Part shown: piece after piece, positions 1 to 64,000 of the stretch
Layout of the letters: each line of letters begins with the position of its first letter
Numbering within the stretch: the first letter of the stretch is position 1
DNA from: Ramlibacter tataouinensis
GTDB lineage: Bacteria; Pseudomonadota; Gammaproteobacteria; Burkholderiales; Burkholderiaceae_C
Assembly: GCF_027941915.1 (NCBI RefSeq)
Contig: NZ_CP116009.1
Coordinates: 1,426,001 to 1,490,000, forward strand
Length of the DNA: 64,000 nucleotides
Direction of reading: 5' to 3'
The notes under the pieces: generated by a model
Seen by the model: the letters and a program-made list of their open reading frames with translations, nothing else
What the model was told of the DNA's origin: nothing
Databases searched by the model: none
Made by a program: the position numbers and the translations under genes

Positions 1-401
1 ACGACCTGTGCATCGGCTGCACCTACTGCGTGGTCGCCTGCCCCTACCAGGCGCGCTTCAAGACCCCGCTCGGACAGTTCGCCTACGGCGACCAGCCGAC
101 CGAGAACGAGGCCTTCCGCGAGGACGAGGCCCGGCGCGAGGTCGCCACCAAGTGCACCTTCTGCGTCGAACGCATCGACAGCGGCCTGGACAAGGGCCTG
201 AAGCCGGGCGTGCACCCCGAGGCCACGCCGGCCTGCGTCAACGCCTGCATCGCCGAGGCGCTGGCGTTCGGCGACATCGAGGATCCGGACAGCAACGTGT
301 CGCAGCTGCTGGCGCGCAACCAGCACTTCCGCATCAACGAGGAGGCGGGCACCGGCCCCGGCTTCTTCTACCTGTGGGACCGCAAGAGGGACGCGACATG
401 A
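1..401 (+). CDS. Fe-S electron-transfer subunit of a DMSO-reductase-family molybdoenzyme (5' truncated)
   Basis: The left window edge cuts this gene, so only the C-terminal ~132 residues are present and no start is visible (a GTG at 30 is internal). The visible part begins with the ferredoxin motif CIGCTYCVVACP, followed by KCTFC and by ACVNAC, the cysteine spacing of the four-cluster DmsB/NrfC family. Such subunits pass electrons between a molybdopterin catalytic subunit and a membrane anchor. The stop overlaps the start of the anchor gene (ATGA), so the two are translationally coupled. The catalytic subunit should lie upstream, outside the window. Beside a phenylacetate-CoA-ligase-type gene and 4-hydroxybenzoyl-CoA reductase, the best inferred role is PadC of phenylacetyl-CoA:acceptor oxidoreductase. 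A DMSO, polysulfide or other oxoanion reductase remains possible. Confidence 0.85.
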   Translation, partial: DLCIGCTYCVVACPYQARFKTPLGQFAYGDQPTENEAFREDEARREVATKCTFCVERIDSGLDKGLKPGVHPEATPACVNACIAEALAFGDIEDPDSNVSQLLARNQHFRINEEAGTGPGFFYLWDRKRDAT

Positions 402-1252
402 ACGCCAACCCCCTGCAGCGGCTGCAGACCTACTGGGACTGGCGCGCGGCCGGCAACTTCATCTGCGGCGGCGCCGGCGCCGGGCTGGCCGTGGTGACCA
501 CGGTGCACGCGATGGACACGCCCGGCGCGCGCTGGATCGTGGCCGCCGGGCTGGCGCTGGTCGGCCTGGGCCTGTTCTGCGTCTGGCTGGAGATCGGCCG
601 GCCACTCCGGGCGCTGAACGTGTTCCTCCACCTGCGCAGCTCCTGGATGTCGCGCGAGGCGGTCGCCGCGGTCGTGCTGTTCCTGCTGGGCAGCGGGCTG
701 GTGCTGGGCATGCCCTGGCGCGCCTGGCCGACCGGCATCGCGGCGCTGGTGTTCCTGTACTGCCAGGCGCGGATCCTGCGCGAGGCGCGCGCGATTCCGG
801 CCTGGCGCGCGCCGCTCACGCTGCCGCTGGTGATGCTCACCGGGCTGGCCGAGGGCATCGGCCTGTTCTGGCTGCTGGCCGCCTGGCTGCGCCCGGAAGC
901 CTTCCTCATGCTGCCGCTGGCCGGGATGCCGATCGCGCGCGGGGCCTTGTGGCTGGTGTGGCGGCGCCAGCTGGAACGCCGCGCCTCGCCGGTGGCGCTG
1001 CGCGCGCTCGACCGCAACGGCCGCTGGTTGCTGGGGGCCGGCACCGTCGCGCCGGTCACGCTGGCGGCGCTGGGCGCCAGCGGCTGGCTGGCCTCGCCAG
1101 TCGCGGCCGCGGCGCTGGCGCTGGCCGGCGCACTGGTCGCGGGCACCGGCGCCGCCTTCAAGTTCTGCCTCATCACCCGCGCCTCGCACCACCTGGGCTA
1201 TTCAATCCCGCGCATGCCGGTGCGCGGGGTGGTGCACACCGCCTCCCACTGA
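398..1252 (+). CDS. DmsC/NrfD-like membrane anchor subunit of the molybdoenzyme
   Basis: This 284-residue protein is almost entirely hydrophobic, with about eight predicted membrane helices; the first follows a short N-terminal segment (MNANPLQRLQTYWDW). Length and pattern fit the DmsC/PadD type of quinone-interacting anchor. The ATG lies inside the stop of the Fe-S subunit gene (ATGA overlap), which fixes the start. Anchors of this kind hold the molybdoenzyme at the cytoplasmic membrane and exchange electrons with the quinone pool. The gene is followed 32 nt later by a CoA ligase. Membership in an anchor family is clear from context and hydrophobicity; assignment to PadD specifically is inference. 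Confidence 0.75.
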   Translation: MNANPLQRLQTYWDWRAAGNFICGGAGAGLAVVTTVHAMDTPGARWIVAAGLALVGLGLFCVWLEIGRPLRALNVFLHLRSSWMSREAVAAVVLFLLGSGLVLGMPWRAWPTGIAALVFLYCQARILREARAIPAWRAPLTLPLVMLTGLAEGIGLFWLLAAWLRPEAFLMLPLAGMPIARGALWLVWRRQLERRASPVALRALDRNGRWLLGAGTVAPVTLAALGASGWLASPVAAAALALAGALVAGTGAAFKFCLITRASHHLGYSIPRMPVRGVVHTASH

Positions 1253-1284
1253 CGACAACGAGACAACCAGAGACCAACAACACC

Positions 1285-2619
1285 ATGGATGCCGCCAGTC
1301 CCACCGAAGCCGGCCGCGAGCAGCGCTTCCTGCACGCCGAACTGGAGACGATGCCGCGCGAGAAGATCGCGGCGCTGCAGTTGCGCCGCCTGCGCGACAC
1401 GCTGGAGAACGCGTACGCCCACGTGCCGCCGGTGCGCCGCAGGCTCGACGAAGCCGGCGTGCGCCCGTCGGACGTGCGCCGGCTGGAGGACGTGGCGCTG
1501 CTGCCCTTCACGAAGAAGACCGACCTGCGCGACAACTTCCCGTTCGGCCTGTTTGCGCGGCCGGTGGCGCAGCTGGCCCGCCTCCATGCCTCCTCCGGCA
1601 CCACCGGCAAGCCCACCGTGGTGGGCTACACCCGCCAGGACCTGGACCAGTGGGCCGACCTGATGGCGCGCTCGCTGTTCGCGGCCGGCGCCCGGCCCGG
1701 CGACATCGTGCACAACGCCTACGGCTACGGCCTGTTCACCGGCGGCCTCGGCGCCCACTACGGCGCCGAGCGGCTGGGCGCGGTGGTGGTGCCGGTGTCC
1801 GGCGGCGGCACCGAACGCCAGGTCGACCTGCTGCAGGACTTCGGCGCCCGCGTGCTGTGCTCGACTCCCTCGTACGCACTGGCCATCGCCGAGGCGGCCG
1901 AGCAGCAGGGCGTGGACCTGCGCCGCAGCCGGCTGCGCATCGGCCTGTTCGGCGCCGAGCCCTGGAGCGCGGCCATGCGGCGCGAGATCGAGGCGCGCAT
2001 CGGCCTGAAGGCCGTCGACGTCTACGGCCTGTCCGAGATCATGGGCCCCGGCGTGGCCTGCGAGTGCGAATGCCAGGACGGCCTGCACGGCTGGGAGGAC
2101 CACTTCCTGTTCGAGGTGATCGACCCCGACACCGGGGTGCCGGTGCCCGAGGGCCAGGCCGGCGAGCTGGTGATCACCACCCTGACTAAGCAGGCGCTGC
2201 CCATGCTGCGCTACCGCACCCGCGACATCACCCGCCTGACCACCGAGCGCTGCGCCTGCGGCCGCACCCATGCGCGCATCCTGCGCATCACCGGCCGCAA
2301 CGACGACATGCTGATCATCCGCGGCGTCAACGTCTATCCCTCGCAGATCGAGGCGGTGCTGGTCGGGCGCGCGATGCTGGCGCCGCACTACCAGCTGGTG
2401 GTCACCCGCGAGGGCATCCTGGACGAGGTGGCCATCGAGGTGGAGGCGCAACCGGGCGTGCCCGCCGACGACTACGCCCACCTGGGCCGCGACCTGGCCC
2501 ACCACGTCAAGGTGCACGTCGGCATCAGCACCCGCGTCAGCGTGCTCGAGCCCGGCCGCGTCGCCCGCTCGCAAGGCAAGGCCGTCCGAGTGCGCGACCT
2601 CAGGCCAAAGGAATCCTGA
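1285..2619 (+). CDS. Phenylacetate-CoA-ligase-type (PaaK/PadJ-like) aryl-CoA ligase
   Basis: A 444-residue adenylate-forming enzyme of the PaaK branch, which is shorter than ordinary acyl-CoA synthetases. The phosphate-binding loop SSGTTGKP is at residues 103-110, the YGLSE motif at 247-251, the hinge segment RNDDMLIIRG near 338, and the C-terminal catalytic lysine (SQGKAVRVR) at about 432. The reaction would be ATP + CoA + aromatic acid to aryl-CoA + AMP + PPi in the cytoplasm. Next to a PadCD-like pair, phenylacetate or 4-hydroxyphenylacetate is the likely substrate (PadJ role). Some relatives activate other aryl acids, such as hydroxybenzoates. The ATG at 1285 begins just after the anchor gene, and the stop is 1 nt before hcrC. 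Confidence 0.85.
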   Translation: MDAASPTEAGREQRFLHAELETMPREKIAALQLRRLRDTLENAYAHVPPVRRRLDEAGVRPSDVRRLEDVALLPFTKKTDLRDNFPFGLFARPVAQLARLHASSGTTGKPTVVGYTRQDLDQWADLMARSLFAAGARPGDIVHNAYGYGLFTGGLGAHYGAERLGAVVVPVSGGGTERQVDLLQDFGARVLCSTPSYALAIAEAAEQQGVDLRRSRLRIGLFGAEPWSAAMRREIEARIGLKAVDVYGLSEIMGPGVACECECQDGLHGWEDHFLFEVIDPDTGVPVPEGQAGELVITTLTKQALPMLRYRTRDITRLTTERCACGRTHARILRITGRNDDMLIIRGVNVYPSQIEAVLVGRAMLAPHYQLVVTREGILDEVAIEVEAQPGVPADDYAHLGRDLAHHVKVHVGISTRVSVLEPGRVARSQGKAVRVRDLRPKES

Positions 2620-2620
2620 A

Positions 2621-3091
2621 ATGCCACACGAAGTGCTCACGCTCGAAGTCAACGGCCGCAGTCAGCAGGTGGTGGCGCCAGGCAGCGCGCTGCTGCTGGA
2701 GGTGCTGCGCGACAAGCTGGGGCTGACCGGCACCAAGCAGGGCTGCGACGGCGGCGAATGCGGCGCCTGCACCGTGCTGGTGGATGGCGAGCCGCGGCTG
2801 GCCTGCATCACGCTGGCCCGCAGCGTCGCCGGGCGCCGGGTCGAGACCATCGAGGGGCTGCTGCGGTCGGGCCGCATGGGCCGGCTGCAGCAGGCTTTCC
2901 ACGAGAAGCTCGGCACCCAGTGCGGCTTCTGCACGCCCGGCATGGTGATGGCGGCCGAGGGCCTGCTGCGGCGCGAGCCCGATCCGACCGAGGCGCAGAT
3001 CCGCGAGGCGCTGGCCGGCAACCTGTGCCGCTGCACCGGCTACGTGAAGATCGTCGAATCGGTGCAGGCCGCCGCGGAGCCCCGGCCATGA
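2621..3091 (+). CDS. hcrC: 4-hydroxybenzoyl-CoA reductase, small [2Fe-2S] subunit
   Basis: A 156-residue two-cluster ferredoxin subunit of the xanthine-oxidase family. The plant-type cluster motif GCDGGECGACTV is near residues 41-52 with its fourth cysteine near 62. The second, helical-bundle cluster is formed by QCGFC (101/104) and NLCRCTGY (136/138). It relays electrons between the FAD subunit and the molybdenum subunit. Gene order C-A-B, tight overlaps and the very strong likeness of the large subunit to Thauera HcrA support 4-hydroxybenzoyl-CoA reductase over carbon monoxide or isoquinoline dehydrogenase. The stop overlaps the start of hcrA (ATGA). Confidence 0.9.
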   Translation: MPHEVLTLEVNGRSQQVVAPGSALLLEVLRDKLGLTGTKQGCDGGECGACTVLVDGEPRLACITLARSVAGRRVETIEGLLRSGRMGRLQQAFHEKLGTQCGFCTPGMVMAAEGLLRREPDPTEAQIREALAGNLCRCTGYVKIVESVQAAAEPRP

Positions 3092-5451
3092 AGCGCGACC
3101 CGCACGCGCCGCAGCGGCCGGTGGCGCCGCCCACCCATTCGGTGGGCGAGCGCACGCCGCTGGTCGACGGCATCGAGAAGGTGACCGGCCGCGCCCGCTA
3201 CACCGCCGACCTGCCGGTCGGCCCCACGCTGGTCGGCCTGATCGGCCGCAGCCCGGTCGCCCACGGCGTGATCCGCTCGATCGACGCCAGCCGCGCGCTG
3301 GCCCTGCCCGGCGTGCGCGCCGTCGTCACCGGCCAGGATTTCGCCGCGCCCTACGGCGTGATCCCGATCGCCCAGAACGAGTGGCCGCTGGCGCGCGACA
3401 AGGTGCGCTACCGCGGCGAGCCGCTGTTCGCCGTGGCTGCCGACGACGAGGCGGCGGCGCGCGCCGCGCTGGCCGCCGTGCAGGTGGAGATCGAGGCATT
3501 GCCGGCGTACTTCGACGCCGCCGCCGCGCGCGCCGACTCCGCCGTGCTGCTGCACGACAACAAGCCGGGCAACCTGGAGCGCCAGGTCGAGCAGCACTTC
3601 GGCGACGTCGAGGCCGGCTTCGCCGCCGCCGACCTGGTGCTGGAGCGCCGCTACGAATGCGCCGAGGTCGCGCACGGCCAGATCGAGCTGAACGCCAGCA
3701 TCGCGCAGTGGGAGCCCGAGCGCGAGCGCCTGACGATCCACTCGGTGACCCAGGTGCCCTACTACCTGCACCTGATGCTGGCCCAGACGCTGGGCCTGGA
3801 CAGCGCCCAGGTGCGGGTGGTCAAGCCCTTCGTCGGCGGCGGCTTCGGCCACCGCGTCGAGCCGCTCAACTTCGAGATGGTGGCGGGCGCGCTGGCCCGC
3901 GCCGCCGGTGGCACGGTGAAGCTGGAGCTCACGCGCGAGGAGGTGTTCCTCACCCACCGCGGCCGGCCGCACACCGAGGTGCGACTGAAGATCGGCCTCC
4001 AGCGCAGCGGCGAGATCACTGCGGTGGACTGCGAGGTGGTGCAGCGCGGCGGCGCCTACGGCGGCTACGGCCTGGTCACCATCCTGTATGCCGGCGCGCT
4101 GCTGCATGCCCTCTACAAGGTCGGGGCGGTGCGCTACCGCGGCTATCGCGTGTACACCAACCTGCCGCCGTGCGGCGCGATGCGCGGCCACGGCGCGGTC
4201 AACGTGCGCTTCGCCTTCGAGTCGCTGCTCGACGAGATGGGCCGGCAGCTCGGGCTCGACCCGTTCGCGCTGCGGCGCGCCAACCTGATCGAGGCGCCGT
4301 ACCGCACGCTCAACGACCTGCAGGTCAATTCCTACGGCCTGCCCGAGTGCCTGGACGCGGTGGAGCGCGCCTCCGGCTGGCACGAGCGCCGCGGCCGGCT
4401 GCCGCCCGGCCGCGGCCTGGGCATGGCCTGCTCGCACTACGTCAGCGGCTCGGCCAAGCCGGTGCACTGGAGCGGCGAACCGCACGCGGTGGTCAACCTC
4501 AAGCTCGACTTCGACGGCAGCATCACCATCCTGACCGGCGCCGCCGACATCGGCCAGGGCTCCAACACCCTGCTCACGCAGGTGGTGGCCGAGGTGCTGC
4601 TGCTGCCGATGTCGCGCATCCGGGTGGTGTCGGCCGACAGCCTGCTCACGCCCAAGGACAACGGCTCCTACTCGTCGCGGGTGTCGTTCATGGTCGGCAA
4701 CGCCGGCCTGCGCGCCGCCGAGGCGCTCAAGCGGGTGCTGGTCGAGGCCGCCGCCAGGCACCTGCAGGTGGCGCCCGAGCAGCTGGAATGGGGCGGCGAA
4801 TCGTGCTGGGTCGCCGGCACCGAACGCTCGCTCGACTGGGCCGGCTGCGTGCAGGCGGCGCTGGCCGACGCCGGCACCCTCACCGTCAAGGGCGCCTGGT
4901 CGACGCCGCCGGAAACCCAGGGCGGCAAGTTCCGCGGCGCCGCCGTCGGCTCCACGGCCGGCTTCAGCTACGCGGCGCAGGTGGTGGAGGTGCAGGTCGA
5001 CGAGGACACCGGCGCCGTGCGCGTCGAGCAGGTCTGGATCGCGCACGACTGCGGCCGCGCCCTCAACCCGCTGGCGGTCGAAGGCCAGGTGCAGGGGGCC
5101 GTCTGGATGGGCATGGGCCAGGCGCTGAGCGAGGAGACGCAGTACCACGCGGGGCTGCACCTGCGGCCCAACCTGCTCGACTACCGCATCCCGACCATCG
5201 CCGAGTCGCCGCCGATCGCCGTCACCCTGGTCGAGAGCCTGGACCCGCTCGGCCCGTTCGGCGCGAAGGAGGGCAGCGAGGGCGGCCTGCACGGCTTTCC
5301 GCCGGCGCTCACCGCCGCCATCGCGGACGCGCTGGGCCTGCGGCTGTCGGCCCTGCCGGTCACGCCCGATCGCCTGTTCGATGCGCTGCAGGCGCGGCGC
5401 CGCGGGCAGAAGCGCCAAGGCGCCAGGCGCACCCTGCCGGAGGCCTCCTGA
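3088..5451 (+). CDS. hcrA: 4-hydroxybenzoyl-CoA reductase, large molybdenum subunit
   Basis: 787 residues, the usual length for HcrA. It removes the phenolic hydroxyl of 4-hydroxybenzoyl-CoA by reduction, giving benzoyl-CoA, a key step in anaerobic aromatic degradation. Recognisable stretches include RTPLVDGIEKVTGRARYTAD near the N terminus, the molybdopterin loop FVGGGFGHR near 250, the segment TGAADIGQGSN near 490, the run LTPKDNGSYSSR, and the C-terminal FGAKEGSEGG with the conserved active-site glutamate near 728. From memory these segments align almost residue by residue with the Thauera aromatica enzyme. Start and stop overlap hcrC and hcrB (ATGA, and TGATG sharing one base), so the subunits are made in step. 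Confidence 0.93.
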   Translation: MKRDPHAPQRPVAPPTHSVGERTPLVDGIEKVTGRARYTADLPVGPTLVGLIGRSPVAHGVIRSIDASRALALPGVRAVVTGQDFAAPYGVIPIAQNEWPLARDKVRYRGEPLFAVAADDEAAARAALAAVQVEIEALPAYFDAAAARADSAVLLHDNKPGNLERQVEQHFGDVEAGFAAADLVLERRYECAEVAHGQIELNASIAQWEPERERLTIHSVTQVPYYLHLMLAQTLGLDSAQVRVVKPFVGGGFGHRVEPLNFEMVAGALARAAGGTVKLELTREEVFLTHRGRPHTEVRLKIGLQRSGEITAVDCEVVQRGGAYGGYGLVTILYAGALLHALYKVGAVRYRGYRVYTNLPPCGAMRGHGAVNVRFAFESLLDEMGRQLGLDPFALRRANLIEAPYRTLNDLQVNSYGLPECLDAVERASGWHERRGRLPPGRGLGMACSHYVSGSAKPVHWSGEPHAVVNLKLDFDGSITILTGAADIGQGSNTLLTQVVAEVLLLPMSRIRVVSADSLLTPKDNGSYSSRVSFMVGNAGLRAAEALKRVLVEAAARHLQVAPEQLEWGGESCWVAGTERSLDWAGCVQAALADAGTLTVKGAWSTPPETQGGKFRGAAVGSTAGFSYAAQVVEVQVDEDTGAVRVEQVWIAHDCGRALNPLAVEGQVQGAVWMGMGQALSEETQYHAGLHLRPNLLDYRIPTIAESPPIAVTLVESLDPLGPFGAKEGSEGGLHGFPPALTAAIADALGLRLSALPVTPDRLFDALQARRRGQKRQGARRTLPEAS

Positions 5452-6431
5452 TGCACGCCCTGCCCGAGTTCACCCTGCGCCGCCCGGCCAGCCTTGCCGA
5501 AGCCGCCGCCCTGCTGGCGGCCGAGCCCGCTGCGCGGCTGGTCGCCGGCGGCACCGACCTGCTGCCCAACCTGCGCCGTGGGCTGGAGCAGCCGCCGGTG
5601 CTGGTCGACCTGTCGGGGCTGCAGCAACTGGCAACGATCGAGGTTGGCCGCGACAGCGGCCTGCTGCTGGGCGCCGGCCTGACGCTGGCCGAACTGGGCC
5701 GCAACCGGACCCTCGCCGAGCGCTGGCCGGCGCTGGCCGAGGCGGCGCGGCAGGTCGCGGCCCCCGGCCACCGCACCGCCGCCACGCTGGGCGGCAACCT
5801 GTGCCAGGACACCCGCTGCGTCTTCTACAACCAGAGCGAGTGGTGGCGCGCCGCCAATGGCTACTGCCTCAAGCGCGGCGGCGACACCTGCCACGTCGCG
5901 CCGCAGGGCGATCGCTGCCACGCCGCTTTCGCCAGCGACCTGGCGCCGGTGCTGCTGGCGCTGGGCGCCGAGGTGGAACTGCACTCGGCCACCGGCTCGC
6001 GCTGGATCCCCCTGCCGGCGCTCTACCGCGACGACAGCGCGGCCCACCTGGCGCTGGCGCGCGGCGAATTGCTGACGCGGGTGCGCCTGCCGGCCGGCCG
6101 GCCCGGCCAGCGGTGCGGCTACCGCAAGGCGCGGGTGCGCTCGGCGGTCGATTTCCCGCTGGCTGCCGTGGCCGTCTCCTGCGTGCTCGAAGACGGCCGC
6201 CTGGCTTCGCTGGCGATCGGCTTGTCGGGAACCAACTCGTTCCCGGTGCTGCTGGCCGGCACCGGCACGCTGGCCGGCCGCCCGGTCGACGGCGACCTGC
6301 TGGCCGCGGTGGGCAAGCTGGTGCAGCAGCAAGCCAGCCCGATGCGCAGCACGGTGACACCGTCCCACTACCGGCGCCAGGTGGCGGCCGCGACCGCGCA
6401 GCGGCTGCTGCGCGAACTGGCCCTCGGCTGA
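5451..6431 (+). CDS. hcrB: 4-hydroxybenzoyl-CoA reductase, FAD subunit with extra [4Fe-4S] insert
   Basis: A 326-residue FAD-binding medium subunit of the xanthine-oxidase family. The FAD motifs VAGGTDLLPN (near residue 35) and TLGGNLCQ (near 113) are present. The insert that separates HcrB from other medium subunits is visible at about 118-157, with cysteines at 123, 139, 147 and 156. Their spacing agrees with the four ligands I recall for the additional [4Fe-4S] cluster in the Thauera enzyme, which lets electrons flow in the reductive direction. This insert is the best single proof that the complex is 4-hydroxybenzoyl-CoA reductase rather than an oxidising dehydrogenase. The ATG at 5451 shares one base with the stop of hcrA. 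Confidence 0.93.
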   Translation: MHALPEFTLRRPASLAEAAALLAAEPAARLVAGGTDLLPNLRRGLEQPPVLVDLSGLQQLATIEVGRDSGLLLGAGLTLAELGRNRTLAERWPALAEAARQVAAPGHRTAATLGGNLCQDTRCVFYNQSEWWRAANGYCLKRGGDTCHVAPQGDRCHAAFASDLAPVLLALGAEVELHSATGSRWIPLPALYRDDSAAHLALARGELLTRVRLPAGRPGQRCGYRKARVRSAVDFPLAAVAVSCVLEDGRLASLAIGLSGTNSFPVLLAGTGTLAGRPVDGDLLAAVGKLVQQQASPMRSTVTPSHYRRQVAAATAQRLLRELALG

Positions 6432-6482
6432 CGCAGGGCATCCGCCGCTTCGACCCTGGCCCGCACCATCGAGGAGACGCCG

Positions 6483-8654
6483 ATGTCCTGCCCCCGGTGC
6501 CAAGCCCCCGACGCTGACGAAGCGGGTGACGACTCGATCTGCTGCGCCGGTGCCCCGACGCAGTGGCAATGCGACCTCTGCGGCAAGGTCAGCGAAGGCT
6601 TCGCATTTCCCTACGGCGGCTGCCCGCTGTGCGGCGGCAAGCTGGTGCTGCGCCCGCCGGGGCACGACGCGCGTCCCGAGGGCGCCGCGCTGGAAGCCGT
6701 GCGCATGGCCTTCGAGATCGAACTGGGCGGGCGCGCCTTCTACCAGCAGGCGGCCGTGGAAGCCGGCGACCAGGCGATGCGGGCGCTGTTCGGCGGCCTG
6801 GCCGTGCTCGAGGGCGAGCACATGGAACTGCTCTCGCGCCGCTACCACGTCGAGCCGCCCGCACCGCAGCCGCCGTTCCCGGTGCAACGGGCCGCCCTGT
6901 TCGCCGAAGTCGAGCACCGTCCGCAGGACCCCGACAACCTGTTCCGCATCGCCATCGGGCTGGAAAAGCGCGCCGCCGCGTTCTTCGCCGCCCACGCGGC
7001 GCAGGCCGCGGCCGGCTCGACCGAGCAGCGCCTGTACCTGGAGCTCGGCGCCGAGGAGCGCGAGCACGTCGCGCTGCTCACCGCCGAACACGCGCGCTGG
7101 CGCACCGGCAAGGCCGGCCTGTCCGGCGGCCGGCCGTTCGGCGACCCCGTGCCTGCGGCCGCGCCGCAGGCTGGCGCGCCGTTCAACGCGGCCGCGCTGC
7201 TGCTGGCCGGGGGCAAGCCGGACCACGTCGCGCTGGTGTGCGGCGACCAGCAGCTGACCTATGGCGAGTTGCGCACGCGCGTGGCCCAGGCCGCGGCGGT
7301 CTGGCAGGCGCGCGGGCTGCGACCGCGCGACCGGGTCGCCATCAAGCTGCCCGACGGCATCGACTGGGTCGTGGCCTTCCTCGGCACCATCTGGGCCGGC
7401 GGCGTGGCGGTGGCGGTCAACCCGCAGATCCCGGCCCCCGAATGGCACTACATCCTCGACGAAGCCGGCTTCAACGTGATCCTGGCCGAGAGCGCGCAGG
7501 ACACGCCGGCGCCCTGGTGCGACCGGGTGATGCGGGTGGACGAGGGCCGGCGCGCCGTGGCGGCGGCCACGCCGGTGCCGCCGCACGCCGTCGGCGGCGA
7601 AGAGCCGGTGTTCTGGGTCCACTCCTCCGGCACCTCGGGCAAGCCCAAGGCGGTGGTCCATGCGCACCGCTTCGTGCACGAGATCGAGCGGGTCTCGCGC
7701 GAGCGGGTCGGCATCACCGCGGATGACCGCCTGTTCGCGACCTCGCGCCTGTTCTTCTCCTACCCGCAGACCAACAGCCTGTTCGCCGGCCTGAAGATCG
7801 GCGCCACCGTCATCCTCGATCCGCAGTGGCCGACGGCGGCCTCGGCGGTCGCCACCGCCGAGCGCACCCGGCCCACGGTGTTCCTGAGCGTGCCGTCGCT
7901 GTACCGCTCGATCCTGCACGCCGGCCTGGCGCCGCGGCTGGCCGCGGCCGGCGTCCGCTGCTGCGTCTCGGCCGGCGAAGCCCTGCCGGCCAGCCTGCGT
8001 GCCGCCTGGCGCCAGGCCTGCGGGCTGCCGATGCTGGACGGCTACGGCGCCTCGGAGACGCTGGTGCTGGTGCTGACCGCCGCCGACGGCGACGACGGCC
8101 TGCAGCCCTCGCCGGGGGTCGAGATCGAGCCGGCCGATCCGCAAGCCGCGGCGGCGGGCCTACCGACCCGGCTGCAGTTGCGCGTGTCGACGCTGGCGCT
8201 GGGCTACCTGGACCGGCCGCTGGCCCAGGCCGAGACCTTCCGCGACGGCGCCTTCTGCCCGGCCGACCTGTTCCTGCGCACCGCCGGCGGCGGCTGGCGC
8301 TTCGCCGGGCGCGAGGACTCGCTGGTCAAGATCAAGGGCCGCTGGGTCAACCTGGTGGAGCTGGAAGAGAAGCTGGCCGCCGGCGCCGCCGGCCTGCTGG
8401 AAGCCGGCGCGGTCTGCGTGCCGGACGCCGACGGCGTCGACAGCGTGGCGCTGTTCTACGTGGCGCGCGACGGCCAGGCCGAAGCCGTGGCCCAGGTGCT
8501 GCGCGAGCGGGCGGCGGCGCTGCCGCCGTACCAGCGGCCGAGCCTGCTGCTTGCGGTGCCGGCGCTGCCGCGCACGCCCACCGGCAAGCTGCTGCGCCGC
8601 CGGCTGGCCGAACTGCTGCCGCCACCGGCCGGGCGGCCGGAGCCCGGACCATGA
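6483..8654 (+). CDS. Fusion protein: rubredoxin-like zinc ribbon + rubrerythrin-like diiron domain + benzoate-CoA-ligase-like domain
   Basis: 723 residues in one uninterrupted frame. Residues 1-60 hold two CxxC pairs (WQCDLCGK and GGCPLCGG), a rubredoxin/zinc-ribbon pattern. Residues about 66-210 form a ferritin-like helical domain with a full rubrerythrin-type ligand set: E78 (or E80), E110-x-x-H113, E161 and E192-x-x-H195. From about 235 to the end there is an adenylate-forming ligase with SSGTSGKPK at 381-389, YGASET at 521-526, the hinge REDSLVKIKG, and the catalytic lysine in TPTGKLL at about 702. The ligase part looks like benzoate- or 4-hydroxybenzoate-CoA ligase (BadA/HbaA group). The ATG follows a GAGGAGACGCCG ribosome site 51 nt after hcrB. 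Each domain is certain; what the fusion achieves (peroxide or O2 removal beside an O2-sensitive pathway, or redox control of the ligase) is inference. Confidence 0.85.
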   Translation: MSCPRCQAPDADEAGDDSICCAGAPTQWQCDLCGKVSEGFAFPYGGCPLCGGKLVLRPPGHDARPEGAALEAVRMAFEIELGGRAFYQQAAVEAGDQAMRALFGGLAVLEGEHMELLSRRYHVEPPAPQPPFPVQRAALFAEVEHRPQDPDNLFRIAIGLEKRAAAFFAAHAAQAAAGSTEQRLYLELGAEEREHVALLTAEHARWRTGKAGLSGGRPFGDPVPAAAPQAGAPFNAAALLLAGGKPDHVALVCGDQQLTYGELRTRVAQAAAVWQARGLRPRDRVAIKLPDGIDWVVAFLGTIWAGGVAVAVNPQIPAPEWHYILDEAGFNVILAESAQDTPAPWCDRVMRVDEGRRAVAAATPVPPHAVGGEEPVFWVHSSGTSGKPKAVVHAHRFVHEIERVSRERVGITADDRLFATSRLFFSYPQTNSLFAGLKIGATVILDPQWPTAASAVATAERTRPTVFLSVPSLYRSILHAGLAPRLAAAGVRCCVSAGEALPASLRAAWRQACGLPMLDGYGASETLVLVLTAADGDDGLQPSPGVEIEPADPQAAAAGLPTRLQLRVSTLALGYLDRPLAQAETFRDGAFCPADLFLRTAGGGWRFAGREDSLVKIKGRWVNLVELEEKLAAGAAGLLEAGAVCVPDADGVDSVALFYVARDGQAEAVAQVLRERAAALPPYQRPSLLLAVPALPRTPTGKLLRRRLAELLPPPAGRPEPGP

Positions 8655-9337
8655 CCGAACCCGCCGATCGCATCAACGCCGCCGCGCTGCTGCTGGCGCG
8701 CGGCCTGCCTTCGCAAGCGGCCGTGGCCGGCCCCGACGGCAGCGCGGACTACGCCGCCTTGCGCTCGCAAGTGGCGCAGGCCGCGGGCGCCTGGCACGAT
8801 TTCGGGGTGGAACCCGGCGAGGTCGTGCTGCTGCGCCTGCCGCCGGGCTTGGAGCGCAGCGTCGCCTTCCTCGGCGCGATTTGGGCCGGCGCGGTGCCGG
8901 TGCCGCTGGGCGAAGGCGACGAGGGCCATCGCGGCGACCCCTGGGACGCGCACGCGCCCGCCCGCTTCATCCTGGCCGCCTCGCGCGCCGGCTACGCCTC
9001 GGCCTGGCGCGACAGCGTGCTCACGCGGCTGGAGTGGCGTGCCGGGCTCGGCGCGGCCGGCGCCGCCGAGCCCGTCGCGCTGCCGCCCCAGGCGCCCTGC
9101 TGCTGGACCGAGCCGCGCCGCCGCGGCGGCGACGGCGCCCGGCTGCTGCGGCACGCGTTCGCGCAATTGCAACCGCGCGAAGTGCCGAGCGCCGGCGGCG
9201 AGCCGGTCGAGGCGCCGACCATGCTGGCGCTGCTGCGGGCGTTGCGGCGCGGCGCCAGCGCCGTCATCGGCGACGCGGCCGGCGCCGGCTCCGCACCGCG
9301 GCGCACCGCCCCGGCCGAAGCGCTGGCACTGCCATGA
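8651..9337 (+). CDS. Truncated, probably non-catalytic paralogue of the N-terminal part of the CoA ligase
   Basis: 228 residues. Its first ~110 residues parallel the start of the ligase domain encoded just upstream: INAAALLLARG versus FNAAALLLAGG, QVAQAAGAWHDFG versus RVAQAAAVWQARG, and RSVAFLGAIWAGAVPV versus WVVAFLGTIWAGGVAV. The phosphate-binding loop, the YGxSE motif and the catalytic lysine are all missing, so it should not make acyl-adenylate. The last ~90 residues are Arg/Ala/Pro-rich and match nothing I recognise. It overlaps the fusion gene (ATGA) and the next gene (ATGA), so it is probably translated. It may be a partner or regulatory fragment from tandem duplication, or a decaying copy. 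Confidence 0.6.
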   Translation: MTEPADRINAAALLLARGLPSQAAVAGPDGSADYAALRSQVAQAAGAWHDFGVEPGEVVLLRLPPGLERSVAFLGAIWAGAVPVPLGEGDEGHRGDPWDAHAPARFILAASRAGYASAWRDSVLTRLEWRAGLGAAGAAEPVALPPQAPCCWTEPRRRGGDGARLLRHAFAQLQPREVPSAGGEPVEAPTMLALLRALRRGASAVIGDAAGAGSAPRRTAPAEALALP

Positions 9338-9585
9338 ACGCCGCATCCGTCCCGACCTGGACCGAGGACGGCCTCGAGCACCTGGACGTGCGCGGCCTGC
9401 CGCCGCCGCAGCCGCTGGTGATCATCCTGCGCTGGCTGCAGCAGGGCGCGCGCCGCGCGCCGCTGCTGGTGCACCTGGAGCGCGACCCGGTGATGCTGTA
9501 CCCCGAGCTGGCCGAGATCGGCTGGGAGGGCGTGCGGCAACCGGGTGCGCCGGGCGACGTCCGATTGCTGCTGAGGCCGTCGTGA
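9334..9585 (+). CDS. DUF2249 domain protein
   Basis: 83 residues. The core LDVRGLPPPQPLVIILRWLQ followed by PLLVHLERDPVMLYPELAE is the DUF2249 pattern, a small TusA/SirA-like fold in which an invariant DVRxLPP stretch opens the domain. Proteins of this type commonly sit beside hemerythrins, NnrS and denitrification or nitric-oxide genes, as here. No biochemical role is established to my knowledge. The start overlaps the previous stop (ATGA). A 19-codon frame (9585-9644) could bridge to the next gene, but I see no evidence that it encodes a working peptide. Confidence 0.75.
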   Translation: MNAASVPTWTEDGLEHLDVRGLPPPQPLVIILRWLQQGARRAPLLVHLERDPVMLYPELAEIGWEGVRQPGAPGDVRLLLRPS

Positions 9586-9640
9586 TGAGCGCCGTCCGCC
9601 CGCCCGCGTGCACGGCCGCCCGCGACTGGGAGGTGCGGCC

Positions 9641-10918
9641 GTGAACGCGATCGGCGGCGCCTTCCTCGGCGGCGCCAGCGGCCGGCTGCTGCCCGCCTCG
9701 GTGCCGCTGCGCTTCTTCGGCACGGCGGCCGCCTGCCACGTGCTGGCCTGGCTGGCCCTGGCGCTGGCGCCGGGCGACTGGCTGCAGTTCGCCGGCGGAC
9801 TGGGCTGGCCGCTGGCGGGGCTGCACCTGTTGACGCTGGGCGTGTTCGGCATGACCGCGCTGGGCGCCGCCGCCCAACTGCTGCCGGTGGCCACGCGCCA
9901 GGCGCCCGTCGGCGAGCGCGCCCTGGCGGCGATCTGGTGGTTCTACAGCGGCGGGCTGGCGCTGCTGGCGCTGGGCATGGGGCTGGCGCGGCCATCGTGG
10001 CTGCTGGCCGGCGGCAGTGCCGTGGGCGCCGCGCTGGCCGCCTGGTCGCTGCTGGTGGCGCGCCACCTGCTGGGGGCGCGCGGCATGCCCGGCGTGCTGA
10101 TGCATGCCTGGGGCGCGCTGGCGTCGCTGCTGGTGCTGCTGGCGTCGGCCCTGCTGCTGATCGCCGGCTGGCAGGGCTGGCCGGCGCCCGCGCGCGCCGA
10201 GCTGCTGCCGCTGCACCTGCTGTTCGCCCCGTTCGGCTTCATGGGGCTGCTGGTGCTGGGGCTGTCGTACATCCTGGTGCCGATGTTCACGCTGGCGCAT
10301 CCCACGCCCAGCGAACGGCTGCAGCTGGCCTCGGGCGGGCTGGTCATGGCGGGGCTGCTGCTGGGTGCGGCTGCGGTGCTGATGCCGGACCTGGCGCTGC
10401 TGCGCGGCGCCGCCTGGGCCGCCGGCAGCACCGGCGTGCTGCTGCACCTGGTCCTGATGCGCCGCTCGATCACCCAGGGCATGCGCAAGTCGCTCGGCCG
10501 CTCGTTCGTGCTGCTGCACCTGGGCTGGGGCGCGCTGCTGCTGACGCTGGTGCTGGGCGGCGTGCTGTGGGCCGGCGTCGACGACGCGCGGCTGCGCGCC
10601 GGCTTCGCGCTGGCGCTGCTGGCCTGGCTGCTGAGCACGGTGCTCGGCTTCATGCAGCGCATCCTGCCGTTCCTGGCGGCGCTGCACGCGGCGGCCGGCC
10701 GGCGGCGCGGGCCCACGGCGTCGTCGCTCACCCACGAGCCCTCGCTGCGCGTGCACTTCGCCTGCCACGCGGCCGCGTTCGGCCTGCTGGCGCTGGCGGT
10801 GCTGCTGCAGGCGCCGCTGCTGGCGCGGCTGGCCGCGGTCGTCGGGCTGGCGGGCGCGGGCGCGTTCGCGGCCTTCCATGTGCACCTGCTGCGGCGCCTG
10901 CGCGCCGCCCGGAATTGA
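9641..10918 (+). CDS. NnrS-like polytopic membrane protein
   Basis: 425 residues from a GTG start at 9641 (VNAIGGAFLGG); no better in-frame ATG exists before the first membrane helix. About ten to twelve hydrophobic helices cover nearly the whole length, with histidines and short basic loops between them (ARHLLGARG, RRSITQGMRKSLGRSF). The pattern resembles NnrS and the related heme-copper-oxidase-like membrane proteins encoded near nitric-oxide metabolism genes. With DUF2249 upstream and a hemerythrin downstream, a role in nitrosative stress or NO handling is the best inference. The exact family is uncertain because helix-rich sequence gives few diagnostic motifs. Confidence 0.6.
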   Translation: MNAIGGAFLGGASGRLLPASVPLRFFGTAAACHVLAWLALALAPGDWLQFAGGLGWPLAGLHLLTLGVFGMTALGAAAQLLPVATRQAPVGERALAAIWWFYSGGLALLALGMGLARPSWLLAGGSAVGAALAAWSLLVARHLLGARGMPGVLMHAWGALASLLVLLASALLLIAGWQGWPAPARAELLPLHLLFAPFGFMGLLVLGLSYILVPMFTLAHPTPSERLQLASGGLVMAGLLLGAAAVLMPDLALLRGAAWAAGSTGVLLHLVLMRRSITQGMRKSLGRSFVLLHLGWGALLLTLVLGGVLWAGVDDARLRAGFALALLAWLLSTVLGFMQRILPFLAALHAAAGRRRGPTASSLTHEPSLRVHFACHAAAFGLLALAVLLQAPLLARLAAVVGLAGAGAFAAFHVHLLRRLRAARN

Positions 10919-10988
10919 AGAAGGTCAAGGCGGCGGCGACGCCTTGTGCCTATCGTGGATCGACCGGAAGTTCCCGAGGAGACGCAAC

Positions 10989-11471
10989 ATGAGCACCACC
11001 CAAGTCGGACGCATGCTGGACGAAGAGCACCGCACCAACCTCGACCTGCTGGCCCGGGTCGAGCAGGCGATCGGGCGTGCGCCCGCGGCCACCGAGGAGC
11101 TGACGCGCCTGCTGCAGCGGTTCGCGCATGCGATCGAGTTCGACATCGGCCGGCACTTCCAGTTCGAGGAGGAGTTCCTGTTCCCGCGCATGGCGGAGGC
11201 CGGCGACGGCGCCATGGCCGAGCTGATGACCGAGGAGCACCAGTCGATCCGCGAGGTCGCCGCCGAACTGCTGCCGCTGGTGCGCCTCGTCGCCGCCGGC
11301 CAGGTCGACGAGGAATCCTGGGACCGGCTGCGCATGCTCACGCTGGAACTGGTGGAGCGCCAGGTCAGCCACATCCAGAAGGAGACCATGGCGCTGCTGC
11401 CGCTGCTGGAGGACCTGCTGGATGCGCAGACCGACGGCGAGCTGGCGCTGGAGTATTCGGCAGAGGCTTGA
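10989..11471 (+). CDS. Hemerythrin HHE domain protein
   Basis: 160 residues, mostly helical. The metal-binding pattern is visible: EEHRT near residue 11, then IGRHFQFEEEFLFPRM near 53-68 with the HxxxE pair, EEHQSIRE near 82-89, and a late HIQKE near 130. Hemerythrins bind O2 or NO at a non-heme diiron centre and can act as sensors, scavengers or iron-centre repair proteins (the YtfE type). The ATG at 10989 follows a clear GAGGAGACG ribosome site. It lies 70 nt after the NnrS-like gene and is the last gene of the left-hand operon, supporting an O2/NO-protection role for the operon tail. Confidence 0.82.
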   Translation: MSTTQVGRMLDEEHRTNLDLLARVEQAIGRAPAATEELTRLLQRFAHAIEFDIGRHFQFEEEFLFPRMAEAGDGAMAELMTEEHQSIREVAAELLPLVRLVAAGQVDEESWDRLRMLTLELVERQVSHIQKETMALLPLLEDLLDAQTDGELALEYSAEA

Positions 11472-11481
11472 GGCGCCTCAA
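11468..11481. repeat. Perfect 14-bp palindrome over the hemerythrin stop codon
   Basis: The sequence TTGAGGCGCCTCAA is a perfect palindrome that includes the TGA stop of the hemerythrin gene. It has no loop, so it is a poor terminator hairpin. No plus-strand gene starts downstream. It resembles an FNR half-site pair but with G/C instead of T/A at the inner positions, so I do not call it a regulator site. Confidence 0.35.
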
Positions 11482-11610
11482 AGCAGGAAGCCGTCTTACC
11501 GGGGTTGCCGGGAGGACCGTGCCGAGCCGGACCCAGAAAGTGTCGTGGTTGCTTGCACCCGTGCTGCGGTTCCCGCGGCGAGCGGCGCCTGGCGGGGCTG
11601 ATTTGTGGGG

Positions 11611-11779
11611 CGCCGCGAAATTTCTCCGGCCTGGGGCAGCGCGCCGCAGGCGCGCGACCGTGCTCTGACTGGCGGCATCTGTTTGAGCAGCGCGACGAAG
11701 GAGCGCAGCGAGTTATGCCGCCCGCCCCAGGCCGGAGAAATTTCGCGGGAAGCCCCTGCGAGCGACAGCGAGCAGGGGC
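11611..11779. repeat. Fold-back intergenic repeat with a 25-bp perfect inverted repeat and nested hairpins
   Basis: Between the hemerythrin and ubiD genes lies a non-coding element. Its outer arms, 11613-11637 and 11724-11748, are exact reverse complements of 25 nt. Inside are a second perfect pair (GGCGGCAT at 11671-11678, ATGCCGCC at 11715-11722) and a short hairpin at 11639-11655. A further stem flanks the right side (GCCCCTGC at 11752-11759, GCAGGGGC at 11772-11779). The core has the look of dispersed intergenic elements I associate with Burkholderiales genomes. The rest of the 468-nt gap shows no gene I can support apart from the short repeat at 11852. Confidence 0.75.
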
Positions 11780-11851
11780 CGCCACACCATGAAGCACCGC
11801 CAGGCGCCGCCCGCCGCGCCCCCCGAACGTCGTGCGGGCTCCCGGGCCGAA

Positions 11852-11890
11852 GGCGCGTTGCGCAGGATCCCCCGGCTTCGCGGGGACGAC
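11852..11890. repeat. Short dispersed repeat (copy 1 of a GGCGCGTTGCG...GGATCCCCC unit)
   Basis: This stretch shares the order GGCGCGTTGCG, GGATCCCCC, GCGGGG with 22360-22400, and both copies sit at a gene 3' end. It contains a small GC hairpin around CCCCGGCTTCGCGGGG. It resembles the short palindromic repeats often misread as small proteins in high-GC genomes. Only two related copies plus looser relatives at 30661 and 32381 are in this window. Confidence 0.55.
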
Positions 11891-11939
11891 GAGGTTGGGC
11901 TTCTCGTCCACCTATTCAAATCGCCGAAACCAAAGCGGG

Positions 11940-13421
11940 TCACAACCCCAGCCCCTCGCACAGCACCCGGGCCCGCTCGCGCACCGCCGCCTCCATCTCG
12001 ATCGGCCGGCCCCACTCGCGCGACGTCTCCCCCGGCCACTTGTTGGTGGCGTCCATCCCCATCTTGCTGCCCAGCCCGGCTTCCGGCGAGGCGAAGTCCA
12101 GGTAGTCGATCGGGGTGCGCTCGACCAGCATCGTGTCGCGCGCCGGGTCCATGCGGGTGGACATGGCCCACACCACCTCGCGCCAGTCGCGCACGTCCAC
12201 GTCGGCGTCGACCACGATCACGAACTTGGTGTAGAGGAACTGGCGCAGGTGGCTCCACACGCCCATCATCACCCGCCGTGCGTGGCCGGGGTAGGCCTTG
12301 CGGATCGCCACCACCGCCACCCGGTAGCTGCAGGCCTCGGGCGGCAGGTGGAAATCGGTGATCTCGGGAAAGGCGCGCTGCAGCAGCGGCACGAACAGCT
12401 CGTTCATCGCCAGCCCCAGCACCGACGGCTCGTCGGGCGGCTTGCCGGTGTAGGTGGAGTGGTAGATCGGCTCGCGCCGCATCGTGATGCGCTCCACCGT
12501 CAGCACCGGGAATTCGGCCTGCTCGTTGTAGTAGCCGGTGTGGTCGCCGTAGGGCCCTTCCAGCGCGTGCTCGTAGCCGCTGGCGTGGGCGGCGTCGGGG
12601 CGGATGTGGCCTTCCAGCACGATCTCGGCCGTGGCCGGCACCACCAGCGGCACGCCGAGGGCGGGCGTGACCTCGCTGCGGCTGCCGCGCAGCAGGCCGG
12701 CGAACTGGTACTCCGACAGCGCATCGGGCACCGGCGTCACCGCGCCGAGCAGGGTGGCCGGATCGGCGCCCAGCGCCACCGCCACCGGGTACGGCTGCCC
12801 GGGGTGCGCCAGCCCGTGGTCTCGGAAATCCAGTGCGCCGCCGCGGTGCGGCAGCCAGCGCATGATGAGGCGATTGCGACCCAGCACCTGCTGGCGGTAG
12901 ATGCCCAGGTTCTGGCGCGGCTTGTGCGGCCCGCGCGTGATGACCAGGCCCCAGGTGATCAGCGGCGCGACGTCGCCCGGCCAGCAATGCTGGATCGGCA
13001 GCCCGCCGAGATCGACCTCGGCGCCCTCCAGCACGCGCTGCTGGCAGGGCGCTCCCGACACCTGGCGCGGGTTCATGTGCCACAGCCGGCGCAGCAGCCC
13101 GCCCACGCCCATCATCTCCTTCAGGCCCTGCGGCGGCGCAGGCTCGCGCAGCCGCGCCAGCAGCTCGCCGATCGGCCGCAGCTCGCGCAGGTCGGACACT
13201 CCCATCGCCCGCGCCACCCGCTGCGGCGTGCCGAACAGGTTGCCCAGCACCGGCATCGAATGCCCGGCCGGCTGCTCGAACAGCAGCGCCGGGCCGCCGG
13301 CGCGCAGCACGCGGTCGCACACCGCCGTCATCTCCAGCACCGGCGACACCGGCTCGGCGATGCGGCGCAGCTCGCCGTCGGCCTCGAGCTGGCCGATGAA
13401 CTCGCGCAGGTCGCGGTACAT
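11940..13421 (-). CDS. ubiD: 4-hydroxy-3-polyprenylbenzoate decarboxylase UbiD
   Basis: 493 residues, the usual UbiD length. It decarboxylates polyprenyl-4-hydroxybenzoate in ubiquinone synthesis using prenylated FMN supplied by UbiX. Family stretches seen: [20 protein letters not shown] at the N terminus, the segment [20 protein letters not shown], the active-site motif [12 protein letters not shown], and the C-terminal [17 protein letters not shown]. The ATG at 13421 is preceded closely by the ubiX stop at 13430-13432, so it is the last gene of the ubiU-ubiV-ubiT-ubiX-ubiD operon. A role on other aryl acids is possible for UbiD relatives, but the operon makes ubiquinone the strong choice. 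Confidence 0.92.
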
Positions 13422-13429
13422 GGGCCGGT

Positions 13430-14005
13430 TCAGGCGGCGTCCTGCAGCCCGGCCCAGCGCGCCGACAGCGCGTGCGGCACATCCAGCAGGTCCAGCACCC
13501 GGGCCACCGCGTGGTCGACGATGTCCTCGACACTGCGCGGGCGCAGGTAGAACGCCGGCACCGGCGGGCAGACGATGGCGCCCATCTCGGTGACCGCCAC
13601 CATGTTGCGCAGGTGGCCCAGGTGCAGCGGCGTCTCGCGCGCCAGCAGCACCAGCCGGCGGCGTTCCTTCAGCGTGACGTCGGCGGCGCGCGTGACCAGG
13701 TTGTCGCCCAGCCCGTGGGCGATGGCGGCCAGCGTGCGCATCGAGCACGGTGCGACGATCATTCCGCGGCAGGGGAAGCTGCCGCTGGCGATGGTGGCGC
13801 CGACGTCGCGCGGGTCGTGGCTGACGTCGGCCAGCTCGGCCAACGATTGCGGCGCCATGCCCAGCTCGTGCCGGATGCTGCGGCCGGCCGCCTCCGACAT
13901 CACCAGGTGGGTCCGCACGCCCTCGCAGCCGCGCAGCACCTGCAGCAGCCGCCGGCCATAGACCGCGCCGCTGGCGCCGGTGATGGCGACGATCAGGGAC
14001 GTCAA
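13430..14005 (-). CDS. ubiX: Flavin prenyltransferase UbiX
   Basis: 191 residues when translated from a TTG at 14005. The flavin-binding N terminus [15 protein letters not shown] is followed by the conserved [17 protein letters not shown] near residue 75 and LLARETPLH near 120. UbiX joins dimethylallyl phosphate to FMN, making the prenylated cofactor required by UbiD, encoded 8 nt downstream. The TTG start overlaps the TGA stop of ubiT (TTGA), the same coupling seen elsewhere in the operon but with a rare start codon. No in-frame ATG lies close enough to the conserved N terminus to replace it. Confidence 0.92.
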
Positions 14006-14451
14006 GAACGGCCCCGCCGCGGCCAGCCGCCATGCAGCAGCGGCCGCTCCAGCGCATCGAGCGTGTTCTTCACGATCAGGCCCAGCTCGGTGTCGCCTTC
14101 CATCGACAGGCGGCGGTCGAAGAACAGCATGTCGGCATCGACCGTGCGCTGCGCCAGGCGCAGGAAGTCGGGCCCGCTGGCCGTGATGGCGAGGTCGACC
14201 TGCGGTTGCCGCGGCAGCGGCTTGAAGCGCCGGCCGTCCCAGGTGAAGTCGAGCTGCACGCGGGCATCGCGCACGCCGATGCGCAGGCGCTTGCCGCGCA
14301 GCCGCTCGGACACGTCCAGCGGCAGTTGCGGGGCCAGGCCGACATTGAGCGCGGTGGCCAGCGCCAGGCTGGCGGGAAAGGAAGGCAGCCGCTGCAGCAC
14401 CGCGGCGATGGGCGCCGGGCACTCGGGCAGGCGCAGTTCGGTGGCTGCCAT
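14002..14451 (-). CDS. ubiT: UbiT-like SCP2-domain ubiquinone biosynthesis accessory protein
   Basis: 149 residues with an SCP2 sterol-carrier lipid-binding fold. The segment [21 protein letters not shown] is followed by [20 protein letters not shown], then the acidic stretch [16 protein letters not shown] near residue 125. This matches E. coli UbiT (YhbT), which binds isoprenoid intermediates and is needed for O2-independent ubiquinone synthesis together with UbiU and UbiV. The gene follows ubiV with a one-base TGATG overlap and ends inside the ubiX start. Function is assigned from family plus operon; the short SCP2 domain alone would be less specific. Confidence 0.88.
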
Positions 14452-15353
14452 CAGGCCGCTCCTGCGACCTGGGCCAGGCCGGCCTTGCCGTGCCAATAGC
14501 CGTTGCAGGGCTCTCCGGGCAGCAGCTCGCGCAAGGCCTGCTGCCCGCTGCCGGCGGCCAGCTCGCCGCGACGCACCGCGTCGAACAGCCGCACCACCTC
14601 GGCCATCTGCCTGGACTGCGGGCTCAGCCGCAGCACGTCCACGCCCATCGCCTGCAGTTCCGGCACCTCGCCGATCAGGCTGTGCACGCGCGCCGATTGC
14701 GTCTGGATGCCGTTGAGCACCAGGAAGGGTTCGCCCTCGCGCGTGGACAGCAGCAGGCCGTCGGGGTCGTTGATGCACAGGAAGCCGCAATCGTCCTTGG
14801 GCAGGTTGTGGTGGCGGGCGGTGAAGCAGCGCGCCGAGTACGCCAGCGGCAGGCGCCCGAACGCGAACACCTCGGTCTGCAGGCCCGCCGGCCGGGCCGC
14901 CTGCAGCGCCGGCAGGCCTTCGCGCCCGATCTCCAGCGGCACCACCCAGCGCATGGCGCCCAGCCCGGCCATCCACTGCAGCGAGTCGGCGTTGAACAGG
15001 TTCAGGTGCACGCCGGCCACGAAGGGCCCGCGCGCGGCGACGCTGCGCACCGCGCCCATGTCGTTGGCCTCGACCCGGAATGAGCCGTTGGCGGCGATGC
15101 GCTGCATGGCCGCCACGTCGCTGCCCGACTCCAGCAGCACCTGGGTGGACAGCACCACCTGCTTGCCGGCGTCCTGCAGCATCCGGGCGATCTCCAGCCA
15201 GTCGGCCGGGCGCAGCTCGTGGCGGCGCGAGCACACCACCTCGCCGAGGTAGACGATGTCGACCGGCCAGCCGGCGGCATCGGCATAGAAGGACAGCACT
15301 TCCGGGCGGGGCCAGTAGTACTGGATGGGACCGAGCGACAGCTGCATGCTCAT
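14451..15353 (-). CDS. ubiV: UbiV, O2-independent ubiquinone hydroxylase subunit (peptidase U32 family)
   Basis: 300 residues. Peptidase-U32-family protein that with UbiU hydroxylates ubiquinone precursors without O2, using prephenate as oxygen donor in characterised systems. The [4Fe-4S] ligands are recognisable: VVCSRRHEL near residue 40 and the ARCFTARHH...DDCGFLC cluster near 180-197. The conserved N terminus [16 protein letters not shown] supports the ATG at 15353, which overlaps the ubiU stop (ATGA). The protein matches E. coli UbiV (YhbV) in length and cysteine spacing. Confidence 0.92.
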
Positions 15354-16384
15354 TTCCAGGGGCGGTGGTAGGCGCCCAGCGTGTGCTGCTGGCCCTCGGC
15401 GAGCTGGTCCAGCTGCACCATCCAGCGCGTGTTGACGGCGTAGCGGTGCGACAGCGCCAGGCACTGGTCGATCGCCTCGCGCCAGACCCGCGTGACCTGC
15501 GCCACGTAGGCTGGGCTGCGCTGGCGACCCTCGATCTTGACGGCGCGCACGCCGATCTTCACGAGTTGCGGCAGCAGCTCCAGCGCATTGAGGCTGGTGG
15601 GCTCTTCCACCGCGTAGTAGGCCTTCTCGTCGGCGACGTCGAAGCGGCCCTTGCACAGCGTGGGGTAGCCGGCCTTCTCGCCGGCGCCGTAGCGATCGAT
15701 CAGCACGCCGCCCAGGCGCGCCTCCAGCCCCTGCGGCTTTTCCTCCCAGCGCACCGCCTTGGCCGGCGAGCACACGCCGTGCATGTTGGGCGACTCGCCG
15801 GTGGCGTACGACGACAGCGCACAGCGGCCCTCGACCATCACGCACAGGCTGCCGAAGCCGAACACCTCGATCTCCACCGGCGTGTGGGCTATCACGTGGC
15901 GCACCTGCTCGAGCGACAGCACCCGCGGCAGCACCGCCCGCTGGATGCCGAACTGCTCGTGGTACAGGTTGATGGCCTCGTGGTTGGTGGCCGAGCCCTG
16001 CACCGACAGGTGCAGCCGCAGCTTCGGGTGCTGGCGCGCGGCGTACTGCATCAGGCCGGGGTCGGCCAGGATCACCGCATCGACGCCCATCGCCGCGGCG
16101 GTGTCGACGGCAGCGCGCCAGCGGCCCGGGTCGCCCGGCGCCGGGTAGGTGTTGATGGCCATCAGCACCTTGCAGCCGCGCCCGTGGGCGTGGCGGATGC
16201 CTTCCGCGATGGCCTTCTCGTCGAAGTTCAGGCCGGCGAAGTTGCGCGCGTTGGTGGCGTCGCGCAGGCCCAGGTAGACGCAGTCGGCGCCTTCGTCGAC
16301 GGCGGCGCGCAGGGCGGGCAGGCTGCCGGCGGGGCAGACGAGTTCGAGCCGGGCCGGCTCGGCTGTGACGGATGGGGCAGGCAC
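15350..16384 (-). CDS. ubiU: UbiU, O2-independent ubiquinone hydroxylase subunit (peptidase U32 family)
   Basis: 344 residues from a GTG at 16384, chosen because it is the only common start codon just before the conserved beginning [20 protein letters not shown]. An in-frame TTG at 16462 would place the start inside the FNR box and is rejected. The four [4Fe-4S] cysteines are visible in [24 protein letters not shown] and PTLCKGR, as in E. coli UbiU (YhbU). UbiU and UbiV form the anaerobic hydroxylase of the ubiquinone pathway. First gene of a five-gene operon whose promoter region carries an FNR box about 70 nt upstream, so induction at low O2 is expected. Confidence 0.93.
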
Positions 16385-16448
16385 GTGGCGGGCAGCGGAC
16401 GCGAAGCGGTGACAACCTGCACGATAGGGCCGGGCTTGCGAAAAAACC

Positions 16449-16462
16449 TTGATCTTCTTCAA
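16449..16462. promoter_or_regulatory. FNR box between ubiU and the FNR-type regulator
   Basis: TTGATCTTCTTCAA matches the FNR/ANR consensus TTGAT-N4-ATCAA at nine of ten defined positions (one inner T for A). It is centred about 71 nt from the ubiU start and 76 nt from the start of the divergent regulator, so it could activate ubiUVTXD and also tune the regulator gene itself. This is the only close match I found in an intergenic region of the window. Confidence 0.75.
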
Positions 16463-16497
16463 GGTCTCGCGCCGCGGCCCCTGCTGGAATCGTCACC

Positions 16498-16520
16498 GTG
16501 CCGTTTTCTGCACACGGCAC
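16498..16520 (+). promoter_or_regulatory. Inverted repeat in the leader of the FNR-type regulator gene
   Basis: GTGCCGT (16498-16504) and ACGGCAC (16514-16520) are perfect 7-nt complements with a 9-nt spacer. The pair sits directly before the CGGAGACCGCC ribosome-site region. It could be a leader hairpin or a second operator. Short GC arms occur by chance in this DNA, so confidence is limited. Confidence 0.35.
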
Positions 16521-16531
16521 CGGAGACCGCC

Positions 16532-17299
16532 ATGTTCGACATGCCCACGCAACCCCATGCCGGGGAGCCGGCGCCCGCCGGCGAACCGGTGCCGCCGCTG
16601 GAGGCGGGGCGGCCCTGCGCGGCCTGCGGCCTGCTGCCACTGTGCTTCCCGCACGGCCGCGGGGTGCCGGCGCCGATCGCCATCCGCCACCAGCGGGTGG
16701 CCAAGGGCGACAGCCTGTTCCGCCGCGGCGACAGCTTCCTGCACGTGCAGGCGGTGAAGACCGGCTACTTCAAGACCGTGATCTCCGACCGGCTCGGCAC
16801 CGAGCAGGTGATCGGCTTCCACCTGCCGGGCGACCTGCTCGGGCTGGACGGCATGCTGCACGGCCAGCACGGCTGCGACGCCATCGCGCTGGAAGACGCC
16901 GAAGTCTGCGTCGCCTCCTGCTTCGACGCCGGCGAGATGTGCCGCCAGTCGGCGCAGGTGCAGGAGGGCTTCTGGCGCTCCTTCGCGCAGGTGCTCACCG
17001 GTCACGAGCGCCGCGCCCTGCTGCTCGGCCAGGGCGTGCAGGCGCAGCAGCGGCTGGCGATGTTTCTGGAAGACTGGTCGCGCCGCCTGCGCGCCGCCGG
17101 CCTGCCGCACCAGGAGATCGTGCTGCCCATGACCCGGCAGGAAATCGGCAGCCTGCTCGGCCTGGCGCTGGAGACCATCAGCCGCTGCTTCGCCAAGCTG
17201 GAAAGCAAGGGCGCGATCGAGGTGCGCCAGCGCTCGATCCGGATCGTCGATGCAAAGCTGCTGGCGGGCGCGGGCTTGTGGCCGGGCGAAGGCGGCTGA
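16532..17299 (+). CDS. FNR-type oxygen-sensing transcriptional regulator (CRP/FNR family)
   Basis: 255 residues. The N terminus carries [10 protein letters not shown] near residues 29-38, the C-x2-C-x5-C pattern of the FNR [4Fe-4S] cluster, and a fourth cysteine in [13 protein letters not shown] near 116. The cyclic-nucleotide-binding fold follows ([14 protein letters not shown]). The helix-turn-helix [20 protein letters not shown] has the E-x-x-S-R recognition pattern of FNR, which reads TTGAT half-sites. It is divergent from ubiUVTXD with an FNR box in the shared region. It should activate anaerobic genes, plausibly including the ubiquinone operon and the left-hand aromatic operon, though the latter's promoter is outside the window. 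Confidence 0.9.
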
Positions 17300-17490
17300 G
17301 TCGGCCGTCGCCCGCCCACTGGCGGCATTCGCCTGGCCTGGCAGCCGCGGCCGGCAGTACCGGCGTCCCGTGACGGAAAGGACATCCCTCCCATGGCGTG
17401 CGCCTCACGGCCAGCGCATGCTGGATGCGCGGCGCCGGGGCCCGGCGCACGCAAGACCCTGCCCTTCATGGAATTCTTAGGAGAAGCGCC

Positions 17491-17790
17491 ATGTACACGT
17501 TTGTGCGGGAAGTGACGTTCCGGACCATGGCCGACATGATGCGCGGCCTGCCCGTCGCGGCGGAGATCGTCAAGTTCTACAAGGATGTCGCCGGCACCGA
17601 GATCCGGGTCCAGCGCGCGTTGACCGGTTCGCCGGTCTGCATCCGCTACGTGGCGGAACTGGACTCCCTGGACGAGTGGCAGCGGATCCAGGAGCAGGTG
17701 GCGCAGAACCCCGTGTTCCACAAGCTGCTGGCCGAGATGGGGCCGCTGGTGGACGGCAGCCGGACCCACGACCAGATCTGGCGGACCTGA
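17491..17790 (+). CDS. Small protein of unknown function, ABM-like alpha/beta size
   Basis: 99 residues, no signal peptide or membrane helix. The sequence alternates strand- and helix-like segments (MYTFVREVTFRTMADMM; TEIRVQRALTGSPVCIRYVA; then a helical SLDEWQRIQEQVAQNPVFHK). This is the feel of a dimeric alpha/beta-barrel such as NIPSNAP or ABM proteins, but I do not recognise a specific family. A strong AGGAG ribosome site precedes the ATG by a few bases, so it is probably expressed. The 191 nt upstream contain no other gene I can support. Confidence 0.6.
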   Translation: MYTFVREVTFRTMADMMRGLPVAAEIVKFYKDVAGTEIRVQRALTGSPVCIRYVAELDSLDEWQRIQEQVAQNPVFHKLLAEMGPLVDGSRTHDQIWRT

Positions 17791-17914
17791 CCGCGCCGCT
17801 GGCGAGCCACGGCGACTGCCGTCCGTCGCCTGGCCACGGCAGCGACCGGCCGCTGGCGGGACGGCGGCAGCACGGTGCTAACCTGCGTCCGGTCCACCCG
17901 CGGAGGCGATCGAC

Positions 17915-18739
17915 GTGAATGCCGCATCCAGCACCTTCCTGGCCACCGATGGCGACGGCTACGAGTTGAACATGGGCCGGTGGAGCCGGCAGCTGGCTCG
18001 CCACTTCCTGGACTTCACCGGCACCGGCGTCGGCGACGGCGAGCGCATCCTGGACGTGGGGTGCGGGACGGGTCACCTCGCCGCCGCCGCGGCTGAACGG
18101 TCCGCCTCGGCGCAGGTGCTCGGGGTCGACATCTCGCCGGTCTATGTCGAGTACGCGCGACGGCAGTACCCCGAGGCCCGCATCTCGTTCCGGGTCGGCG
18201 ATGCCTGTGCCCTCGATTGCGCCGATGCGTCGTTCGACCGGGTGCTGTCGATGCTGGCGCTGCACTTCGTGCCACGGACGGAGGCCGCCATCGGCGAGAT
18301 GGTGCGGGTCGCGAAACCCGGCGGCGTCGTGGCGGCCACGGTCTGGGACGTGCGGGGCGGCTACGTCGCGAACCGCCTGTTCTTCGACACCGCGGCCGCG
18401 CTGGACCCGGCCGCCGGCATCCGGCGGGCGCGCAACTACACGCGGCCGCTGACCCGTCCGGGCGAACTGGGGGCGGCCTGGCGCGCCGCAGGCCTGGCCG
18501 ACGTGCAGGAGACCGTGCTGGCCATCCGGATGGCCTTCGCCTCGTTCGCCGACTACTGGCAGCCCTACCTAGGCAACGATGGCCCGGGCGCCGAGTACGT
18601 GCACGGCCTGGACGAAGCGCGGCGCAGCCGGCTGCAGGAAGCCGTCCAGGCGGCGTACCTCGATGGCGAGCCGGACGGGCCGCGCTCGTACGCCGCCCTG
18701 GCCTGGGCCGTGCGCGGCGTGGTGCCCGCCGCGGCCTGA
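17915..18739 (+). CDS. SAM-dependent class I methyltransferase
   Basis: 274 residues from a GTG start preceded by GGAGGCGATCGAC. The SAM-binding motif I is ILDVGCGTGHLA near residues 47-58; motif II VLGVDIS is near 69; LSMLALHFVPR and VRVAKPGGVVAATVWD complete a Methyltransf_11-type fold. The N-terminal YELNMGRWSRQLARHFLDF is typical of a widespread group of uncharacterised small-molecule methyltransferases. The substrate cannot be told from sequence. The gene stands alone and is followed by a GC hairpin. Confidence 0.82.
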   Translation: MNAASSTFLATDGDGYELNMGRWSRQLARHFLDFTGTGVGDGERILDVGCGTGHLAAAAAERSASAQVLGVDISPVYVEYARRQYPEARISFRVGDACALDCADASFDRVLSMLALHFVPRTEAAIGEMVRVAKPGGVVAATVWDVRGGYVANRLFFDTAAALDPAAGIRRARNYTRPLTRPGELGAAWRAAGLADVQETVLAIRMAFASFADYWQPYLGNDGPGAEYVHGLDEARRSRLQEAVQAAYLDGEPDGPRSYAALAWAVRGVVPAAA

Positions 18740-18759
18740 GCGGGCCGGGGCCGGCCCGC
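18740..18759 (+). terminator. GC-rich hairpin directly after the methyltransferase gene
   Basis: GCGGGCC and GGCCCGC form a perfect stem immediately after the TGA stop. No long T-run follows, so it may be a weak terminator or an mRNA-stabilising stem rather than a full intrinsic terminator. The convergent small secreted-protein gene ends 35 nt further on. Confidence 0.4.
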
Positions 18760-18793
18760 GTTCAGGCAACCGGGGCGACGATGCGCGCCAGCC

Positions 18794-19225
18794 CTACTGA
18801 TGCCCGTGCGGCGTGCCCGTTTCCCCCATCGGGGTGTGGTGGGTGCTTTGCTGCCCCACGAAGTTCAGCTCGCCGGGCTGGTCGGGATTGCGACCCGGGC
18901 CCATCCTTCCGCCGCCCATCCTCCCGCCGCCCATCCAGCCGGCGCCCATCCCGCCCGCGCCCATCCGGTTGACGTCCGGGGCGGGCGAACTGCCCGGCAT
19001 GGCCTCGCTGGCGCCGAGCACCTGCTGCGGGCGCTGGAAGGCATCGCCGTGCGGCGAGCCTGTCTCGCCCATGGGCGCCTGCCAGCTGTTCTGCTGGCCA
19101 TAGATCGTCATGCTCGGGTCGAGCTGGCCCGAATAGCCCATTCGCGCCTGAGCCGCCGCGCCGCCCGCGAGGGTGGCGGCGGCTGCGAAAGTGAGGAAAC
19201 CCTTGAGGAGAGGGGAAGGTCGCAT
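18794..19225 (-). CDS. Small secreted Gly/Met-rich protein with internal repeats
   Basis: 143 residues. A signal peptide is clear (MRPSPLLKGFLTFAAAATLA, cleavage after GGAAA-Q or near it). The mature part has a duplicated motif, WQAPMGETGSPHGDAF near residue 61 and HHTPMGETGTPHGHQ at the very C terminus. Between them is a Gly/Met/Arg-rich run of MGAGG/MGGGR units. I recognise no family. Low complexity, Met and His content and export suggest a periplasmic or surface metal-binding or structural protein, but that is only inference. The start follows a GAGAGGGGAAGG-like ribosome site on the minus strand. Confidence 0.65.
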   Translation of the reverse strand: MRPSPLLKGFLTFAAAATLAGGAAAQARMGYSGQLDPSMTIYGQQNSWQAPMGETGSPHGDAFQRPQQVLGASEAMPGSSPAPDVNRMGAGGMGAGWMGGGRMGGGRMGPGRNPDQPGELNFVGQQSTHHTPMGETGTPHGHQ

Positions 19226-19376
19226 CGTCAAACTCCTGAGCACCGCCAGGGCGCCGGCGGCTCGCGACCGACACGTTAGTCCGGCAGCCCCCCTCGCCGG
19301 CGTCGGCCTCCCCGCAGCCTTCGCGTCGGAGATTCCTTCGGTCGGCCTGGGTGCGTGCCGGCGACGGCCCCGCGCC

Positions 19377-20189
19377 TCAGGTACGTGGCGACGACGCCTT
19401 CTTCCCGGCCGTGGCCTTGGCCGGCGCCGGGGGCTTGGCATCGGCTTCGGCCTTGGCCGCCGCCGGGCCGGCCCCGCGCTGCGCCATCCGGTCCACCAGC
19501 TTGTTCAGGTTGGACAGCGACAGCAGGTGCATGGAGACCAGGTGCAGCTCGCCGCTGCGGAACAGCGACAGCACCTTGTCGTCGGGCAGCTCGCGCAGCT
19601 TGTTCTCGTCGACCACCATCAGCCCGGCGATGGTGAAGCTGCGGCCATCGACCAGGTCGGCCTTGGCGCTCATCTCCACCAGCACGCCGGCGTCCACCAG
19701 CTTGCGGCAGAACGACTCGGTGCGCAGGTACTCCATCTGGTAGCGCTGCAGGAAATCCAGCGCGTTCTGCAGGAACGGCGTGTTGCCGCCCCTGTCGTCG
19801 AACAGCGCCTCGCCGTCCTGCTCGTTCAGGCCGGGGAAGGCCTCGTCGATGCACACGCCCATCTGCTCGCCCGGCAGCTCGGCCAGCACGAAGGGATAGC
19901 GGCGCACGAAGGCCGGGATGTAGGCCGCGGTCCAGCGGTCCTCGCCGTCGACGAACAGGTTCTCCTGGTTGCGCAGGCCCAGCATCACCACCGGCGCGAC
20001 CTTGCCGCCGGGCTGGCGGGCAAAGACGATGGCGTACTCCTTGCACGCCTCGGTGAACTCGACCCCCGCCAGGTACAGCGAGTTGGCCTGGCGCGCGAAG
20101 CCGAAGCCGCTGCTCGGACGGATCTTGCGGCTGCGGTGCAGCTCGCGGTTGAGCAGCACCGGCTTTTCGTAGTACAGGGTCTCCGTCAT
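19377..20189 (-). CDS. SapC family protein
   Basis: 270 residues. The family signature is near the N terminus (YYEKPVLLNRELHRSRKIRP, then the NSLYLAGVEFTEACKEYAIV stretch). The middle contains the conserved RYPFVLAE and the FDDRGG...LQNALDFLQRYQ region. The last ~40 residues are an Ala/Lys/Pro tail. SapC was named from a Campylobacter S-layer locus, but its role in other bacteria is unclear. The gene starts 2 nt after the stop of the upstream CorC-type transporter gene, so the two are one operon. Confidence 0.82.
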   Translation of the reverse strand: MTETLYYEKPVLLNRELHRSRKIRPSSGFGFARQANSLYLAGVEFTEACKEYAIVFARQPGGKVAPVVMLGLRNQENLFVDGEDRWTAAYIPAFVRRYPFVLAELPGEQMGVCIDEAFPGLNEQDGEALFDDRGGNTPFLQNALDFLQRYQMEYLRTESFCRKLVDAGVLVEMSAKADLVDGRSFTIAGLMVVDENKLRELPDDKVLSLFRSGELHLVSMHLLSLSNLNKLVDRMAQRGAGPAAAKAEADAKPPAPAKATAGKKASSPRT

Positions 20190-20191
20190 CC

Positions 20192-21490
20192 TCACTCCTC
20201 GTTCGTATCGTCCGTCCGGGGCAGGGCCAGCACCTTGTCGATGCGCTTGCCGTCCAGGTCCACCACCTCGAAGGTCCAGGCTCCGCACTCTATCCGCTCG
20301 CCGACCCCCGGCAGGTGGCCGGACACCGCCATCAGCAGGCCGGCCACGGTGTTGTAGCGCCCGCGCTCCTCCTCCGGCAGCTCGCGGATGTCGAGCCGGG
20401 CCTTGAGCTCCGCCACCGGCATCAGGCCGTCCAGCAGCCAGGTGCCGTCCTCGCGCGGGGTGGCCCAGGGCTCGGTGGTCGCCTCCGGGCTGAGCTCGCC
20501 GGTGATGGCCTCCAGCAGGTCGCGCGGGGTCACCATGCCCTGCACCACGCCGTATTCGTCGACCACGAACACGATGCGGTGCGACTGGCGCCGGAACTGC
20601 TCGAGCAGCTCCATGCCCGACAGGGTCTCGGGCACGAAGGCGGCCGGCACCGCCTGCGCCTCGATCGTGCCCTGGTGCTGCGGCCCGAGCGACAGCAGCC
20701 GGGACACGCTGACCAGGCCCACCACGTCGTCCAGGCTGCCGCGGCACACCGGGTACCACGAATGCGCGCCTTCCTGCCCGGCCTGGCGCAGGCCGTCGGC
20801 CACCGGGGTGGACGCCTCCATCCATTCGATGTCCGAGCGCGGCACCATCATCGAGGTGAGCGGGCGGTCGTCGAGGTGGAACACGTTGCGCACCATCTGG
20901 TGCTCGTGGGCCTCGATCACGCCGGCATCGACCCCCTCTTCCAGGCTGTGCGCGATCTCCTCCTCGGTCATGCCGCGCGGCTGGGTGGTGTCGATGCGCA
21001 GCAGCTTGAGCGTGGCCTGGGTGGTGGCGGCCAGAAGGCGCACGAACGGCGAGGCGATGCGCGCCAGCCAGGTCATCGGCCGCGCGACCAGGCGCGCCAC
21101 GTTCTCCGGGTAGAGCTGGCCGATGCGCTTGGGCACCAGCTCGCCGAACACGATGCTGACGAAGGTGATGATGGCCACCACGACGGCGGTGGCCGCCACG
21201 CTGGCGACGCCTTCGGAGGCGCCCAGCCCCTCCATCCAGGCCGCCAGGCCGGCGCTGAAGGCGGCCTCGCCGACAATGCCGATCAGCATGCTGATCGAGG
21301 TGATGCCCACCTGCACGGTGGACAGGAACTGGGTCGGGTGCTCCAGCAGGCGCAGCGCGGACGTGGCGGCGGCATCACCGTCCTCGGCCAGCGCCAGCAG
21401 GCGGGCCTTGCGGCTGGACGCGAGGGCCATCTCGGACATCGCGAACACGCCGTTGAGCAGCGTCAACAGCGCGATCAGCAGAAAATCCAC
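20192..21490 (-). CDS. HlyC/CorC family CBS-domain membrane protein
   Basis: 432 residues from a GTG at 21490 (VDFLLIALLTLLNGVF). Residues 1-190 form the DUF21 membrane domain with four hydrophobic helices and the conserved SMLIGIVGEAAF and FGELVPKRIG. Two CBS domains follow at about 210-330 (MMVPRSDIEWM; HRIVFVVDEYGVVQGMVTPRD), then the C-terminal CorC/HlyC transporter-associated domain (YNTVAGLLMAVSGHLPGVGE). Such proteins are linked to Mg2+/Co2+ efflux and ion homeostasis. It heads the operon with sapC and is divergent from apaH with only 24 nt between starts. Confidence 0.9.
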   Translation of the reverse strand: MDFLLIALLTLLNGVFAMSEMALASSRKARLLALAEDGDAAATSALRLLEHPTQFLSTVQVGITSISMLIGIVGEAAFSAGLAAWMEGLGASEGVASVAATAVVVAIITFVSIVFGELVPKRIGQLYPENVARLVARPMTWLARIASPFVRLLAATTQATLKLLRIDTTQPRGMTEEEIAHSLEEGVDAGVIEAHEHQMVRNVFHLDDRPLTSMMVPRSDIEWMEASTPVADGLRQAGQEGAHSWYPVCRGSLDDVVGLVSVSRLLSLGPQHQGTIEAQAVPAAFVPETLSGMELLEQFRRQSHRIVFVVDEYGVVQGMVTPRDLLEAITGELSPEATTEPWATPREDGTWLLDGLMPVAELKARLDIRELPEEERGRYNTVAGLLMAVSGHLPGVGERIECGAWTFEVVDLDGKRIDKVLALPRTDDTNEE

Positions 21491-21514
21491 GACTCTCGAG
21501 GGGATGCGGACACG

Positions 21515-22351
21515 ATGGGACGACTTTATCTGATCGGGGACGTGCAGGGCTGCGACGCCGCGCTGGGGCGCCTGCTGGACGAAGTGGGCTTCTCCCCCAG
21601 CCGCGACCACGCGATCCTGCTGGGCGACCTGGTCAACCGCGGGCCGGCATCGGCCGCGGTGCTGCGCCGCATGATGGCCCTGGGCGCCTCGGCCACCTGC
21701 CTGCTGGGCAACCACGACCTGAGCCTGCTGGCCACGGCCCACGGCCAGCGCGCGCCGCACCGCAACGACACCATGGACTCGGTGCTGCGGGCGCCGGACC
21801 GCGAGGCCATGCTGGCCTGGCTGCGGCAGCAGCGCATGGCGCTGCACGCGCACGGCCTGCTGATGGTGCACGGCGGCGTGCTGCCGCAATGGGACCTGGC
21901 GCAGGTGCTGGCGCTGGCCGGCGAGGTCGAGGCGGTGCTGCGCGGGCCGGACCTCGGGGAATTCCTGGCGCAGATGTACGGCAACGAGCCGGCGCGCTGG
22001 GACGACGGGCTCGCCGGCGCCGACCGTTTGCGGGTGATCGTCAACGCGCTGACGCGGCTGCGCTTTTGCACGCCCGACGGCGTGATGGACCTGAAGGCCG
22101 ATGGCCGCGCCGACCAGGCGCCGGCCGGCCTGCTGCCCTGGTTCGAGGTGCCCGGGCGGCGCACGGCCGGCACGCCGATCGCGTTCGGCCACTGGTCGCA
22201 GCTCGGCCTGCTGCTGCGCGAGGACGTGATCGCGCTGGACACCGGCTGCGTCTGGGGCGGCTGCCTCAGCGCCCTGCGCTACGACCCGGCAACGGGGTCA
22301 CGCGAGGTGGTGCAGGTGAAATGTGAGCAGGCGCAGGCGCCGGGGAAGTAG
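21515..22351 (+). CDS. apaH: Symmetrical bis(5'-nucleosyl)-tetraphosphatase (diadenosine tetraphosphatase)
   Basis: 278 residues. Hydrolyses Ap4A to two ADP, limiting alarmone or capping dinucleotide levels under stress. The calcineurin-type metallophosphoesterase motifs are complete: GDVQGC near residue 9, GDLVNRGP near 37, GNHD near 68, the MVHGGV segment near 122, and FGHWS near 230. Length matches ApaH. The start ATG lies 24 nt from the divergent CorC-type gene. Confidence 0.93.
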   Translation: MGRLYLIGDVQGCDAALGRLLDEVGFSPSRDHAILLGDLVNRGPASAAVLRRMMALGASATCLLGNHDLSLLATAHGQRAPHRNDTMDSVLRAPDREAMLAWLRQQRMALHAHGLLMVHGGVLPQWDLAQVLALAGEVEAVLRGPDLGEFLAQMYGNEPARWDDGLAGADRLRVIVNALTRLRFCTPDGVMDLKADGRADQAPAGLLPWFEVPGRRTAGTPIAFGHWSQLGLLLREDVIALDTGCVWGGCLSALRYDPATGSREVVQVKCEQAQAPGK

Positions 22352-22359
22352 GCGCCACA

Positions 22360-22400
22360 GGCGCGTTGCGCTGGATCCCCCGCCTGCGCGGGGGGTGACC
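22360..22400. repeat. Short dispersed repeat (copy 2) between apaH and rhlE
   Basis: GGCGCGTTGCG, GGATCCCCC and GCGCGGGGGG occur here in the same order as at 11852-11890. The palindromic GC part lies between the convergent 3' ends of apaH and rhlE and could act as a two-way terminator. Confidence 0.55.
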
Positions 22401-22420
22401 GGATCTCGGAAACGCCGGCC

Positions 22421-23854
22421 TTACTGCTCCGCCGCCGGCTGCTTGAACAGCGCGGCCACCTTGCGCCGGGTCTTGATGTTGGCCGACACGCGGCTGACCG
22501 CCGGCTTGGCGGCAGTTTCCCAGGCCGGCCTGGCGTCGTCGGCCGGCGGCTGGTAGGGCTGCTCGAAGAACGGGTCGCGTGGTGCCTGCGGCGCGCGCGC
22601 CGGCCGCGCGCTGCGCTCGCGCGGCGGATCCAGCGCATCGCGCGGGTCGCCCAGCTCGCCGCGCTCGCGCCAGGTGCGGCGGCCGTCGTTGATGCGGCCG
22701 CGCGGGCGCTCGTCGTCGAACTCGAGCGGCTCCAGCTCGACCTTCTTCTTCAGCAGCTTCTCCAGGTCGGCCACCAGCCGGCCGTCGCCGGGCGACACCA
22801 GCGTCACCGCCAGGCCGGAGGCGCCCGCCCGGCCGGTGCGGCCGATCCGGTGCACGTAGTCCTCGGGGTTGAACGGCACGTCGAAGTTGAACACGGCCGG
22901 CACGTCCTTGATGTCCAGCCCGCGCGCGGCCACGTCGGTGGCCACCAGCAGGTCGACCTCGCCGGCCTTGAAGGCGGCCAGCGCCTTCAGCCGCTCGTCC
23001 TGGCTCTTGTCGCCGTGCAGGGCGGTGGTGCGCAGGCCATCGCGCTCGAGCGAGCGCGCCAGCCGCGCGCAGCCGAGCTTGCTGTTGACGAACACGAAGG
23101 CCTGGCTGAGGCCGCGCTGGCGCACGATCTGCTTGACGGCTCGCCGCTTGTCGTCGTCGCTGACGCTGTAGAAATGCTGTTCGACCGTCGAGGCCGTGGC
23201 GTTGGGCCGCGCGACCTCGATGGTGACCGGCTCCTTCAGGTAGCTGTTGGCCAGCCGCTTGATCTCGGGCGAGAAGGTGGCCGAGAACAGCAGCGTGGTG
23301 CGCTGCTTGGGCAGGTACGACAGGATGCGCTGCAGGTCGGGCAGGAAGCCGATGTCCAGCATGCGGTCGGCCTCGTCCAGCACCACGTACTCGACCTGGT
23401 TGAGCACGGCGTTCTTGGCCTCGATGTGGTCCAGCAGGCGGCCCGGCGTGGCCACCAGCACCTCGACGCCCTTCTTCAGCTCGGCGGTCTGCGGCTTCAT
23501 GTCGATGCCGCCGAACACCACCGTGCTGCGCAGCTGGGTGTACTTGGCGTAGAGCTTGACCTGCTGGGCCACCTGGTCGGCCAGCTCGCGCGTGGGCAGC
23601 AGCACCAGCGCCCGCACCGGGTGGCGCGCCGGCGAGGTGGAGCTGTTCTCGTGCTTGAGCAGGCGCTGCAGCAGCGGCAGCGAGAACGCGGCCGTCTTGC
23701 CGGTGCCGGTCTGGGCCGCGCCCATCACGTCCTGGCCGGTCAGCACCACCGGGATGGCCTGCGCCTGGATCGGCGTCATCTGCTCGTAGCCCATTTCGGC
23801 CACGGCCCGCGCCAGCGGCTCGGCCAGGGAAAGCTTGGAAAAGGATGCAGTCAT
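22421..23854 (-). CDS. rhlE: DEAD-box ATP-dependent RNA helicase RhlE
   Basis: 477 residues from the ATG at 23854 (a TTG one codon upstream is possible). All core motifs are present: the Q motif MTPIQAQAIP, motif I AQTGTGKT near residue 50, PTRELA, VATPGR, motif II VLDEADRM, motif III FSATFS, and motif VI HRIGRTGR near 340. The C-terminal ~100 residues are an Arg/Pro-rich basic extension ending RRKVAALFKQ, typical of RhlE. It remodels RNA in ribosome maturation and RNA decay, often at low temperature. Confidence 0.93.
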   Translation of the reverse strand: MTASFSKLSLAEPLARAVAEMGYEQMTPIQAQAIPVVLTGQDVMGAAQTGTGKTAAFSLPLLQRLLKHENSSTSPARHPVRALVLLPTRELADQVAQQVKLYAKYTQLRSTVVFGGIDMKPQTAELKKGVEVLVATPGRLLDHIEAKNAVLNQVEYVVLDEADRMLDIGFLPDLQRILSYLPKQRTTLLFSATFSPEIKRLANSYLKEPVTIEVARPNATASTVEQHFYSVSDDDKRRAVKQIVRQRGLSQAFVFVNSKLGCARLARSLERDGLRTTALHGDKSQDERLKALAAFKAGEVDLLVATDVAARGLDIKDVPAVFNFDVPFNPEDYVHRIGRTGRAGASGLAVTLVSPGDGRLVADLEKLLKKKVELEPLEFDDERPRGRINDGRRTWRERGELGDPRDALDPPRERSARPARAPQAPRDPFFEQPYQPPADDARPAWETAAKPAVSRVSANIKTRRKVAALFKQPAAEQ

Positions 23855-23911
23855 CAACCCGCGATTGTCTCACCCGGCCACGGATGAGGCCGGGACGCCC
23901 CGGATGGGGGC

Positions 23912-24772
23912 TCAGACCGCCCGGGCGCCGAAGGTGTCGCAGGCCTGCACGCTGCCCGTGCGCAGCCCGGTGGCGAACCAGCGCTGGCGCTGCTCGCTGG
24001 TGCCGTGGGTGAAGCGCTCCGGCACCACGGCGCGGCCGGCCGAGCGCTGCAGGGCGTCGTCGCCGATGCGGGCGGCGGCGTTCATCGCCTCCGCCACGTC
24101 GCCCTGCTCCAGGACCTGCCGGGCGTTCTGCGCGTGGTGGGCCCAGACGCCGGCAAAGCAGTCGGCCTGCAGTTCCAGCCGCACGCTCATGGCGTTCTGC
24201 TCGGCCGGGCTGGCGCGCGCCCGCAGGCGGTCCACCCGGGCGGTGATGCCCAGTTCCTGCTGCACGTGGTGGCCCACCTCGTGCGCGATCACGTAGGCCT
24301 GGGCGAAGTCGCCGGGCGCGCCCAGCCGGTTCTTCAGCGTCTGGTAGAAGTCCAGGTCGATGTAGACCTTCTGATCGGCCGGGCAGTAGAACGGCCCCAT
24401 CGCCGACTGGCCGCTGCCGCAGGCGGTGCCGATCGCCCCGCGGAACAGCACCAGCCGGGGCTGGTCGTAGCGCGCCCCGCCCTGCTGGAACAGCTGGCCC
24501 CAGACGTCCTCGGTGTCGGCCAGCACGGTCGAGACGAAGCGCGCCAGGGTGTCGTTGGCCGGGATCGGCTGCGGCTGGCCCTGCTGCTCGGCCACCGGGC
24601 CGCCGCTGAGGATGCCCAGCAGGGTCAACGGGTTGATGCCGAAGAGCGCCCCGCCGACCAGCGCGATCACCAGGGTGCCGATGCCGATGCTGCGGCCGCC
24701 GAAGCCGAAGCCCCCGCCGCCGCTGCGCATGTCCTCGACGTTGTCCGATTCCCGGTTGCCTTCCCAGCGCAT
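23912..24772 (-). CDS. YpfJ-type neutral zinc metallopeptidase
   Basis: 286 residues. A short N-terminal cytoplasmic part with a GGGGFGFGG run is followed by one membrane helix (GTLVIALVGGALFGI). The catalytic domain carries HEVGHHVQ near residue 165 (the zinc HExxH) and the downstream ELQADCFAGVWAHH, which supplies the third ligand. This matches the YpfJ/neutral zinc metallopeptidase family, whose substrate is unknown. The gene is divergent from pyroglutamyl peptidase with 29 nt between starts. Confidence 0.88.
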   Translation of the reverse strand: MRWEGNRESDNVEDMRSGGGGFGFGGRSIGIGTLVIALVGGALFGINPLTLLGILSGGPVAEQQGQPQPIPANDTLARFVSTVLADTEDVWGQLFQQGGARYDQPRLVLFRGAIGTACGSGQSAMGPFYCPADQKVYIDLDFYQTLKNRLGAPGDFAQAYVIAHEVGHHVQQELGITARVDRLRARASPAEQNAMSVRLELQADCFAGVWAHHAQNARQVLEQGDVAEAMNAAARIGDDALQRSAGRAVVPERFTHGTSEQRQRWFATGLRTGSVQACDTFGARAV

Positions 24773-24801
24773 GATCCGAACCCCTGCGGTACAGTGATCC
24801 G

Positions 24802-25473
24802 ATGCTAGGGAACGCCCCGTCCGCCGGTGTCGGCCTGCACCGCGTCCTCGTCACCGGTTTCGACCCGTTCGGCGGGCAGGCGGTCAACCCGAGCTGGGCG
24901 GCCGTGCAGGCCCTCGATGGGCTGCAGCTCGACGGCCACCGGGTGGTGGCGGCGCAACTGCCCACCCGGTTCGACCGCTGCCTGCACGAGCTCGACGAGC
25001 TCATCACGGCCCACCAGCCGGCCCTGGTGCTGTGCACCGGCCAGGCCGGCGGCCGCTCGGCGATCTCGCTGGAGCGGGTGGCGATCAACGTCGTCGACGC
25101 CCGCATCCCCGACAACGCCGGCGCCCAGCCGATCGACACCCCCGTGCAGCCGGACGGGCCGGCCGCCTACTTCAGCACCCTGCCGATCAAGGCCATGCTG
25201 GACGCCCTGCTGGCCGGCGGCATCCGGGCCGAGGTCTCGCAGACCGCCGGCACCTTCGTCTGCAACCATGTGTTCTACGGCCTGATGCACCGGCTGGCGA
25301 GCGATCCGGCCTGCGCCGGCGTGCGCGGCGGCTTCGTCCACCTGCCCTGGCTGCCCGAGCAGGGCCGCCCCTCGATGACGCTCGAGCAGGCGGTGTCCGG
25401 CCTGCAGATCGCCCTGCGCTGCGCCCTGCGCACCCGCACCGACATCCGCCGGCAGGCCGGCGCGCTGGACTGA
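24802..25473 (+). CDS. pcp: Pyroglutamyl-peptidase I
   Basis: 223 residues. Cysteine peptidase C15 removes N-terminal pyroglutamate from peptides. The opening VLVTGFDPFGGQAVNPSW is diagnostic, and the catalytic triad is visible as E91 (ISLERVAIN), C154 (GTFVCNHVFY) and H180 (GFVHLPWLPEQ). Length is normal for the family. Cytoplasmic, with no signal peptide. Confidence 0.93.
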   Translation: MLGNAPSAGVGLHRVLVTGFDPFGGQAVNPSWAAVQALDGLQLDGHRVVAAQLPTRFDRCLHELDELITAHQPALVLCTGQAGGRSAISLERVAINVVDARIPDNAGAQPIDTPVQPDGPAAYFSTLPIKAMLDALLAGGIRAEVSQTAGTFVCNHVFYGLMHRLASDPACAGVRGGFVHLPWLPEQGRPSMTLEQAVSGLQIALRCALRTRTDIRRQAGALD

Positions 25474-25528
25474 GGGTCATCCATGGACGCGACGGCACAG
25501 CCGGGGCCGCGCTCCTAGAATCGATCCG

Positions 25529-26380
25529 GTGCCGATCCTCAACGCCGACCTCCATTGCCACTCGGTCGTGTCCGACGGCACGCTCACGCCGGAAGAGCTG
25601 GCCGCCCGGGCCAAGGGCAACGGCGTCGAACTCTGGGCCTTGACCGACCACGACGAAGTCGGCGGCCAGCACCGGGCCGCCGAGGCCGCCCGGGCCCAGG
25701 GCCTGAACTACCTCACCGGCACCGAGATCTCGGTCACCTTCGCCGGCGAAACCGTGCACATCGTCGGCCTGGGCTTCGACGCCGACGACCCGCGCCTGCG
25801 CCTGGGCCTGGCCGCCACCCGGGGCGGCCGCGGCCAGCGGGCGCTGGAGATGTCGGCGCAACTGGAGCAGGTCGGCATCCGCGGGGCCTACGAGGGCGCG
25901 CTGCGCTACGTCGGCAACCCCGAACTGGTCTCGCGCACCCACTTCGCGCGCTTCCTGGTCGAGGCCGGCGTGTGCAAGGACACCGCCGAGGTGTTCCGCA
26001 AGTACCTCACCGAGGGCAAGCCCGGCTTCGTGGCGCACCGCTGGGCCACGCTGAAGGACGCCGTGCACTGGATCACCGAGGGCGGCGGCGTCGCCGTGAT
26101 CGCGCACCCGGCCCGCTACCGGTTCAGCGCCAACGAGGAGTACGCGCTGTTCACCGAATTCAAGGCGCACGGCGGCCAGGCGGTGGAAGTCGTCACCGGC
26201 AGCCACACCGCGGCGGAAGCCCAGCGCTATGCGCAGTCTGCGCTGGAGTTCGGCCTGGCCGCCTCGCGCGGCAGCGACTTCCACAGCCCCGACGAAAGCC
26301 ACACCGACCTGGGCCGGCTCCCCCCGCTGCCCGAAGGCCTGACGCCGGTCTGGCACCTGCTGGCGGACCGCATCCGGTGA
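25529..26380 (+). CDS. PHP-domain phosphoesterase (YciV/RNase AM-like)
   Basis: 283 residues from a GTG at 25529. The metal-binding N terminus ADLHCHSVVSDGTL and the TDHDEV motif near residue 40 define the PHP domain; later metal ligands are in IAHPARY near 190 and ASRGSDFHSP near 247. The closest known group acts on 3',5'-nucleoside bisphosphates and 5' ends of RNA (E. coli YciV). The stop overlaps the GTG start of the DMT transporter gene, so both belong to one operon with the YciO-like gene; the pairing with a YciO-type protein is common in proteobacteria. Confidence 0.87.
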   Translation: MPILNADLHCHSVVSDGTLTPEELAARAKGNGVELWALTDHDEVGGQHRAAEAARAQGLNYLTGTEISVTFAGETVHIVGLGFDADDPRLRLGLAATRGGRGQRALEMSAQLEQVGIRGAYEGALRYVGNPELVSRTHFARFLVEAGVCKDTAEVFRKYLTEGKPGFVAHRWATLKDAVHWITEGGGVAVIAHPARYRFSANEEYALFTEFKAHGGQAVEVVTGSHTAAEAQRYAQSALEFGLAASRGSDFHSPDESHTDLGRLPPLPEGLTPVWHLLADRIR

Positions 26381-27297
26381 GCGCAGCGGCCATTCCGCGG
26401 CCGCGCAGTGCCGGCGCCGAGCTGGCCGGCATCGCCCTGGTGCTGGCCGCCTGCGCCTGCTTCGCCGCGCTGGACACCACCACCAAGGTGGTCAGCGCCT
26501 CGGTGCCCATGCTGATGGCGCTGTGGGTGCGCTACGCGTTCCAGGCGGTGGCGACCACGGCGGCCGTGCTGCCGGCACGCGGGCTGGCGGCGCTGCGCAC
26601 CCGGCACCTGCCGTTCCAGTGCCTGCGCGGCGTGCTGCTGCTGGCCAGCAGCATGTTCGCGTTCCTGAGCCTGCGCTACCTGCCGGTGGGCGAATTCACG
26701 GCGATCATGATGATCGCGCCGCTGGTGGTGACCCTGCTGGCCGCCACCTTCCTGAAGGAGACGGTCTCGCCGCTGCGCTGGACGCTGGTGGCGGGCGGCT
26801 TCGCCGGCACGCTGGTGATCATCCGGCCCGGCGGCGAGGGCTTCACCTGGGTCATGCTGCTGCCGCTCGGGCTGGTCGCCACCAATGCCTGGTTCCAGGT
26901 CATCACCAGCCAGCTGGCGCGCACCGAGGACCCGGTCACCATGCACCTGTACACCGGCTGGGTCGGCACGCTGCTGGCCTCCGCGGTGCTGCCCACCGTC
27001 TGGGTGTCCGACCTCGCCAGCCCGTGGCTGTGGGCCGGCATGGGCTTCATGGGCCTGACCGCCACGGTCGGCCATTTCCTGCTGATCCTGGCCTACCGCA
27101 ACACGCCGGCGTCGACGCTGACGCCCTACCTCTACTCGCAGATCGGCTTCGCCATGCTGGGCGGCTGGCTGGTGTTCGCCCACATGCCCGATGGCGGGTC
27201 GCTGATCGGCATGGGGCTGATCGCGCTGTGCGGCGCTGCCGGCGCCTGGCTCACGGTGCACGAATCGCGCAGCGGGCTGCGGCCCGCCAGAGCTTGA
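26377..27297 (+). CDS. EamA/DMT-superfamily transporter
   Basis: 306 residues from a GTG overlapping the previous stop. Ten hydrophobic helices in two EamA repeats; recognisable pieces are the early ALDTTTKVVSASVPMLMALW and the repeated membrane patterns ending each half. Such proteins export metabolites such as amino acids, purines or riboflavin; the substrate cannot be told here. It sits between the PHP and YciO-like genes with a 1-nt gap downstream, so it is probably cotranscribed. Confidence 0.85.
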   Translation: MSAAAIPRPRSAGAELAGIALVLAACACFAALDTTTKVVSASVPMLMALWVRYAFQAVATTAAVLPARGLAALRTRHLPFQCLRGVLLLASSMFAFLSLRYLPVGEFTAIMMIAPLVVTLLAATFLKETVSPLRWTLVAGGFAGTLVIIRPGGEGFTWVMLLPLGLVATNAWFQVITSQLARTEDPVTMHLYTGWVGTLLASAVLPTVWVSDLASPWLWAGMGFMGLTATVGHFLLILAYRNTPASTLTPYLYSQIGFAMLGGWLVFAHMPDGGSLIGMGLIALCGAAGAWLTVHESRSGLRPARA

Positions 27298-27298
27298 C

Positions 27299-27934
27299 AT
27301 GGCCCAGTACTTCGAACTCCATCCCGACAACCCGCAGGTGCGGCTGCTCAAGCAGGCCGTCGCGCTGCTGCAGCAGGGCGGCCTGCTGGCGGTGCCGACC
27401 GACTCCAGCTACGCGCTGGTGTGCCACCTGGACGACAAGGCCGCGGTGGATCGGCTGCGCCAGGTGCGCGGGGTCGACGAGAAGCACCACCTCACGCTGC
27501 TGTGCCGCGACCTGAGCGAGCTGTCGAACTACGCGCGCGTCGACAACCGGCAGTACCGGCTGCTGAAGCTGGGCACGCCCGGGCCGTACACCTTCATCCT
27601 GGAGGCCACTCGCGAAGTGCCGCGGCGGGTGAGCCATCCGCAGCGCAAGACCATCGGCCTGCGGGTGCCCGACCACCAGGTGCTGCAGCAGGTGCTGGAG
27701 CTGCTGGGCGAGCCGCTGCTGGGCACGACGCTGATCCCGCCGAAGGAGAGCGAGCCGCTGAACGACGCGCAGGACATCCGCCGGCGCTACGAGCGCCTGA
27801 TCGCCGGCGTGATCGACGCCGGCGCCTGCCCGCTCGAGCCGACCACGGTGGTGGACCTGACGCCGATGGGAACCGGCGGCGAGGCGGTGGTCGTGCGGCA
27901 GGGACGGGGCGACGAGGACCGCCTGGGGCTGTGA
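27299..27934 (+). CDS. yciO: YciO/Sua5/YrdC-family dsRNA-binding-fold protein
   Basis: 211 residues. The opening AQYFELHPDNPQVRLLKQAV and GLLAVPTDSSYALVC near residue 28 are those of YciO. PGPYTFILEAT near 97 and RVPDHQVLQQVLELLGEP near 121 complete the YrdC-like domain. YrdC/TsaC makes threonylcarbamoyl-AMP for tRNA t6A modification; YciO is a paralogue with weak or unclear activity, so a role in tRNA modification is only suggested. The ATG is 1 nt after the transporter gene. The 107 nt downstream contain nothing I recognise. Confidence 0.87.
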   Translation: MAQYFELHPDNPQVRLLKQAVALLQQGGLLAVPTDSSYALVCHLDDKAAVDRLRQVRGVDEKHHLTLLCRDLSELSNYARVDNRQYRLLKLGTPGPYTFILEATREVPRRVSHPQRKTIGLRVPDHQVLQQVLELLGEPLLGTTLIPPKESEPLNDAQDIRRRYERLIAGVIDAGACPLEPTTVVDLTPMGTGGEAVVVRQGRGDEDRLGL

Positions 27935-28041
27935 GGCCCTGCGCCGTTCCGCGCAGGCGGGAACGAGCCGCGACGCGGCGCAGGAGCGCCGCGGGCGAGC
28001 AGGCGGCGGCGCACTGGCCGTCTGAGACAATCTCCTCTTCC

Positions 28042-28704
28042 ATGGAAAACATGATCCAGACGGCGCTGATCTTCGCGCTGCCCGTCCTTTTCGCCATCAC
28101 CGTGCACGAGGCCGCCCACGGCTACGTGGCGCGCTACTTCGGCGACAACACGGCCTACGCGATGGGCCGCGTCACGCTCAACCCGATCCCGCACATCGAC
28201 CCGATCGGCACCATCGCCATGCCGGTGCTGCTGTACTTCGCCACCTCGGGCGCCTTCCTGTTCGGCTATGCCAAGCCGGTGCCGGTGGACTTCGGCCGGC
28301 TGCGGCACCCGCGCCGCGACATGGTCTGGGTGGCGCTGGCCGGCCCGGCCTCCAACTTCGTCCAGGCCATCCTCTGGGCCGTGCTGTTCACCGTGCTGGC
28401 CGGCACGGGCGTGACCGAGCGCTTCTTCCTGGAGATGGCCAAGGCCGGCGTGCTGGTCAACCTGGTGATGTGGGCCTTCAACCTGTTCCCGCTGCCGCCG
28501 CTGGACGGCGGCCGCATCCTGGCCGGGCTGCTGCCGCCGCGCGCGGCCTGGGCCTTGAGCCGCATCGAGCCCTGGGGTTTCTTCATCGTCATGGGCCTGG
28601 TGATCGCCGGCATCGTCGGCAACCTGTGGCTGCGCCCGCTGATCTCCTTCGGCTACGGCGTGCTGGGCGTGCTGCTCGCGCCGCTCAGCGCGCTGCTTTC
28701 CTGA
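28042..28704 (+). CDS. Site-2 protease family intramembrane zinc protease
   Basis: 220 residues. The zinc motif HEAAH is at residues 22-26 within the first membrane helix, and the second ligand motif is NLFPLPPLDGG near 147-157. Four to six hydrophobic helices are present. Proteins of this short M50B subgroup lack a PDZ domain and their substrates are unknown. Starts with ATGGAAAACATG; the first ATG is used, the second is possible. The next gene, trpS, begins 6 nt after the stop, an arrangement common in betaproteobacteria. Confidence 0.9.
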   Translation: MENMIQTALIFALPVLFAITVHEAAHGYVARYFGDNTAYAMGRVTLNPIPHIDPIGTIAMPVLLYFATSGAFLFGYAKPVPVDFGRLRHPRRDMVWVALAGPASNFVQAILWAVLFTVLAGTGVTERFFLEMAKAGVLVNLVMWAFNLFPLPPLDGGRILAGLLPPRAAWALSRIEPWGFFIVMGLVIAGIVGNLWLRPLISFGYGVLGVLLAPLSALLS

Positions 28705-28710
28705 CCCGAC

Positions 28711-30000
28711 ATGAACGCCACCCTCACCCGCTACCTCACCGGCATCACCACCACCGGCACCCCGCACCTGGGCAACTACGTCGGCGCCATCCGCCCCACC
28801 GTGCAGGCCAGCCGCCGGCCGGGCACGCAGAACTTCTATTTCCTGGCCGACTACCACGCGCTGATCAAGTGCGACGAGCCGGCCCGCATCCAGCGCTCGA
28901 CGCTGGAGATCGCGGCCTGCTGGCTGGCCGCGGGGCTGGATCCGGAGCACGTCTACTTCTACCGGCAATCGGACATCCCCGAGATTCCGGAGCTGACCTG
29001 GTTCCTCACCTGCGTCACCGGCAAGGGCCTGCTCAACCGGGCCCACGCCTACAAGGCGCAGGTGGACAAGAACAACGCCGCCGGCGTCGACCCGGACGCC
29101 GACGTCACCGCCGGCCTGTTCATGTACCCGGTGCTGATGGCCGCCGACATCATCCTGTTCAACGCCCACAAGGTGCCGGTCGGCCGCGACCAGGTGCAGC
29201 ACCTGGAGATGGCGCGCGATATGGCGTCCAGCTTCAACCACCTGTACGGCGAGCACTTCACCCTGCCCGAGGCCCAGATCGACGAGGCCGTGGCCACGCT
29301 GCCGGGCCTGGACGGGCGCAAGATGAGCAAGAGCTATGACAACGTCATCGCCCTGTTCGGCCCGCGCGAGCAGGTGCGCAGGCAGATCTTCTCCATCGTC
29401 ACCGACTCGCGCGCGCCCGGCGAGCCCAAGGAGGTGGAAGGCTCGGCGCTGTTCCAGATCTACCAGGCCTTCGCCGACGCGGGCGAGACGCAGGCGCTGC
29501 GCAAGGCCTATGCGCAAGGCATCGCCTGGTCGGACGCCAAGCAGCTGCTGTTCGAGCGCATCGACCGCGAGATCGCGCCGATGCGCGAGCGCTACGACGC
29601 GCTGGTGAACAACCCGGCCGAGCTGGAGAAGATCCTCAAGGCGGGCGCCGAGAAGGCCCGCGCGATCGCCACCCCCTTTCTCGGCCGGCTGCGCCACGCC
29701 GTCGGCCTGCGCAACCTGGCCGACCAGCCGCAGGCCGCCGGCAAGGGCAAGGCCAAGGCCGCGCTGCCCTCGTTCAAGCAATACCGCGAGGCCGACGGCC
29801 GGCACTACTTCAAGCTGGTGGACGCGGGCGGCGCCCTGCTGCTGCAAAGCAGCGGCTTCGCCTCGCCGCAGGACGCGGGCCGCGCCGTCGCGCGGCTGAA
29901 GCAGGAAGGCCTGGCCGCCCTGGGCGGCGCCGCTGCGCTGGCCGAGGGCGTCAGCGAGGACCAGGCCCGCGCCGCGCTGGCGCAATTGGCAAGCGGCTGA
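28711..30000 (+). CDS. trpS: Tryptophanyl-tRNA synthetase
   Basis: 429 residues. Class I synthetase that charges tRNA-Trp. The HIGH-type signature is GTPHLGNYVG near residues 16-25 and the second signature is GRKMSKSYDN near 203-212. The catalytic core ends around 335; a further ~90-residue C-terminal domain (YREADGRHYFKLVDAGGALL, then QSSGFASPQDAGRAVARLK) is a YegP-like DUF1508 repeat often appended to this longer TrpS form. Cytoplasmic and essential. Confidence 0.95.
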   Translation: MNATLTRYLTGITTTGTPHLGNYVGAIRPTVQASRRPGTQNFYFLADYHALIKCDEPARIQRSTLEIAACWLAAGLDPEHVYFYRQSDIPEIPELTWFLTCVTGKGLLNRAHAYKAQVDKNNAAGVDPDADVTAGLFMYPVLMAADIILFNAHKVPVGRDQVQHLEMARDMASSFNHLYGEHFTLPEAQIDEAVATLPGLDGRKMSKSYDNVIALFGPREQVRRQIFSIVTDSRAPGEPKEVEGSALFQIYQAFADAGETQALRKAYAQGIAWSDAKQLLFERIDREIAPMRERYDALVNNPAELEKILKAGAEKARAIATPFLGRLRHAVGLRNLADQPQAAGKGKAKAALPSFKQYREADGRHYFKLVDAGGALLLQSSGFASPQDAGRAVARLKQEGLAALGGAAALAEGVSEDQARAALAQLASG

Positions 30001-30027
30001 GCCATCGCGCTATCCTTGCGGTCCGAG

Positions 30028-30642
30028 ATGAAAGCCACTCCCAACCCCACCACCCTGTACGTGATCGACGACCACCCGCTGATGCGCGAGGCGGTCGTCA
30101 TGCTGCTGCGCCGGTTGCGGCCGGGGGCGCGCGTGATCGAGCTCGATCGCATCGGGGGCATGGAATCGGCCGTGCGCGAGCACGGTTTCCCGGACCTGAT
30201 CTGCCTCGACCTGAAGCTGCCGGACACCACCGGCACCTCGGGCGTGCACGAGATGAAGAACCGGTTCCCGCAGGCGCCCCTGGCCGTGCTGTCGGCCTCG
30301 CCCGCGGCCGACGCGGAGGAAGCCTGCATCGAGGCCGGCGCCGACATCTACATCGAGAAGTCGGCCGGGGCGCAGGAGATCGGCAACGCGCTGCGCGCTC
30401 TGCTGAACACCGACGGCAGCTTCGAGGAACTGGCGCCGACCGACAACAAGCTGTCCAAGCGCCAGAAGCAGCTGATCGTGATGCTGGACCGCGGGCTGTC
30501 CAACCGCGAGATCGCCGACGAACTGGGCATCAGCGAGCACACCGTCAAGGTCCACCTGTGGCGCCTGTTCCGCCGCCTGGGCGTCAAGAGCCGCACCCAG
30601 ACCATCCATTTCGCGCGCACGCACGGGCTGCTGTCGAGCTAG
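30028..30642 (+). CDS. LuxR-family response regulator
   Basis: 204 residues. N-terminal receiver domain with the acidic pair in YVIDDHPLMREA, phosphoacceptor aspartate in ICLDLKLPD near residue 58, and the late lysine in IYIEKSAGA. The C-terminal LuxR/NarL-type helix-turn-helix is KLSKRQKQLIVMLDRGLSNR followed by EIADELGISEHTVKVHLWRL. The convergent gene 130 nt away encodes a membrane histidine kinase without a receiver, its likely partner. Target genes are unknown. Confidence 0.9.
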   Translation: MKATPNPTTLYVIDDHPLMREAVVMLLRRLRPGARVIELDRIGGMESAVREHGFPDLICLDLKLPDTTGTSGVHEMKNRFPQAPLAVLSASPAADAEEACIEAGADIYIEKSAGAQEIGNALRALLNTDGSFEELAPTDNKLSKRQKQLIVMLDRGLSNREIADELGISEHTVKVHLWRLFRRLGVKSRTQTIHFARTHGLLSS

Positions 30643-30660
30643 GCACTCCCGCCGCCTGGC

Positions 30661-30742
30661 TGTCATGGCGGGCTTGACCCGCCATCCACCTCCCGACCTC
30701 GACCAGCGCAGTGGCTGGGTCCCGGCTTGCGCCGGGATGACA
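30661..30742. repeat. 82-bp intergenic repeat bounded by TGTCAT/ATGACA with two inner hairpins
   Basis: The element begins TGTCAT and ends ATGACA. Inside are TGGCGGG/CCCGCCA (30666-30684) and TCCCGGC/GCCGGGA (30720-30737). It lies between the 3' ends of the response regulator and the histidine kinase, so it could end transcription in both directions. The right half resembles the element at 32381 and fits a dispersed repeat family. Confidence 0.6.
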
Positions 30743-30771
30743 CCGTCGGACGCCCGCTCGCCGGCCCGGCC

Positions 30772-32262
30772 CTACCGCCCCGCCTCCAGCGCCGCCGGCT
30801 GGCGCGCCGCGCTGTCGACGATCGGCGAGGCGGCGCGCTCGGCCGCCTCCTTCGGATCGGTCGGCTGCACCAGCAGCCGGAACACCGTCCCGCGACCCGG
30901 CCGCGACGCGAAATTCAGCGGATGGCCCAGGATGTTCGACAGCCGGGCCACGATGTACAGGCCCAGGCCGAAGCCCTCCTCCGTGCCCGCATGGCCGGGC
31001 ACCTTGAAGAACTCGCGGAAGATCTCGCGCTGGTGGGCCGGCGTGATGCCGATACCGGTGTCCCAGATCTCGATGCGCGGCCCGTGCCGGGTGCGGCGCG
31101 CCGCCACCAGGATGCCGCCCTTGCGCGTGTACTTGACCGCGTTGGAGATCAGGTTGCCGACGATGCGCTGCAGCAGGATCGGGTCGCTGGTCACGGTGCC
31201 GGGCACCGCATGCACGCGGAACTGCAGGCCCTTGGCCTCGGCCAGCGGGCGGTAGTGCAGCTCCAGGTCGTGCAGCAGCTTGTCCAGCCGCAGCTCCTCG
31301 ACCTTGAGCTTGATCTTGCCGGTGTCCAGCCGCACCAGGTCGAACAGCGAGTCGAACAGCGCATTCACCGCCTTGGTCGATTCGACGATCTTGGGCGCGA
31401 TGTCGTGCACCAGTTCCGGCTCGCTGCCCAGCCAGTCGGCATACAGGCCCAGCGCGTGCACCGGCTGGCGGATGTCGTGTGCCGCGCTGGCCAGGAAGCG
31501 GTTCTTGATCTCGATGGCCTCCAGCGCGGCCTGGGTCTGGCGCGTCAGCGATTCGATCAGCTGGTTGTTGCGGAACTGCAGCTCGAAGTTGCGCCGATGC
31601 GTCAGGTGCAGCCGCAGGCCGGCATGGCGCACCACCTGCCAGAAGATCACCAGCAGCAGCACCATCCAGCCATGCTGGTTGGGCCCGCTGAAATGGATGT
31701 CCACCCCGACCCGCCAGCCGATCACGGCCAGGGCCGTCAGGGCCAGCGTGTCCAGGTAGCGCCGCATGGTCGGCAGGTGGCTCGACAAGCTGTTGATGGA
31801 GAACATGCCCAGCCCGGCCAGCACCATCCAGCAGATGAACTGGTCGGCCAGCGGGGCCCGCTCGAAGAACATCAGCGTGGACATGCCCCACAGGGCGCCG
31901 GTCACCGGCCAGGCGAGGCGGAAGCGCCGCAGGAAGGCCAGGTGGGCGTCGGCTCCGGCGCCGGCGACGTCGCGCTCGTAGACGCGGATCACCTGCATGC
32001 GGCCCAGCGCCACCGAGGCGGTGGCGGCGGCCCAGAGCAGCAGGCCGATGCGCGGCGCGTCGGTCCACAGCACCGCCACGAACAGCGGCACCAGCGCCAG
32101 TGCCAGCAGCTGCGTGCTGCGCTGGGTGCGCATCAGGCTGCGGATCAACTCGCCCTGGACCCAGTGGTCCTCCGCCGCGCCGGCGGCCGGCGGGTCGGTG
32201 TCGGGAGGAGCGCTGTCGGCGGTCACGGCAGCGGTATTGTCCACCCGCCCGCCAGCTGCCAT
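30772..32262 (-). CDS. Membrane histidine kinase (partner of the LuxR-type regulator)
   Basis: 496 residues from the ATG at 32262. About six hydrophobic helices occupy residues 45-210. The dimerisation/phosphoacceptor region is SAAHDIRQPVHALGLYADWL near 260-280, with N-box LISNAVKYTRKGG, G1 IWDTGIGITP and G2 EEGFGLGLYIVARLS. There is no receiver domain. Kinases with the HDIRQPVHALGLY variant of the H-box are usually paired with LuxR-type regulators, as here. The signal is unknown; the membrane part has no recognised sensory domain. Confidence 0.88.
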   Translation of the reverse strand: MAAGGRVDNTAAVTADSAPPDTDPPAAGAAEDHWVQGELIRSLMRTQRSTQLLALALVPLFVAVLWTDAPRIGLLLWAAATASVALGRMQVIRVYERDVAGAGADAHLAFLRRFRLAWPVTGALWGMSTLMFFERAPLADQFICWMVLAGLGMFSINSLSSHLPTMRRYLDTLALTALAVIGWRVGVDIHFSGPNQHGWMVLLLVIFWQVVRHAGLRLHLTHRRNFELQFRNNQLIESLTRQTQAALEAIEIKNRFLASAAHDIRQPVHALGLYADWLGSEPELVHDIAPKIVESTKAVNALFDSLFDLVRLDTGKIKLKVEELRLDKLLHDLELHYRPLAEAKGLQFRVHAVPGTVTSDPILLQRIVGNLISNAVKYTRKGGILVAARRTRHGPRIEIWDTGIGITPAHQREIFREFFKVPGHAGTEEGFGLGLYIVARLSNILGHPLNFASRPGRGTVFRLLVQPTDPKEAAERAASPIVDSAARQPAALEAGR

Positions 32263-32310
32263 CCGCGAAGCCGGGGGCCCTGCGCACCGGCATCCCTCCG
32301 CAATGCCGCA

Positions 32311-32405
32311 GGATCCAGCGCACAAGCCGTCGTCCTCCGCGAAGGCGGGGCTGCGGCGCTCACTCCCGCGTTGCGGGTGGATTCCCGCCTTCGCGGGAAT
32401 GACGA
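32311..32405. repeat. Intergenic palindromic repeat region before the histidine kinase and after rpoN
   Basis: ATTCCCGC (32381-32388) and GCGGGAAT (32393-32400) form a perfect stem, followed by GACG. Further left are GGATCCAGCG and CTCCGCGAAGGCGGGG, fragments of the same dispersed family seen at 11852, 22360 and 30661. It lies between the rpoN stop and the kinase start and may serve as the rpoN terminator. Confidence 0.6.
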
Positions 32406-32414
32406 AAACGGACC

Positions 32415-33800
32415 TCAGGCCGCCGCCCGCCTGCGTTCGGCCGGCTCGATCTTCATCAGCTGCCGGTACTTGGTCACCGTGCGCCGCGCCACCTTCAGGC
32501 CCTGGCCGTCCAGCTGGCGCGCGATCTCCACGTCGGACAGCGGCTGCGCGGCGGATTCGGCGGCGATCATTTCCTGGATCAGGCCGCGGATCGCCGTGGG
32601 CGAGCACTCGCCGCCGCTGGCCATCGCCAGCCCGCGCGAGAAGAAGTACTTCAGCTCGAACACGCCGGCCGGGGTGGCCATGAACTTGTTGTTGGTCACG
32701 CGCGAGACGGTCGACTCGTGCACCCCCACCTCCTGCGCGATCTCGCGCAGCGCCAGCGGCTTCATGGCCATCGCCCCGTAGGCCAGGAACCGGTGCTGGC
32801 GCTTGAGGATGGCCTGGGCCACCGCCAGGATGGTGGAAAAGCGCTGCTCCACGTTGTGCACCGTCCAGCGCGCCTCCTGCAGGTGCGCGCCCAGCTCGGC
32901 GTGCTCGGGCCGCCGGTGGCGGCGGAACAGCTCGGCATAGCTGCGGTTCAGCCGCACGCGCGGCACCACTGCGTCGTTCAGCAGCGCGGTCCACTGGCCG
33001 CGCACCTTGCGCACGATCACGTCGGGCGTGACGTACTGCACCGATGCGGCTTCATGGCGCCAGCCGGGGCGCGGGTCGAGCCGGCGGATCGCCGCGCAGG
33101 CGGCCTGCGCCTCGTCCAGCGGAACGCGCAGCTTGCGCGCCACCGCCGGCAGGTCGCGGCTGGCCAGGCACTGCACGCACTCGCCCAGGATGCGCCCGGC
33201 CAGTTCGCGCTTGCGCGCGCATTCGATCGAAGGCAGTTGCAGCCGCAGGCATTCGATCACGTCGCGCGCGCCGACGCCGGCCGGCTCCAGCGACTGCACC
33301 CGGCACAGCGCGATGGCCAGTTCCCCCGGCTCGGGCAGCGGGTCCAGCGGCACCACGGTCGCCAGCTCCGACAGCGGCGCGCGCAGGTAGCCGTCGTCAT
33401 CGAGCGACTCGATCACGGCCGCGGCCAGCACCCAGTCGCGCTCGGGCAGCGGCAGCAGGTTGAGCTGGCCGAGCAGGTGGTCGGCCAGCGACGTGCGGGC
33501 CACCAGCGTGTCGAATACGCCATCGTCATCGACCATGCGGGCCCGCGCCACCGTGCCGCCGCCCCAGCCGCCCGCATCCGGCGGGCGCTCGGGCCCTTCG
33601 CCGTCCGCCTCGGCCACCGCGCCGGCATCGGGCAGCAGGCCGCTCTCGTCGGTTTCCAGGAAGGGGTTGGTGTCCAGCGCATCGCGCACCGCGCGCGAGA
33701 AGTCGAGCGAGGACATCTGCAGCAGCCGCACGGCCCGCTGCAGCCGGGGCGACAGCGCCGGGTGCAGGGCGGCGCCGGCGTGCAGGCTCAAGGATGGCAT
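32415..33800 (-). CDS. rpoN: RNA polymerase sigma-54 factor (short RpoN)
   Basis: 461 residues, a little shorter than the usual ~480-500. Region I is HPALSPRLQRAVRLLQMSSL followed by DFSRAVRDALDTNPFLETDE. The core- and promoter-binding regions follow (EPAGVGARDVIECLRLQLP; REIAQEVGVHESTVSRVTNN), and the RpoN box is ARRTVTKYR near residue 440. Sigma-54 reads -24/-12 promoters and needs an AAA+ activator; such an activator is encoded 3 kb away at 36774. The usual rpoN neighbours (lptB, hpf, ptsN) are missing, so this is likely an additional paralogue rather than the main copy. The ATG at 33800 follows a GAGGAGAACCG ribosome site. Confidence 0.92.
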   Translation of the reverse strand: MPSLSLHAGAALHPALSPRLQRAVRLLQMSSLDFSRAVRDALDTNPFLETDESGLLPDAGAVAEADGEGPERPPDAGGWGGGTVARARMVDDDGVFDTLVARTSLADHLLGQLNLLPLPERDWVLAAAVIESLDDDGYLRAPLSELATVVPLDPLPEPGELAIALCRVQSLEPAGVGARDVIECLRLQLPSIECARKRELAGRILGECVQCLASRDLPAVARKLRVPLDEAQAACAAIRRLDPRPGWRHEAASVQYVTPDVIVRKVRGQWTALLNDAVVPRVRLNRSYAELFRRHRRPEHAELGAHLQEARWTVHNVEQRFSTILAVAQAILKRQHRFLAYGAMAMKPLALREIAQEVGVHESTVSRVTNNKFMATPAGVFELKYFFSRGLAMASGGECSPTAIRGLIQEMIAAESAAQPLSDVEIARQLDGQGLKVARRTVTKYRQLMKIEPAERRRAAA

Positions 33801-34015
33801 CGGTTCTCCTCTGGCGAGCCGCCAGCGTAGGCAATCCGGCCGCCCGCAGGGTCTCGCCATCTGTAAAGGTTGCGAGCCGAAGCGGCACGACGGCGGCGAG
33901 GCGCGGACACACTCTGTTGCCGCACCGCCCACGCCGGCCGCTGCCGGGCTACGCTGGCGTGGGAACGCCGCGAGCGACCCGGCCTGGTGTTCGCCCCGCG
34001 GCCTCCGATCGCGCG

Positions 34016-36658
34016 ATGCCCGCCGCCCACCCGTCCCCGCCGCCGCTGGAGCGCTACTGGCCGAGCGCACCGCTGCGGCGCTACCTGGTGGTGGTGATCG
34101 TGCTGGCGATCCTGCCGCTGGCCGCCCTGGTCAGCTGGCAGATCTTTGCCGACGTGCGCGACGAGCAGCGGCAGATCGAAGCCAACCTGGCCGGTTCCGC
34201 CGCGGCGCTGGCGCAGGCGGTGGACAGCGAGCTCAATGCCTCGCTCGACGCGCTGGGCAACCTGGCGCATTCCGAGCTGCTGCAGCCGGGCCAGGCCGAC
34301 GCGTTCCAGCGTGGACTGCTGCAGCGGCCGCCGGCGCGGCGCGACTGGCACAGCGTGTTCCTGGTCGATGCCGACAGCATGCTGCGCTTCGACAGCGCGG
34401 CCGGCGCGCAGCCCGGCGCGCCGGTCTCGGGTGATCTGGGACACGTGACCGCGCAGGTGACGCGCGATGCGCAGCCGGCCGCCTCGGGGCTGGTGGCCAC
34501 GCGCGGCCCGGAAGGCCTGGCCGTGCTGCTGGCCGTGCCGGTGGTGCGCGAAGGCCGCATCGCCTACGTGCTGGGCGCACGCGTGTCGGGCGCGGCGTGG
34601 CAGCGCCTGGTCGGCGCCGCCAGCCGCCCGGACGGCGGCTACGTCGCCCTGCACGATGCGCGCCAGCGCCTGATCGCCTGGACGCTGCCGCGCGAAGTGC
34701 CGCTGGGCGCCGGGCTGCCCGCCGACGCGGCCGATGCGATCCGCAGCCGCCCGTTCGGGGTGCAGCGGCTGCCGGGCCCGGACGGCCAGCCGGTGTACGC
34801 GGCCTGGCAGCGGGTGGGACCGTCGGACTGGCAGGTCCAGGTGGCCGCACCCGCCGGCCCGATCGAGGCCGGGCACCGGCGCGCGATCCTGGGCGCCCTG
34901 GCCGCCAGCGGCGGCAGCCTGCTGCTGGGCGTGCTGCTGGCCACCGCCGCGGCGCGCCGCATCAGCCGCCCGCTGCAGACCCTGGCGGCGCGCGGGCATG
35001 CCGGCCTGCCCGGCCGCGTGCCGGTGCGCGAGATCGCCAGCCTGCGCGATGCCTTGCGCGCCGCCGCCGAGCGCGACGAGCAGGCGCGCCGCACCCTGGA
35101 GGCCGACATCGCCGAGCGGCGGCGGGTCGAAGGCGAGTTGCTGGCCGCGCACGAACAACTGAGCGCCGGCCAGCGGCTGATGGACCTGGCGCAGGAAGCC
35201 GGGCATGTCGGCTTCTTCCACCACCGCTTCGGCCCCGACGAGCTGGAGTGGACGCCGGGCCATTGCAAGCTGTTCGGCATCGACCGGCTCGAGCCGCCGC
35301 GGCTGGCCGGCTGGCTCGAGCGCATCGCGCCGGGCGACCGCGACCGGATCGAGCGCGAGATCCGCCAGGCCTGGGCGCAGCGCCACGAAGTCCAGACCCT
35401 GGAGTACGCGGTCGCGATGCCCGGCGGCGGCGCGCGCTGGATGTCCAGCCGGGTGCTGCTGCGCTACGCCCCCGACGGCCGGCCGCTGCAGATGACCGGG
35501 GTCACGGTCGACATGACGGACCAGCGCGAGGCCGAGCTGCAGCGGGCCGGGCTCACCGAGCAGGCGGTCGCCGCGCGCCGCGCGGCCGAGGCGGCCAGCC
35601 GCGCCAAGGACGAGTTCCTGTCGATGCTGGGCCACGAACTGCGCAACCCGCTGGGCGCCATCTCCGCCGCCATCGACGTGCTGGAGACGGCCGACCCGGC
35701 CGGCCCGGAGGCGGCCGATGCGCGCTCGATCATCTCGCGCCAGACGCGCAACCTTGCGCACCTGATGAACGACCTGCTGGACGTCGGGCGGGTGGTGGCC
35801 GGCAAGATCCTGCTGGCGCGCCAGCCGGTGAACCTGGCGGCGCTGGGCGATCGCGTGCGGCGCACGCTGGCCCTGACCGGCGAGGCGGCGCGCCACGACC
35901 TGCGCATGCGGCTCGAGCCGGCCTGGGTCGATGGCGACAGCGTGCGGCTGGAACAGGTGATGACCAACCTGCTGACCAATGCCGTCAAGTACACCCCCGC
36001 CGGCGGCCGCATCGAGGTCACCACCGGGCTGCGCGACGACTGCGCGGTGTTCGAGGTGACCGACGCCGGCATCGGCATCGCGCCGGCGCTGCTGCCGCAC
36101 GTGTTCGAGCTGTTCGTGCAGGGCGAGCGCTCGCTGGACCGCCGCGCCGGCGGGCTGGGCATCGGCCTGACGCTGGTGCGGCGGCTGGTGGAGCTGCACG
36201 GCGGGCGCATCGACGCGCACAGCTCGGAGGCGGGCAGCCGCTTCACCGTGCTGCTGCCCGCGATCGAGCCGCCCGCGCTGCCGCCCCCCGACGCGCTGCC
36301 GCCCTCGCGCCGCCGCCGGGTGCTGGTAATAGAGGACAACCGCGACGTGCTGGCGGCGCTGCGCGCCAAGCTCGAGCTCGAGGGCCACAGCGTCAGCACC
36401 GCGGCCGACGGCATCGAGGGGCTCAACCGCCTGCTGCGCCAGCAGCCCGAGGTGTCGATCGTCGACATCGGCCTGCCCGGCCTGACCGGCTACGAACTGG
36501 CGCGGCACGCGCGCGCAGCCGGTTACGCGGGCCGCATGATCGCGCTGTCGGGCTATGGGCTGGCGCGCGACGTCGACAGCGCCATGGTGGCCGGTTTCGA
36601 CGGCTACCTGGTCAAGCCGGTCGACCGCGGGCAATTGCGCGCCAGCCTGGAGGACTAG
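34016..36658 (+). CDS. Hybrid sensor histidine kinase with Cache-like sensor, PAS and receiver domains
   Basis: 880 residues. Membrane helix 1 at about 22-44 (YLVVVIVLAILPLAALVSW), a ~235-residue extracytoplasmic region of Cache type, helix 2 near 285-307, and a HAMP-like linker. Then a PAS domain (VGFFHHRFGPDELEWTPGHC), HisKA with GHELRNPLGAI near 540, HATPase motifs LLTNAVKYTP, VTDAGIGIAP and GGLGIGLTLVRRLV, and a C-terminal receiver (LVIEDNRDVL; IVDIGLPGLTG; YLVKPVD). The gene is followed 115 nt later by an NtrC-type activator and is divergent from rpoN, suggesting a phosphorelay to sigma-54. The ligand is unknown. Confidence 0.9.
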   Translation: MPAAHPSPPPLERYWPSAPLRRYLVVVIVLAILPLAALVSWQIFADVRDEQRQIEANLAGSAAALAQAVDSELNASLDALGNLAHSELLQPGQADAFQRGLLQRPPARRDWHSVFLVDADSMLRFDSAAGAQPGAPVSGDLGHVTAQVTRDAQPAASGLVATRGPEGLAVLLAVPVVREGRIAYVLGARVSGAAWQRLVGAASRPDGGYVALHDARQRLIAWTLPREVPLGAGLPADAADAIRSRPFGVQRLPGPDGQPVYAAWQRVGPSDWQVQVAAPAGPIEAGHRRAILGALAASGGSLLLGVLLATAAARRISRPLQTLAARGHAGLPGRVPVREIASLRDALRAAAERDEQARRTLEADIAERRRVEGELLAAHEQLSAGQRLMDLAQEAGHVGFFHHRFGPDELEWTPGHCKLFGIDRLEPPRLAGWLERIAPGDRDRIEREIRQAWAQRHEVQTLEYAVAMPGGGARWMSSRVLLRYAPDGRPLQMTGVTVDMTDQREAELQRAGLTEQAVAARRAAEAASRAKDEFLSMLGHELRNPLGAISAAIDVLETADPAGPEAADARSIISRQTRNLAHLMNDLLDVGRVVAGKILLARQPVNLAALGDRVRRTLALTGEAARHDLRMRLEPAWVDGDSVRLEQVMTNLLTNAVKYTPAGGRIEVTTGLRDDCAVFEVTDAGIGIAPALLPHVFELFVQGERSLDRRAGGLGIGLTLVRRLVELHGGRIDAHSSEAGSRFTVLLPAIEPPALPPPDALPPSRRRRVLVIEDNRDVLAALRAKLELEGHSVSTAADGIEGLNRLLRQQPEVSIVDIGLPGLTGYELARHARAAGYAGRMIALSGYGLARDVDSAMVAGFDGYLVKPVDRGQLRASLED

Positions 36659-36773
36659 GCCTGCCGGGCAGCGCAACCTTGCGATGCGTTACACCACGGC
36701 CGAACTTCGGCGGCCGAATAATCAGCCCGGCATTTGCGCAAACCGCGCGCGGTGCCAGGACAGCAGGGGACCG

Positions 36774-38186
<1,413 letters not shown>

Positions 38187-38190
38187 GGCC

Positions 38191-38206
38191 GGGCACGCCC
38201 GTTGCC
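38191..38206 (+). promoter_or_regulatory. Sigma-54 (-24/-12) promoter before the KGG stress-protein gene
   Basis: GGGCACGCCCGTTGCC matches the consensus TGGCACG-N4-TTGCW at all positions but the first and last. The invariant GG (38192-38193) and GC (38204-38205) have the required spacing. Transcription would start near 38217, leaving a ~34-nt leader with a GGAAAGG ribosome site before the ATG at 38251. An NtrC-type activator gene lies directly upstream and an rpoN gene 4.4 kb away. Confidence 0.75.
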
Positions 38207-38250
38207 CAGCATTCGGTCCCAACCCCTTCGAACGGAAAGGCAAGACACCC

Positions 38251-38484
38251 ATGGCAACACAAGACACCGCTCCCCAGAAGATCGACGGCGCCAGCGCCGG
38301 CCCGCGGCGCAGCCTGCGCGGATTCGCCGCGATGGATCCGCAGCGCCAGCGCGAGATCGCCAGCCTCGGCGGCCGGGCCGCGCACCAGAGCGGCCACGCG
38401 CACGAATTCAACACCGAGGAAGCGCGCGCCGCCGGCAAGAAGCGGCACGCCGTGCGCGGCGGCGGCGAACCGTCCTCCCGCTGA
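38251..38484 (+). CDS. KGG-repeat general stress protein
   Basis: 77 residues, highly charged and probably unstructured. The KGG-type motifs are RSLRGFAAMDPQRQREIASL, then GGRAAHQSGHAHEFNTEEAR and AAGKKRH, the pattern of con-10/GsiB/YciG-like stress proteins linked to desiccation, starvation or sporulation-like states. A sigma-54 promoter lies just upstream. A second, diverged KGG protein is encoded at 41537-41764 on the other strand. Confidence 0.85.
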   Translation: MATQDTAPQKIDGASAGPRRSLRGFAAMDPQRQREIASLGGRAAHQSGHAHEFNTEEARAAGKKRHAVRGGGEPSSR

Positions 38485-38486
38485 GT

Positions 38487-38510
38487 GTCGGCGCCGGCCT
38501 GCGCGCCGAC
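38487..38510 (+). terminator. Hairpin after the KGG gene
   Basis: GTCGGCGC (38487-38494) and GCGCCGAC (38503-38510) form an exact 8-bp stem with an 8-nt loop, 3 nt after the stop codon. No T-run follows, so termination may depend on Rho or be incomplete. Confidence 0.45.
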
Positions 38511-38602
38511 GCGGCTTCGGCGGTGCAGGCCTGCGCCCCCGCGCCGACAGCCCGGTGCGGTGCGCCTGCCTAGCATGGACCGAAGCTCGCGAGAACCATG
38601 CA

Positions 38603-38902
38603 ATGACCGGCGCCTCACCTGCCCCGCCCTCGCTGCACGCAGCCAGCCGCGCCCTCTGGCTGGCGACGCTGTCGCTGATGGCGGCCTTCATGCAGACGCA
38701 GGCGCCGGCGCACCGGCTGCTGATGGCGCGCCGCATCGCCCGCAACTTCGACACGCTGCGCGAGCAGGACTGCTTCGATGCCGGCAGCCGCCGCAGCTTC
38801 GAGCGGCTGGGCGCGCGCTGGCACGCCCAGGCCGATCGGCTGCAGGGCAAGCCGCCGGCCTCGCCGCTGCGGCGCATGCTGCAGAGGTTGCGGCCGCAAT
38901 AA
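38603..38902 (+). CDS. Small protein of unknown function with one hydrophobic segment
   Basis: 99 residues. One hydrophobic stretch (ALWLATLSLMAAFMQTQAPA) near residue 20 could be a signal anchor; the rest is basic and helical (AHRLLMARRIARNFDTLREQ, then SPLRRMLQRLRPQ). I do not recognise a family. It lies between the KGG and Ku genes on the same strand, with 118 nt before it that hold a hairpin but no promoter I can point to. Protein-like codon structure supports a real gene; function is unknown. Confidence 0.5.
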   Translation: MTGASPAPPSLHAASRALWLATLSLMAAFMQTQAPAHRLLMARRIARNFDTLREQDCFDAGSRRSFERLGARWHAQADRLQGKPPASPLRRMLQRLRPQ

Positions 38903-38986
38903 GGCGCCGGCTGTACGCCCGCGCCTACACCAGCGCGTGCGCGGTGCCGACAGCGCCGCGCCGCGCGCGTTTGCAGACTGAAACAC

Positions 38987-40024
38987 ATGGCCGCCGCACA
39001 CGACACCCCGCCCACCGAGGGCATGGCCCCGTCCTCCACCCGCACGCTGTGGAAGGGCGCCATCACCTTCGGCCTGGTGCACATCCCGATCGGGCTGTAC
39101 TCGGCCACGGCCGAGAGCGGCATCGACTTCGACTGGCTCGACAAGCGCAGCATGGACCCGGTCGGCTACAAGCGCATCAACAAGAAGACCGGCGAGGACA
39201 TCGACAAGGAGAACATCGTCAAGGGCGTCAAGTGGCACAGCGGCGAGTACGTCGTGCTCAGCCCCGACGAGATCGCCAAGGCCTATCCGCGCACCACGCA
39301 GACGATCGAGATCGAGGCCTTCGTCGATGCCGACGAGGTGCCGTTCGTCTACCTGGAGCGGCCCTACTACGTCGCGCCCATCAACAAGGGCGACAAGGTC
39401 TACGCGCTGCTGCGCGAGGCCCTGCGCCAGACCGGCAAGGTCGGCATCGCCAAGGTGGTGATCCAGACCAAGCAGCACCTGGCGGTGCTAATCCCCAGCG
39501 GGCCGGCGCTGGTCCTCAACCTGCTGCGCTGGGGCGACGAGATCCGCACCTGGGAGGACCTGAAGCTGCCGCCGGCCGAGGCCAAGGCGGCGGGCGTCAA
39601 GGAAACCGAGCTGAACATGGCCAGGCAGCTGATCGAGGGCATGAGCGGCCACTGGAGCGCCGCCCAGTACCGCGATTCGTTCAGCGAGGAAATCATGAAG
39701 CTGGTCGAGGCCAAGGCCCAGGCCGGCCAGCTCGAGGCCGTCACGCCGGTCGAGCCGGCGCCCAGCGGCAGTGCCGAGGTGATCGACCTGACCGAGCTGC
39801 TGCGCCGCAGCCTGCGCGGCAAGGCGGCCGAGCCGGCGCCCGCGCCGGCTCCGGCCCGCAGCCCCAGCCGCGCCAAGGCGCCGGCACCGGCGCGGGAACG
39901 AAAGGAAGCGGCCGAGGACAAGGCGGTGGCGCGCGATGGCGGGGACGAGGCCGAGTCGGCGCCGGCCAAGCGCAAGGGGGCGGCCAAGTCGGCCGCCAAG
40001 ACCCGTCCGCGCCGTGCCGCCTGA
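38987..40024 (+). CDS. ku: Ku protein, non-homologous end-joining
   Basis: 345 residues. The Ku core opens with TLWKGAITFGLVHIPIGLYS near residue 20 and continues with GYKRINKKTGEDIDKENIVK, then DADEVPFVYLERPYYVAP and GKVGIAKVVIQTKQHLAVL near 150. The C-terminal ~85 residues are a Lys/Ala/Pro-rich basic tail (about 265-345), which in bacterial Ku aids DNA binding and ligase recruitment. Ku binds broken DNA ends as a dimer and recruits LigD. No ligD gene is in the window, so the partner must be elsewhere. Confidence 0.93.
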   Translation: MAAAHDTPPTEGMAPSSTRTLWKGAITFGLVHIPIGLYSATAESGIDFDWLDKRSMDPVGYKRINKKTGEDIDKENIVKGVKWHSGEYVVLSPDEIAKAYPRTTQTIEIEAFVDADEVPFVYLERPYYVAPINKGDKVYALLREALRQTGKVGIAKVVIQTKQHLAVLIPSGPALVLNLLRWGDEIRTWEDLKLPPAEAKAAGVKETELNMARQLIEGMSGHWSAAQYRDSFSEEIMKLVEAKAQAGQLEAVTPVEPAPSGSAEVIDLTELLRRSLRGKAAEPAPAPAPARSPSRAKAPAPARERKEAAEDKAVARDGGDEAESAPAKRKGAAKSAAKTRPRRAA

Positions 40025-40028
40025 GCGC

Positions 40029-40514
40029 ATGTCCACCCTGCAATACCACGCGGTCTGGCTGGCGCTGGCGCTGGCCGGCAGCGCCGTGGCCAGCGGGGTG
40101 ATCGCCCGGCGGGTCTCCCGCGACGACCGGCGCCGCCGGCAGGCCGAGCAGGCGCTGGAGGCGCTGGCGCGCTATTGCGAATGGCTGGCGGCGCAGCGCC
40201 GCACCGCCCGCTTCGCCGGCGACGGCTCGGCGCTGGTGCAGCTGCGCCAGGTGCAGCAGGCCGCCTTTCCCGAACTCGCGCTGGCCATGGTGGAGCTGCT
40301 GGCGGTCCATGCGCGCATGCTCGACTTCCTGTGGGCCCAGCAGCAGTTGCGCGCGGCCGACCCCGAGGCCTGGCTGGAATCGGACCACGACAGCGGCTTC
40401 CTGGCGCTGTGGGGCGAGCACCGGCTGGCGGTGCACCGGCTGGCGGAACAGTTGCGCGCGAGCGCCGGCGAACTGGCGGTGGATGCCGAGCCGGAGTCCG
40501 TCTTCCCGGTTTGA
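40029..40514 (+). CDS. Membrane-anchored protein of unknown function
   Basis: 161 residues starting 4 nt after the ku stop. One N-terminal helix (AVWLALALAGSAVASGVIA) is followed by a basic, helical cytoplasmic or periplasmic part (RRVSRDDRRRRQAEQALEAL). The rest is helix-rich with no cysteine pair or catalytic motif I can recognise. Close spacing suggests cotranslation with ku, but such neighbours of bacterial ku are not known to me as a family. Confidence 0.55.
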   Translation: MSTLQYHAVWLALALAGSAVASGVIARRVSRDDRRRRQAEQALEALARYCEWLAAQRRTARFAGDGSALVQLRQVQQAAFPELALAMVELLAVHARMLDFLWAQQQLRAADPEAWLESDHDSGFLALWGEHRLAVHRLAEQLRASAGELAVDAEPESVFPV

Positions 40515-40573
40515 GCCCTCGGCCCCGAAGGCTGGCCACGGGGGCACGCAACGGGAGAACGGTGGAGAAACCG

Positions 40574-41436
40574 ATGAGCATCCGGACCCTCCCCATCGAA
40601 TCGCTCATGGACCTGTCGCAGGCCCTCGCGCAGCAGGAGCCCTGCAACCTGCAACTGCAGACGTCCGTGCTCAGCCCCTATGCCCTCACGCTGCCGCGCG
40701 GGTTTGCGCTCTCGGGCAAGGACAGGCGCAGCTGCATCCTGAGCTTCTGCAACGGGGACGGCGTCGGGTTGACCGCCGACAACCGCATCGAGAACCTGAC
40801 GCTGATGGCGACGCCGGCGGCGCGCGCCATCTACACCCAGACGGGCCTGGAGGACATGGGGAGCATCACCCTGCGCGACCTGGCCGTCACCGGGCAGGTG
40901 TCCCTCATCGTGCGCAGCGGCACGCGCAGGCTGGATCTCGTCGTCGACAAGCTCCACATCGCGGCCTGCGATTGCCGCCGCTACAGCGAGCAGCCGCAGA
41001 AATACGGCGTGAACGTCTACCAGGGCGCCCTGACGGTCTACAACTTCAACGGCGATCCGGGCTCGGTGGTCCGGGCTTCGCTGACCGATGTCACGGCCGG
41101 AGAACGCCAGGCGCCGGTGATCGGTTCGGGCGTGTTCGTGAGCGGCTTCGGCGACAACGGCGGCTGGGTCGAGCTGGAGCAGCTCACCACCTCGAGGTCG
41201 GCGGCGACCTGGTCACCCATGGTGCGGATGTCACCACCTTTGCCATCGAAGGCGGCAAGGTCAACGCGATCGACATCCGGGGGCAGGTGCTGGCGCACGG
41301 CGAGCGTTCCGACGCGATCCTGGTCAGCCAGAATGGCTCCACACCCTTGACCCACGTGCGGGCGGTCGCGGCGGCCGGCAAGAACCTGGTGGTTGCGGGT
41401 GGCGCGGTCACGGACCACCGGGGCCTGTCGGCCTAG
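40574..41436 (+). pseudogene. Frameshifted gene for a beta-rich protein of unknown function
   Basis: The frame opened by the ATG at 40574 reads well (MSIRTLPIESLMDLSQALAQ ... GDNGGWVELEQLTT) until about 41190. The protein-like sequence then continues in the +1-shifted frame (LEVGGDLVTHGADVTTFAIE ... VTDHRGLSA, stop at 41436). One missing C in the run ACCACC-TCGAGG near 41190 would restore a single 288-residue protein. The sequence is rich in short strands and Thr/Val/Gly, suggesting a beta-helix or beta-solenoid. Either a real 1-bp deletion or a sequencing error explains it. If unrepaired, the product ends in a basic nonsense tail. Confidence 0.7.
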
Positions 41437-41457
41437 GGCGAGGGGCCGGCCCCGGTC

Positions 41458-41484
41458 GGCACGCCGCAGGCACTACGGCGTGCC
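41458..41484. terminator. Perfect inverted repeat between convergent genes
   Basis: GGCACGCCG (41458-41466) and CGGCGTGCC (41476-41484) form an exact 9-bp stem with a 9-nt loop, 22 nt after the stop of the frameshifted gene. An A-rich stretch rather than T-run follows on the plus strand, so plus-strand termination would be weak. Confidence 0.5.
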
Positions 41485-41488
41485 AACG

Positions 41489-41516
41489 AAAAAGCCCCGG
41501 CGCGGAGGCCGGGGCT
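41489..41516 (-). terminator. Rho-independent terminator for the minus-strand KGG gene
   Basis: Read on the minus strand, AGCCCCGG and CCGGGGCT form an 8-bp stem, followed by TTTTTCG. Stem plus T-run, 20 nt after the KGG stop codon, is the clearest intrinsic terminator in the window. Confidence 0.8.
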
Positions 41517-41536
41517 GGTCAGCGCAGGGGCGCGGA

Positions 41537-41764
41537 TCAGGCGGCGGGGCCGTCATTGCCTGCGGCCGGCCGCGACTCGGCCGCACGCCGGGTGCGGACC
41601 TCGACGCTGCGGCGCGCTGCCGCACGGGCCTCCTCGCGGGAGAACTGGTGGGCCCGGCCGGCGGCATGGGCCGTGCGGCCGCCGAGCGCGGCCACCTGGC
41701 GCATCTTTTCCGGGTCGAGAAGGGCGAATCCGCGCTTGCGAGGGGTATCCGTGGGCTGGGTCAT
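41537..41764 (-). CDS. Second KGG-repeat stress protein
   Basis: 75 residues. RKRGFALLDPEKMRQVAALG followed by GRTAHAAGRAHQFSREEARA matches the KGG motif block of the protein at 38251, with the same order of LDP/MDP, ALGG/SLGG and HQF/HEF. A basic, disordered C terminus follows. The start at 41764 has an AGGAG-type ribosome site (CAGGAGCCGAC). Unlike its paralogue, I find no convincing -24/-12 promoter in front, so it may be under different control. An intrinsic terminator follows. Confidence 0.82.
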   Translation of the reverse strand: MTQPTDTPRKRGFALLDPEKMRQVAALGGRTAHAAGRAHQFSREEARAAARRSVEVRTRRAAESRPAAGNDGPAA

Positions 41765-41877
41765 GTCGGCTCCTGGTGAAAAGGATGCCCATCCTTGGCC
41801 AAGCTCAGCGGCCGTGGTGTAGGACAGCGCCTCGCGTCCCCGTCGGCTCGCATCCAAACCCGTCGGGAAGGGGCCGT

Positions 41878-42285
41878 TCAGGGCCGCGCCGGCGCCCCGG
41901 CCGGGTGCGCCTTTTCCCGGGCCTGCTCGTGCTCGATGCACAGGCGCGCCTGCGGCAGCGCCTTGAGGCGGTCGTACGGGATCGGCCGGTCGCATTCCTC
42001 GCAGCGGCCGTACTCGCCGCGGTGCATGCGCTCGCGCGAGTGGCCGATGTCGAGCAACTCGTCCTCGTGACGGCGCAATTGCTCCAGGTCGACGCTGGCC
42101 ATCATGCGGGCATCGCCCTCTTCCACCGAATCGAGCACGGCCGCGCCGCTGCCGGCATCCGGCCGGGCCAGCGACTGGCGCAGCGCGGCGACGATGTCCT
42201 GCAGCTCGCGCTCGCGGCGGTCCAGCAGGTCCTTCAGTTCGGCCCGCTGCGCATCGGTCAGCTCGTGTGCCCGCATGGTGCCCAT
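41878..42285 (-). CDS. DksA/TraR-family zinc-finger protein
   Basis: 135 residues. A coiled-coil N-terminal half (LTDAQRAELKDLLDRREREL through about 85) is followed by the finger GEYGRCEECDRPIPYDRLKA and then LCIEHEQ. In the classical DksA finger the pattern is CxxC-x17-CxxC; here the last position is His (C-I-E-H), giving a C3H-type site. DksA-like proteins enter the RNA polymerase secondary channel and modulate transcription with or without ppGpp. A second ATG three codons in (42276) is an equally likely start. Confidence 0.85.
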   Translation of the reverse strand: MGTMRAHELTDAQRAELKDLLDRRERELQDIVAALRQSLARPDAGSGAAVLDSVEEGDARMMASVDLEQLRRHEDELLDIGHSRERMHRGEYGRCEECDRPIPYDRLKALPQARLCIEHEQAREKAHPAGAPARP

Positions 42286-42329
42286 TCTGCGGAGCTCCGC
42301 GACGCAGCGGGGCCCGGCGAACAGGGCTG

Positions 42330-42704
42330 TTACGTCCGTTGCCCTTGCGTGCCGGGCAGGATTTCCAGCACGGCTTCCGGCGGCCGGCCCAGGCGCGCCC
42401 CCAGCGGCGTGGCGACGATGGGTCGCTGGATCAGGATCGGGTGCTGCAGCATGAAGTCGAGCAGTTGCTCGTCGGTCCAGGCCGGATCGTCCAGCCCGAG
42501 TTCCTCGTAGGGCGTGCCCTTGCGGCGCAGCACGTCGCGCACCGCCAGGCCCATCTGCGCGATCAGGCGCTTGAGCTCGTCGCGGCTGGGCGGCGACTTG
42601 AGGTACTCGACCACGCGCGGCTCGGCGCCCCGTTCGCGCAGCAGCGCGAGCGTGTTGCGGGAGGTGCTGCAGGCGGGGTTGTGGTAGATCGTGACGTCGT
42701 TCAT
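42330..42704 (-). CDS. ArsC-family arsenate reductase-like protein
   Basis: 124 residues. The glutaredoxin-coupled ArsC fold is seen in TIYHNPACSTSRNTLALL with the catalytic cysteine at position 12 counted from MNDV, RRKGTPYEELGL near 59 and HPILIQRPIV near 84-93 with the anion-binding arginines. In true ArsC these bind arsenate. No arsenite pump or ArsR is nearby, and some relatives (Spx/YffB) have other roles, so arsenate reduction is likely but not certain. The ATG at 42704 is preferred over an ATG seven codons upstream, because the fold begins right after it. Confidence 0.85.
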   Translation of the reverse strand: MNDVTIYHNPACSTSRNTLALLRERGAEPRVVEYLKSPPSRDELKRLIAQMGLAVRDVLRRKGTPYEELGLDDPAWTDEQLLDFMLQHPILIQRPIVATPLGARLGRPPEAVLEILPGTQGQRT

Positions 42705-42886
42705 GGCAGTGGCTTGGCTCGGCATGGCCCGATCATGCCCCCGGCCGGCCCGGGCCGGGCAAGCGGGCGGGTTGCCACTTTCCGGCGCGAGGCTGCGCCT
42801 GCCACAGCCGCTCTGGCAAACCGCTGACCTTGCCCACCGGGCGAGTCCTACAGGCCGGGCGCACTGGCGTGGCGAGCATGGGCGCC

Positions 42887-43045
42887 ATGACCACTCCCGT
42901 CCACGCACATTTCAGCGACAGCTGGTGGGCCGACACCGGCGTCGTCGAAGAGCAGCGCCGCGGCGGCCTCGGCCTGTGGCTGCTGATCGCGCTGCTGAGC
43001 ACGGCGCCGGGCGTCGGCGTGCTGCTGACCGTGGTGCTGGATTGA
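42887..43045 (+). CDS. Small single-pass membrane protein
   Basis: 52 residues from the ATG at 42887 (an ATG at 42878 is also possible). A polar start (TTPVHAHFSDSWWADTGVVE) precedes one hydrophobic helix (GLGLWLLIALLSTAPGVGVL). I do not recognise a family. It stands alone between two minus-strand genes. The 230 nt after it, up to 43275, hold no gene I can support; they include a rather AT-rich patch near 43110-43150 and a CCCACA/TGTGGG pair at 43207-43235. Confidence 0.45.
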   Translation: MTTPVHAHFSDSWWADTGVVEEQRRGGLGLWLLIALLSTAPGVGVLLTVVLD

Positions 43046-43275
43046 CGTGCGCGTCACCCGCGCGCAGGGGCTGATCAGCCAGATCGGGGCCGGCGATGCA
43101 AGCAGGCTGATGTGACCATTCGTTACTGAGTGCCGCCTGCCTCTTTATTGAGCAGTCCGTCCAAAGCGCGCAGCCACGCCGCTTCGGCATGGGTGCACAA
43201 CGCTTTCCCACAGAGTTGTCCACCGCGGCTGTGGGTTGCGTCCTACGCCCCGCTGGCCGGCTGCCGGCGCGGCGG

Positions 43276-43947
43276 TCAGCGCGTCTCGCGCTCCACGTCC
43301 TTCTGGAACAGGTCCTCGCCGCCACCGGCGCCTTCGATCCAGTCCGGGTAGGTCCTGGCGAAGTCCTCCGCGATGCGCCGGCGCGGCACGTCGTCGAAGG
43401 TGCCGCGCTGGTTGACGTACTCCATGTGCTGTCGCCCGGCCCGGTCGAACGGGTGGTAGATCGAGTCGGCCGTGCCGTCCCATTCCAGCGGCAGCAGGCC
43501 GAAGCGCTCGCACAGCTCGATGTTGAAGGCCGGGGTGGACTTGAGCCAGCGGCCGTCGATCCACAGCTCGGTGTAGCCGTGCCAGATGTACAGGTCTGTC
43601 TTGAGCAGGTCGCGCAGGCGCTGGGTGGACAGGTGGTTGCGCACGTCCGCATAGCCGACCCGCGCCGGGATGCCGGCCGCACGCGCCACCGCGGCCAGCA
43701 GCGCCGCCTTGGGCACGCACCAGCCGTAGCCGTTCTCGATCACCGTGCTGGCTCGCATGCCGCGTTCGCTCAGGTCGATGCGGTACGGGTCGTAGCGGTA
43801 GCCGTCGCGCACCAGGTGGTACAGCGACACGGCGCGCTCGCGGTCGCTGCCGCCCTGTGCGCGCGCGGCCAGTTCCACTACGGCCGGGTGGGTGCTGTCG
43901 ATGTGGACGGCCGCCGCGAGCGTGGCGGGCGAAGGGGTCGTATCCAT
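43276..43947 (-). CDS. Transglutaminase-like cysteine protease-fold protein
   Basis: 223 residues from the ATG at 43947 (a GTG three codons earlier is possible). The transglutaminase core shows the catalytic cysteine in NGYGWCVPKAALLAAVARAA near residue 75, the histidine in WHGYTELWIDGRW near 122 and the aspartate-containing strand after it. Family members act as peptidases, amidases or cross-linking enzymes, frequently on unknown substrates. No signal peptide, so cytoplasmic. It has no obvious operon partner. Confidence 0.85.
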   Translation of the reverse strand: MDTTPSPATLAAAVHIDSTHPAVVELAARAQGGSDRERAVSLYHLVRDGYRYDPYRIDLSERGMRASTVIENGYGWCVPKAALLAAVARAAGIPARVGYADVRNHLSTQRLRDLLKTDLYIWHGYTELWIDGRWLKSTPAFNIELCERFGLLPLEWDGTADSIYHPFDRAGRQHMEYVNQRGTFDDVPRRRIAEDFARTYPDWIEGAGGGEDLFQKDVERETR

Positions 43948-44041
43948 GGCTTGCACTATAGCGAGCAGGTGGATGGCGTCCCTGTCGCGGCCGGCACGGC
44001 CCGACTGGAGCCGGCGCGATCTCGCGATCGCCGCCGCGGCC

Positions 44042-44635
44042 CTAGCCCGCGCCGAGCCCGAAGCGCTGCGCCACCACCTCGGTCGGCGCCGAACCTTCCA
44101 GGGTGACCAGTTCGCCGGTGACGCCGTGCTTGCCGACGGCGGTGGGCACGCTGCCGAACCCGAAGCTGTTCATCAACTGGGTGTTGCGCTGGATCACCGC
44201 CTTCTGCTCGTCGGTCACGCCCATCGCCGCGATGCCGCCCTGCTGCGAGCGCAACGAGGTTTCGTGCCGGTCCATGGCCGCGACCGGATCGGCGGCGTTG
44301 AGGATGGTCGCGCCCTGCGGGCCGCTCCTGTCGTTGAGCAGCGCCACGGGAATCCAGACGAAGCGGGCGCGGCCCCGCAGCGGGCGCACCGCTTCCCACA
44401 GGGCGGCGCAGTGCGGGCACTGCGGGTCGAAGAAGACGTAGATCACCCGCGCCGCCATCGCCGAGCCGAGGCTGAAGCCCTTGGCCTGCTGCTCGATCGC
44501 CTCGACCGAGACCGGGATGGGAGCGGCCTTGCCGCCGGCCGTGCCGGACGATTCACGGCCGCAGCCGGCCAGGGTGAGGGCGACGAGGGCGGGGATGGCG
44601 GCGAGCGTGCGCCGGCGGATGAGGCTGTGGTTCAT
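44042..44635 (-). CDS. DsbA/DsbG-like thioredoxin-fold lipoprotein
   Basis: 197 residues. The N terminus is a lipoprotein signal (RRRTLAAIPALVALTLAGC, lipobox LAGC), so it should be membrane-anchored in the periplasm. The thioredoxin-fold motif is FFDPQCPHCAALW, with the CPHC active site typical of DsbA, and a cis-proline region FGSVPTAV near 165. The arrangement resembles the catalytic domain of DsbG without its dimerisation domain. It likely oxidises or isomerises disulfides in exported proteins. Confidence 0.85.
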   Translation of the reverse strand: MNHSLIRRRTLAAIPALVALTLAGCGRESSGTAGGKAAPIPVSVEAIEQQAKGFSLGSAMAARVIYVFFDPQCPHCAALWEAVRPLRGRARFVWIPVALLNDRSGPQGATILNAADPVAAMDRHETSLRSQQGGIAAMGVTDEQKAVIQRNTQLMNSFGFGSVPTAVGKHGVTGELVTLEGSAPTEVVAQRFGLGAG

Positions 44636-44892
44636 GGGGCTGCCGGTTGGTTGCAGCCGCCATTGTGAGCGCGGCGCCCCCCGGACTGCCGGGCCAGGCC
44701 GCGATCAGGCCCGGCGCCGCCGCGGCACCACGCTCAGCCGCACCGTCGCCTGCAGGGGCCGCGCCCACTGTCACCTGCTGCGCCGGGCAGCTCGATGATC
44801 GGGTCGGCCTGCCAGACACGCAGCTTCACGCTGGCGAGCGGTGCGCGCCAAGGTTCGCGCAACACAATGTCATGCATCGACTGCTGAGCCAC

Positions 44893-44901
44893 TGCTAAGA
44901 T
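44893..44901 (+). promoter_or_regulatory. Possible extended -10 promoter element for minCDE
   Basis: TGCTAAGAT fits the extended -10 form TGnTATAAT with two substitutions and lies 27 nt before the minC start. No good -35 box is present at the usual spacing, which an extended -10 can tolerate. The remaining intergenic DNA (44636-44892) shows no gene with convincing support, apart from a short minus-strand frame discussed under findings. Confidence 0.35.
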
Positions 44902-44927
44902 GCGCGCGCTGTTGCAGTACCCCCTCG

Positions 44928-45749
44928 ATGACCGTTGCACTCGCAGGCCGCGCCCCTGCCACCTTCGAGATCAAGAGCGCGAACCTCCCGCTGGTCGCCC
45001 TGTTGCTGAAGTCGGCCGACTTGCAGGCCCTCGCGGCTGAGTTGCAGGCGCGCTTCGGCGACATCCCCGATTTCTTCGACAACGACCTGCTGGTGATCGA
45101 CCTGGCGCCGCTGCCGGCCGATGCCACGGTCGATTTCGCCGCGCTGGTGCAATTGCTGCGCAGCCTGCGCGTGGTGCCGGTGGCGGTGCGCGGGGGCAGC
45201 GATGCGCAGCAGCAGGCGGCCCGCGCGGCCGGCCTGGCCAAGGCCGACGAGGCGCTGGTGGCAGCGCCCCGGAAAGCCGTGCGCGATCCGCAAGAGGACT
45301 CCGCGAGCACCTCCGCAACCGCTCCAAGCCGGCCCGCGCCGCGTCGCGGCGAGACCGCCGAGATGCCGCCCGAGCCGGTCGGCGCCCTCCTCATCGACAA
45401 GCCCCTGCGCTCCGGCCAGCAGGCCTATGCCCGCGGCCGCGACCTGGTGGTGATGGCGATGGTCAACCCCGGCGCCGAGGTCATCGCCGACGGCAACATC
45501 CACGTCTACGCGCCGCTGCGCGGCAAGGCGATCGCCGGGGCCCGCGGCAACACCGAGGCGCGCATCGTGACGCTGTGCCTCGAGCCGGAGCTGGTCTCCA
45601 TCGCCGGCGTCTACCGCACCAGCGACCTCCCCCTGCCCGCCGAGGTGCTCGGCAAGCCGACGCAGGTGCGGCTGGACGGCGGCGTCGAGGGCCGGCTGGT
45701 GCTGGAGCCGCTGGCATTCAGTTCCTCCCCTGCGAAGGGGAGGCGTTAA
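44928..45749 (+). CDS. minC: Septum site-determining protein MinC
   Basis: 273 residues. Inhibits FtsZ polymerisation away from midcell, recruited by MinD. The N-terminal domain (FEIKSANLPLVALLLKSADL; DNDLLVIDLAPL) covers about 1-105. A Pro/Ala/Ser-rich linker of ~45 residues follows, and the beta-helical C-terminal domain begins near KPLRSGQQAYARGRDLVVMA with the signature AGAEV-like PGAEVIADGNIHVYAPLRGK. First gene of minC-minD-minE-rdgC, with minD starting 16 nt after the stop. Confidence 0.95.
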   Translation: MTVALAGRAPATFEIKSANLPLVALLLKSADLQALAAELQARFGDIPDFFDNDLLVIDLAPLPADATVDFAALVQLLRSLRVVPVAVRGGSDAQQQAARAAGLAKADEALVAAPRKAVRDPQEDSASTSATAPSRPAPRRGETAEMPPEPVGALLIDKPLRSGQQAYARGRDLVVMAMVNPGAEVIADGNIHVYAPLRGKAIAGARGNTEARIVTLCLEPELVSIAGVYRTSDLPLPAEVLGKPTQVRLDGGVEGRLVLEPLAFSSSPAKGRR

Positions 45750-45765
45750 GAACATCGGGGAAACC

Positions 45766-46581
45766 ATGGCAAGAATCATCGTCGTCACTTCCGGCAAGGG
45801 CGGGGTCGGCAAGACCACCACCAGCGCCAGCTTCGCTTCCGGCCTGGCCCTGGCCGGCCACAAGACCGCCGTCATCGACTTCGACGTCGGCCTGCGCAAC
45901 CTGGACCTGATCATGGGTTGCGAGCGGCGCGTGGTCTACGACTTCGTCAACGTGATCCAGGGCGAGGCCACGCTGAACCAGGCCCTGATCAAGGACAAGA
46001 ACTGCGACAACCTGTCGGTGCTGGCCGCCTCGCAGACGCGCGACAAGGAAGCGCTGACCGCGGAGAAGGTCGAGCGCGTGCTCGACGAGCTGGCCGGCAT
46101 GGGCTTCGAGTACATCGTGTGCGACTCGCCGGCCGGCATCGAGACCGGCGCGCTGATGGCCATGCACTTCGCCGACGAGGCGCTGGTGGTCACCAACCCC
46201 GAGGTGTCCTCGGTGCGCGACTCCGACCGCATCCTGGGCATGCTGTCGTCCAAGACCCGGCGCGCCGTCGAGGGCAAGGAGCCGGTCAAGGAACACCTGC
46301 TGATCACCCGCTACAACCCCAACCGGGTCGACCAGGGCCAGATGCTGTCGCTGGAGGACATCCAGGACATCCTGCGCATCCCGCTGATCGGCGTGATCCC
46401 GGAAAGCGAGACGGTGCTGCAGGCCAGCAACCAGGGCCTGCCCGCGGTGCACCTCAAGGGCAGCGACGCGAGCGAGGCCTACAAGGACGTGGTGGACCGC
46501 TTCCTCGGCCAGGACAGGCCGATGCGCTTCGTCGATGCGCAGAAGCAGGGCTTCCTCAAGCGCCTGTTCGGGGGCCGCTGA
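45766..46581 (+). CDS. minD: Septum site-determining ATPase MinD
   Basis: 271 residues. Deviant Walker A motif KGGVGKTTTSA near residues 10-20; DFDVGLRNLDLIMGCERRVV near 40; YIVCDSPAGIE near 120; and a C-terminal amphipathic membrane-targeting helix (KQGFLKRLFGGR). ATP-bound MinD sits on the inner membrane, recruits MinC, and is released by MinE, giving pole-to-pole oscillation. The minE start is 3 nt downstream. Confidence 0.97.
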   Translation: MARIIVVTSGKGGVGKTTTSASFASGLALAGHKTAVIDFDVGLRNLDLIMGCERRVVYDFVNVIQGEATLNQALIKDKNCDNLSVLAASQTRDKEALTAEKVERVLDELAGMGFEYIVCDSPAGIETGALMAMHFADEALVVTNPEVSSVRDSDRILGMLSSKTRRAVEGKEPVKEHLLITRYNPNRVDQGQMLSLEDIQDILRIPLIGVIPESETVLQASNQGLPAVHLKGSDASEAYKDVVDRFLGQDRPMRFVDAQKQGFLKRLFGGR

Positions 46582-46584
46582 GCC

Positions 46585-46848
46585 ATGGCGTCGTTCCTGT
46601 CCTTCCTGCTCGGCGAGAAGAAGAAGACGGCCACGGTCGCCAAGGAGCGGCTGCAGATCATCCTGGCCCACGAGCGCTCCGGCCGCGGCGGCGCCGAGCC
46701 CGACTACCTGCCGGCCCTGCAGCGCGACCTGGTGGCGGTGATCGGCAAGTACATCAAGATCAATCCCGACGACATCAAGGTCCAGCTGGAGCGCCAGGAC
46801 AACCTGGAGGTGCTGGAAGTGAAGATCGAACTGCCGGAGGCCCGCTAG
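46585..46848 (+). CDS. minE: Cell division topological specificity factor MinE
   Basis: 87 residues. The N-terminal membrane-binding stretch ([20 protein letters not shown]) is followed by the MinD-activating helix ([13 protein letters not shown]) and the C-terminal dimerisation domain ending [15 protein letters not shown]. MinE stimulates MinD ATPase and places the division site at midcell. Its stop is 1 nt before the GTG start of rdgC. Confidence 0.96.
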
Positions 46849-46849
46849 C

Positions 46850-47761
46850 GTGCCGCTGTTCAAGAACATCGTCGTCTACCGCATCGGCCCGGAGTGGACG
46901 CCCCCGCCGCTGGAGCAGCTCGAGGCCGACCTGCAGCGGCTGGCCTTCCAGCCCTGCGAGCCCACGCAGGAGCGCTCCGCCGGCTGGGTGCCGCCGCGCG
47001 GCGCCGAGCACGGCGCCATGGTGGAGAGCGTGGCCGGCCAGTGGATCCTCAAGCTGGCGGTCGAACGCAAGGCGGTGCCGGCCGGCGCCGTGCGCACCGA
47101 ACTCGAGGCGCGCTGCAAGGCGATCGAGGCCGAGCGCGGCCGCAAGCCCGGGCGCAAGGAAAAGACCGAGCTGAAGGCCGAGATCGTCCACACCTTCCTG
47201 CCGCGCGCGTTCAGCAAGCGCTCGTCGCACATCCTCTGGCTGGACCTGGAGCGGCGTGCGCTGGTGATCGCCGCGGGCAGCGTGAAGGCGGCCGAACCGG
47301 TGGTCAAGCCCCTGGTCGACCTGATGGCCGAGCTGCGCCACGTGATGCCGCTGGTGCCCCTGTCCACCGCGCTGGCGCCGGCCACGGCCATGGCCGACTG
47401 GCTGGCCAGCAAGCAGGCGCCGGCGGGCTTCACGATCGATCGCGACCTGGAACTGAAGAACCCCGGCGAGGAGAAGTCGGTGGTGCGCTACTCGCGCCAC
47501 AACCTGGAACTGGACGAGATCGGCCAGCACATCCAGGAGGGCAAGCTGCCGGCGCAGCTGGCGCTGACCTGGAACGACAAGGTGTCGTTCGTGCTGACCG
47601 ACCAGCTCGCGATCCGCAAGATCGACATCCGCGGCGTCGAGGACGCGCCCAAGGGCGAGGACGGCTTCGACGCCGACGCGGCGATCGCGACGGCGGAGCT
47701 GTCGGGACTGCTGCCGGATTTGCTGGCGGCGCTCGGCGGCGAGCTGCTGCCGCAGGCCTGA
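46850..47761 (+). CDS. rdgC: Recombination-associated protein RdgC
   Basis: 303 residues from a GTG at 46850 (VPLFKNIVVYRIGPEW). RdgC forms a ring-shaped dimer around DNA that restrains RecA. Conserved segments include SAGWVPPRGAEHGAMVE near 44, LPRAFSKRSSHILWLDLERR near 118 and GFTIDRDLELKNPGEEKSVV near 188. The gene begins 1 nt after minE, which suggests readthrough from the min operon; this order recurs in Burkholderiales. Confidence 0.95.
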   Translation: MPLFKNIVVYRIGPEWTPPPLEQLEADLQRLAFQPCEPTQERSAGWVPPRGAEHGAMVESVAGQWILKLAVERKAVPAGAVRTELEARCKAIEAERGRKPGRKEKTELKAEIVHTFLPRAFSKRSSHILWLDLERRALVIAAGSVKAAEPVVKPLVDLMAELRHVMPLVPLSTALAPATAMADWLASKQAPAGFTIDRDLELKNPGEEKSVVRYSRHNLELDEIGQHIQEGKLPAQLALTWNDKVSFVLTDQLAIRKIDIRGVEDAPKGEDGFDADAAIATAELSGLLPDLLAALGGELLPQA

Positions 47762-47776
47762 GCGCCGCGCCGCCGG

Positions 47777-48106
47777 CTACTTGCGGCGGCGGATGTTGGG
47801 CAGCCGCTGCCGCTCGGGGAAGGTGCCCACCGACGGCGGCGCGAACGACAGCGTGCTCGATTCCGGCCCGTGAAACAGCTCGGGCCGGGCGCCGCGCTCG
47901 GCGCGCGTCGTGCGCACCACGCCCAGTGCCAGCAACAGCAGGCCGGCCACGACCGCCATGCCGGACAGCAGCAGGGCATCATCGTGGAACGGCTGGCGGG
48001 GGGATGCAGCCAGGGCTGCGACGGTCAGGGCTCCTGCGCCGATTCCCAGCAGGCACAGGGCCATGCCGAGGCGCACCAGAATGGAGCGGGTACTTCTAGG
48101 GTCCAT
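47777..48106 (-). CDS. Small membrane protein of unknown function
   Basis: 109 residues with two hydrophobic helices (LVRLGMALCLLGIGAGALTV near 10-30 and LLLSGMAVVAGLLLLALGVV near 45-64) and a ~45-residue polar C-terminal tail ending RLPNIRRRK. I recognise no family. It is convergent with rdgC (15 nt between stops) and follows the LysR gene on the same strand by ~60 nt. Confidence 0.55.
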   Translation of the reverse strand: MDPRSTRSILVRLGMALCLLGIGAGALTVAALAASPRQPFHDDALLLSGMAVVAGLLLLALGVVRTTRAERGARPELFHGPESSTLSFAPPSVGTFPERQRLPNIRRRK

Positions 48107-48166
48107 TTGCTGCCGAGTCTAGTTCAGACGGCGCCCACCTGCCGCCCAGGGGCTGTGGCGCAAAAA

Positions 48167-49102
48167 CTACCGCGCCGCGCCCGCCGGACCCGATGCCAGC
48201 TCCGCCGCGGAAAAGTGCGCCGCCAGGTGGTCCACGAACGCGCGCACGCGGGCCGACTGCTGGTGCCGCTCCGGGTACACGGCGTGGATGTCCGCGGGCG
48301 GCGCCTGCCAGCCCTCCAGCACCTCGCGCAGCCGGCCGCTGCGCAGGTAGCGCGCCACGTCCCATTCGGCGCGCAGCACGATGCCATGGCCGGCCAGCGC
48401 CCAGCTCACCGCGATCTCGCCGTCGTTGGTGCTCAGGCTGCCGCGCACCTTCACCGTCTCCAGCCGCTTGCCCGAACGCAGGCGCCACACGCCGTAGGCC
48501 TCGTTGCCCTGGCGGATGCCGATGATGCTGTGCTGCGCCAGTTCGTGCGGCTGGCGCGGCACGCCGCAGCGCGCCAGGTAGCCCGGCGACGCGCACAGCA
48601 GCCGCCGGTTGGGTGCCAGCCGGCGCGCCACCACCCGCGCATCGGGCGGCTCGCCGAAGCGCACGCAGACGTCGAACGCGTCCTCGGCCAGCGGCGGCGG
48701 GTTGACCGACAGCTGCAGTTGCGCCTCGACGCCCGGGTAGCGCTGCACGAAGGCGGCGATCAGCGGCGCCACGTGGCTGCGGCCGAAGCCCAGCGTGGCA
48801 TTGACCCGCAGCAGGCCCTTGGGCTCGGCCCGCGTGCCGCGCACCTCGCCTTCGGCCGCCTCGATCTCCGCCAGGATGCGGCGCGCATGCTGCAGCCAGG
48901 TCTCGCCTTCGGCCGTCAGCGCGATCCGGCGCGTCGTCCGGTGCATCAGCGGCGCGCCCAGCCGCGCCTCCAGTTGCGCCAGCCGCTTGCTCACCGCCGG
49001 CGTGCTGACCTGCAGCTCGCGCGCGGCCGCCGACAGGCTGCCGGCACGCACCAGCGCCTGGAAGAACTGCATGTCGGCCGAGGTGGTGGCAGCGCCGGTC
49101 AT
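48167..49102 (-). CDS. LysR-family transcriptional regulator
   Basis: 311 residues. The N-terminal winged helix-turn-helix is FFQALVRAGSLSAAARELQV followed by STPAVSKRLAQLEARLGAPL, and the effector-binding domain runs from about 95 to 300. The divergent gene encodes a tartrate/D-malate dehydrogenase, followed by a Bug-type binding protein; LysR proteins usually regulate such a neighbour with an organic acid as inducer. A palindrome in the shared 93-nt region overlaps its own start codon, which fits self-repression. Confidence 0.9.
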   Translation of the reverse strand: MTGAATTSADMQFFQALVRAGSLSAAARELQVSTPAVSKRLAQLEARLGAPLMHRTTRRIALTAEGETWLQHARRILAEIEAAEGEVRGTRAEPKGLLRVNATLGFGRSHVAPLIAAFVQRYPGVEAQLQLSVNPPPLAEDAFDVCVRFGEPPDARVVARRLAPNRRLLCASPGYLARCGVPRQPHELAQHSIIGIRQGNEAYGVWRLRSGKRLETVKVRGSLSTNDGEIAVSWALAGHGIVLRAEWDVARYLRSGRLREVLEGWQAPPADIHAVYPERHQQSARVRAFVDHLAAHFSAAELASGPAGAAR

Positions 49103-49124
49103 TGTTGAAGCCGGGGTTAACAAT
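49101..49124. promoter_or_regulatory. Candidate LysR operator between the regulator and the dehydrogenase gene
   Basis: ATTGTT (49101-49106) and AACAAT (49119-49124) are perfect complements with a 12-nt spacer, a size and AT character expected of a LysR binding site. The left arm overlaps the ATG of the regulator gene. The dehydrogenase start lies 72 nt to the right. Confidence 0.5.
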
Positions 49125-49195
49125 GGCTTGAATTCTGCCGGATTCGGAAGGCGCCTGCCGGTCCTACATTGCACCGCAAAGGAGTCGTTTCGAAC

Positions 49196-50269
49196 ATGAG
49201 CAAGAGCTACCGCATCGCCTGCATCCCCGGCGACGGCATCGGCAAGGAAGTGATCCCCGCGGGCCAGCAGGTGCTGCAGGCGCTGGCGGCGGGCCAGGAC
49301 GCTTTCCGTTTCGAATTCAGCAGCTTCGGCTGGGGCGGCGACTGGTACCGCGCACACGGCGAGATGATGCCGGCCGACGGGCTGGAGGCGCTGCGCGGCA
49401 TGGACGCCATCCTGTTCGGCTCGGCCGGCGACCCGGACATCCCCGACCACGTCACGCTGTGGGGCCTGCGCCTGAAGATCTGCCAGGGCTTCGACCAGTA
49501 CGCCAACGTGCGGCCGACGCGCATCCTGCCGGGCATCGACGCGCCGCTCAAGCGCTGCGCGCCCACCGACCTGGACTGGGTGATCGTGCGCGAGAACTCC
49601 GAGGGCGAGTACGCCGGTGTCGGCGGCCGCGCCCACCAGGGCCACCCGATCGAGGTGGCGACCGACGTCAGCATGATGACCCGCGCCGGCGTCGAGCGGA
49701 TCATGCGCTTCGCCTTCCGGCTGGCGCAGTCGCGCCCGCGCAAGCTGCTGACGGTGGTGACCAAGTCCAACGCCCAGCGCCATGCGATGGTGATGTGGGA
49801 CGAGATCGCGCTGCAGGTCAGCCGCGAGTTCCCCGACGTGAAGTGGGACAAGGAGCTGGTGGACGCCTGCACCGCGCGCATGGTCAACCGGCCGGCCTCG
49901 CTCGACACGCTGGTGGCGACCAACCTGCACGCCGACATCCTGAGCGACCTGGCGGCGGCGCTGGCCGGCAGCCTGGGCATCGCGCCGACCGGCAACATCG
50001 ATCCCGAGCGCCGCTACCCCAGCATGTTCGAGCCGATCCACGGCTCGGCCTTCGACATCATGGGCCAGGGCCTGGCCAACCCGGTCGGCACCTTCTGGAG
50101 CTGCGTCATGTTGCTGGAGCACCTGGGCGAGCGCCAGGCCGCGGCGCGCCTGATGCGCGCCGTCGAGACCGTCACCGCCGATCCGTGCCTGCACACCCGC
50201 GACCTGGGCGGCACGGCCCGCACCGAGGACGTGACGGCCGCGGTCTGCCAGCGGCTGCGGCAGGCCTGA
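49196..50269 (+). CDS. Tartrate/D-malate dehydrogenase (isocitrate/isopropylmalate dehydrogenase family)
   Basis: 357 residues. NAD-dependent oxidative decarboxylase fold with GDGIGKEVIPAGQQVLQALA at the N terminus, ENSEGEYAGVGG near 137, VTKSNAQRHAMVMW near 188 and NLHADILSDLAAALAGSLG near 243. The FSSFGWGGDWYRAHGEMMP stretch near 40 is typical of the tartrate dehydrogenase/D-malate dehydrogenase (TtuC/DmlA) branch rather than LeuB. It should convert tartrate, D-malate or a related 2-hydroxy acid. An AGGAG site precedes the ATG. The Bug-type receptor gene follows 49 nt later. Confidence 0.9.
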   Translation: MSKSYRIACIPGDGIGKEVIPAGQQVLQALAAGQDAFRFEFSSFGWGGDWYRAHGEMMPADGLEALRGMDAILFGSAGDPDIPDHVTLWGLRLKICQGFDQYANVRPTRILPGIDAPLKRCAPTDLDWVIVRENSEGEYAGVGGRAHQGHPIEVATDVSMMTRAGVERIMRFAFRLAQSRPRKLLTVVTKSNAQRHAMVMWDEIALQVSREFPDVKWDKELVDACTARMVNRPASLDTLVATNLHADILSDLAAALAGSLGIAPTGNIDPERRYPSMFEPIHGSAFDIMGQGLANPVGTFWSCVMLLEHLGERQAAARLMRAVETVTADPCLHTRDLGGTARTEDVTAAVCQRLRQA

Positions 50270-50318
50270 GAGCGCGACCCGAGACCCCATTCACGACGAC
50301 CCTGAAGGAGACAAAGCC

Positions 50319-51275
50319 ATGAACCGTTTGATTGCCGCGCTGCTGCTGGGGCTGGCGGCACCCCTTGCCTCGGCCCAGGGCGCCCTGCCCTGTCCCGACC
50401 GCAACGTGCAGTACTGGCAGGCCTTCCCGCCGGGCGGCGAGTCGGACCTGTCCGCGCGCCACCAGCAGCTGGTGCTGAAGAAGAAGTGCCCTGCCATCGA
50501 GACCATCGTCCAGTACAAGGCGGGCGCCGGCGGCGCGCTGATGTGGACGCAGATGAACCAGTTGCCGGCCGACGGCGTCAACGTGGTCGGCGTGAACCTG
50601 CCGCACATCGTGTTCCAGCCGCTGGAAGGCCAGGTGCAGTACAAGACCCAGGACGTCACCCCGGTGTTCTGGTTCCACTACACGCCCGACATCCTGGTGG
50701 TCAGCGACAAGAGCCCGATCAAGACCTTCGACGACTTCCTGAAGGCCGCCAAGGCCGAGCCCGGCAAGCTGAGCCTGGGCGGCTCGGGCTCCAACTCGGC
50801 CAACCATGCGGCGCACGAGCGCATGAACGCCGCCTTCGGCGTCAAGACCATCTACGTGCCGTTCAAGGGCACCGGCGACATGGCGACCTCGGTGCTGGGC
50901 GGCCAGGTCGACGGCGCGATGACCTACGTGCCGTTCGCCATCGCCAACAAGGCCCGGGTGCGCCCGCTGGCGGTGGCCATGGACAAGCGCCACCCGCTGA
51001 TGCCCGACGTGCCCACCTTCAAGGAGCTGGGCGTGGACTGGGTGGACGGCGCCTACCGCGGCATCGGCGTGCCCAAGTCCACCCCGCCGGAGCAGCGCAA
51101 GCGCCTGTCCGACCTGTGGCGCGCGCTGAACAACGACCCCGAGATGAAGGAGCTCGCGGCCAAGAGCGGCTTCGAGCTGGTGAACGTGGGCGTGGAGGAG
51201 ATGGACGCCTTCATGCAGTCCAAGGTCAAGCTCTACACCGAAGGCGCAGGCCGCCTGGGACTGGGCAAGAAGTAA
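50319..51275 (+). CDS. Bug-family (tripartite tricarboxylate transporter) periplasmic binding protein
   Basis: 318 residues. Signal peptide MNRLIAALLLGLAAPLASA with cleavage before QG. The Bug fold is seen in the YWQAFPPGGESDLSAR, YKAGAGGALMW and LSLGGSGSNSANHAAHER segments and in VPTFKELGVDWVDGAYRGIG near 228. Such proteins bind carboxylates (citrate, tartrate, malate and others). Beside a tartrate/D-malate dehydrogenase and a LysR regulator, a 2-hydroxy-dicarboxylate ligand is likely. No TctA/TctB membrane genes are adjacent, as is common for orphan Bug receptors. Confidence 0.9.
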   Translation: MNRLIAALLLGLAAPLASAQGALPCPDRNVQYWQAFPPGGESDLSARHQQLVLKKKCPAIETIVQYKAGAGGALMWTQMNQLPADGVNVVGVNLPHIVFQPLEGQVQYKTQDVTPVFWFHYTPDILVVSDKSPIKTFDDFLKAAKAEPGKLSLGGSGSNSANHAAHERMNAAFGVKTIYVPFKGTGDMATSVLGGQVDGAMTYVPFAIANKARVRPLAVAMDKRHPLMPDVPTFKELGVDWVDGAYRGIGVPKSTPPEQRKRLSDLWRALNNDPEMKELAAKSGFELVNVGVEEMDAFMQSKVKLYTEGAGRLGLGKK

Positions 51276-51317
51276 CGGGAAAGGCCGGCCGCGGCCCGGC
51301 CGGTCCACAGATCGCTT

Positions 51318-51349
51318 GCGGCTCCCCGGATCAGGTCCGGCGGAGCCGC
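51318..51349. terminator. Hairpin between the Bug-receptor gene and a small minus-strand gene
   Basis: GCGGCTCCCCGGA and TCCGGCGGAGCCGC are complementary apart from one bulged base and enclose a short loop. The stem lies between convergent 3' ends and is followed by AATGACG, as in other palindromic repeats of the window, so it may be both a repeat copy and a two-way terminator. Confidence 0.55.
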
Positions 51350-51360
51350 AATGACGTTGG

Positions 51361-51558
51361 TCAGCGCCGCGACAGCGGGGCCGGGATCGTGGGCTCGAAG
51401 TGGGGCGACAGCGGCATCGGCTCGGTCGGGTCCCAGGCCGTGGTCAGCGGCATGGGTTCGGTCGGGGCATAGGCATGGCTGTCGGCGTGGGACGCGCACG
51501 GGCGGGCGCCCTGGCGCTCCGCGAACGCCGGGTAATGGTCGTCGTGCTTGGCAGACAT
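51361..51558 (-). CDS. Small proline-rich protein with a repeated PTEPMPL motif
   Basis: 65 residues. The sequence has YAPTEPMPLTTAW followed directly by DPTEPMPLSPHF and a degenerate third unit EPTIPAPLSRR, three copies at regular 12-13-residue spacing. The first half is His/Asp-rich (KHDDHYPAFAERQ). A good ribosome site (AGGAG, 7 nt before the ATG) supports real translation. No family is recognised; no signal peptide or membrane helix. Confidence 0.5.
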   Translation of the reverse strand: MSAKHDDHYPAFAERQGARPCASHADSHAYAPTEPMPLTTAWDPTEPMPLSPHFEPTIPAPLSRR

Positions 51559-51668
51559 CGGTGCACTCCTGCTATCGATGGGCCGAGCCTAGGGCTGCAT
51601 CGCCACGGTCCAGTAGGGCGATTGACTAAGGTCGCAGAGGGAGATGGCGCAACGGCGCCGCCGGTCGC

Positions 51669-52910
51669 TCAGGACGCGGCTGCGGCCGGCGGCCCGCCGG
51701 TGCGCGTGCCGCGCCACAGCCGCCACGCGCAAGCGGCCACCGCGACGGCCAGCATCGCGAAGCCGGCCCGCTCGCTGTCGAACAGGGCCGACACCGCGCT
51801 GAACAGCAGGGGCCCGAGCACCACGCCGAAGAAGGTGATGGCCAGCGAGCCGCCGGTGGCGGTGCCGGCCATGCCGGGCGGCGCGCGCCGCGCCACTTCG
51901 GCCAGGTAGACCCCGTTCCAGCCGGTGGCCGAGGCGCCGAACGCCGCCAGCAGCACCAGCACCAGCGGCCGCGGCACCCCGGCCTGCAGCGCCGCCGTCG
52001 CCGCAGCGCACACCGCCATCAGCGCGGCCAGGGCGGCCAGCATGCGGCCGGTGCCCAGCCAGCGGTCGGCCACGTAGCCCCACGCCACCCGCCCGACGAC
52101 GCCGCCGGCCTGGGCCACCGACAGGGCCGCACCGGCGGCCACCAGGCTGTAGCCCAGGTGCGCGTGCAGGTAGGTGACGAGGAAGGCCGCCAGGCACATC
52201 TGCATCGCCGAGAACGCAAACGAGTAGGCCGCCAGCGGCGCCAGCTGCGGATGGCCGAGCACCAGCCGGACCGGCCGCCACAGGCTGCCCGGGCTGACGG
52301 CGCGCGTCGGGTCGCGGTCGGCATCGAGCGCCGCGCGCGGCGGCTGCGCCAGCAACGCGCACACGATGCAGCCGGCCGCCACGCTCCACAGCGCCAGGTC
52401 CACGCCGCCGGCCAGCACCAGCGGCGGCACGATCGCGCCGGCCATCACGCCACCCAGCGGAACGCCGGTCTGCTTGATCGAGAACACCAGCGCGGCCCGC
52501 TCCGGCGGCGTCGTCCGGGCCAGCAGGTGCGAGCTGGCCGGCGTGATCGGCCCGTAGCCCAGGCCGACCAGCAGCGCGCCGGTGCAGATGCCGGCCAGCG
52601 TCGGCCACAGCGCCGACAGCGCCATGCCGGCCGCGCACGCCAGCAGGCCGAACTGGCTGACGCGCAGCGCGCCGTACCGCAGCACCAGCGGCCCGCCGAT
52701 CGAACTGGCCACGGTGGCGCCCACGTACACCAGCCCGACGTAGGCGCCGACCAGCGAAGGCGAGACCTGCAGGGCCTGGGCCACCGCCGGGGCCATGGCC
52801 GGGATGGTGATGACGGTCATCGACATCAGCGCCTGGATGGCCAGCGTCACCGCCAGCACGCCCCACGGACTGGACAACGCGGCTGCGATGCCGCCGCGCG
52901 CGCCGAGCAT
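51669..52910 (-). CDS. Major facilitator superfamily transporter
   Basis: 413 residues with twelve hydrophobic helices. The early segment MSMTVITIPAMAPAVAQALQ and the loop between helices 2 and 3 (GGPLVLRYGALRVSQFGLL) fit an MFS cyanate/nitrate-like or sugar-phosphate-like permease, but the substrate is unknown. The ATG at 52910 is 2 nt after the stop of the upstream ABM-domain gene (a TTG two codons earlier would overlap it), so the pair forms an operon. Confidence 0.87.
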   Translation of the reverse strand: MLGARGGIAAALSSPWGVLAVTLAIQALMSMTVITIPAMAPAVAQALQVSPSLVGAYVGLVYVGATVASSIGGPLVLRYGALRVSQFGLLACAAGMALSALWPTLAGICTGALLVGLGYGPITPASSHLLARTTPPERAALVFSIKQTGVPLGGVMAGAIVPPLVLAGGVDLALWSVAAGCIVCALLAQPPRAALDADRDPTRAVSPGSLWRPVRLVLGHPQLAPLAAYSFAFSAMQMCLAAFLVTYLHAHLGYSLVAAGAALSVAQAGGVVGRVAWGYVADRWLGTGRMLAALAALMAVCAAATAALQAGVPRPLVLVLLAAFGASATGWNGVYLAEVARRAPPGMAGTATGGSLAITFFGVVLGPLLFSAVSALFDSERAGFAMLAVAVAACAWRLWRGTRTGGPPAAAAS

Positions 52911-52912
52911 CC

Positions 52913-53212
52913 TCAAAACGGCTGCAGCACCGTCTCGACGTGGGAGACCTGGGGTGGCGAAGCGAAGAAGGGCCCGGCCAGCGCGCGCCAGCGAGTGAAG
53001 GCGTCGGATCCGCGGAAGGCCACCGTGTGGTCCTCCAGCGTCTCCCAGGCCACGTACAGCCGGTAGACGTTGGGGCGCTCGACCTCACGTTGCAGCGCCA
53101 TGCCCTTGCAGCCCTTGGCTGACTGGAACAGTCCGGCCGCCTGGCGCACGGCGGCCTCGAATCCGGCTTCCTGCCCCGGTGTGACTTCGATGACTGCGAT
53201 CTCGTGGACCAT
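52913..53212 (-). CDS. Antibiotic biosynthesis monooxygenase (ABM) domain protein
   Basis: 99 residues. VHEIAVIEVTPGQEAGFEAA at the N terminus and VYRLYVAWETLEDHTVAFRG near 50 are typical of the ABM/YgiN dimeric alpha/beta barrel. Members act as cofactor-free quinol monooxygenases or heme-degrading enzymes, but many are uncharacterised. It is first in an operon with an MFS transporter and is divergent from aroG. Confidence 0.85.
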   Translation of the reverse strand: MVHEIAVIEVTPGQEAGFEAAVRQAAGLFQSAKGCKGMALQREVERPNVYRLYVAWETLEDHTVAFRGSDAFTRWRALAGPFFASPPQVSHVETVLQPF

Positions 53213-53320
53213 GGAATGTTGCGCCTTTCGTTCGGATGATGGGACGGCAAGGGTTGCCGACGAGCAAGCTTAATTCAGGCCGGCGCCGGTACCGACAGCC
53301 AGCGCACGACAATACCGTCC

Positions 53321-54457
53321 ATGGACATCCTGGACGATCCCCGGCACGACCGCGAGGCGGGCAGCCGCCGCAGCACCCGCGACACCACGCGCATCGACGA
53401 CACCCGCATCGAGGCGGTGCGGCCGCTGATCACGCCGGCGCTGCTGCAGGAGCAGCTGCCCGTGTCGGACGCCACGCTGGCGCTGGTGGAGCACAGCCGC
53501 GCCCGCATCGCCGACGTGCTGCACGGGCGCGACGACCGGCTGCTGGCGGTGGTCGGCCCCTGCTCCATCCACGACCACGGCCAGGCCATCGAGTACGCGC
53601 AGCGGCTCGCGGCGCTGGCCCGTGAAGTCGCCGGCGAGCTGCTGGTGGTGATGCGCGTGTATTTCGAGAAGCCGCGCACCACCGTCGGCTGGAAGGGCTA
53701 CATCAACGATCCGCACCTGGACGGCAGCTTCGCCATCAACGAGGGGCTGGAGCGCGCGCGCCGGCTGCTGCTGGAGATCATCGAGCTGGGGCTGCCGGCC
53801 GGCACCGAATTCCTGGACCTGCTGTCGCCGCAGTACATCGCCGAGCTGATCGCCTGGGGCGCGATCGGCGCGCGCACGACCGAAAGCCAGAGCCACCGGC
53901 AACTGGCCTCGGGGCTGTCGTGCCCGGTCGGCTTCAAGAACGGCACCGAAGGCAGCGTCAAGGTCGCGGCCGACGCCATCCTGGCCGCCCGTGCACCGCA
54001 CGCCTTCATCGGCATGACCAAGATGGGCGTGGCGGCGGTGTTCGAGACACGCGGCAACGGCGACTGCCACATGATCCTGCGCGGCGGCAAGGGCCCGAAC
54101 TACTCGGCGGCGGATGTCGATGCGGCCTGCCAGGCCTTGCGCACCGCGGGCTTGCCCGAAGCCGTGATGATCGACTGCTCGCATGCGAACAGCAGCAAGC
54201 AGCATCGCAGGCAGATCGAGGTGGCGGCCGACATCGGTTCGCGCATCGCGGCCGGCGAGCGGCGGATCGTCGGCGTGATGATCGAAAGCCACCTGGAGGA
54301 AGGACGGCAGGACCTGAAGCCGGGCGTGCCGCCGGCGCACGGCGTATCGATCACCGATGCGTGCATCGGTTGGGGACAGACGGAGGAAGTGCTGCGGCGG
54401 CTGGCGCGCGACGTTCGCAGCCGGCGGGCGGAACGGACCAGCAGCCAGGCCCGGTAA
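53321..54457 (+). CDS. aroG: 3-deoxy-7-phosphoheptulonate (DAHP) synthase, class I
   Basis: 378 residues. First step of the shikimate pathway: phosphoenolpyruvate + erythrose 4-phosphate to DAHP. Conserved class I motifs: VVGPCSIHDHGQAIEYAQRL near 72, MRVYFEKPRTTVGWKGYIND near 110, GARTTESQSHRQLASGLSCP near 187, MTKMGVAAVFETRGNGDCH near 232 and DCSHANSSKQHRRQ near 286. Length and the N-terminal extension fit the Phe- or Tyr-sensitive AroF/AroG group; which amino acid inhibits it cannot be told. Confidence 0.95.
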   Translation: MDILDDPRHDREAGSRRSTRDTTRIDDTRIEAVRPLITPALLQEQLPVSDATLALVEHSRARIADVLHGRDDRLLAVVGPCSIHDHGQAIEYAQRLAALAREVAGELLVVMRVYFEKPRTTVGWKGYINDPHLDGSFAINEGLERARRLLLEIIELGLPAGTEFLDLLSPQYIAELIAWGAIGARTTESQSHRQLASGLSCPVGFKNGTEGSVKVAADAILAARAPHAFIGMTKMGVAAVFETRGNGDCHMILRGGKGPNYSAADVDAACQALRTAGLPEAVMIDCSHANSSKQHRRQIEVAADIGSRIAAGERRIVGVMIESHLEEGRQDLKPGVPPAHGVSITDACIGWGQTEEVLRRLARDVRSRRAERTSSQAR

Positions 54458-54521
54458 CGCGCGTCACTTTCACTGCGCTCGCCTGTCTAACGGGCATCCC
54501 AACCCAGAAAGCGAGTGCATC

Positions 54522-54803
54522 ATGACCAAGGCTCTTGTCACCCTCCTCCTGCTGACCTCCAGCATGGCCTTCGCGAACGAGGCCGCCGACGAGCTGGCCA
54601 ATCGCGACACGTTCACCGGCGAGCGAACGCGCGCCGAAGTGCAGGCCGAGATGGCGCATGCGCGCGCCGCCGGCACCCTGAACGCCAACCTGTACGACGC
54701 CAACAAGAACAGCCAATCGGTCGAGAGCCATCGCAGCCGCAGCGAAGTGCAGGCGGAGGCGGTCAAGGCGAGCCACCAGCGGGTTGTCCACCAACTGATG
54801 TGA
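54522..54803 (+). CDS. DUF4148 family small secreted protein
   Basis: 93 residues. Signal peptide (MTKALVTLLLLTSSMAFA) and two copies of a short motif, RTRAEVQAEMAHARAAG near 40 and RSRSEVQAEAVKASHQR near 73, the hallmark of DUF4148, a family abundant in Burkholderiales. Function unknown; some members respond to oxidative or metal stress. The gene stands alone 64 nt after aroG. Confidence 0.82.
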   Translation: MTKALVTLLLLTSSMAFANEAADELANRDTFTGERTRAEVQAEMAHARAAGTLNANLYDANKNSQSVESHRSRSEVQAEAVKASHQRVVHQLM

Positions 54804-54894
54804 GCCACACGGCGCGCAGGAGCCGGTTGGCCGACCGCCCCGCCCCGGCAAGGTGGCGTGCGGTGGCATCGCCGGGCATCGTGACGCGCCGGCG

Positions 54895-56061
54895 TCAGCG
54901 CCAGCCCGCCCGCTCCAGCGCGCGCAGCACCGTGGCCGCGATCAGCTCGTGGCCGCGCGGCGAGGGATGGAACTCGTCGGAGAAGTACCAGGTCTTCCAC
55001 CAGCCCACCGCCAGGCCCGCCGGGGGCGCTGCATCGAGGGCCGCGTCGGTGCAGGCCGGAAAGTCGCCGGCCGGCGGGCAGGACGCGTCGGTGGCGTTGG
55101 TCAGCCCGAAGGCCGCGGGGTCCGCCACGTTGGCCGTGAAGTCCTCGAAGTACGGCACCAGCGCCACCCGCGGCTCGCCGGCCGCCAGCCGGGCCAGCTC
55201 GGCGTTGAAGCCGGCGATCCATTGGCGCAGTGCGCCCTGGAAGGCGCTGGCCGCGGCGCTGCCCTCGGCACTCGCGAGGCCGGCCACGATGCCGCGAAAG
55301 CGCGGCGTCAGCGTGATGTCCGGCAGGTTGAGCAAGGCGACGCGCGTGGCGCCCCGGTCCAGCGTGTTCGCCTTGACGGTGCTCCACCAGGTCTGCGCCA
55401 GCCGCTGCAGGTAGAGGCCGGCAGCGACGGCGCGACCGTCCGGTTGCGCCAGCGCTTGCGTGATCGTGGATGCATCGAGCTGCTGGCCCAGCAGCGCCAG
55501 GTAGATCGCCTCCTCGGCGGTGCCGCCGGCACGGGCGTCCAGGTAGGCATCGGCCAGCGCCGCGGCATCGTTGCCGCCGGCGTCCAGCAGGATGAGGTCG
55601 CCCGCGCGCCAGGCGCCGCCGTTGGCCGCCAGCGCGGATTCGAGCTGGAACGCCAGCGACAGCGGCAGCGCGGACCCGCCGTGGGTGATGGGGTTGAGGA
55701 TCTGCGCGCCGCCGACGGCGAAGTCGGTGCAGCCGGCGCGGGTCGAGTACACCAGGCGGTCGCTGCTGGAGAAGTGGTTGCACAGCGTGCCGGCACCGAG
55801 CTGCGTGGCGACCCGCTCCGGGTAGACCGGGTAACCGGCGGCCGGGTTGCTCGCGTTCTGCACGGTCGCCTTCAGCCCGAAGGTGCCGACGTCGGCCAGG
55901 CTGTCGCCGGCGACGACCAGGCGCACGGCCCCGCCTGCAGCGGCCGCCGGCGGGCCCGCCGGCGTTTCATCGCCACCGCCGCCGCCACAGGCCGCGGCCA
56001 GCGCCAGCGCAGTCGCGGCCAGCGCGGCCGCCAGGGCGCGGCGCGAGAACGGCGATGCCAT
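54895..56061 (-). CDS. SGNH/GDSL-family secreted lipase/esterase (lipoprotein)
   Basis: 388 residues. Lipoprotein signal (ALAATALALAAAC) followed by a GGGGGDE spacer. The GDSL block I is LVVAGDSLADVGTFG near residue 48 with the nucleophile serine, the block III asparagine is in LLDAGGNDAAAL near 155, and the catalytic D-x-x-H is in FSDEFHPSPRGHE near 365. It should hydrolyse esters at the cell surface. It resembles secreted lipases/autotransporter-type esterases but has no beta-barrel. Confidence 0.88.
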   Translation of the reverse strand: MASPFSRRALAAALAATALALAAACGGGGGDETPAGPPAAAAGGAVRLVVAGDSLADVGTFGLKATVQNASNPAAGYPVYPERVATQLGAGTLCNHFSSSDRLVYSTRAGCTDFAVGGAQILNPITHGGSALPLSLAFQLESALAANGGAWRAGDLILLDAGGNDAAALADAYLDARAGGTAEEAIYLALLGQQLDASTITQALAQPDGRAVAAGLYLQRLAQTWWSTVKANTLDRGATRVALLNLPDITLTPRFRGIVAGLASAEGSAAASAFQGALRQWIAGFNAELARLAAGEPRVALVPYFEDFTANVADPAAFGLTNATDASCPPAGDFPACTDAALDAAPPAGLAVGWWKTWYFSDEFHPSPRGHELIAATVLRALERAGWR

Positions 56062-56185
56062 CGAAGCGGTTCCTGGGCAGGTGGGACGCGGCCGCCACGC
56101 AGGGACGGCCGGACGAGCCGCCAGCTTGACGGCTCAGCGGACGCCCGCGCAATGGCTCCAATGGGCCGGCGGCCGTGCCACTCGC

Positions 56186-57031
56186 TCAGGCGCCGAGCCC
56201 TGCCGCGTGGTGGGCCAGGTGGTCGGCCACGAAGCTGCTGATGAAGAAGTAGCCGTGGTCGTAGCCCTCGTGGCGGCGCAGCTGCAGGGGCTGGCCCGCC
56301 GCCGCACAGGCCTGCTCCAGCCGCTCGGGCCGCAGCTGGCTGGCCAGGAACTGGTCTTCCAGCCCCTGGTCCACCAGCAGCGCGGGGACGCGGGCGCCGG
56401 CTTCGATCAGCCGCACGGCGTCGTGCCGGTCCCAGGCGCTGCGGTCCTCGCCCAGGTAGCCGGCAAAGGCCTTCTGCCCCCAGGGCACTTCGGTCGGCGC
56501 GCAGATCGGCGCGAACGCCGACACGCTCTGGAACCGCCCCGGATGCCGCAACGCCAGCGTGAGCGCGCCATGGCCGCCCATCGAGTGGCCCAGCACGCCC
56601 GTGCGGTCGCCGCGCACCGGGAAATGCCGCTGCAGCAGGTCCGGCAGCTCCTGCATCAGCCAGCTCTCCATGCGCCAGTGGCGCGCGTAGGGCTCGCGGG
56701 TCGCATCCAGGTAGAAGCCGGCAGCCGTGCCGAAGTCCCAGTCGGCGTCGGCGCCGGGAATGCCGCTGGTGCGCGGACTGGTGTCGGGCGTGACCAGCAC
56801 CAGGCCGTGGCGGGCGGCGTGCTGCTGCGCGCCGGCCTTGATGGCGAAGGTCTGTTCGTTGCAGGTCAGCCCGGCCAGGCAGTACAGCACCGGCCGCGGC
56901 CCCTGCCGCGCCTGCGGCGGCACGTAGACGCCGAAGCGCATCGGCAGGCCGACGGCCTGCGACGCGTGCTCGTAGAAGCCCTGGGTGCCGTCGAAGCAGC
57001 GGTGCTGCTCCAGCGTGGTGATCGCGTCCAT
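56186..57031 (-). CDS. fghA: S-formylglutathione hydrolase
   Basis: 281 residues. Hydrolyses S-formylglutathione to formate and glutathione. Nucleophile motif LGHSMGGHGALTLAL near 148; CLAGLTCNEQTF near 50; catalytic Asp and His in LVDQGLEDQFL near 224 and HEGYDHGYFF near 258. The ATG at 57031 is 2 nt after the stop of the frmA-type dehydrogenase gene, so both steps of formaldehyde detoxification are made from one operon. Confidence 0.95.
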   Translation of the reverse strand: MDAITTLEQHRCFDGTQGFYEHASQAVGLPMRFGVYVPPQARQGPRPVLYCLAGLTCNEQTFAIKAGAQQHAARHGLVLVTPDTSPRTSGIPGADADWDFGTAAGFYLDATREPYARHWRMESWLMQELPDLLQRHFPVRGDRTGVLGHSMGGHGALTLALRHPGRFQSVSAFAPICAPTEVPWGQKAFAGYLGEDRSAWDRHDAVRLIEAGARVPALLVDQGLEDQFLASQLRPERLEQACAAAGQPLQLRRHEGYDHGYFFISSFVADHLAHHAAGLGA

Positions 57032-57033
57032 GG

Positions 57034-58140
<1,107 letters not shown>

Positions 58141-58329
58141 GAATTCGTCCTTTTCCTGATGGGCAGAGTGCTGGTGCAAGTGCACGACTTCCCATCGACC
58201 CGCATGAAGCGGTTGAGTTCCCCTGCGATGCGCAGCACGGCCATCGGCCCCTCACCAGGAGATAGGTTTTGCAACGGCCGAGCTTGCTGTCCATACTCCG
58301 GCGCGCAACGCAGCCCCAGGGAGGCAGGC

Positions 58330-61300
58330 ATGACGGTCGAAACGAATCCAGGCCCCGTCGGCAACGATCCGCTGATCGACGCGTGGGTCGAGCAGCGGCG
58401 GCGATGTCTGGGCCCGGATCGCCCTGCCGAGGGCAGCCCGGCCTGGGGCCTCGCCCTCTCGGGCGGCGGCATCCGCAGCGCGACCTTCGCACTCGGCCTG
58501 GCCAGCGGCCTGGCCCAGCAGGGCCTGCTGCGCCGGTTCGACCTGCTGTCCACGGTCTCGGGCGGCGGCTACATCGGCTCGGCGCTCGGCCGGCTGTTCC
58601 GCAAGGGCGAGGACCCGCTGGCCGTCGAGAAGCGGCTGGCGCAGGCCGACGGCACCTGGTTCGTCTGGTGGCTGCGGGCGACCAGCCGCTACCTCACCCC
58701 GCGTGGCGCCAGCGACCTGCTGAACGCGGCCGCGGCCTACGCCCGCAACATGATCGCCGTGCACGTCGAACTGGCGCTCGCGGGCATCGTGCTCGGGGCC
58801 TTGCTGGCCTACTTCAACCTGTTCGTCTGGGGGGGCCTGTTCCATGCCTTCGCCGGACGCGAGGCCTTGCAGGACACGCTAGGTCCGCTGCTGCAGCCCT
58901 GGCTGTCCACGGTCTGGCTGCTGATCGCGCTGCCGGTCCTGGCCAGCATCCCGATCGCCGCCGCCTACTGGTCCATCGCCGCCCGGCGCGGCAAGCGGCT
59001 GGTGCTGACCGAGATCGTCTTCGCGCTGCTGCTGGCCGTTGTCGGTGCGCTGCTCGCCTGGATCACCTGGCAAGGGGTGTCGTTCTGGCGCGTGCTGGAC
59101 GACGCGGCGCTGCGGATCTTCTGCGGAACGCTCGCCGCCATCTGCCTGCTGGCGGCGTGGGGCCCGCTGGTCGCACGGCTGGCGCGGCCGCGACACGAGC
59201 GGCCCTCGCGGGACGCGCGACCGTCGGCGGTACCGGCGCCGCCCGCCACCCACGAGGCGCCGCCCGGCCGCGAAGGCGCCGCGGCGGCACCAATGCAGCC
59301 GCCCATGTCCGACAGGCCCCTGCGCGAAAAGGCCATGAACATGGCCCGTCGCGTGCTCGGCACGACCGTGGACAGCGGCTCCTCGGCCATCCAGCGCAAC
59401 CGGCTGACGCACTGGATGGCGGTCTGCCTGATGGCCGCCGTCGCGCTGTTCGTCGTCGGCGCGATCGAGCGCGCGGCCTGGTTCGTCGCCTTCGAGCGCC
59501 GGCACTACGCCTGGCTGCTGCCGCTGTTCATCGCCCTGGGCGTTGCCGTCGCACGCGCGCTCGCCACGCAGTTGCCGGCGCGCGACCCCTCCGTTCCCGT
59601 CAGCGGCCGGCTGCTGGCCCGCGTGGTGGAACTGGCGGGCTTGCTCCTGTTCGCGCTGCTGGCCGTGTTCTGGGTGGCGGTGGTCTACCGCGTCGGCCTG
59701 CGCAACCTCTTCGAATCCACACCGAACGGCGGCCTGCTGTTCGAGGAGGTCAAGCTGGTGCTGCTGCCGATCCTGCTGCTGCCTGCGCTCTACATCCTGC
59801 TGACCAGCAAGAAGGCGGACTTCAGCAACCTGTCGTCGCTGCACATGTTCTACCGCGCGCGGCTGACGCGCAGCTACCTGGGCGCCGCCAATGGCGGCCG
59901 CTTCGCCACCGGCCCGCAGGCACGGGTCTCCCCGCTGGAAGACGCCGCGCCCGATGCCATGGCCGTTCCGTCGGAACGCCGGGACGTCTTCCATGTGCAT
60001 CCCGACGACAGCGTGGCAATGGCGGACTACGCGCCGCACGAAGCGGGCGGCCCGGTGCACATCCTCAACGCCACCATCAACCAGACGCGCAACGAGCTGG
60101 GCGGCCTGTTCAACCAGGACCGCAAGGGCCAGTACCTGTGCGTGACCTCCGGCGGGCACTACCGCGTCGGGCTGGAGGCCTGGACCGACGACGACGCGCT
60201 GGCCAAGTCGCAGCTGCCGGCCTGGATGGCGATCTCCGGCGCCGCCGTGGCGCCCGGCGTCGGCGGCCAGACCTCCACCGGCTTGTCGCTGCTGCTGTTC
60301 CTGTCGGGCGTGCGCCTGGGCTTCTGGTGGGAGATGGGCGAGCCGCCGGGCGCCGGCTGGCGGCAGCAGCTGCGCGAGTGGCTGTCGCCGCACAAGTACC
60401 GCCTCATGTACGGCGAGGCGCTCGCCCGGTTCGGCGGGCGCGAGGGGCGCTTCTGGTACCTGAGCGACGGCGGCCACTTCGAGAACACCGGGGCCTACAC
60501 CCTGCTGCGCCAGCGGGCCAAGGTGATCGTGCTGTCCGACGCGGCAGCCGATCCGCGATACGAGTTCGGCGACCTCGAGAACCTGGTGCGCAAGGCCCGC
60601 ATCGACCTGCGCGCCGAGATCACCTTTGTCGATCCGGCCAGCGGCGACGCGCCCGAGTTGCAGGGCTTCGGCACCCTCGACCAGTTGTCCGATCCCGCCA
60701 GCAATGCCTGCCTGGCGCTTGCACGCATCGACTACCACGATGGCGGGCCACCCGGCTGGCTGGTGTACGTCAAGCCCAACGTCTTTTCCGGTTTGCCGCT
60801 CGATGTGCTGAAGTACCGGCACGAGAACCTCGCGTTCCCGCAAGAGCCGACCGCCGACCAGTTCTTCAGCGAATCGCAATGGGAAAGCTATTTCCGGCTC
60901 GGCCGGGCGATCGGCGCGCAACTGACGCCCGGGCTGTTGCAGGCCCTGGCCGAGGACGCAGCCTGGACCGGCCGCCTGGAGGCCGCGCCGCGCGGTCAAA
61001 CGCCCAGGGGCGATACCGCGGTGGCGCCCGACGGACTCAAGCGGCTTCCTTTCAGCGTCCGCTTTCCGCGGGTTGTGCCGCTGGCCAAGTCCGGCTTGGG
61101 CCTGACGGCGGTGGCCGGCGTGCTGGCCGCCGCCGGCCAGGCCTGGACGTCCTGGTCGGATGCACGCGAGGAGCGCGAGCAGGCCTACTGGTCGGAGCTG
61201 TACGGAGCCAGCGCGCTGCATGACCGGGTGCAGGCCGGCGATGCATCACTGCTGCCGGATCTGAAGGCCAGGCTGGCCACCTTGGCCCAGCGCTATTGCA

Positions 61301-62181
61301 CCGGCCCCATCCATCAGGTTCCGAATGGCGACAAGGCCGCGGCGATCATCGATTACGTCGCTGCCCAATGCAAGGCCGAACAAGACGCCGGCGGCGACTC
61401 CCACGTGGCAACTCCCGCTTGCGCCGCGCTCGTCGACACGAACGCACGCAATTGCCTCGGCGGCAACGATCGCCTGGGACAACCTGCTTACTGGGGAGTG
61501 TCTTACTCCGATCCCGCCTGGGCGCGTGGCCGGGTGGCCCATGGCTGGGAGAGCCGAAACAAAGGGACACCCGGCGCGCTCGCCCACGGCATGACCGAGC
61601 TGTGGAGTCAATTCACCGCCAGCTGGGTGCCCTCCTGGCTGGTCGATGAGGTGGTCCCGACCAAGGTGGCGATGCCGACCCAGAGTTGGCAGACCCAGGT
61701 TGCCGGCATGTCCACGACGACAGCGGCAGCGCCACCGGCCCACGACCGGATGCCGGCTTCGACCGGCGCGCCTGCCTCAGCGCCAGCTGACCTGACCACC
61801 ACGTCCGTCCCGGCCGCCTCACCCGCGCAGGCTGCGGCCTCGACCCCGGCCGCATCGCTTGACTGCCGGGGGAAGCTGGTCTACCTGCAAATCTATCGCC
61901 CGCAGGATCGCGCCGAGGCCATGCAACTGGCGCGGGCTCTTTCCGCCACGGGTGCACGAGCGCCTGGCGTGGAGGACGTGACGGCAACTGCCCAGCGGGC
62001 CCAGCGCCAGGCGCCCGCGCCGGTCCGGGTGCCCACGGTGATCTATCACACGGAAGGCGAACGAGACTGCGCAATGCAGGTACTAAAGCTGCTGCCGGCC
62101 GACAGCGAGACCCGCAAGCTCGGGCTCGGACTGAGGCCCACGCCGGGCGTTCTCGAGGTGTGGCTGCCGCCCGCGGCATAG
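58330..62181 (+). CDS. Very large multi-pass membrane patatin-like phospholipase
   Basis: 1283 residues, far longer than ordinary patatins (~300-400). Oxyanion loop GGG at 45-47 in LSGGGIRSATFALG; nucleophile S77 in STVSGGGYIGS; catalytic aspartate D713 in LSDGGHFENTGAY. Between Ser and Asp there are about eight membrane helices (roughly 145-500), split by a Pro/Ala-rich loop near 295-340, then a soluble segment. After the catalytic core come a helix near 915-930 and a ~350-residue C-terminal part, with an Ala/Pro/Thr linker and a final small domain (LVYLQIYRPQDRAEAMQLAR). Related giant patatin-like proteins occur in proteobacteria. Probably an inner-membrane lipase; substrate unknown. It is divergent from frmA. 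Confidence 0.8.
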   Translation: MTVETNPGPVGNDPLIDAWVEQRRRCLGPDRPAEGSPAWGLALSGGGIRSATFALGLASGLAQQGLLRRFDLLSTVSGGGYIGSALGRLFRKGEDPLAVEKRLAQADGTWFVWWLRATSRYLTPRGASDLLNAAAAYARNMIAVHVELALAGIVLGALLAYFNLFVWGGLFHAFAGREALQDTLGPLLQPWLSTVWLLIALPVLASIPIAAAYWSIAARRGKRLVLTEIVFALLLAVVGALLAWITWQGVSFWRVLDDAALRIFCGTLAAICLLAAWGPLVARLARPRHERPSRDARPSAVPAPPATHEAPPGREGAAAAPMQPPMSDRPLREKAMNMARRVLGTTVDSGSSAIQRNRLTHWMAVCLMAAVALFVVGAIERAAWFVAFERRHYAWLLPLFIALGVAVARALATQLPARDPSVPVSGRLLARVVELAGLLLFALLAVFWVAVVYRVGLRNLFESTPNGGLLFEEVKLVLLPILLLPALYILLTSKKADFSNLSSLHMFYRARLTRSYLGAANGGRFATGPQARVSPLEDAAPDAMAVPSERRDVFHVHPDDSVAMADYAPHEAGGPVHILNATINQTRNELGGLFNQDRKGQYLCVTSGGHYRVGLEAWTDDDALAKSQLPAWMAISGAAVAPGVGGQTSTGLSLLLFLSGVRLGFWWEMGEPPGAGWRQQLREWLSPHKYRLMYGEALARFGGREGRFWYLSDGGHFENTGAYTLLRQRAKVIVLSDAAADPRYEFGDLENLVRKARIDLRAEITFVDPASGDAPELQGFGTLDQLSDPASNACLALARIDYHDGGPPGWLVYVKPNVFSGLPLDVLKYRHENLAFPQEPTADQFFSESQWESYFRLGRAIGAQLTPGLLQALAEDAAWTGRLEAAPRGQTPRGDTAVAPDGLKRLPFSVRFPRVVPLAKSGLGLTAVAGVLAAAGQAWTSWSDAREEREQAYWSELYGASALHDRVQAGDASLLPDLKARLATLAQRYCTGPIHQVPNGDKAAAIIDYVAAQCKAEQDAGGDSHVATPACAALVDTNARNCLGGNDRLGQPAYWGVSYSDPAWARGRVAHGWESRNKGTPGALAHGMTELWSQFTASWVPSWLVDEVVPTKVAMPTQSWQTQVAGMSTTTAAAPPAHDRMPASTGAPASAPADLTTTSVPAASPAQAAASTPAASLDCRGKLVYLQIYRPQDRAEAMQLARALSATGARAPGVEDVTATAQRAQRQAPAPVRVPTVIYHTEGERDCAMQVLKLLPADSETRKLGLGLRPTPGVLEVWLPPAA

Positions 62182-62221
62182 GGCGAATGACCGATCCGCC
62201 GAGGCGCGGGCCTGACGCCTT

Positions 62222-63799
62222 CTACTCGTGCACGAAGAACCCGTCCGCGGCCGCGAACTTCGGGTCGTTCCACCAGGCCTTGCCGATCGTGCTGCGTGCC
62301 AGGTTGGTCTCGCCGGCCTGGCTCTGGAGCGGGTAGATGACGTTGCCGTCCGGGTCCCGGCGCGCCTGCTGCGCGCCGGTTTCGGGAACGACGACCGAGA
62401 TGTGGCCCGAGCGGCCCGGCTGCAGCCGGTCGGCGACGATGACGCCGATGCCGCCCGCATCCGCTGCAGCCTGCAGGGCGGTGGTATCGAACACCCTGCG
62501 CCAGCCGAAGGCAGGACCGAAGCGGGCCAGCCAGTCGTACAGGTCGTCGGCCTGCATCTCGCGGACCGTGCCGTCGTAGATCACCGGCGGCGTCTCGCCG
62601 CGCCCGATGGCCACCAGCGCAGGGCCGGTCCACCAGGTGCGCGGCAGGTAGGCGCCGGCCAGGTAGCAGTAGTCGGCTGCGTACACGTTGCAGTAGGTGG
62701 CGCCGGAGGCCTCCTTGCGATAGCGCAGGCTGTTCTGCACGTCCAGCCAGTCGATGACCTGCTGCAGCTGCTGCGCCTTCTCCGGCGCCGAGGTGGCGGT
62801 GCAGCGCGGCATCTGGGGCTCGCCCAGCGGCTTCGCGCGTTGCCCGGCCGAATTGCGTCTCGACGCCGGGTCGCCGGGCCGGTAGTGGACCGGCGGGAGG
62901 CTCCCCGGTGCGGGAACCGCAGCCGCCAGGGCCGGGGCTGCGGCCGGCTCGGCCAGGTGGCTGCCGTGCACGTAGCCGATCACCTCCCCGCCGGCCACAG
63001 TGGCGCGCACCCGCACCCACGCGCCGCCGGCCGGACCGAGCAGCCGCACGACCTGGCCCTCGGGCAAGCGCGTGATCACCTCGCCGGCCGTGGTGGGCGC
63101 CCGCCGCAGGTTCAGTTGCGAGGCGGTGACGCTGCGGCGCACGCCCTCCTGCGCCGTCACCGCGAAGCCGATCGGCTGGAACTCGCCGAACGGGCCGGCC
63201 GACTCGCAGCTCTCCCAGCCGGTTGCGCCCAGGCCGCACAGGTCGCCCGCGGGATGGGACTGGCGCACGTCCCAGCCGGCGTACGTGCGGCTCTCGCGCC
63301 AGCCGGCGGCGACGGCGAGCCAGGCGAAGCGCGCGAGCGCCGCTTCGTCGCGCACGAGGCGGCAGGCCAGCCCGGACCCGTACACGCCCACGCCGTAGGG
63401 CGACGCGCCGCCGGCCGCCGCGGCCAATCCCCGGCGAACGCCCTCGAAGTAGGGCAGCACGAAGGAGCGGATCTGCGGTTCGCTGAAATCGGCGTCCACC
63501 GCGAAATAGATGGCGCTGTCGGGCGGCTGCCCGATGGCGGCTGCAGCGGCGTACGCGGAGCGGCCATCGAGCTCGCCCCGGTCCGCCCCGAAATCGGCGG
63601 GCAACCGGGCGTTGTCCTGGTAGACGGTGGCGATGGAAAGGCCGGCGCGGGCCAGCAGGGCCGCTTCCCGCGGCGAGATGCGCTTGCCGGGGTTGCGGGT
63701 CGTGCGCGAGTGATAGCGGATGACGAACTGCCGCCCCGCCAGCGCGAGACAGTCCGCGACCGGGTCGCAAGGCCTGTTGGTGGAGAGTCCCTGTGCCAT
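62222..63799 (-). CDS. Probable peptidoglycan hydrolase: DUF1906 glycoside-hydrolase-like + SH3 + cysteine-protease-like domain
   Basis: 525 residues from the ATG at 63799 with a GGAGGACGACC ribosome site. Residues 5-190 form a DUF1906 (Rv2525c-like) TIM barrel, seen in FVIRYHSRTTRNPGKRISPR, IYFAVDADFSEP and YGVGVYGSGLACR. An SH3b domain follows at about 245-310 (ASQLNLRRAPTTAGEVITRL). The C-terminal ~190 residues show a candidate papain/NlpC-type pair: C370 in ATYCNVYAADYC and H466 in SGHISVVVPE. There is no signal peptide, so export by holin, type VI secretion or lysis would be needed. Neighbouring convergent gene is the giant patatin. Enzyme activity is inferred from folds only. The last 200 nt of the window hold no further gene I can support. 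Confidence 0.72.
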   Translation of the reverse strand: MAQGLSTNRPCDPVADCLALAGRQFVIRYHSRTTRNPGKRISPREAALLARAGLSIATVYQDNARLPADFGADRGELDGRSAYAAAAAIGQPPDSAIYFAVDADFSEPQIRSFVLPYFEGVRRGLAAAAGGASPYGVGVYGSGLACRLVRDEAALARFAWLAVAAGWRESRTYAGWDVRQSHPAGDLCGLGATGWESCESAGPFGEFQPIGFAVTAQEGVRRSVTASQLNLRRAPTTAGEVITRLPEGQVVRLLGPAGGAWVRVRATVAGGEVIGYVHGSHLAEPAAAPALAAAVPAPGSLPPVHYRPGDPASRRNSAGQRAKPLGEPQMPRCTATSAPEKAQQLQQVIDWLDVQNSLRYRKEASGATYCNVYAADYCYLAGAYLPRTWWTGPALVAIGRGETPPVIYDGTVREMQADDLYDWLARFGPAFGWRRVFDTTALQAAADAGGIGVIVADRLQPGRSGHISVVVPETGAQQARRDPDGNVIYPLQSQAGETNLARSTIGKAWWNDPKFAAADGFFVHE

Positions 63800-64000
63800 G
63801 GTCGTCCTCCTCTGATGCCTCGCGGCGGCGGCCATCTTCGTGGCGGCCCTCGCCTGCCGGCTCGGTGTTTGTACCGAGCGGCCCGCTTCATCGCCCGGCG
63901 CGCCGGAGCGAACTCCTCTGAGAAGACGAGGCGCCGGGCAGTAGCTTTCTCCCATGTTCAGGGAGCGGGAAAGGGGTATCACCGCGCCAGGCCGCGGGCC

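Follow-up and report, generated by a model that had tools for sequence, protein, structure and literature searches.

Rubrerythrins and reverse rubrerythrins combine a four-helix diiron domain with a rubredoxin-like cysteine ribbon, and diiron domains of this kind often remove peroxide or oxygen. Flavoprotein-rubrerythrin pairs termed Rub-Bfu are described as predicted peroxide reducers (PMC9304861). In Rhodopseudomonas palustris, AadN (RPA0678), a single-chain Nfn homologue encoded near hba genes, is reported as required for anaerobic growth on benzoate and 4-hydroxybenzoate and as probably feeding benzoyl-CoA reductase; mutual exclusion of nfnAB and korAB is also reported for this species, and the words ferritin and rubrerythrin are absent from the main text of the paper (PMC9973337).

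How facultative bacteria run the oxygen-sensitive benzoyl-CoA pathway beside an oxygen-using one is an open question. Here we analyse a gene within a stretch of 64,000 nucleotides from Ramlibacter tataouinensis (the window), in which a metal domain of the peroxide/oxygen type has been tied by evolution to the probable entry enzyme of that pathway, and can be traced to a class of flavoproteins with a suggested role in supplying benzoyl-CoA reductase.

A fused gene shared by many relatives

The initial annotation had reported one uninterrupted frame joining a rubrerythrin to an aryl-CoA ligase. The frame is indeed single, opens with ATG and encodes 723 amino acids (Table 1). An artefact at the junction was ruled out by the presence of the fusion in relatives, where 33 distinct fused genes, Burkholderiales for the most part, were aligned; the gene is intact in Ramlibacter lithotrophicus RBP-1 (L031, titled a strain and not a MAG) and in many MAGs. 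In the pairs tested, dN/dS lies below 1 in both halves, indicating purifying selection, with the diiron part (0.09-0.53, 11 pairs) under weaker constraint than the ligase in 9 pairs and under equal constraint in 1. To judge from the sequences, the fusion is a natural joining of two complete proteins, common to many relatives. The AF2 model (pTM 0.65, a value that does not bear on domain packing) gives pLDDT below 50 at residues 214-229 of the linker, and the ligase's own start methionine is retained in only 4/39 fused rows.

The annotation also knew of no described enzyme with this layout; none is named among the titles and abstract openings listed from open-licence PMC papers (20 of 758 and 10 of 16 matches in the two listings that were cut short). 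PADLOC returned nothing. Searches of 300 order-level and 398 phylum-level genomes each gave 2 matches, window included; 149 genomes of the family of G598 gave 2, and 64 genomes of the family of G141 gave 10 at E<=1e-6, including two weak matches and a partial one.

Table 1. Features of the fusion gene and its neighbours in the window
Feature	Coordinates	Strand	Basis
Membrane-anchor-like subunit, DMSO-reductase-type complex	398..1252	+	gene call; same block in relatives
Phenylacetate-CoA ligase family (PaaK/PadJ-like)	1285..2619	+	TIGR02155, 596.9 bits, below cut-off 646.3
hcrC-like, 4-hydroxybenzoyl-CoA reductase gamma (2Fe-2S)	2621..3091	+	TIGR03193, 251.1, just below 257.8
hcrA, 4-hydroxybenzoyl-CoA reductase alpha (molybdopterin)	3088..5451	+	TIGR03194, 1179.6, above cut-off 994.55
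hcrB, 4-hydroxybenzoyl-CoA reductase beta (FAD)	5451..6431	+	TIGR03195, 406.7, above cut-off 404.55
Fusion gene	6483..8654	+	ribbon-diiron domain + aryl-CoA ligase, 723 aa
Double Cys-quartet ribbon, N-terminal	6483..6650	+	residues 1-56; C3 C6 C20 C21 / C30 C33 C47 C50
Four-helix diiron domain	6651..7106	+	residues ~57-208; presumed ligands E80, E110, H113, E161, E192, H195
Linker	7107..7184	+	residues ~209-234; length and composition vary among homologues (junction table)
Aryl-CoA ligase domain	7185..8651	+	residues 235-723; HbdA, BadA matches
228-aa fragment-like paralogue of ligase N-terminal part	8651..9337	+	PF00501 positions 7-79 only
DUF2249 protein	9334..9585	+	PF10006, 37.3 bits; start overlaps preceding stop
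Hydrophobic, probably membrane protein	9641..10918	+	GRAVY 0.99, ~10 hydrophobic segments
Hemerythrin-like protein	11013..11471	+	PF01814, 60.5 bits on longer reading 10878-11468

The ribbon-diiron domain

The N-terminus, previously read as a single two-CxxC ribbon, instead carries two cysteine quartets. Among ungapped fused genes, C21, C30, C33 and C47 are kept in 31/31, C50 in 32/32, C3 and C6 in 30/30 and C20 in 30/31; the copy in G026 has lost three of the four cysteines of the first quartet, and that in G032 the whole ribbon. The pattern CxxC-x13-CxxC is conserved, with weak profile matches to PF21349 RUBY_RBDX (14.8 bits) and to the ribbon of 1b71 (E 0.066).

Behind the ribbon, the AF2 model predicts four long helices (67-93, 97-121, 150-174 and 180-207). 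E78, E80, E110, H113, E161, E191, E192 and H195 are identical in the 33/33 distinct fused genes and in 8/8 unfused relatives, so that the complete diiron ligand set claimed at the outset stands: an E / ExxH / E / ExxH arrangement of presumed ligands on four helices in 41/41 genes, as known from sequence and model. This four-helix domain is predicted to bind iron. Classic rubrerythrin carries a second glutamate on helix C; where it would be expected, all 41 genes have alanine (A164), a position equated by helix spacing and not from a solved metal site.

As a family label, rubrerythrin is supported by the ligands, but the window protein scores 17.6 bits against Pfam Rubrerythrin (PF02915), under the cut-off of 22.8, and by this sub-threshold score the domain is best called rubrerythrin-like. 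Two standalone homologues exceed the cut-off (L114, 28.7 bits; L116, 35.6 bits). The best Foldseek matches listed for the diiron domain are 2fzf and 2oh3, and no chain titled rubrerythrin is among the best 50 listed; alignment A2 includes three distant rubrerythrins, which shift its PDB profile match toward 2oh3.

Probable origin of the N-terminal module

A new finding, absent from the initial annotation, is the probable source of this domain, namely the end of an NfnAB protein. Residues 1-223 score 260.5 bits against positions 798-1005 of PRK12775, which align end to end with fusion residues 2-213, across both the ribbon and the presumed diiron ligands. By this match, the ribbon-diiron module is the one at the C-terminus of PRK12775, a protein in which NfnAB and a ferritin-like part form a single chain. 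Only those C-terminal positions are covered, and the score lies under the whole-length cut-off of PRK12775 / NF009413 (1895); the nfnAB of L031 aligns with positions 1-777, and L125 encodes the full single chain (1983.5 bits).

Within one bacterial order, the module is found in two forms: as a separate gene immediately behind nfnAB, and joined to the ligase, in most cases immediately behind nfnAB or hcrB. We found six complete standalone copies, each no more than 200 bp downstream of nfnAB. The standalone copy of L114 is followed by a frame that, by eye, reads like a dicluster ferredoxin. In 26 named loci, the fusion directly follows nfnAB in 14 (7 of these with hcr in the fetched stretch) and hcrB in 8, while 3 loci end at the contig end and one, L046, has neither gene found. 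To the question raised initially, whether the fusion always sits beside hcr genes, the answer is thus often but not always; two further genomes of the genus (L063, L064) have it at a distance from nfnAB and hcrB alike. The L046 contig has an abrupt change in G+C and is possibly chimeric.

In the ligase tree, the 30 fused ligases form one clade (100/99), indicating that on the ligase side the fusion arose once. In the ribbon-diiron tree a single origin was rejected (29 rows, AU p 0.0026): the fused genes do not group as a single clade there, since standalone genes branch between them. Some fused genes may have split again later, or the N-terminal half may have been exchanged. The module would have passed from the flavoprotein to the ligase.

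In the window's genome nfnAB was not found (best match 38%, C-terminal half only). The presumed ancestral electron donor would then be missing, and we found none in its stead.

The ligase half and its surroundings

The C-terminal half is an adenylate-forming ligase by its AMP-binding match (PF00501, E 5.3e-59, 200.4 bits against a cut-off of 29.9), an AMP-binding_C match (PF13193) and its catalytic residues, including the C-terminal lysine K702. Over 40 aligned rows, which include near-duplicates and one row lacking the ligase, S382, G383, T384, G386, E525, D595, R610 and K616 are kept in 39/39 ungapped rows, K389 in 38/39, K702 in 38/38 and S381 in 37/39, and the adenylation motifs are intact, as first proposed. 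BadA (4eat) is the best PDB sequence match (E 6.6e-60), HbdA the best NCBIfam match, and Foldseek points to BadA/AuaEII; the scores for HbdA (NF053567, 298.7 bits) and the benzoate-CoA ligase family (TIGR02262, 261.3 bits) are under the cut-offs of 1000 and 375.25. By these matches, the ligase is nearest to 3-hydroxybenzoate- and benzoate-CoA ligases, and it probably acts on a (hydroxy)benzoate feeding HcrCAB and benzoyl-CoA reductase. In several relatives, genes for an enoyl-CoA hydratase, a dehydrogenase and an acyl-CoA dehydrogenase lie 3' of the fusion, hinting at other substrates.

The fusion lies just 3' of hcrCAB, about 50 bp from hcrB. The 4-hydroxybenzoyl-CoA reductase operon named initially is supported by hcrA and hcrB, which pass NCBIfam equivalog cut-offs, with hcrC slightly short of its own. 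The operon forms part of a larger supercluster for anaerobic aromatic metabolism, with bcrCBAD, korAB-like and pad-like genes, which reaches 26 kb or more beyond the upstream edge of the window. A rubrerythrin of its own (PF02915, 57.2 bits) follows the korAB-like pair, and relatives also have another rubrerythrin of a different kind (31-36%). The first product in Table 1, which we take to be padD-like, had no NCBIfam match at E 0.001. Downstream, the fragment-like paralogue shares 33% identity with residues 213-397 of the fusion, and its start overlaps the stop codon of the fusion gene. Neither Pfam nor NCBIfam gave a match for the hydrophobic protein, which in relatives adjoins DUF2249 and hemerythrin genes; the label 'nnrSlike' has no family support. 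The hemerythrin-like protein had no NCBIfam match at 1e-20.

Association with the benzoyl-CoA pathway

A marker of the oxygen-sensitive benzoyl-CoA pathway, bcrB is present in 16 of 59 genomes of the genus; the domain occurs in 12/16 of these and in 0/43 of the rest (Fisher p 1.6e-9, kinship not corrected for), an association that bears out the pathway context first suggested. Four genomes have bcrB but not the domain. The oxygen-using box pathway was rejected as context: boxB is present in 54/59 genomes, the domain in 12/59, every one among the 16 with bcrB. Both bcrB and boxB are found in the window's genome. Mutual exclusion of nfnAB and korAB does not hold in the genus: korA and bcrB share the same 16 genomes, 6 of which also have nfnAB. 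Here nfnAB was counted at E 0 and 86-100% identity, leaving aside a 53% relative in G024 (a genome without bcrB) and matches of half length (53-55%) in G003, G005, G008, G036, G068, G069 and G076.

Proposed mechanism and alternatives

We propose, with about even confidence, that a diiron module reducing peroxide or O2 is tethered to a ligase that feeds an oxygen-sensitive pathway. Mechanistically, a reduced flavoprotein or ferredoxin would pass electrons into the cysteine ribbons, which would relay them to the diiron site for reduction of H2O2 or O2; the tethered ligase would make the aryl-CoA substrate at the same time, and oxidant removal would thereby be coupled to entry into the oxygen-sensitive pathway. 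Both the peroxidase or oxidase activity and the electron donor are predictions. Consistent with the proposal are the invariant presumed ligands, the dN/dS of the diiron part, the relation to PRK12775 with standalone copies beside nfnAB, the distribution by bcrB, the korAB-like pair with its own rubrerythrin, the single clade of fused ligases, and what is described for AadN (PMC9973337) and Rub-Bfu (PMC9304861). Against it stand the missing nfnAB, the alanine at 164 with no apparent counterpart of the helix-C glutamate, the weaker constraint on the diiron part, the ligase's position under both curated cut-offs with downstream genes hinting at other substrates, the four bcrB-positive genomes without the domain, and the losses in G026 and G032.

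The diiron/ribbon half might alternatively sense peroxide, O2 or iron and toggle the ligase, admitting aromatic acids to the anaerobic route only under reducing conditions. A valve would be useful where bcrB and boxB coexist, and the halves are covalently linked, few ligases keeping their own start; the low-confidence linker of variable length argues against tight allosteric coupling, and we rate such gating as unlikely. More specifically, and in our estimate rather unlikely, the diiron half would act as an oxygen valve, letting aromatic acids enter the 4-hydroxybenzoyl-CoA/benzoyl-CoA reductase route, in bacteria with bcr and box genes, only when its site is reduced; gene fission and fusion would have moved the sensor from an electron-supplying type of flavoprotein to a substrate-supplying enzyme.

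That the bundle oligomerises the ligase or docks it to NfnAB or HcrCAB as a metabolon, with metal chemistry secondary, is suggested by the position of the fusion directly after nfnAB or hcrB in 22/26 named loci and by an HcrB in frame with the diiron-ligase in G032 (985 aa). We find this quite doubtful, as docking alone would not preserve the presumed metal ligands in 41/41 genes and the HcrB fusion is known from one MAG only.

Some other diiron carboxylate enzymes act as oxygenases on substrates, and a 4Glu2His set of six ligands, lacking the additional glutamate of rubrerythrin, would fit such a role. Oxygenase-like action on the aromatic substrate is nevertheless improbable, for the domain tracks bcrB and not boxB, and also occurs unfused beside nfnAB. 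Misassembly, a spurious frameshift or gene decay, to which the remnant-like neighbouring frame and the possibly chimeric L046 contig might point, has a negligible chance given the intact strain and MAG copies, the 33 distinct genes and the purifying selection on both halves.

Contained in one protein of ordinary size, the arrangement allows both oxidant protection and redox gating to be tested in R. lithotrophicus RBP-1.

Comparison with known systems

Like rubrerythrin and reverse rubrerythrin, the fusion has a four-helix diiron domain with a cysteine ribbon that may be rubredoxin-like; its ribbon, on the other hand, is N-terminal and doubled, and alanine occupies position 164. The ligase shares fold and adenylation motifs with BadA and HbdA, but is only about 30% identical to BadA and under both family cut-offs; BadA has H333/I334 opposite a Val/Leu pair, and no diiron half. 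As in Rub-Bfu, where an electron-transfer flavoprotein gene adjoins a rubrerythrin gene, peroxide reduction is predicted, whereas Rub-Bfu is described with another flavoprotein family (BfuBC) and without a ligase (PMC9304861). AadN, as described, likewise ties an Nfn-type protein to anaerobic aromatic-degradation genes (PMC9973337). The closest counterpart is PRK12775 / NF009413, whose C-terminal module corresponds to the N-terminal half of the fusion, ribbon and presumed ligands included: there the module sits on an NfnAB flavoprotein, here on an aryl-CoA ligase.

Architecture and setting of the fusion protein

The frame of the fusion gene is open throughout, in keeping with the initial annotation, and it directly follows hcrCAB (4-hydroxybenzoyl-CoA reductase), the operon setting also recognised there, with about 50 bp between hcrB and its start; at the other end, the start of the following frame and the stop codon of the fusion overlap. 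The N-terminal part carries eight cysteines (3, 6, 20 and 21, then 30, 33, 47 and 50) and four long helices in an AF2 model of the whole protein (mean pLDDT 86, pTM 0.65), in which the linker 214–229 is of low confidence. Foldseek-type comparison identified the diiron half as ferritin-like, nearest to 2fzf and 2oh3 (TM 0.45–0.49 on the query). Pfam places AMP-binding at 243–547 and AMP-binding_C at 636–702; the ligase has a BadA-type fold, and its nearest profile is HbdA, at a score below the cut-off.

Coordinates of the fusion gene and related features
Feature	Location	Strand	Description
Ribbon-diiron/ligase fusion	window 6483–8654	+	single frame, 723 codons, no interruption
Ligase-like frame	window 8651–9337		228 aa; matches just the first part of AMP-binding
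DUF2249, hydrophobic protein without family, hemerythrin	window 9334–11471		one block
2-oxoacid:acceptor oxidoreductase pair, with rubrerythrin	L054:1552–4684 (G000:C1:1407652–1410784)		upstream of the window
Standalone rubrerythrin	L054:4175–4684		start overlaps the beta gene
HcrB (FAD subunit) in frame with diiron domain and ligase	L042:4146–7052; G032 (L013)	reverse in L013	one gene, 985 aa, without Cys ribbon; one MAG
End of unfused ribbon-diiron copy	L030:6–311		cut by contig end; 15 bp before the fused gene
Further rubrerythrin, like 2oh3 of Magnetospirillum	L051:13675–14172; L045:13812–14306; others		downstream of the SDR dehydrogenase gene after the fusion

The window begins within a pad-like complex, whose large subunit lies in the upstream stretch L054, followed by a PaaK-type ligase recognised by Pfam, hcrCAB and the fusion. 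A stretch 21.5–26.5 kb ahead of the window's first base holds bcrC, bcrB, bcrA, bcrD and a dicluster ferredoxin gene, all scoring over their cut-offs, and the oxidoreductase pair sits between these and the pad-like/hcr block (NCBIfam: alpha TIGR03710, 556.6 against a cut-off of 482.75; beta TIGR02177, 257.6, just under 261.9). Pad and kor are the names that we assume for these genes; NCBIfam supports their enzyme classes, with the phenylglyoxylate-type subunits below equivalog cut-offs. The L054 rubrerythrin adds a second diiron-type protein, this one linked to what is probably a ferredoxin-reducing enzyme in that pathway.

Between 1,386,101 and 1,490,000 of its own genome, the sole other match to the fusion protein is the 228-aa frame behind it, which looks like a ligase remnant nevertheless kept open; frames related to it (42–46% identity) lie behind a second copy of the fusion in G036 (L043/L057) and in G003 (L056). 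Elsewhere in the genome the nearest paralogue (34%) is more than 1.2 Mb off, some 3 kb away from boxB, a gene of the oxygen-using route.

Spread and conservation

Whole or nearly whole copies, 64–76% identical, occur in six other genomes of the genus (G003, G005, G023, G026, G032 and G036; the search covered 61, with the window's own among them). Two full copies are present in G036, and one full plus one partial copy in G003; the fusion sits apart from both hcr and nfnAB (electron-transfer flavoprotein genes) in G023 and G026, and in the G026 copy three of the four first-quartet Cys are missing. Named genomes, when scanned, yielded 26 loci, seven titled Ramlibacter, four Rubrivivax and one each Rhizobacter, Piscinibacter, Aquabacterium and Ideonella, with L052 holding the ligase part only and L035 and L042 lacking the first residues. 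L031 carries the title of a strain, Ramlibacter lithotrophicus RBP-1; over 779 aa its nfnAB shows 100% identity to nfnAB of G068, a genome of the window's genus, which would make that genus Ramlibacter as GTDB defines it. Fourteen of the 26 loci also have DUF2249, mostly with the hydrophobic protein and hemerythrin. One locus, L046, is filed as Anaerolineales; its fusion gene and the one in an Aquabacterium MAG (L045) share 97% identity, and G+C, sharply lower just upstream, steps up at the gene from about 0.5 to 0.7, so that this contig may be chimeric or misfiled.

Presence in relatives, which the initial annotation had put forward as a check, is borne out by 33 distinct fused genes, and the fusion is not window-specific. 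Across 41 distinct genes (these 33, 6 standalone and 2 NfnAB tails), E78, E80, E110, H113, E161, E191, E192 and H195 are invariant; C21, C30, C33 and C47 are unchanged in each of the 31 fused genes that extend over those columns, and C50 in 32 of 32. Identity to the window's fusion is 55–77% for the 32 fused genes other than the window's own. For 11 pairs of close relatives, which in part share members, dN/dS comes to 0.09–0.53 for the diiron part and 0.08–0.31 for the ligase (window versus L031: 0.39 and 0.26), constraint being weaker in the diiron part in nine and equal in one.

Origin of the ribbon-diiron half

In the NCBIfam model PRK12775 (1006 positions), 1–777 correspond to nfnAB of L031 and 798–1005 to fusion residues 2–213. 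Both parts form one chain in two genomes of another family, L125 (994 aa; 1983.5 bits, over the cut-off of 1895) and L127. All six complete standalone copies (L058, L103, L114, L115, L116 and L118) sit behind nfnAB at a distance of no more than 200 bp; in L114 a frame reading like a dicluster ferredoxin comes after. In L030, unfused and fused forms may stand in tandem. The association with hcr, raised earlier as possibly constant, holds in part: the fusion directly follows hcrB in 8 of the 26 named loci but nfnAB in 14, once with a 1 kb gap; a contig end cuts three (L030, L035, L052), and L046 shows neither.

Standalone copies stop soon after a W-x-x-G-K-P-G-L-like stretch, past which fused copies run through a variable, often Ala/Pro/Gly-rich linker to N(A/G)A, where unfused ligase relatives start M-NAA. 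Of 39 fused rows, four (L037, L039, L117, L119) retain the Met; the others have I, L, V, F or D in its place. In the ligase tree the fused rows (30 of the 33) form one clade (100/99), which excludes three unfused ligases about 45% identical and five other ligases; in the ribbon-diiron tree they do not form a single clade. We infer that the tail of an Nfn-type flavoprotein would have become its own gene and then been attached to a ligase, and that the window's lineage has lost nfnAB.

Co-occurrence with bcrB

Among 59 genomes of the genus, bcrB, marker of the oxygen-sensitive route, is present in 16 (15 over cut-off, plus G003 with a partial match at 9e-82; G006 and G029, which match weakly, were excluded), and korA in exactly the same 16. 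The ribbon-diiron domain, called at E below 1e-20, occurs in 12, every one within these 16, and is missing at that threshold from G007, G008, G014 and G016; weak matches (2e-8 to 3e-4) were treated as other rubrerythrins, as confirmed for G000 (the window's genome) and G036 only. With kinship ignored, the association has a Fisher p of 1.6e-9, and p is 2.8e-6 (8 of 12 versus 0 of 32) when completeness is required to reach 90% and contamination not to exceed 5%. boxB matches occur in 54 of the 59, and 16 of the 59 have bcrB as well.

Proposed role and relation to known systems

From the fold and profiles of both halves, their neighbours and the literature parallels, we propose a putative module that would reduce peroxide or O2, tethered to the pathway's entry ligase, a reading akin to the oxidant scavenging suggested initially and one to which we give an even chance. 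Published work describes AadN of R. palustris, an Nfn homologue (PMC9973337), and flavoprotein-rubrerythrin pairs as predicted peroxide reducers (PMC9304861); PMC10803450 counts Ramlibacter as one of the genera whose benzoate-CoA ligase stands in an incomplete box context. Of the main rivals, a redox gate on the ligase, the other initial suggestion, appears unlikely, and a docking scaffold slightly more so.

The ligase substrate need not be 4-hydroxybenzoate in every relative, since genes for an enoyl-CoA hydratase and an SDR dehydrogenase follow the fusion in L031, L032, L033, L043, L045, L050 and L051, and often genes for an acyl-CoA dehydrogenase and a TRAP transporter as well.

The combination is not named in the titles and abstract openings listed from the open-licence papers searched. 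PRK12775, parent of the ribbon-diiron module, has a name but is, as far as these searches show, uncharacterised. Either half alone is of a known kind; what appears to be new is the joining of a ribbon-diiron module with an aryl-CoA ligase.
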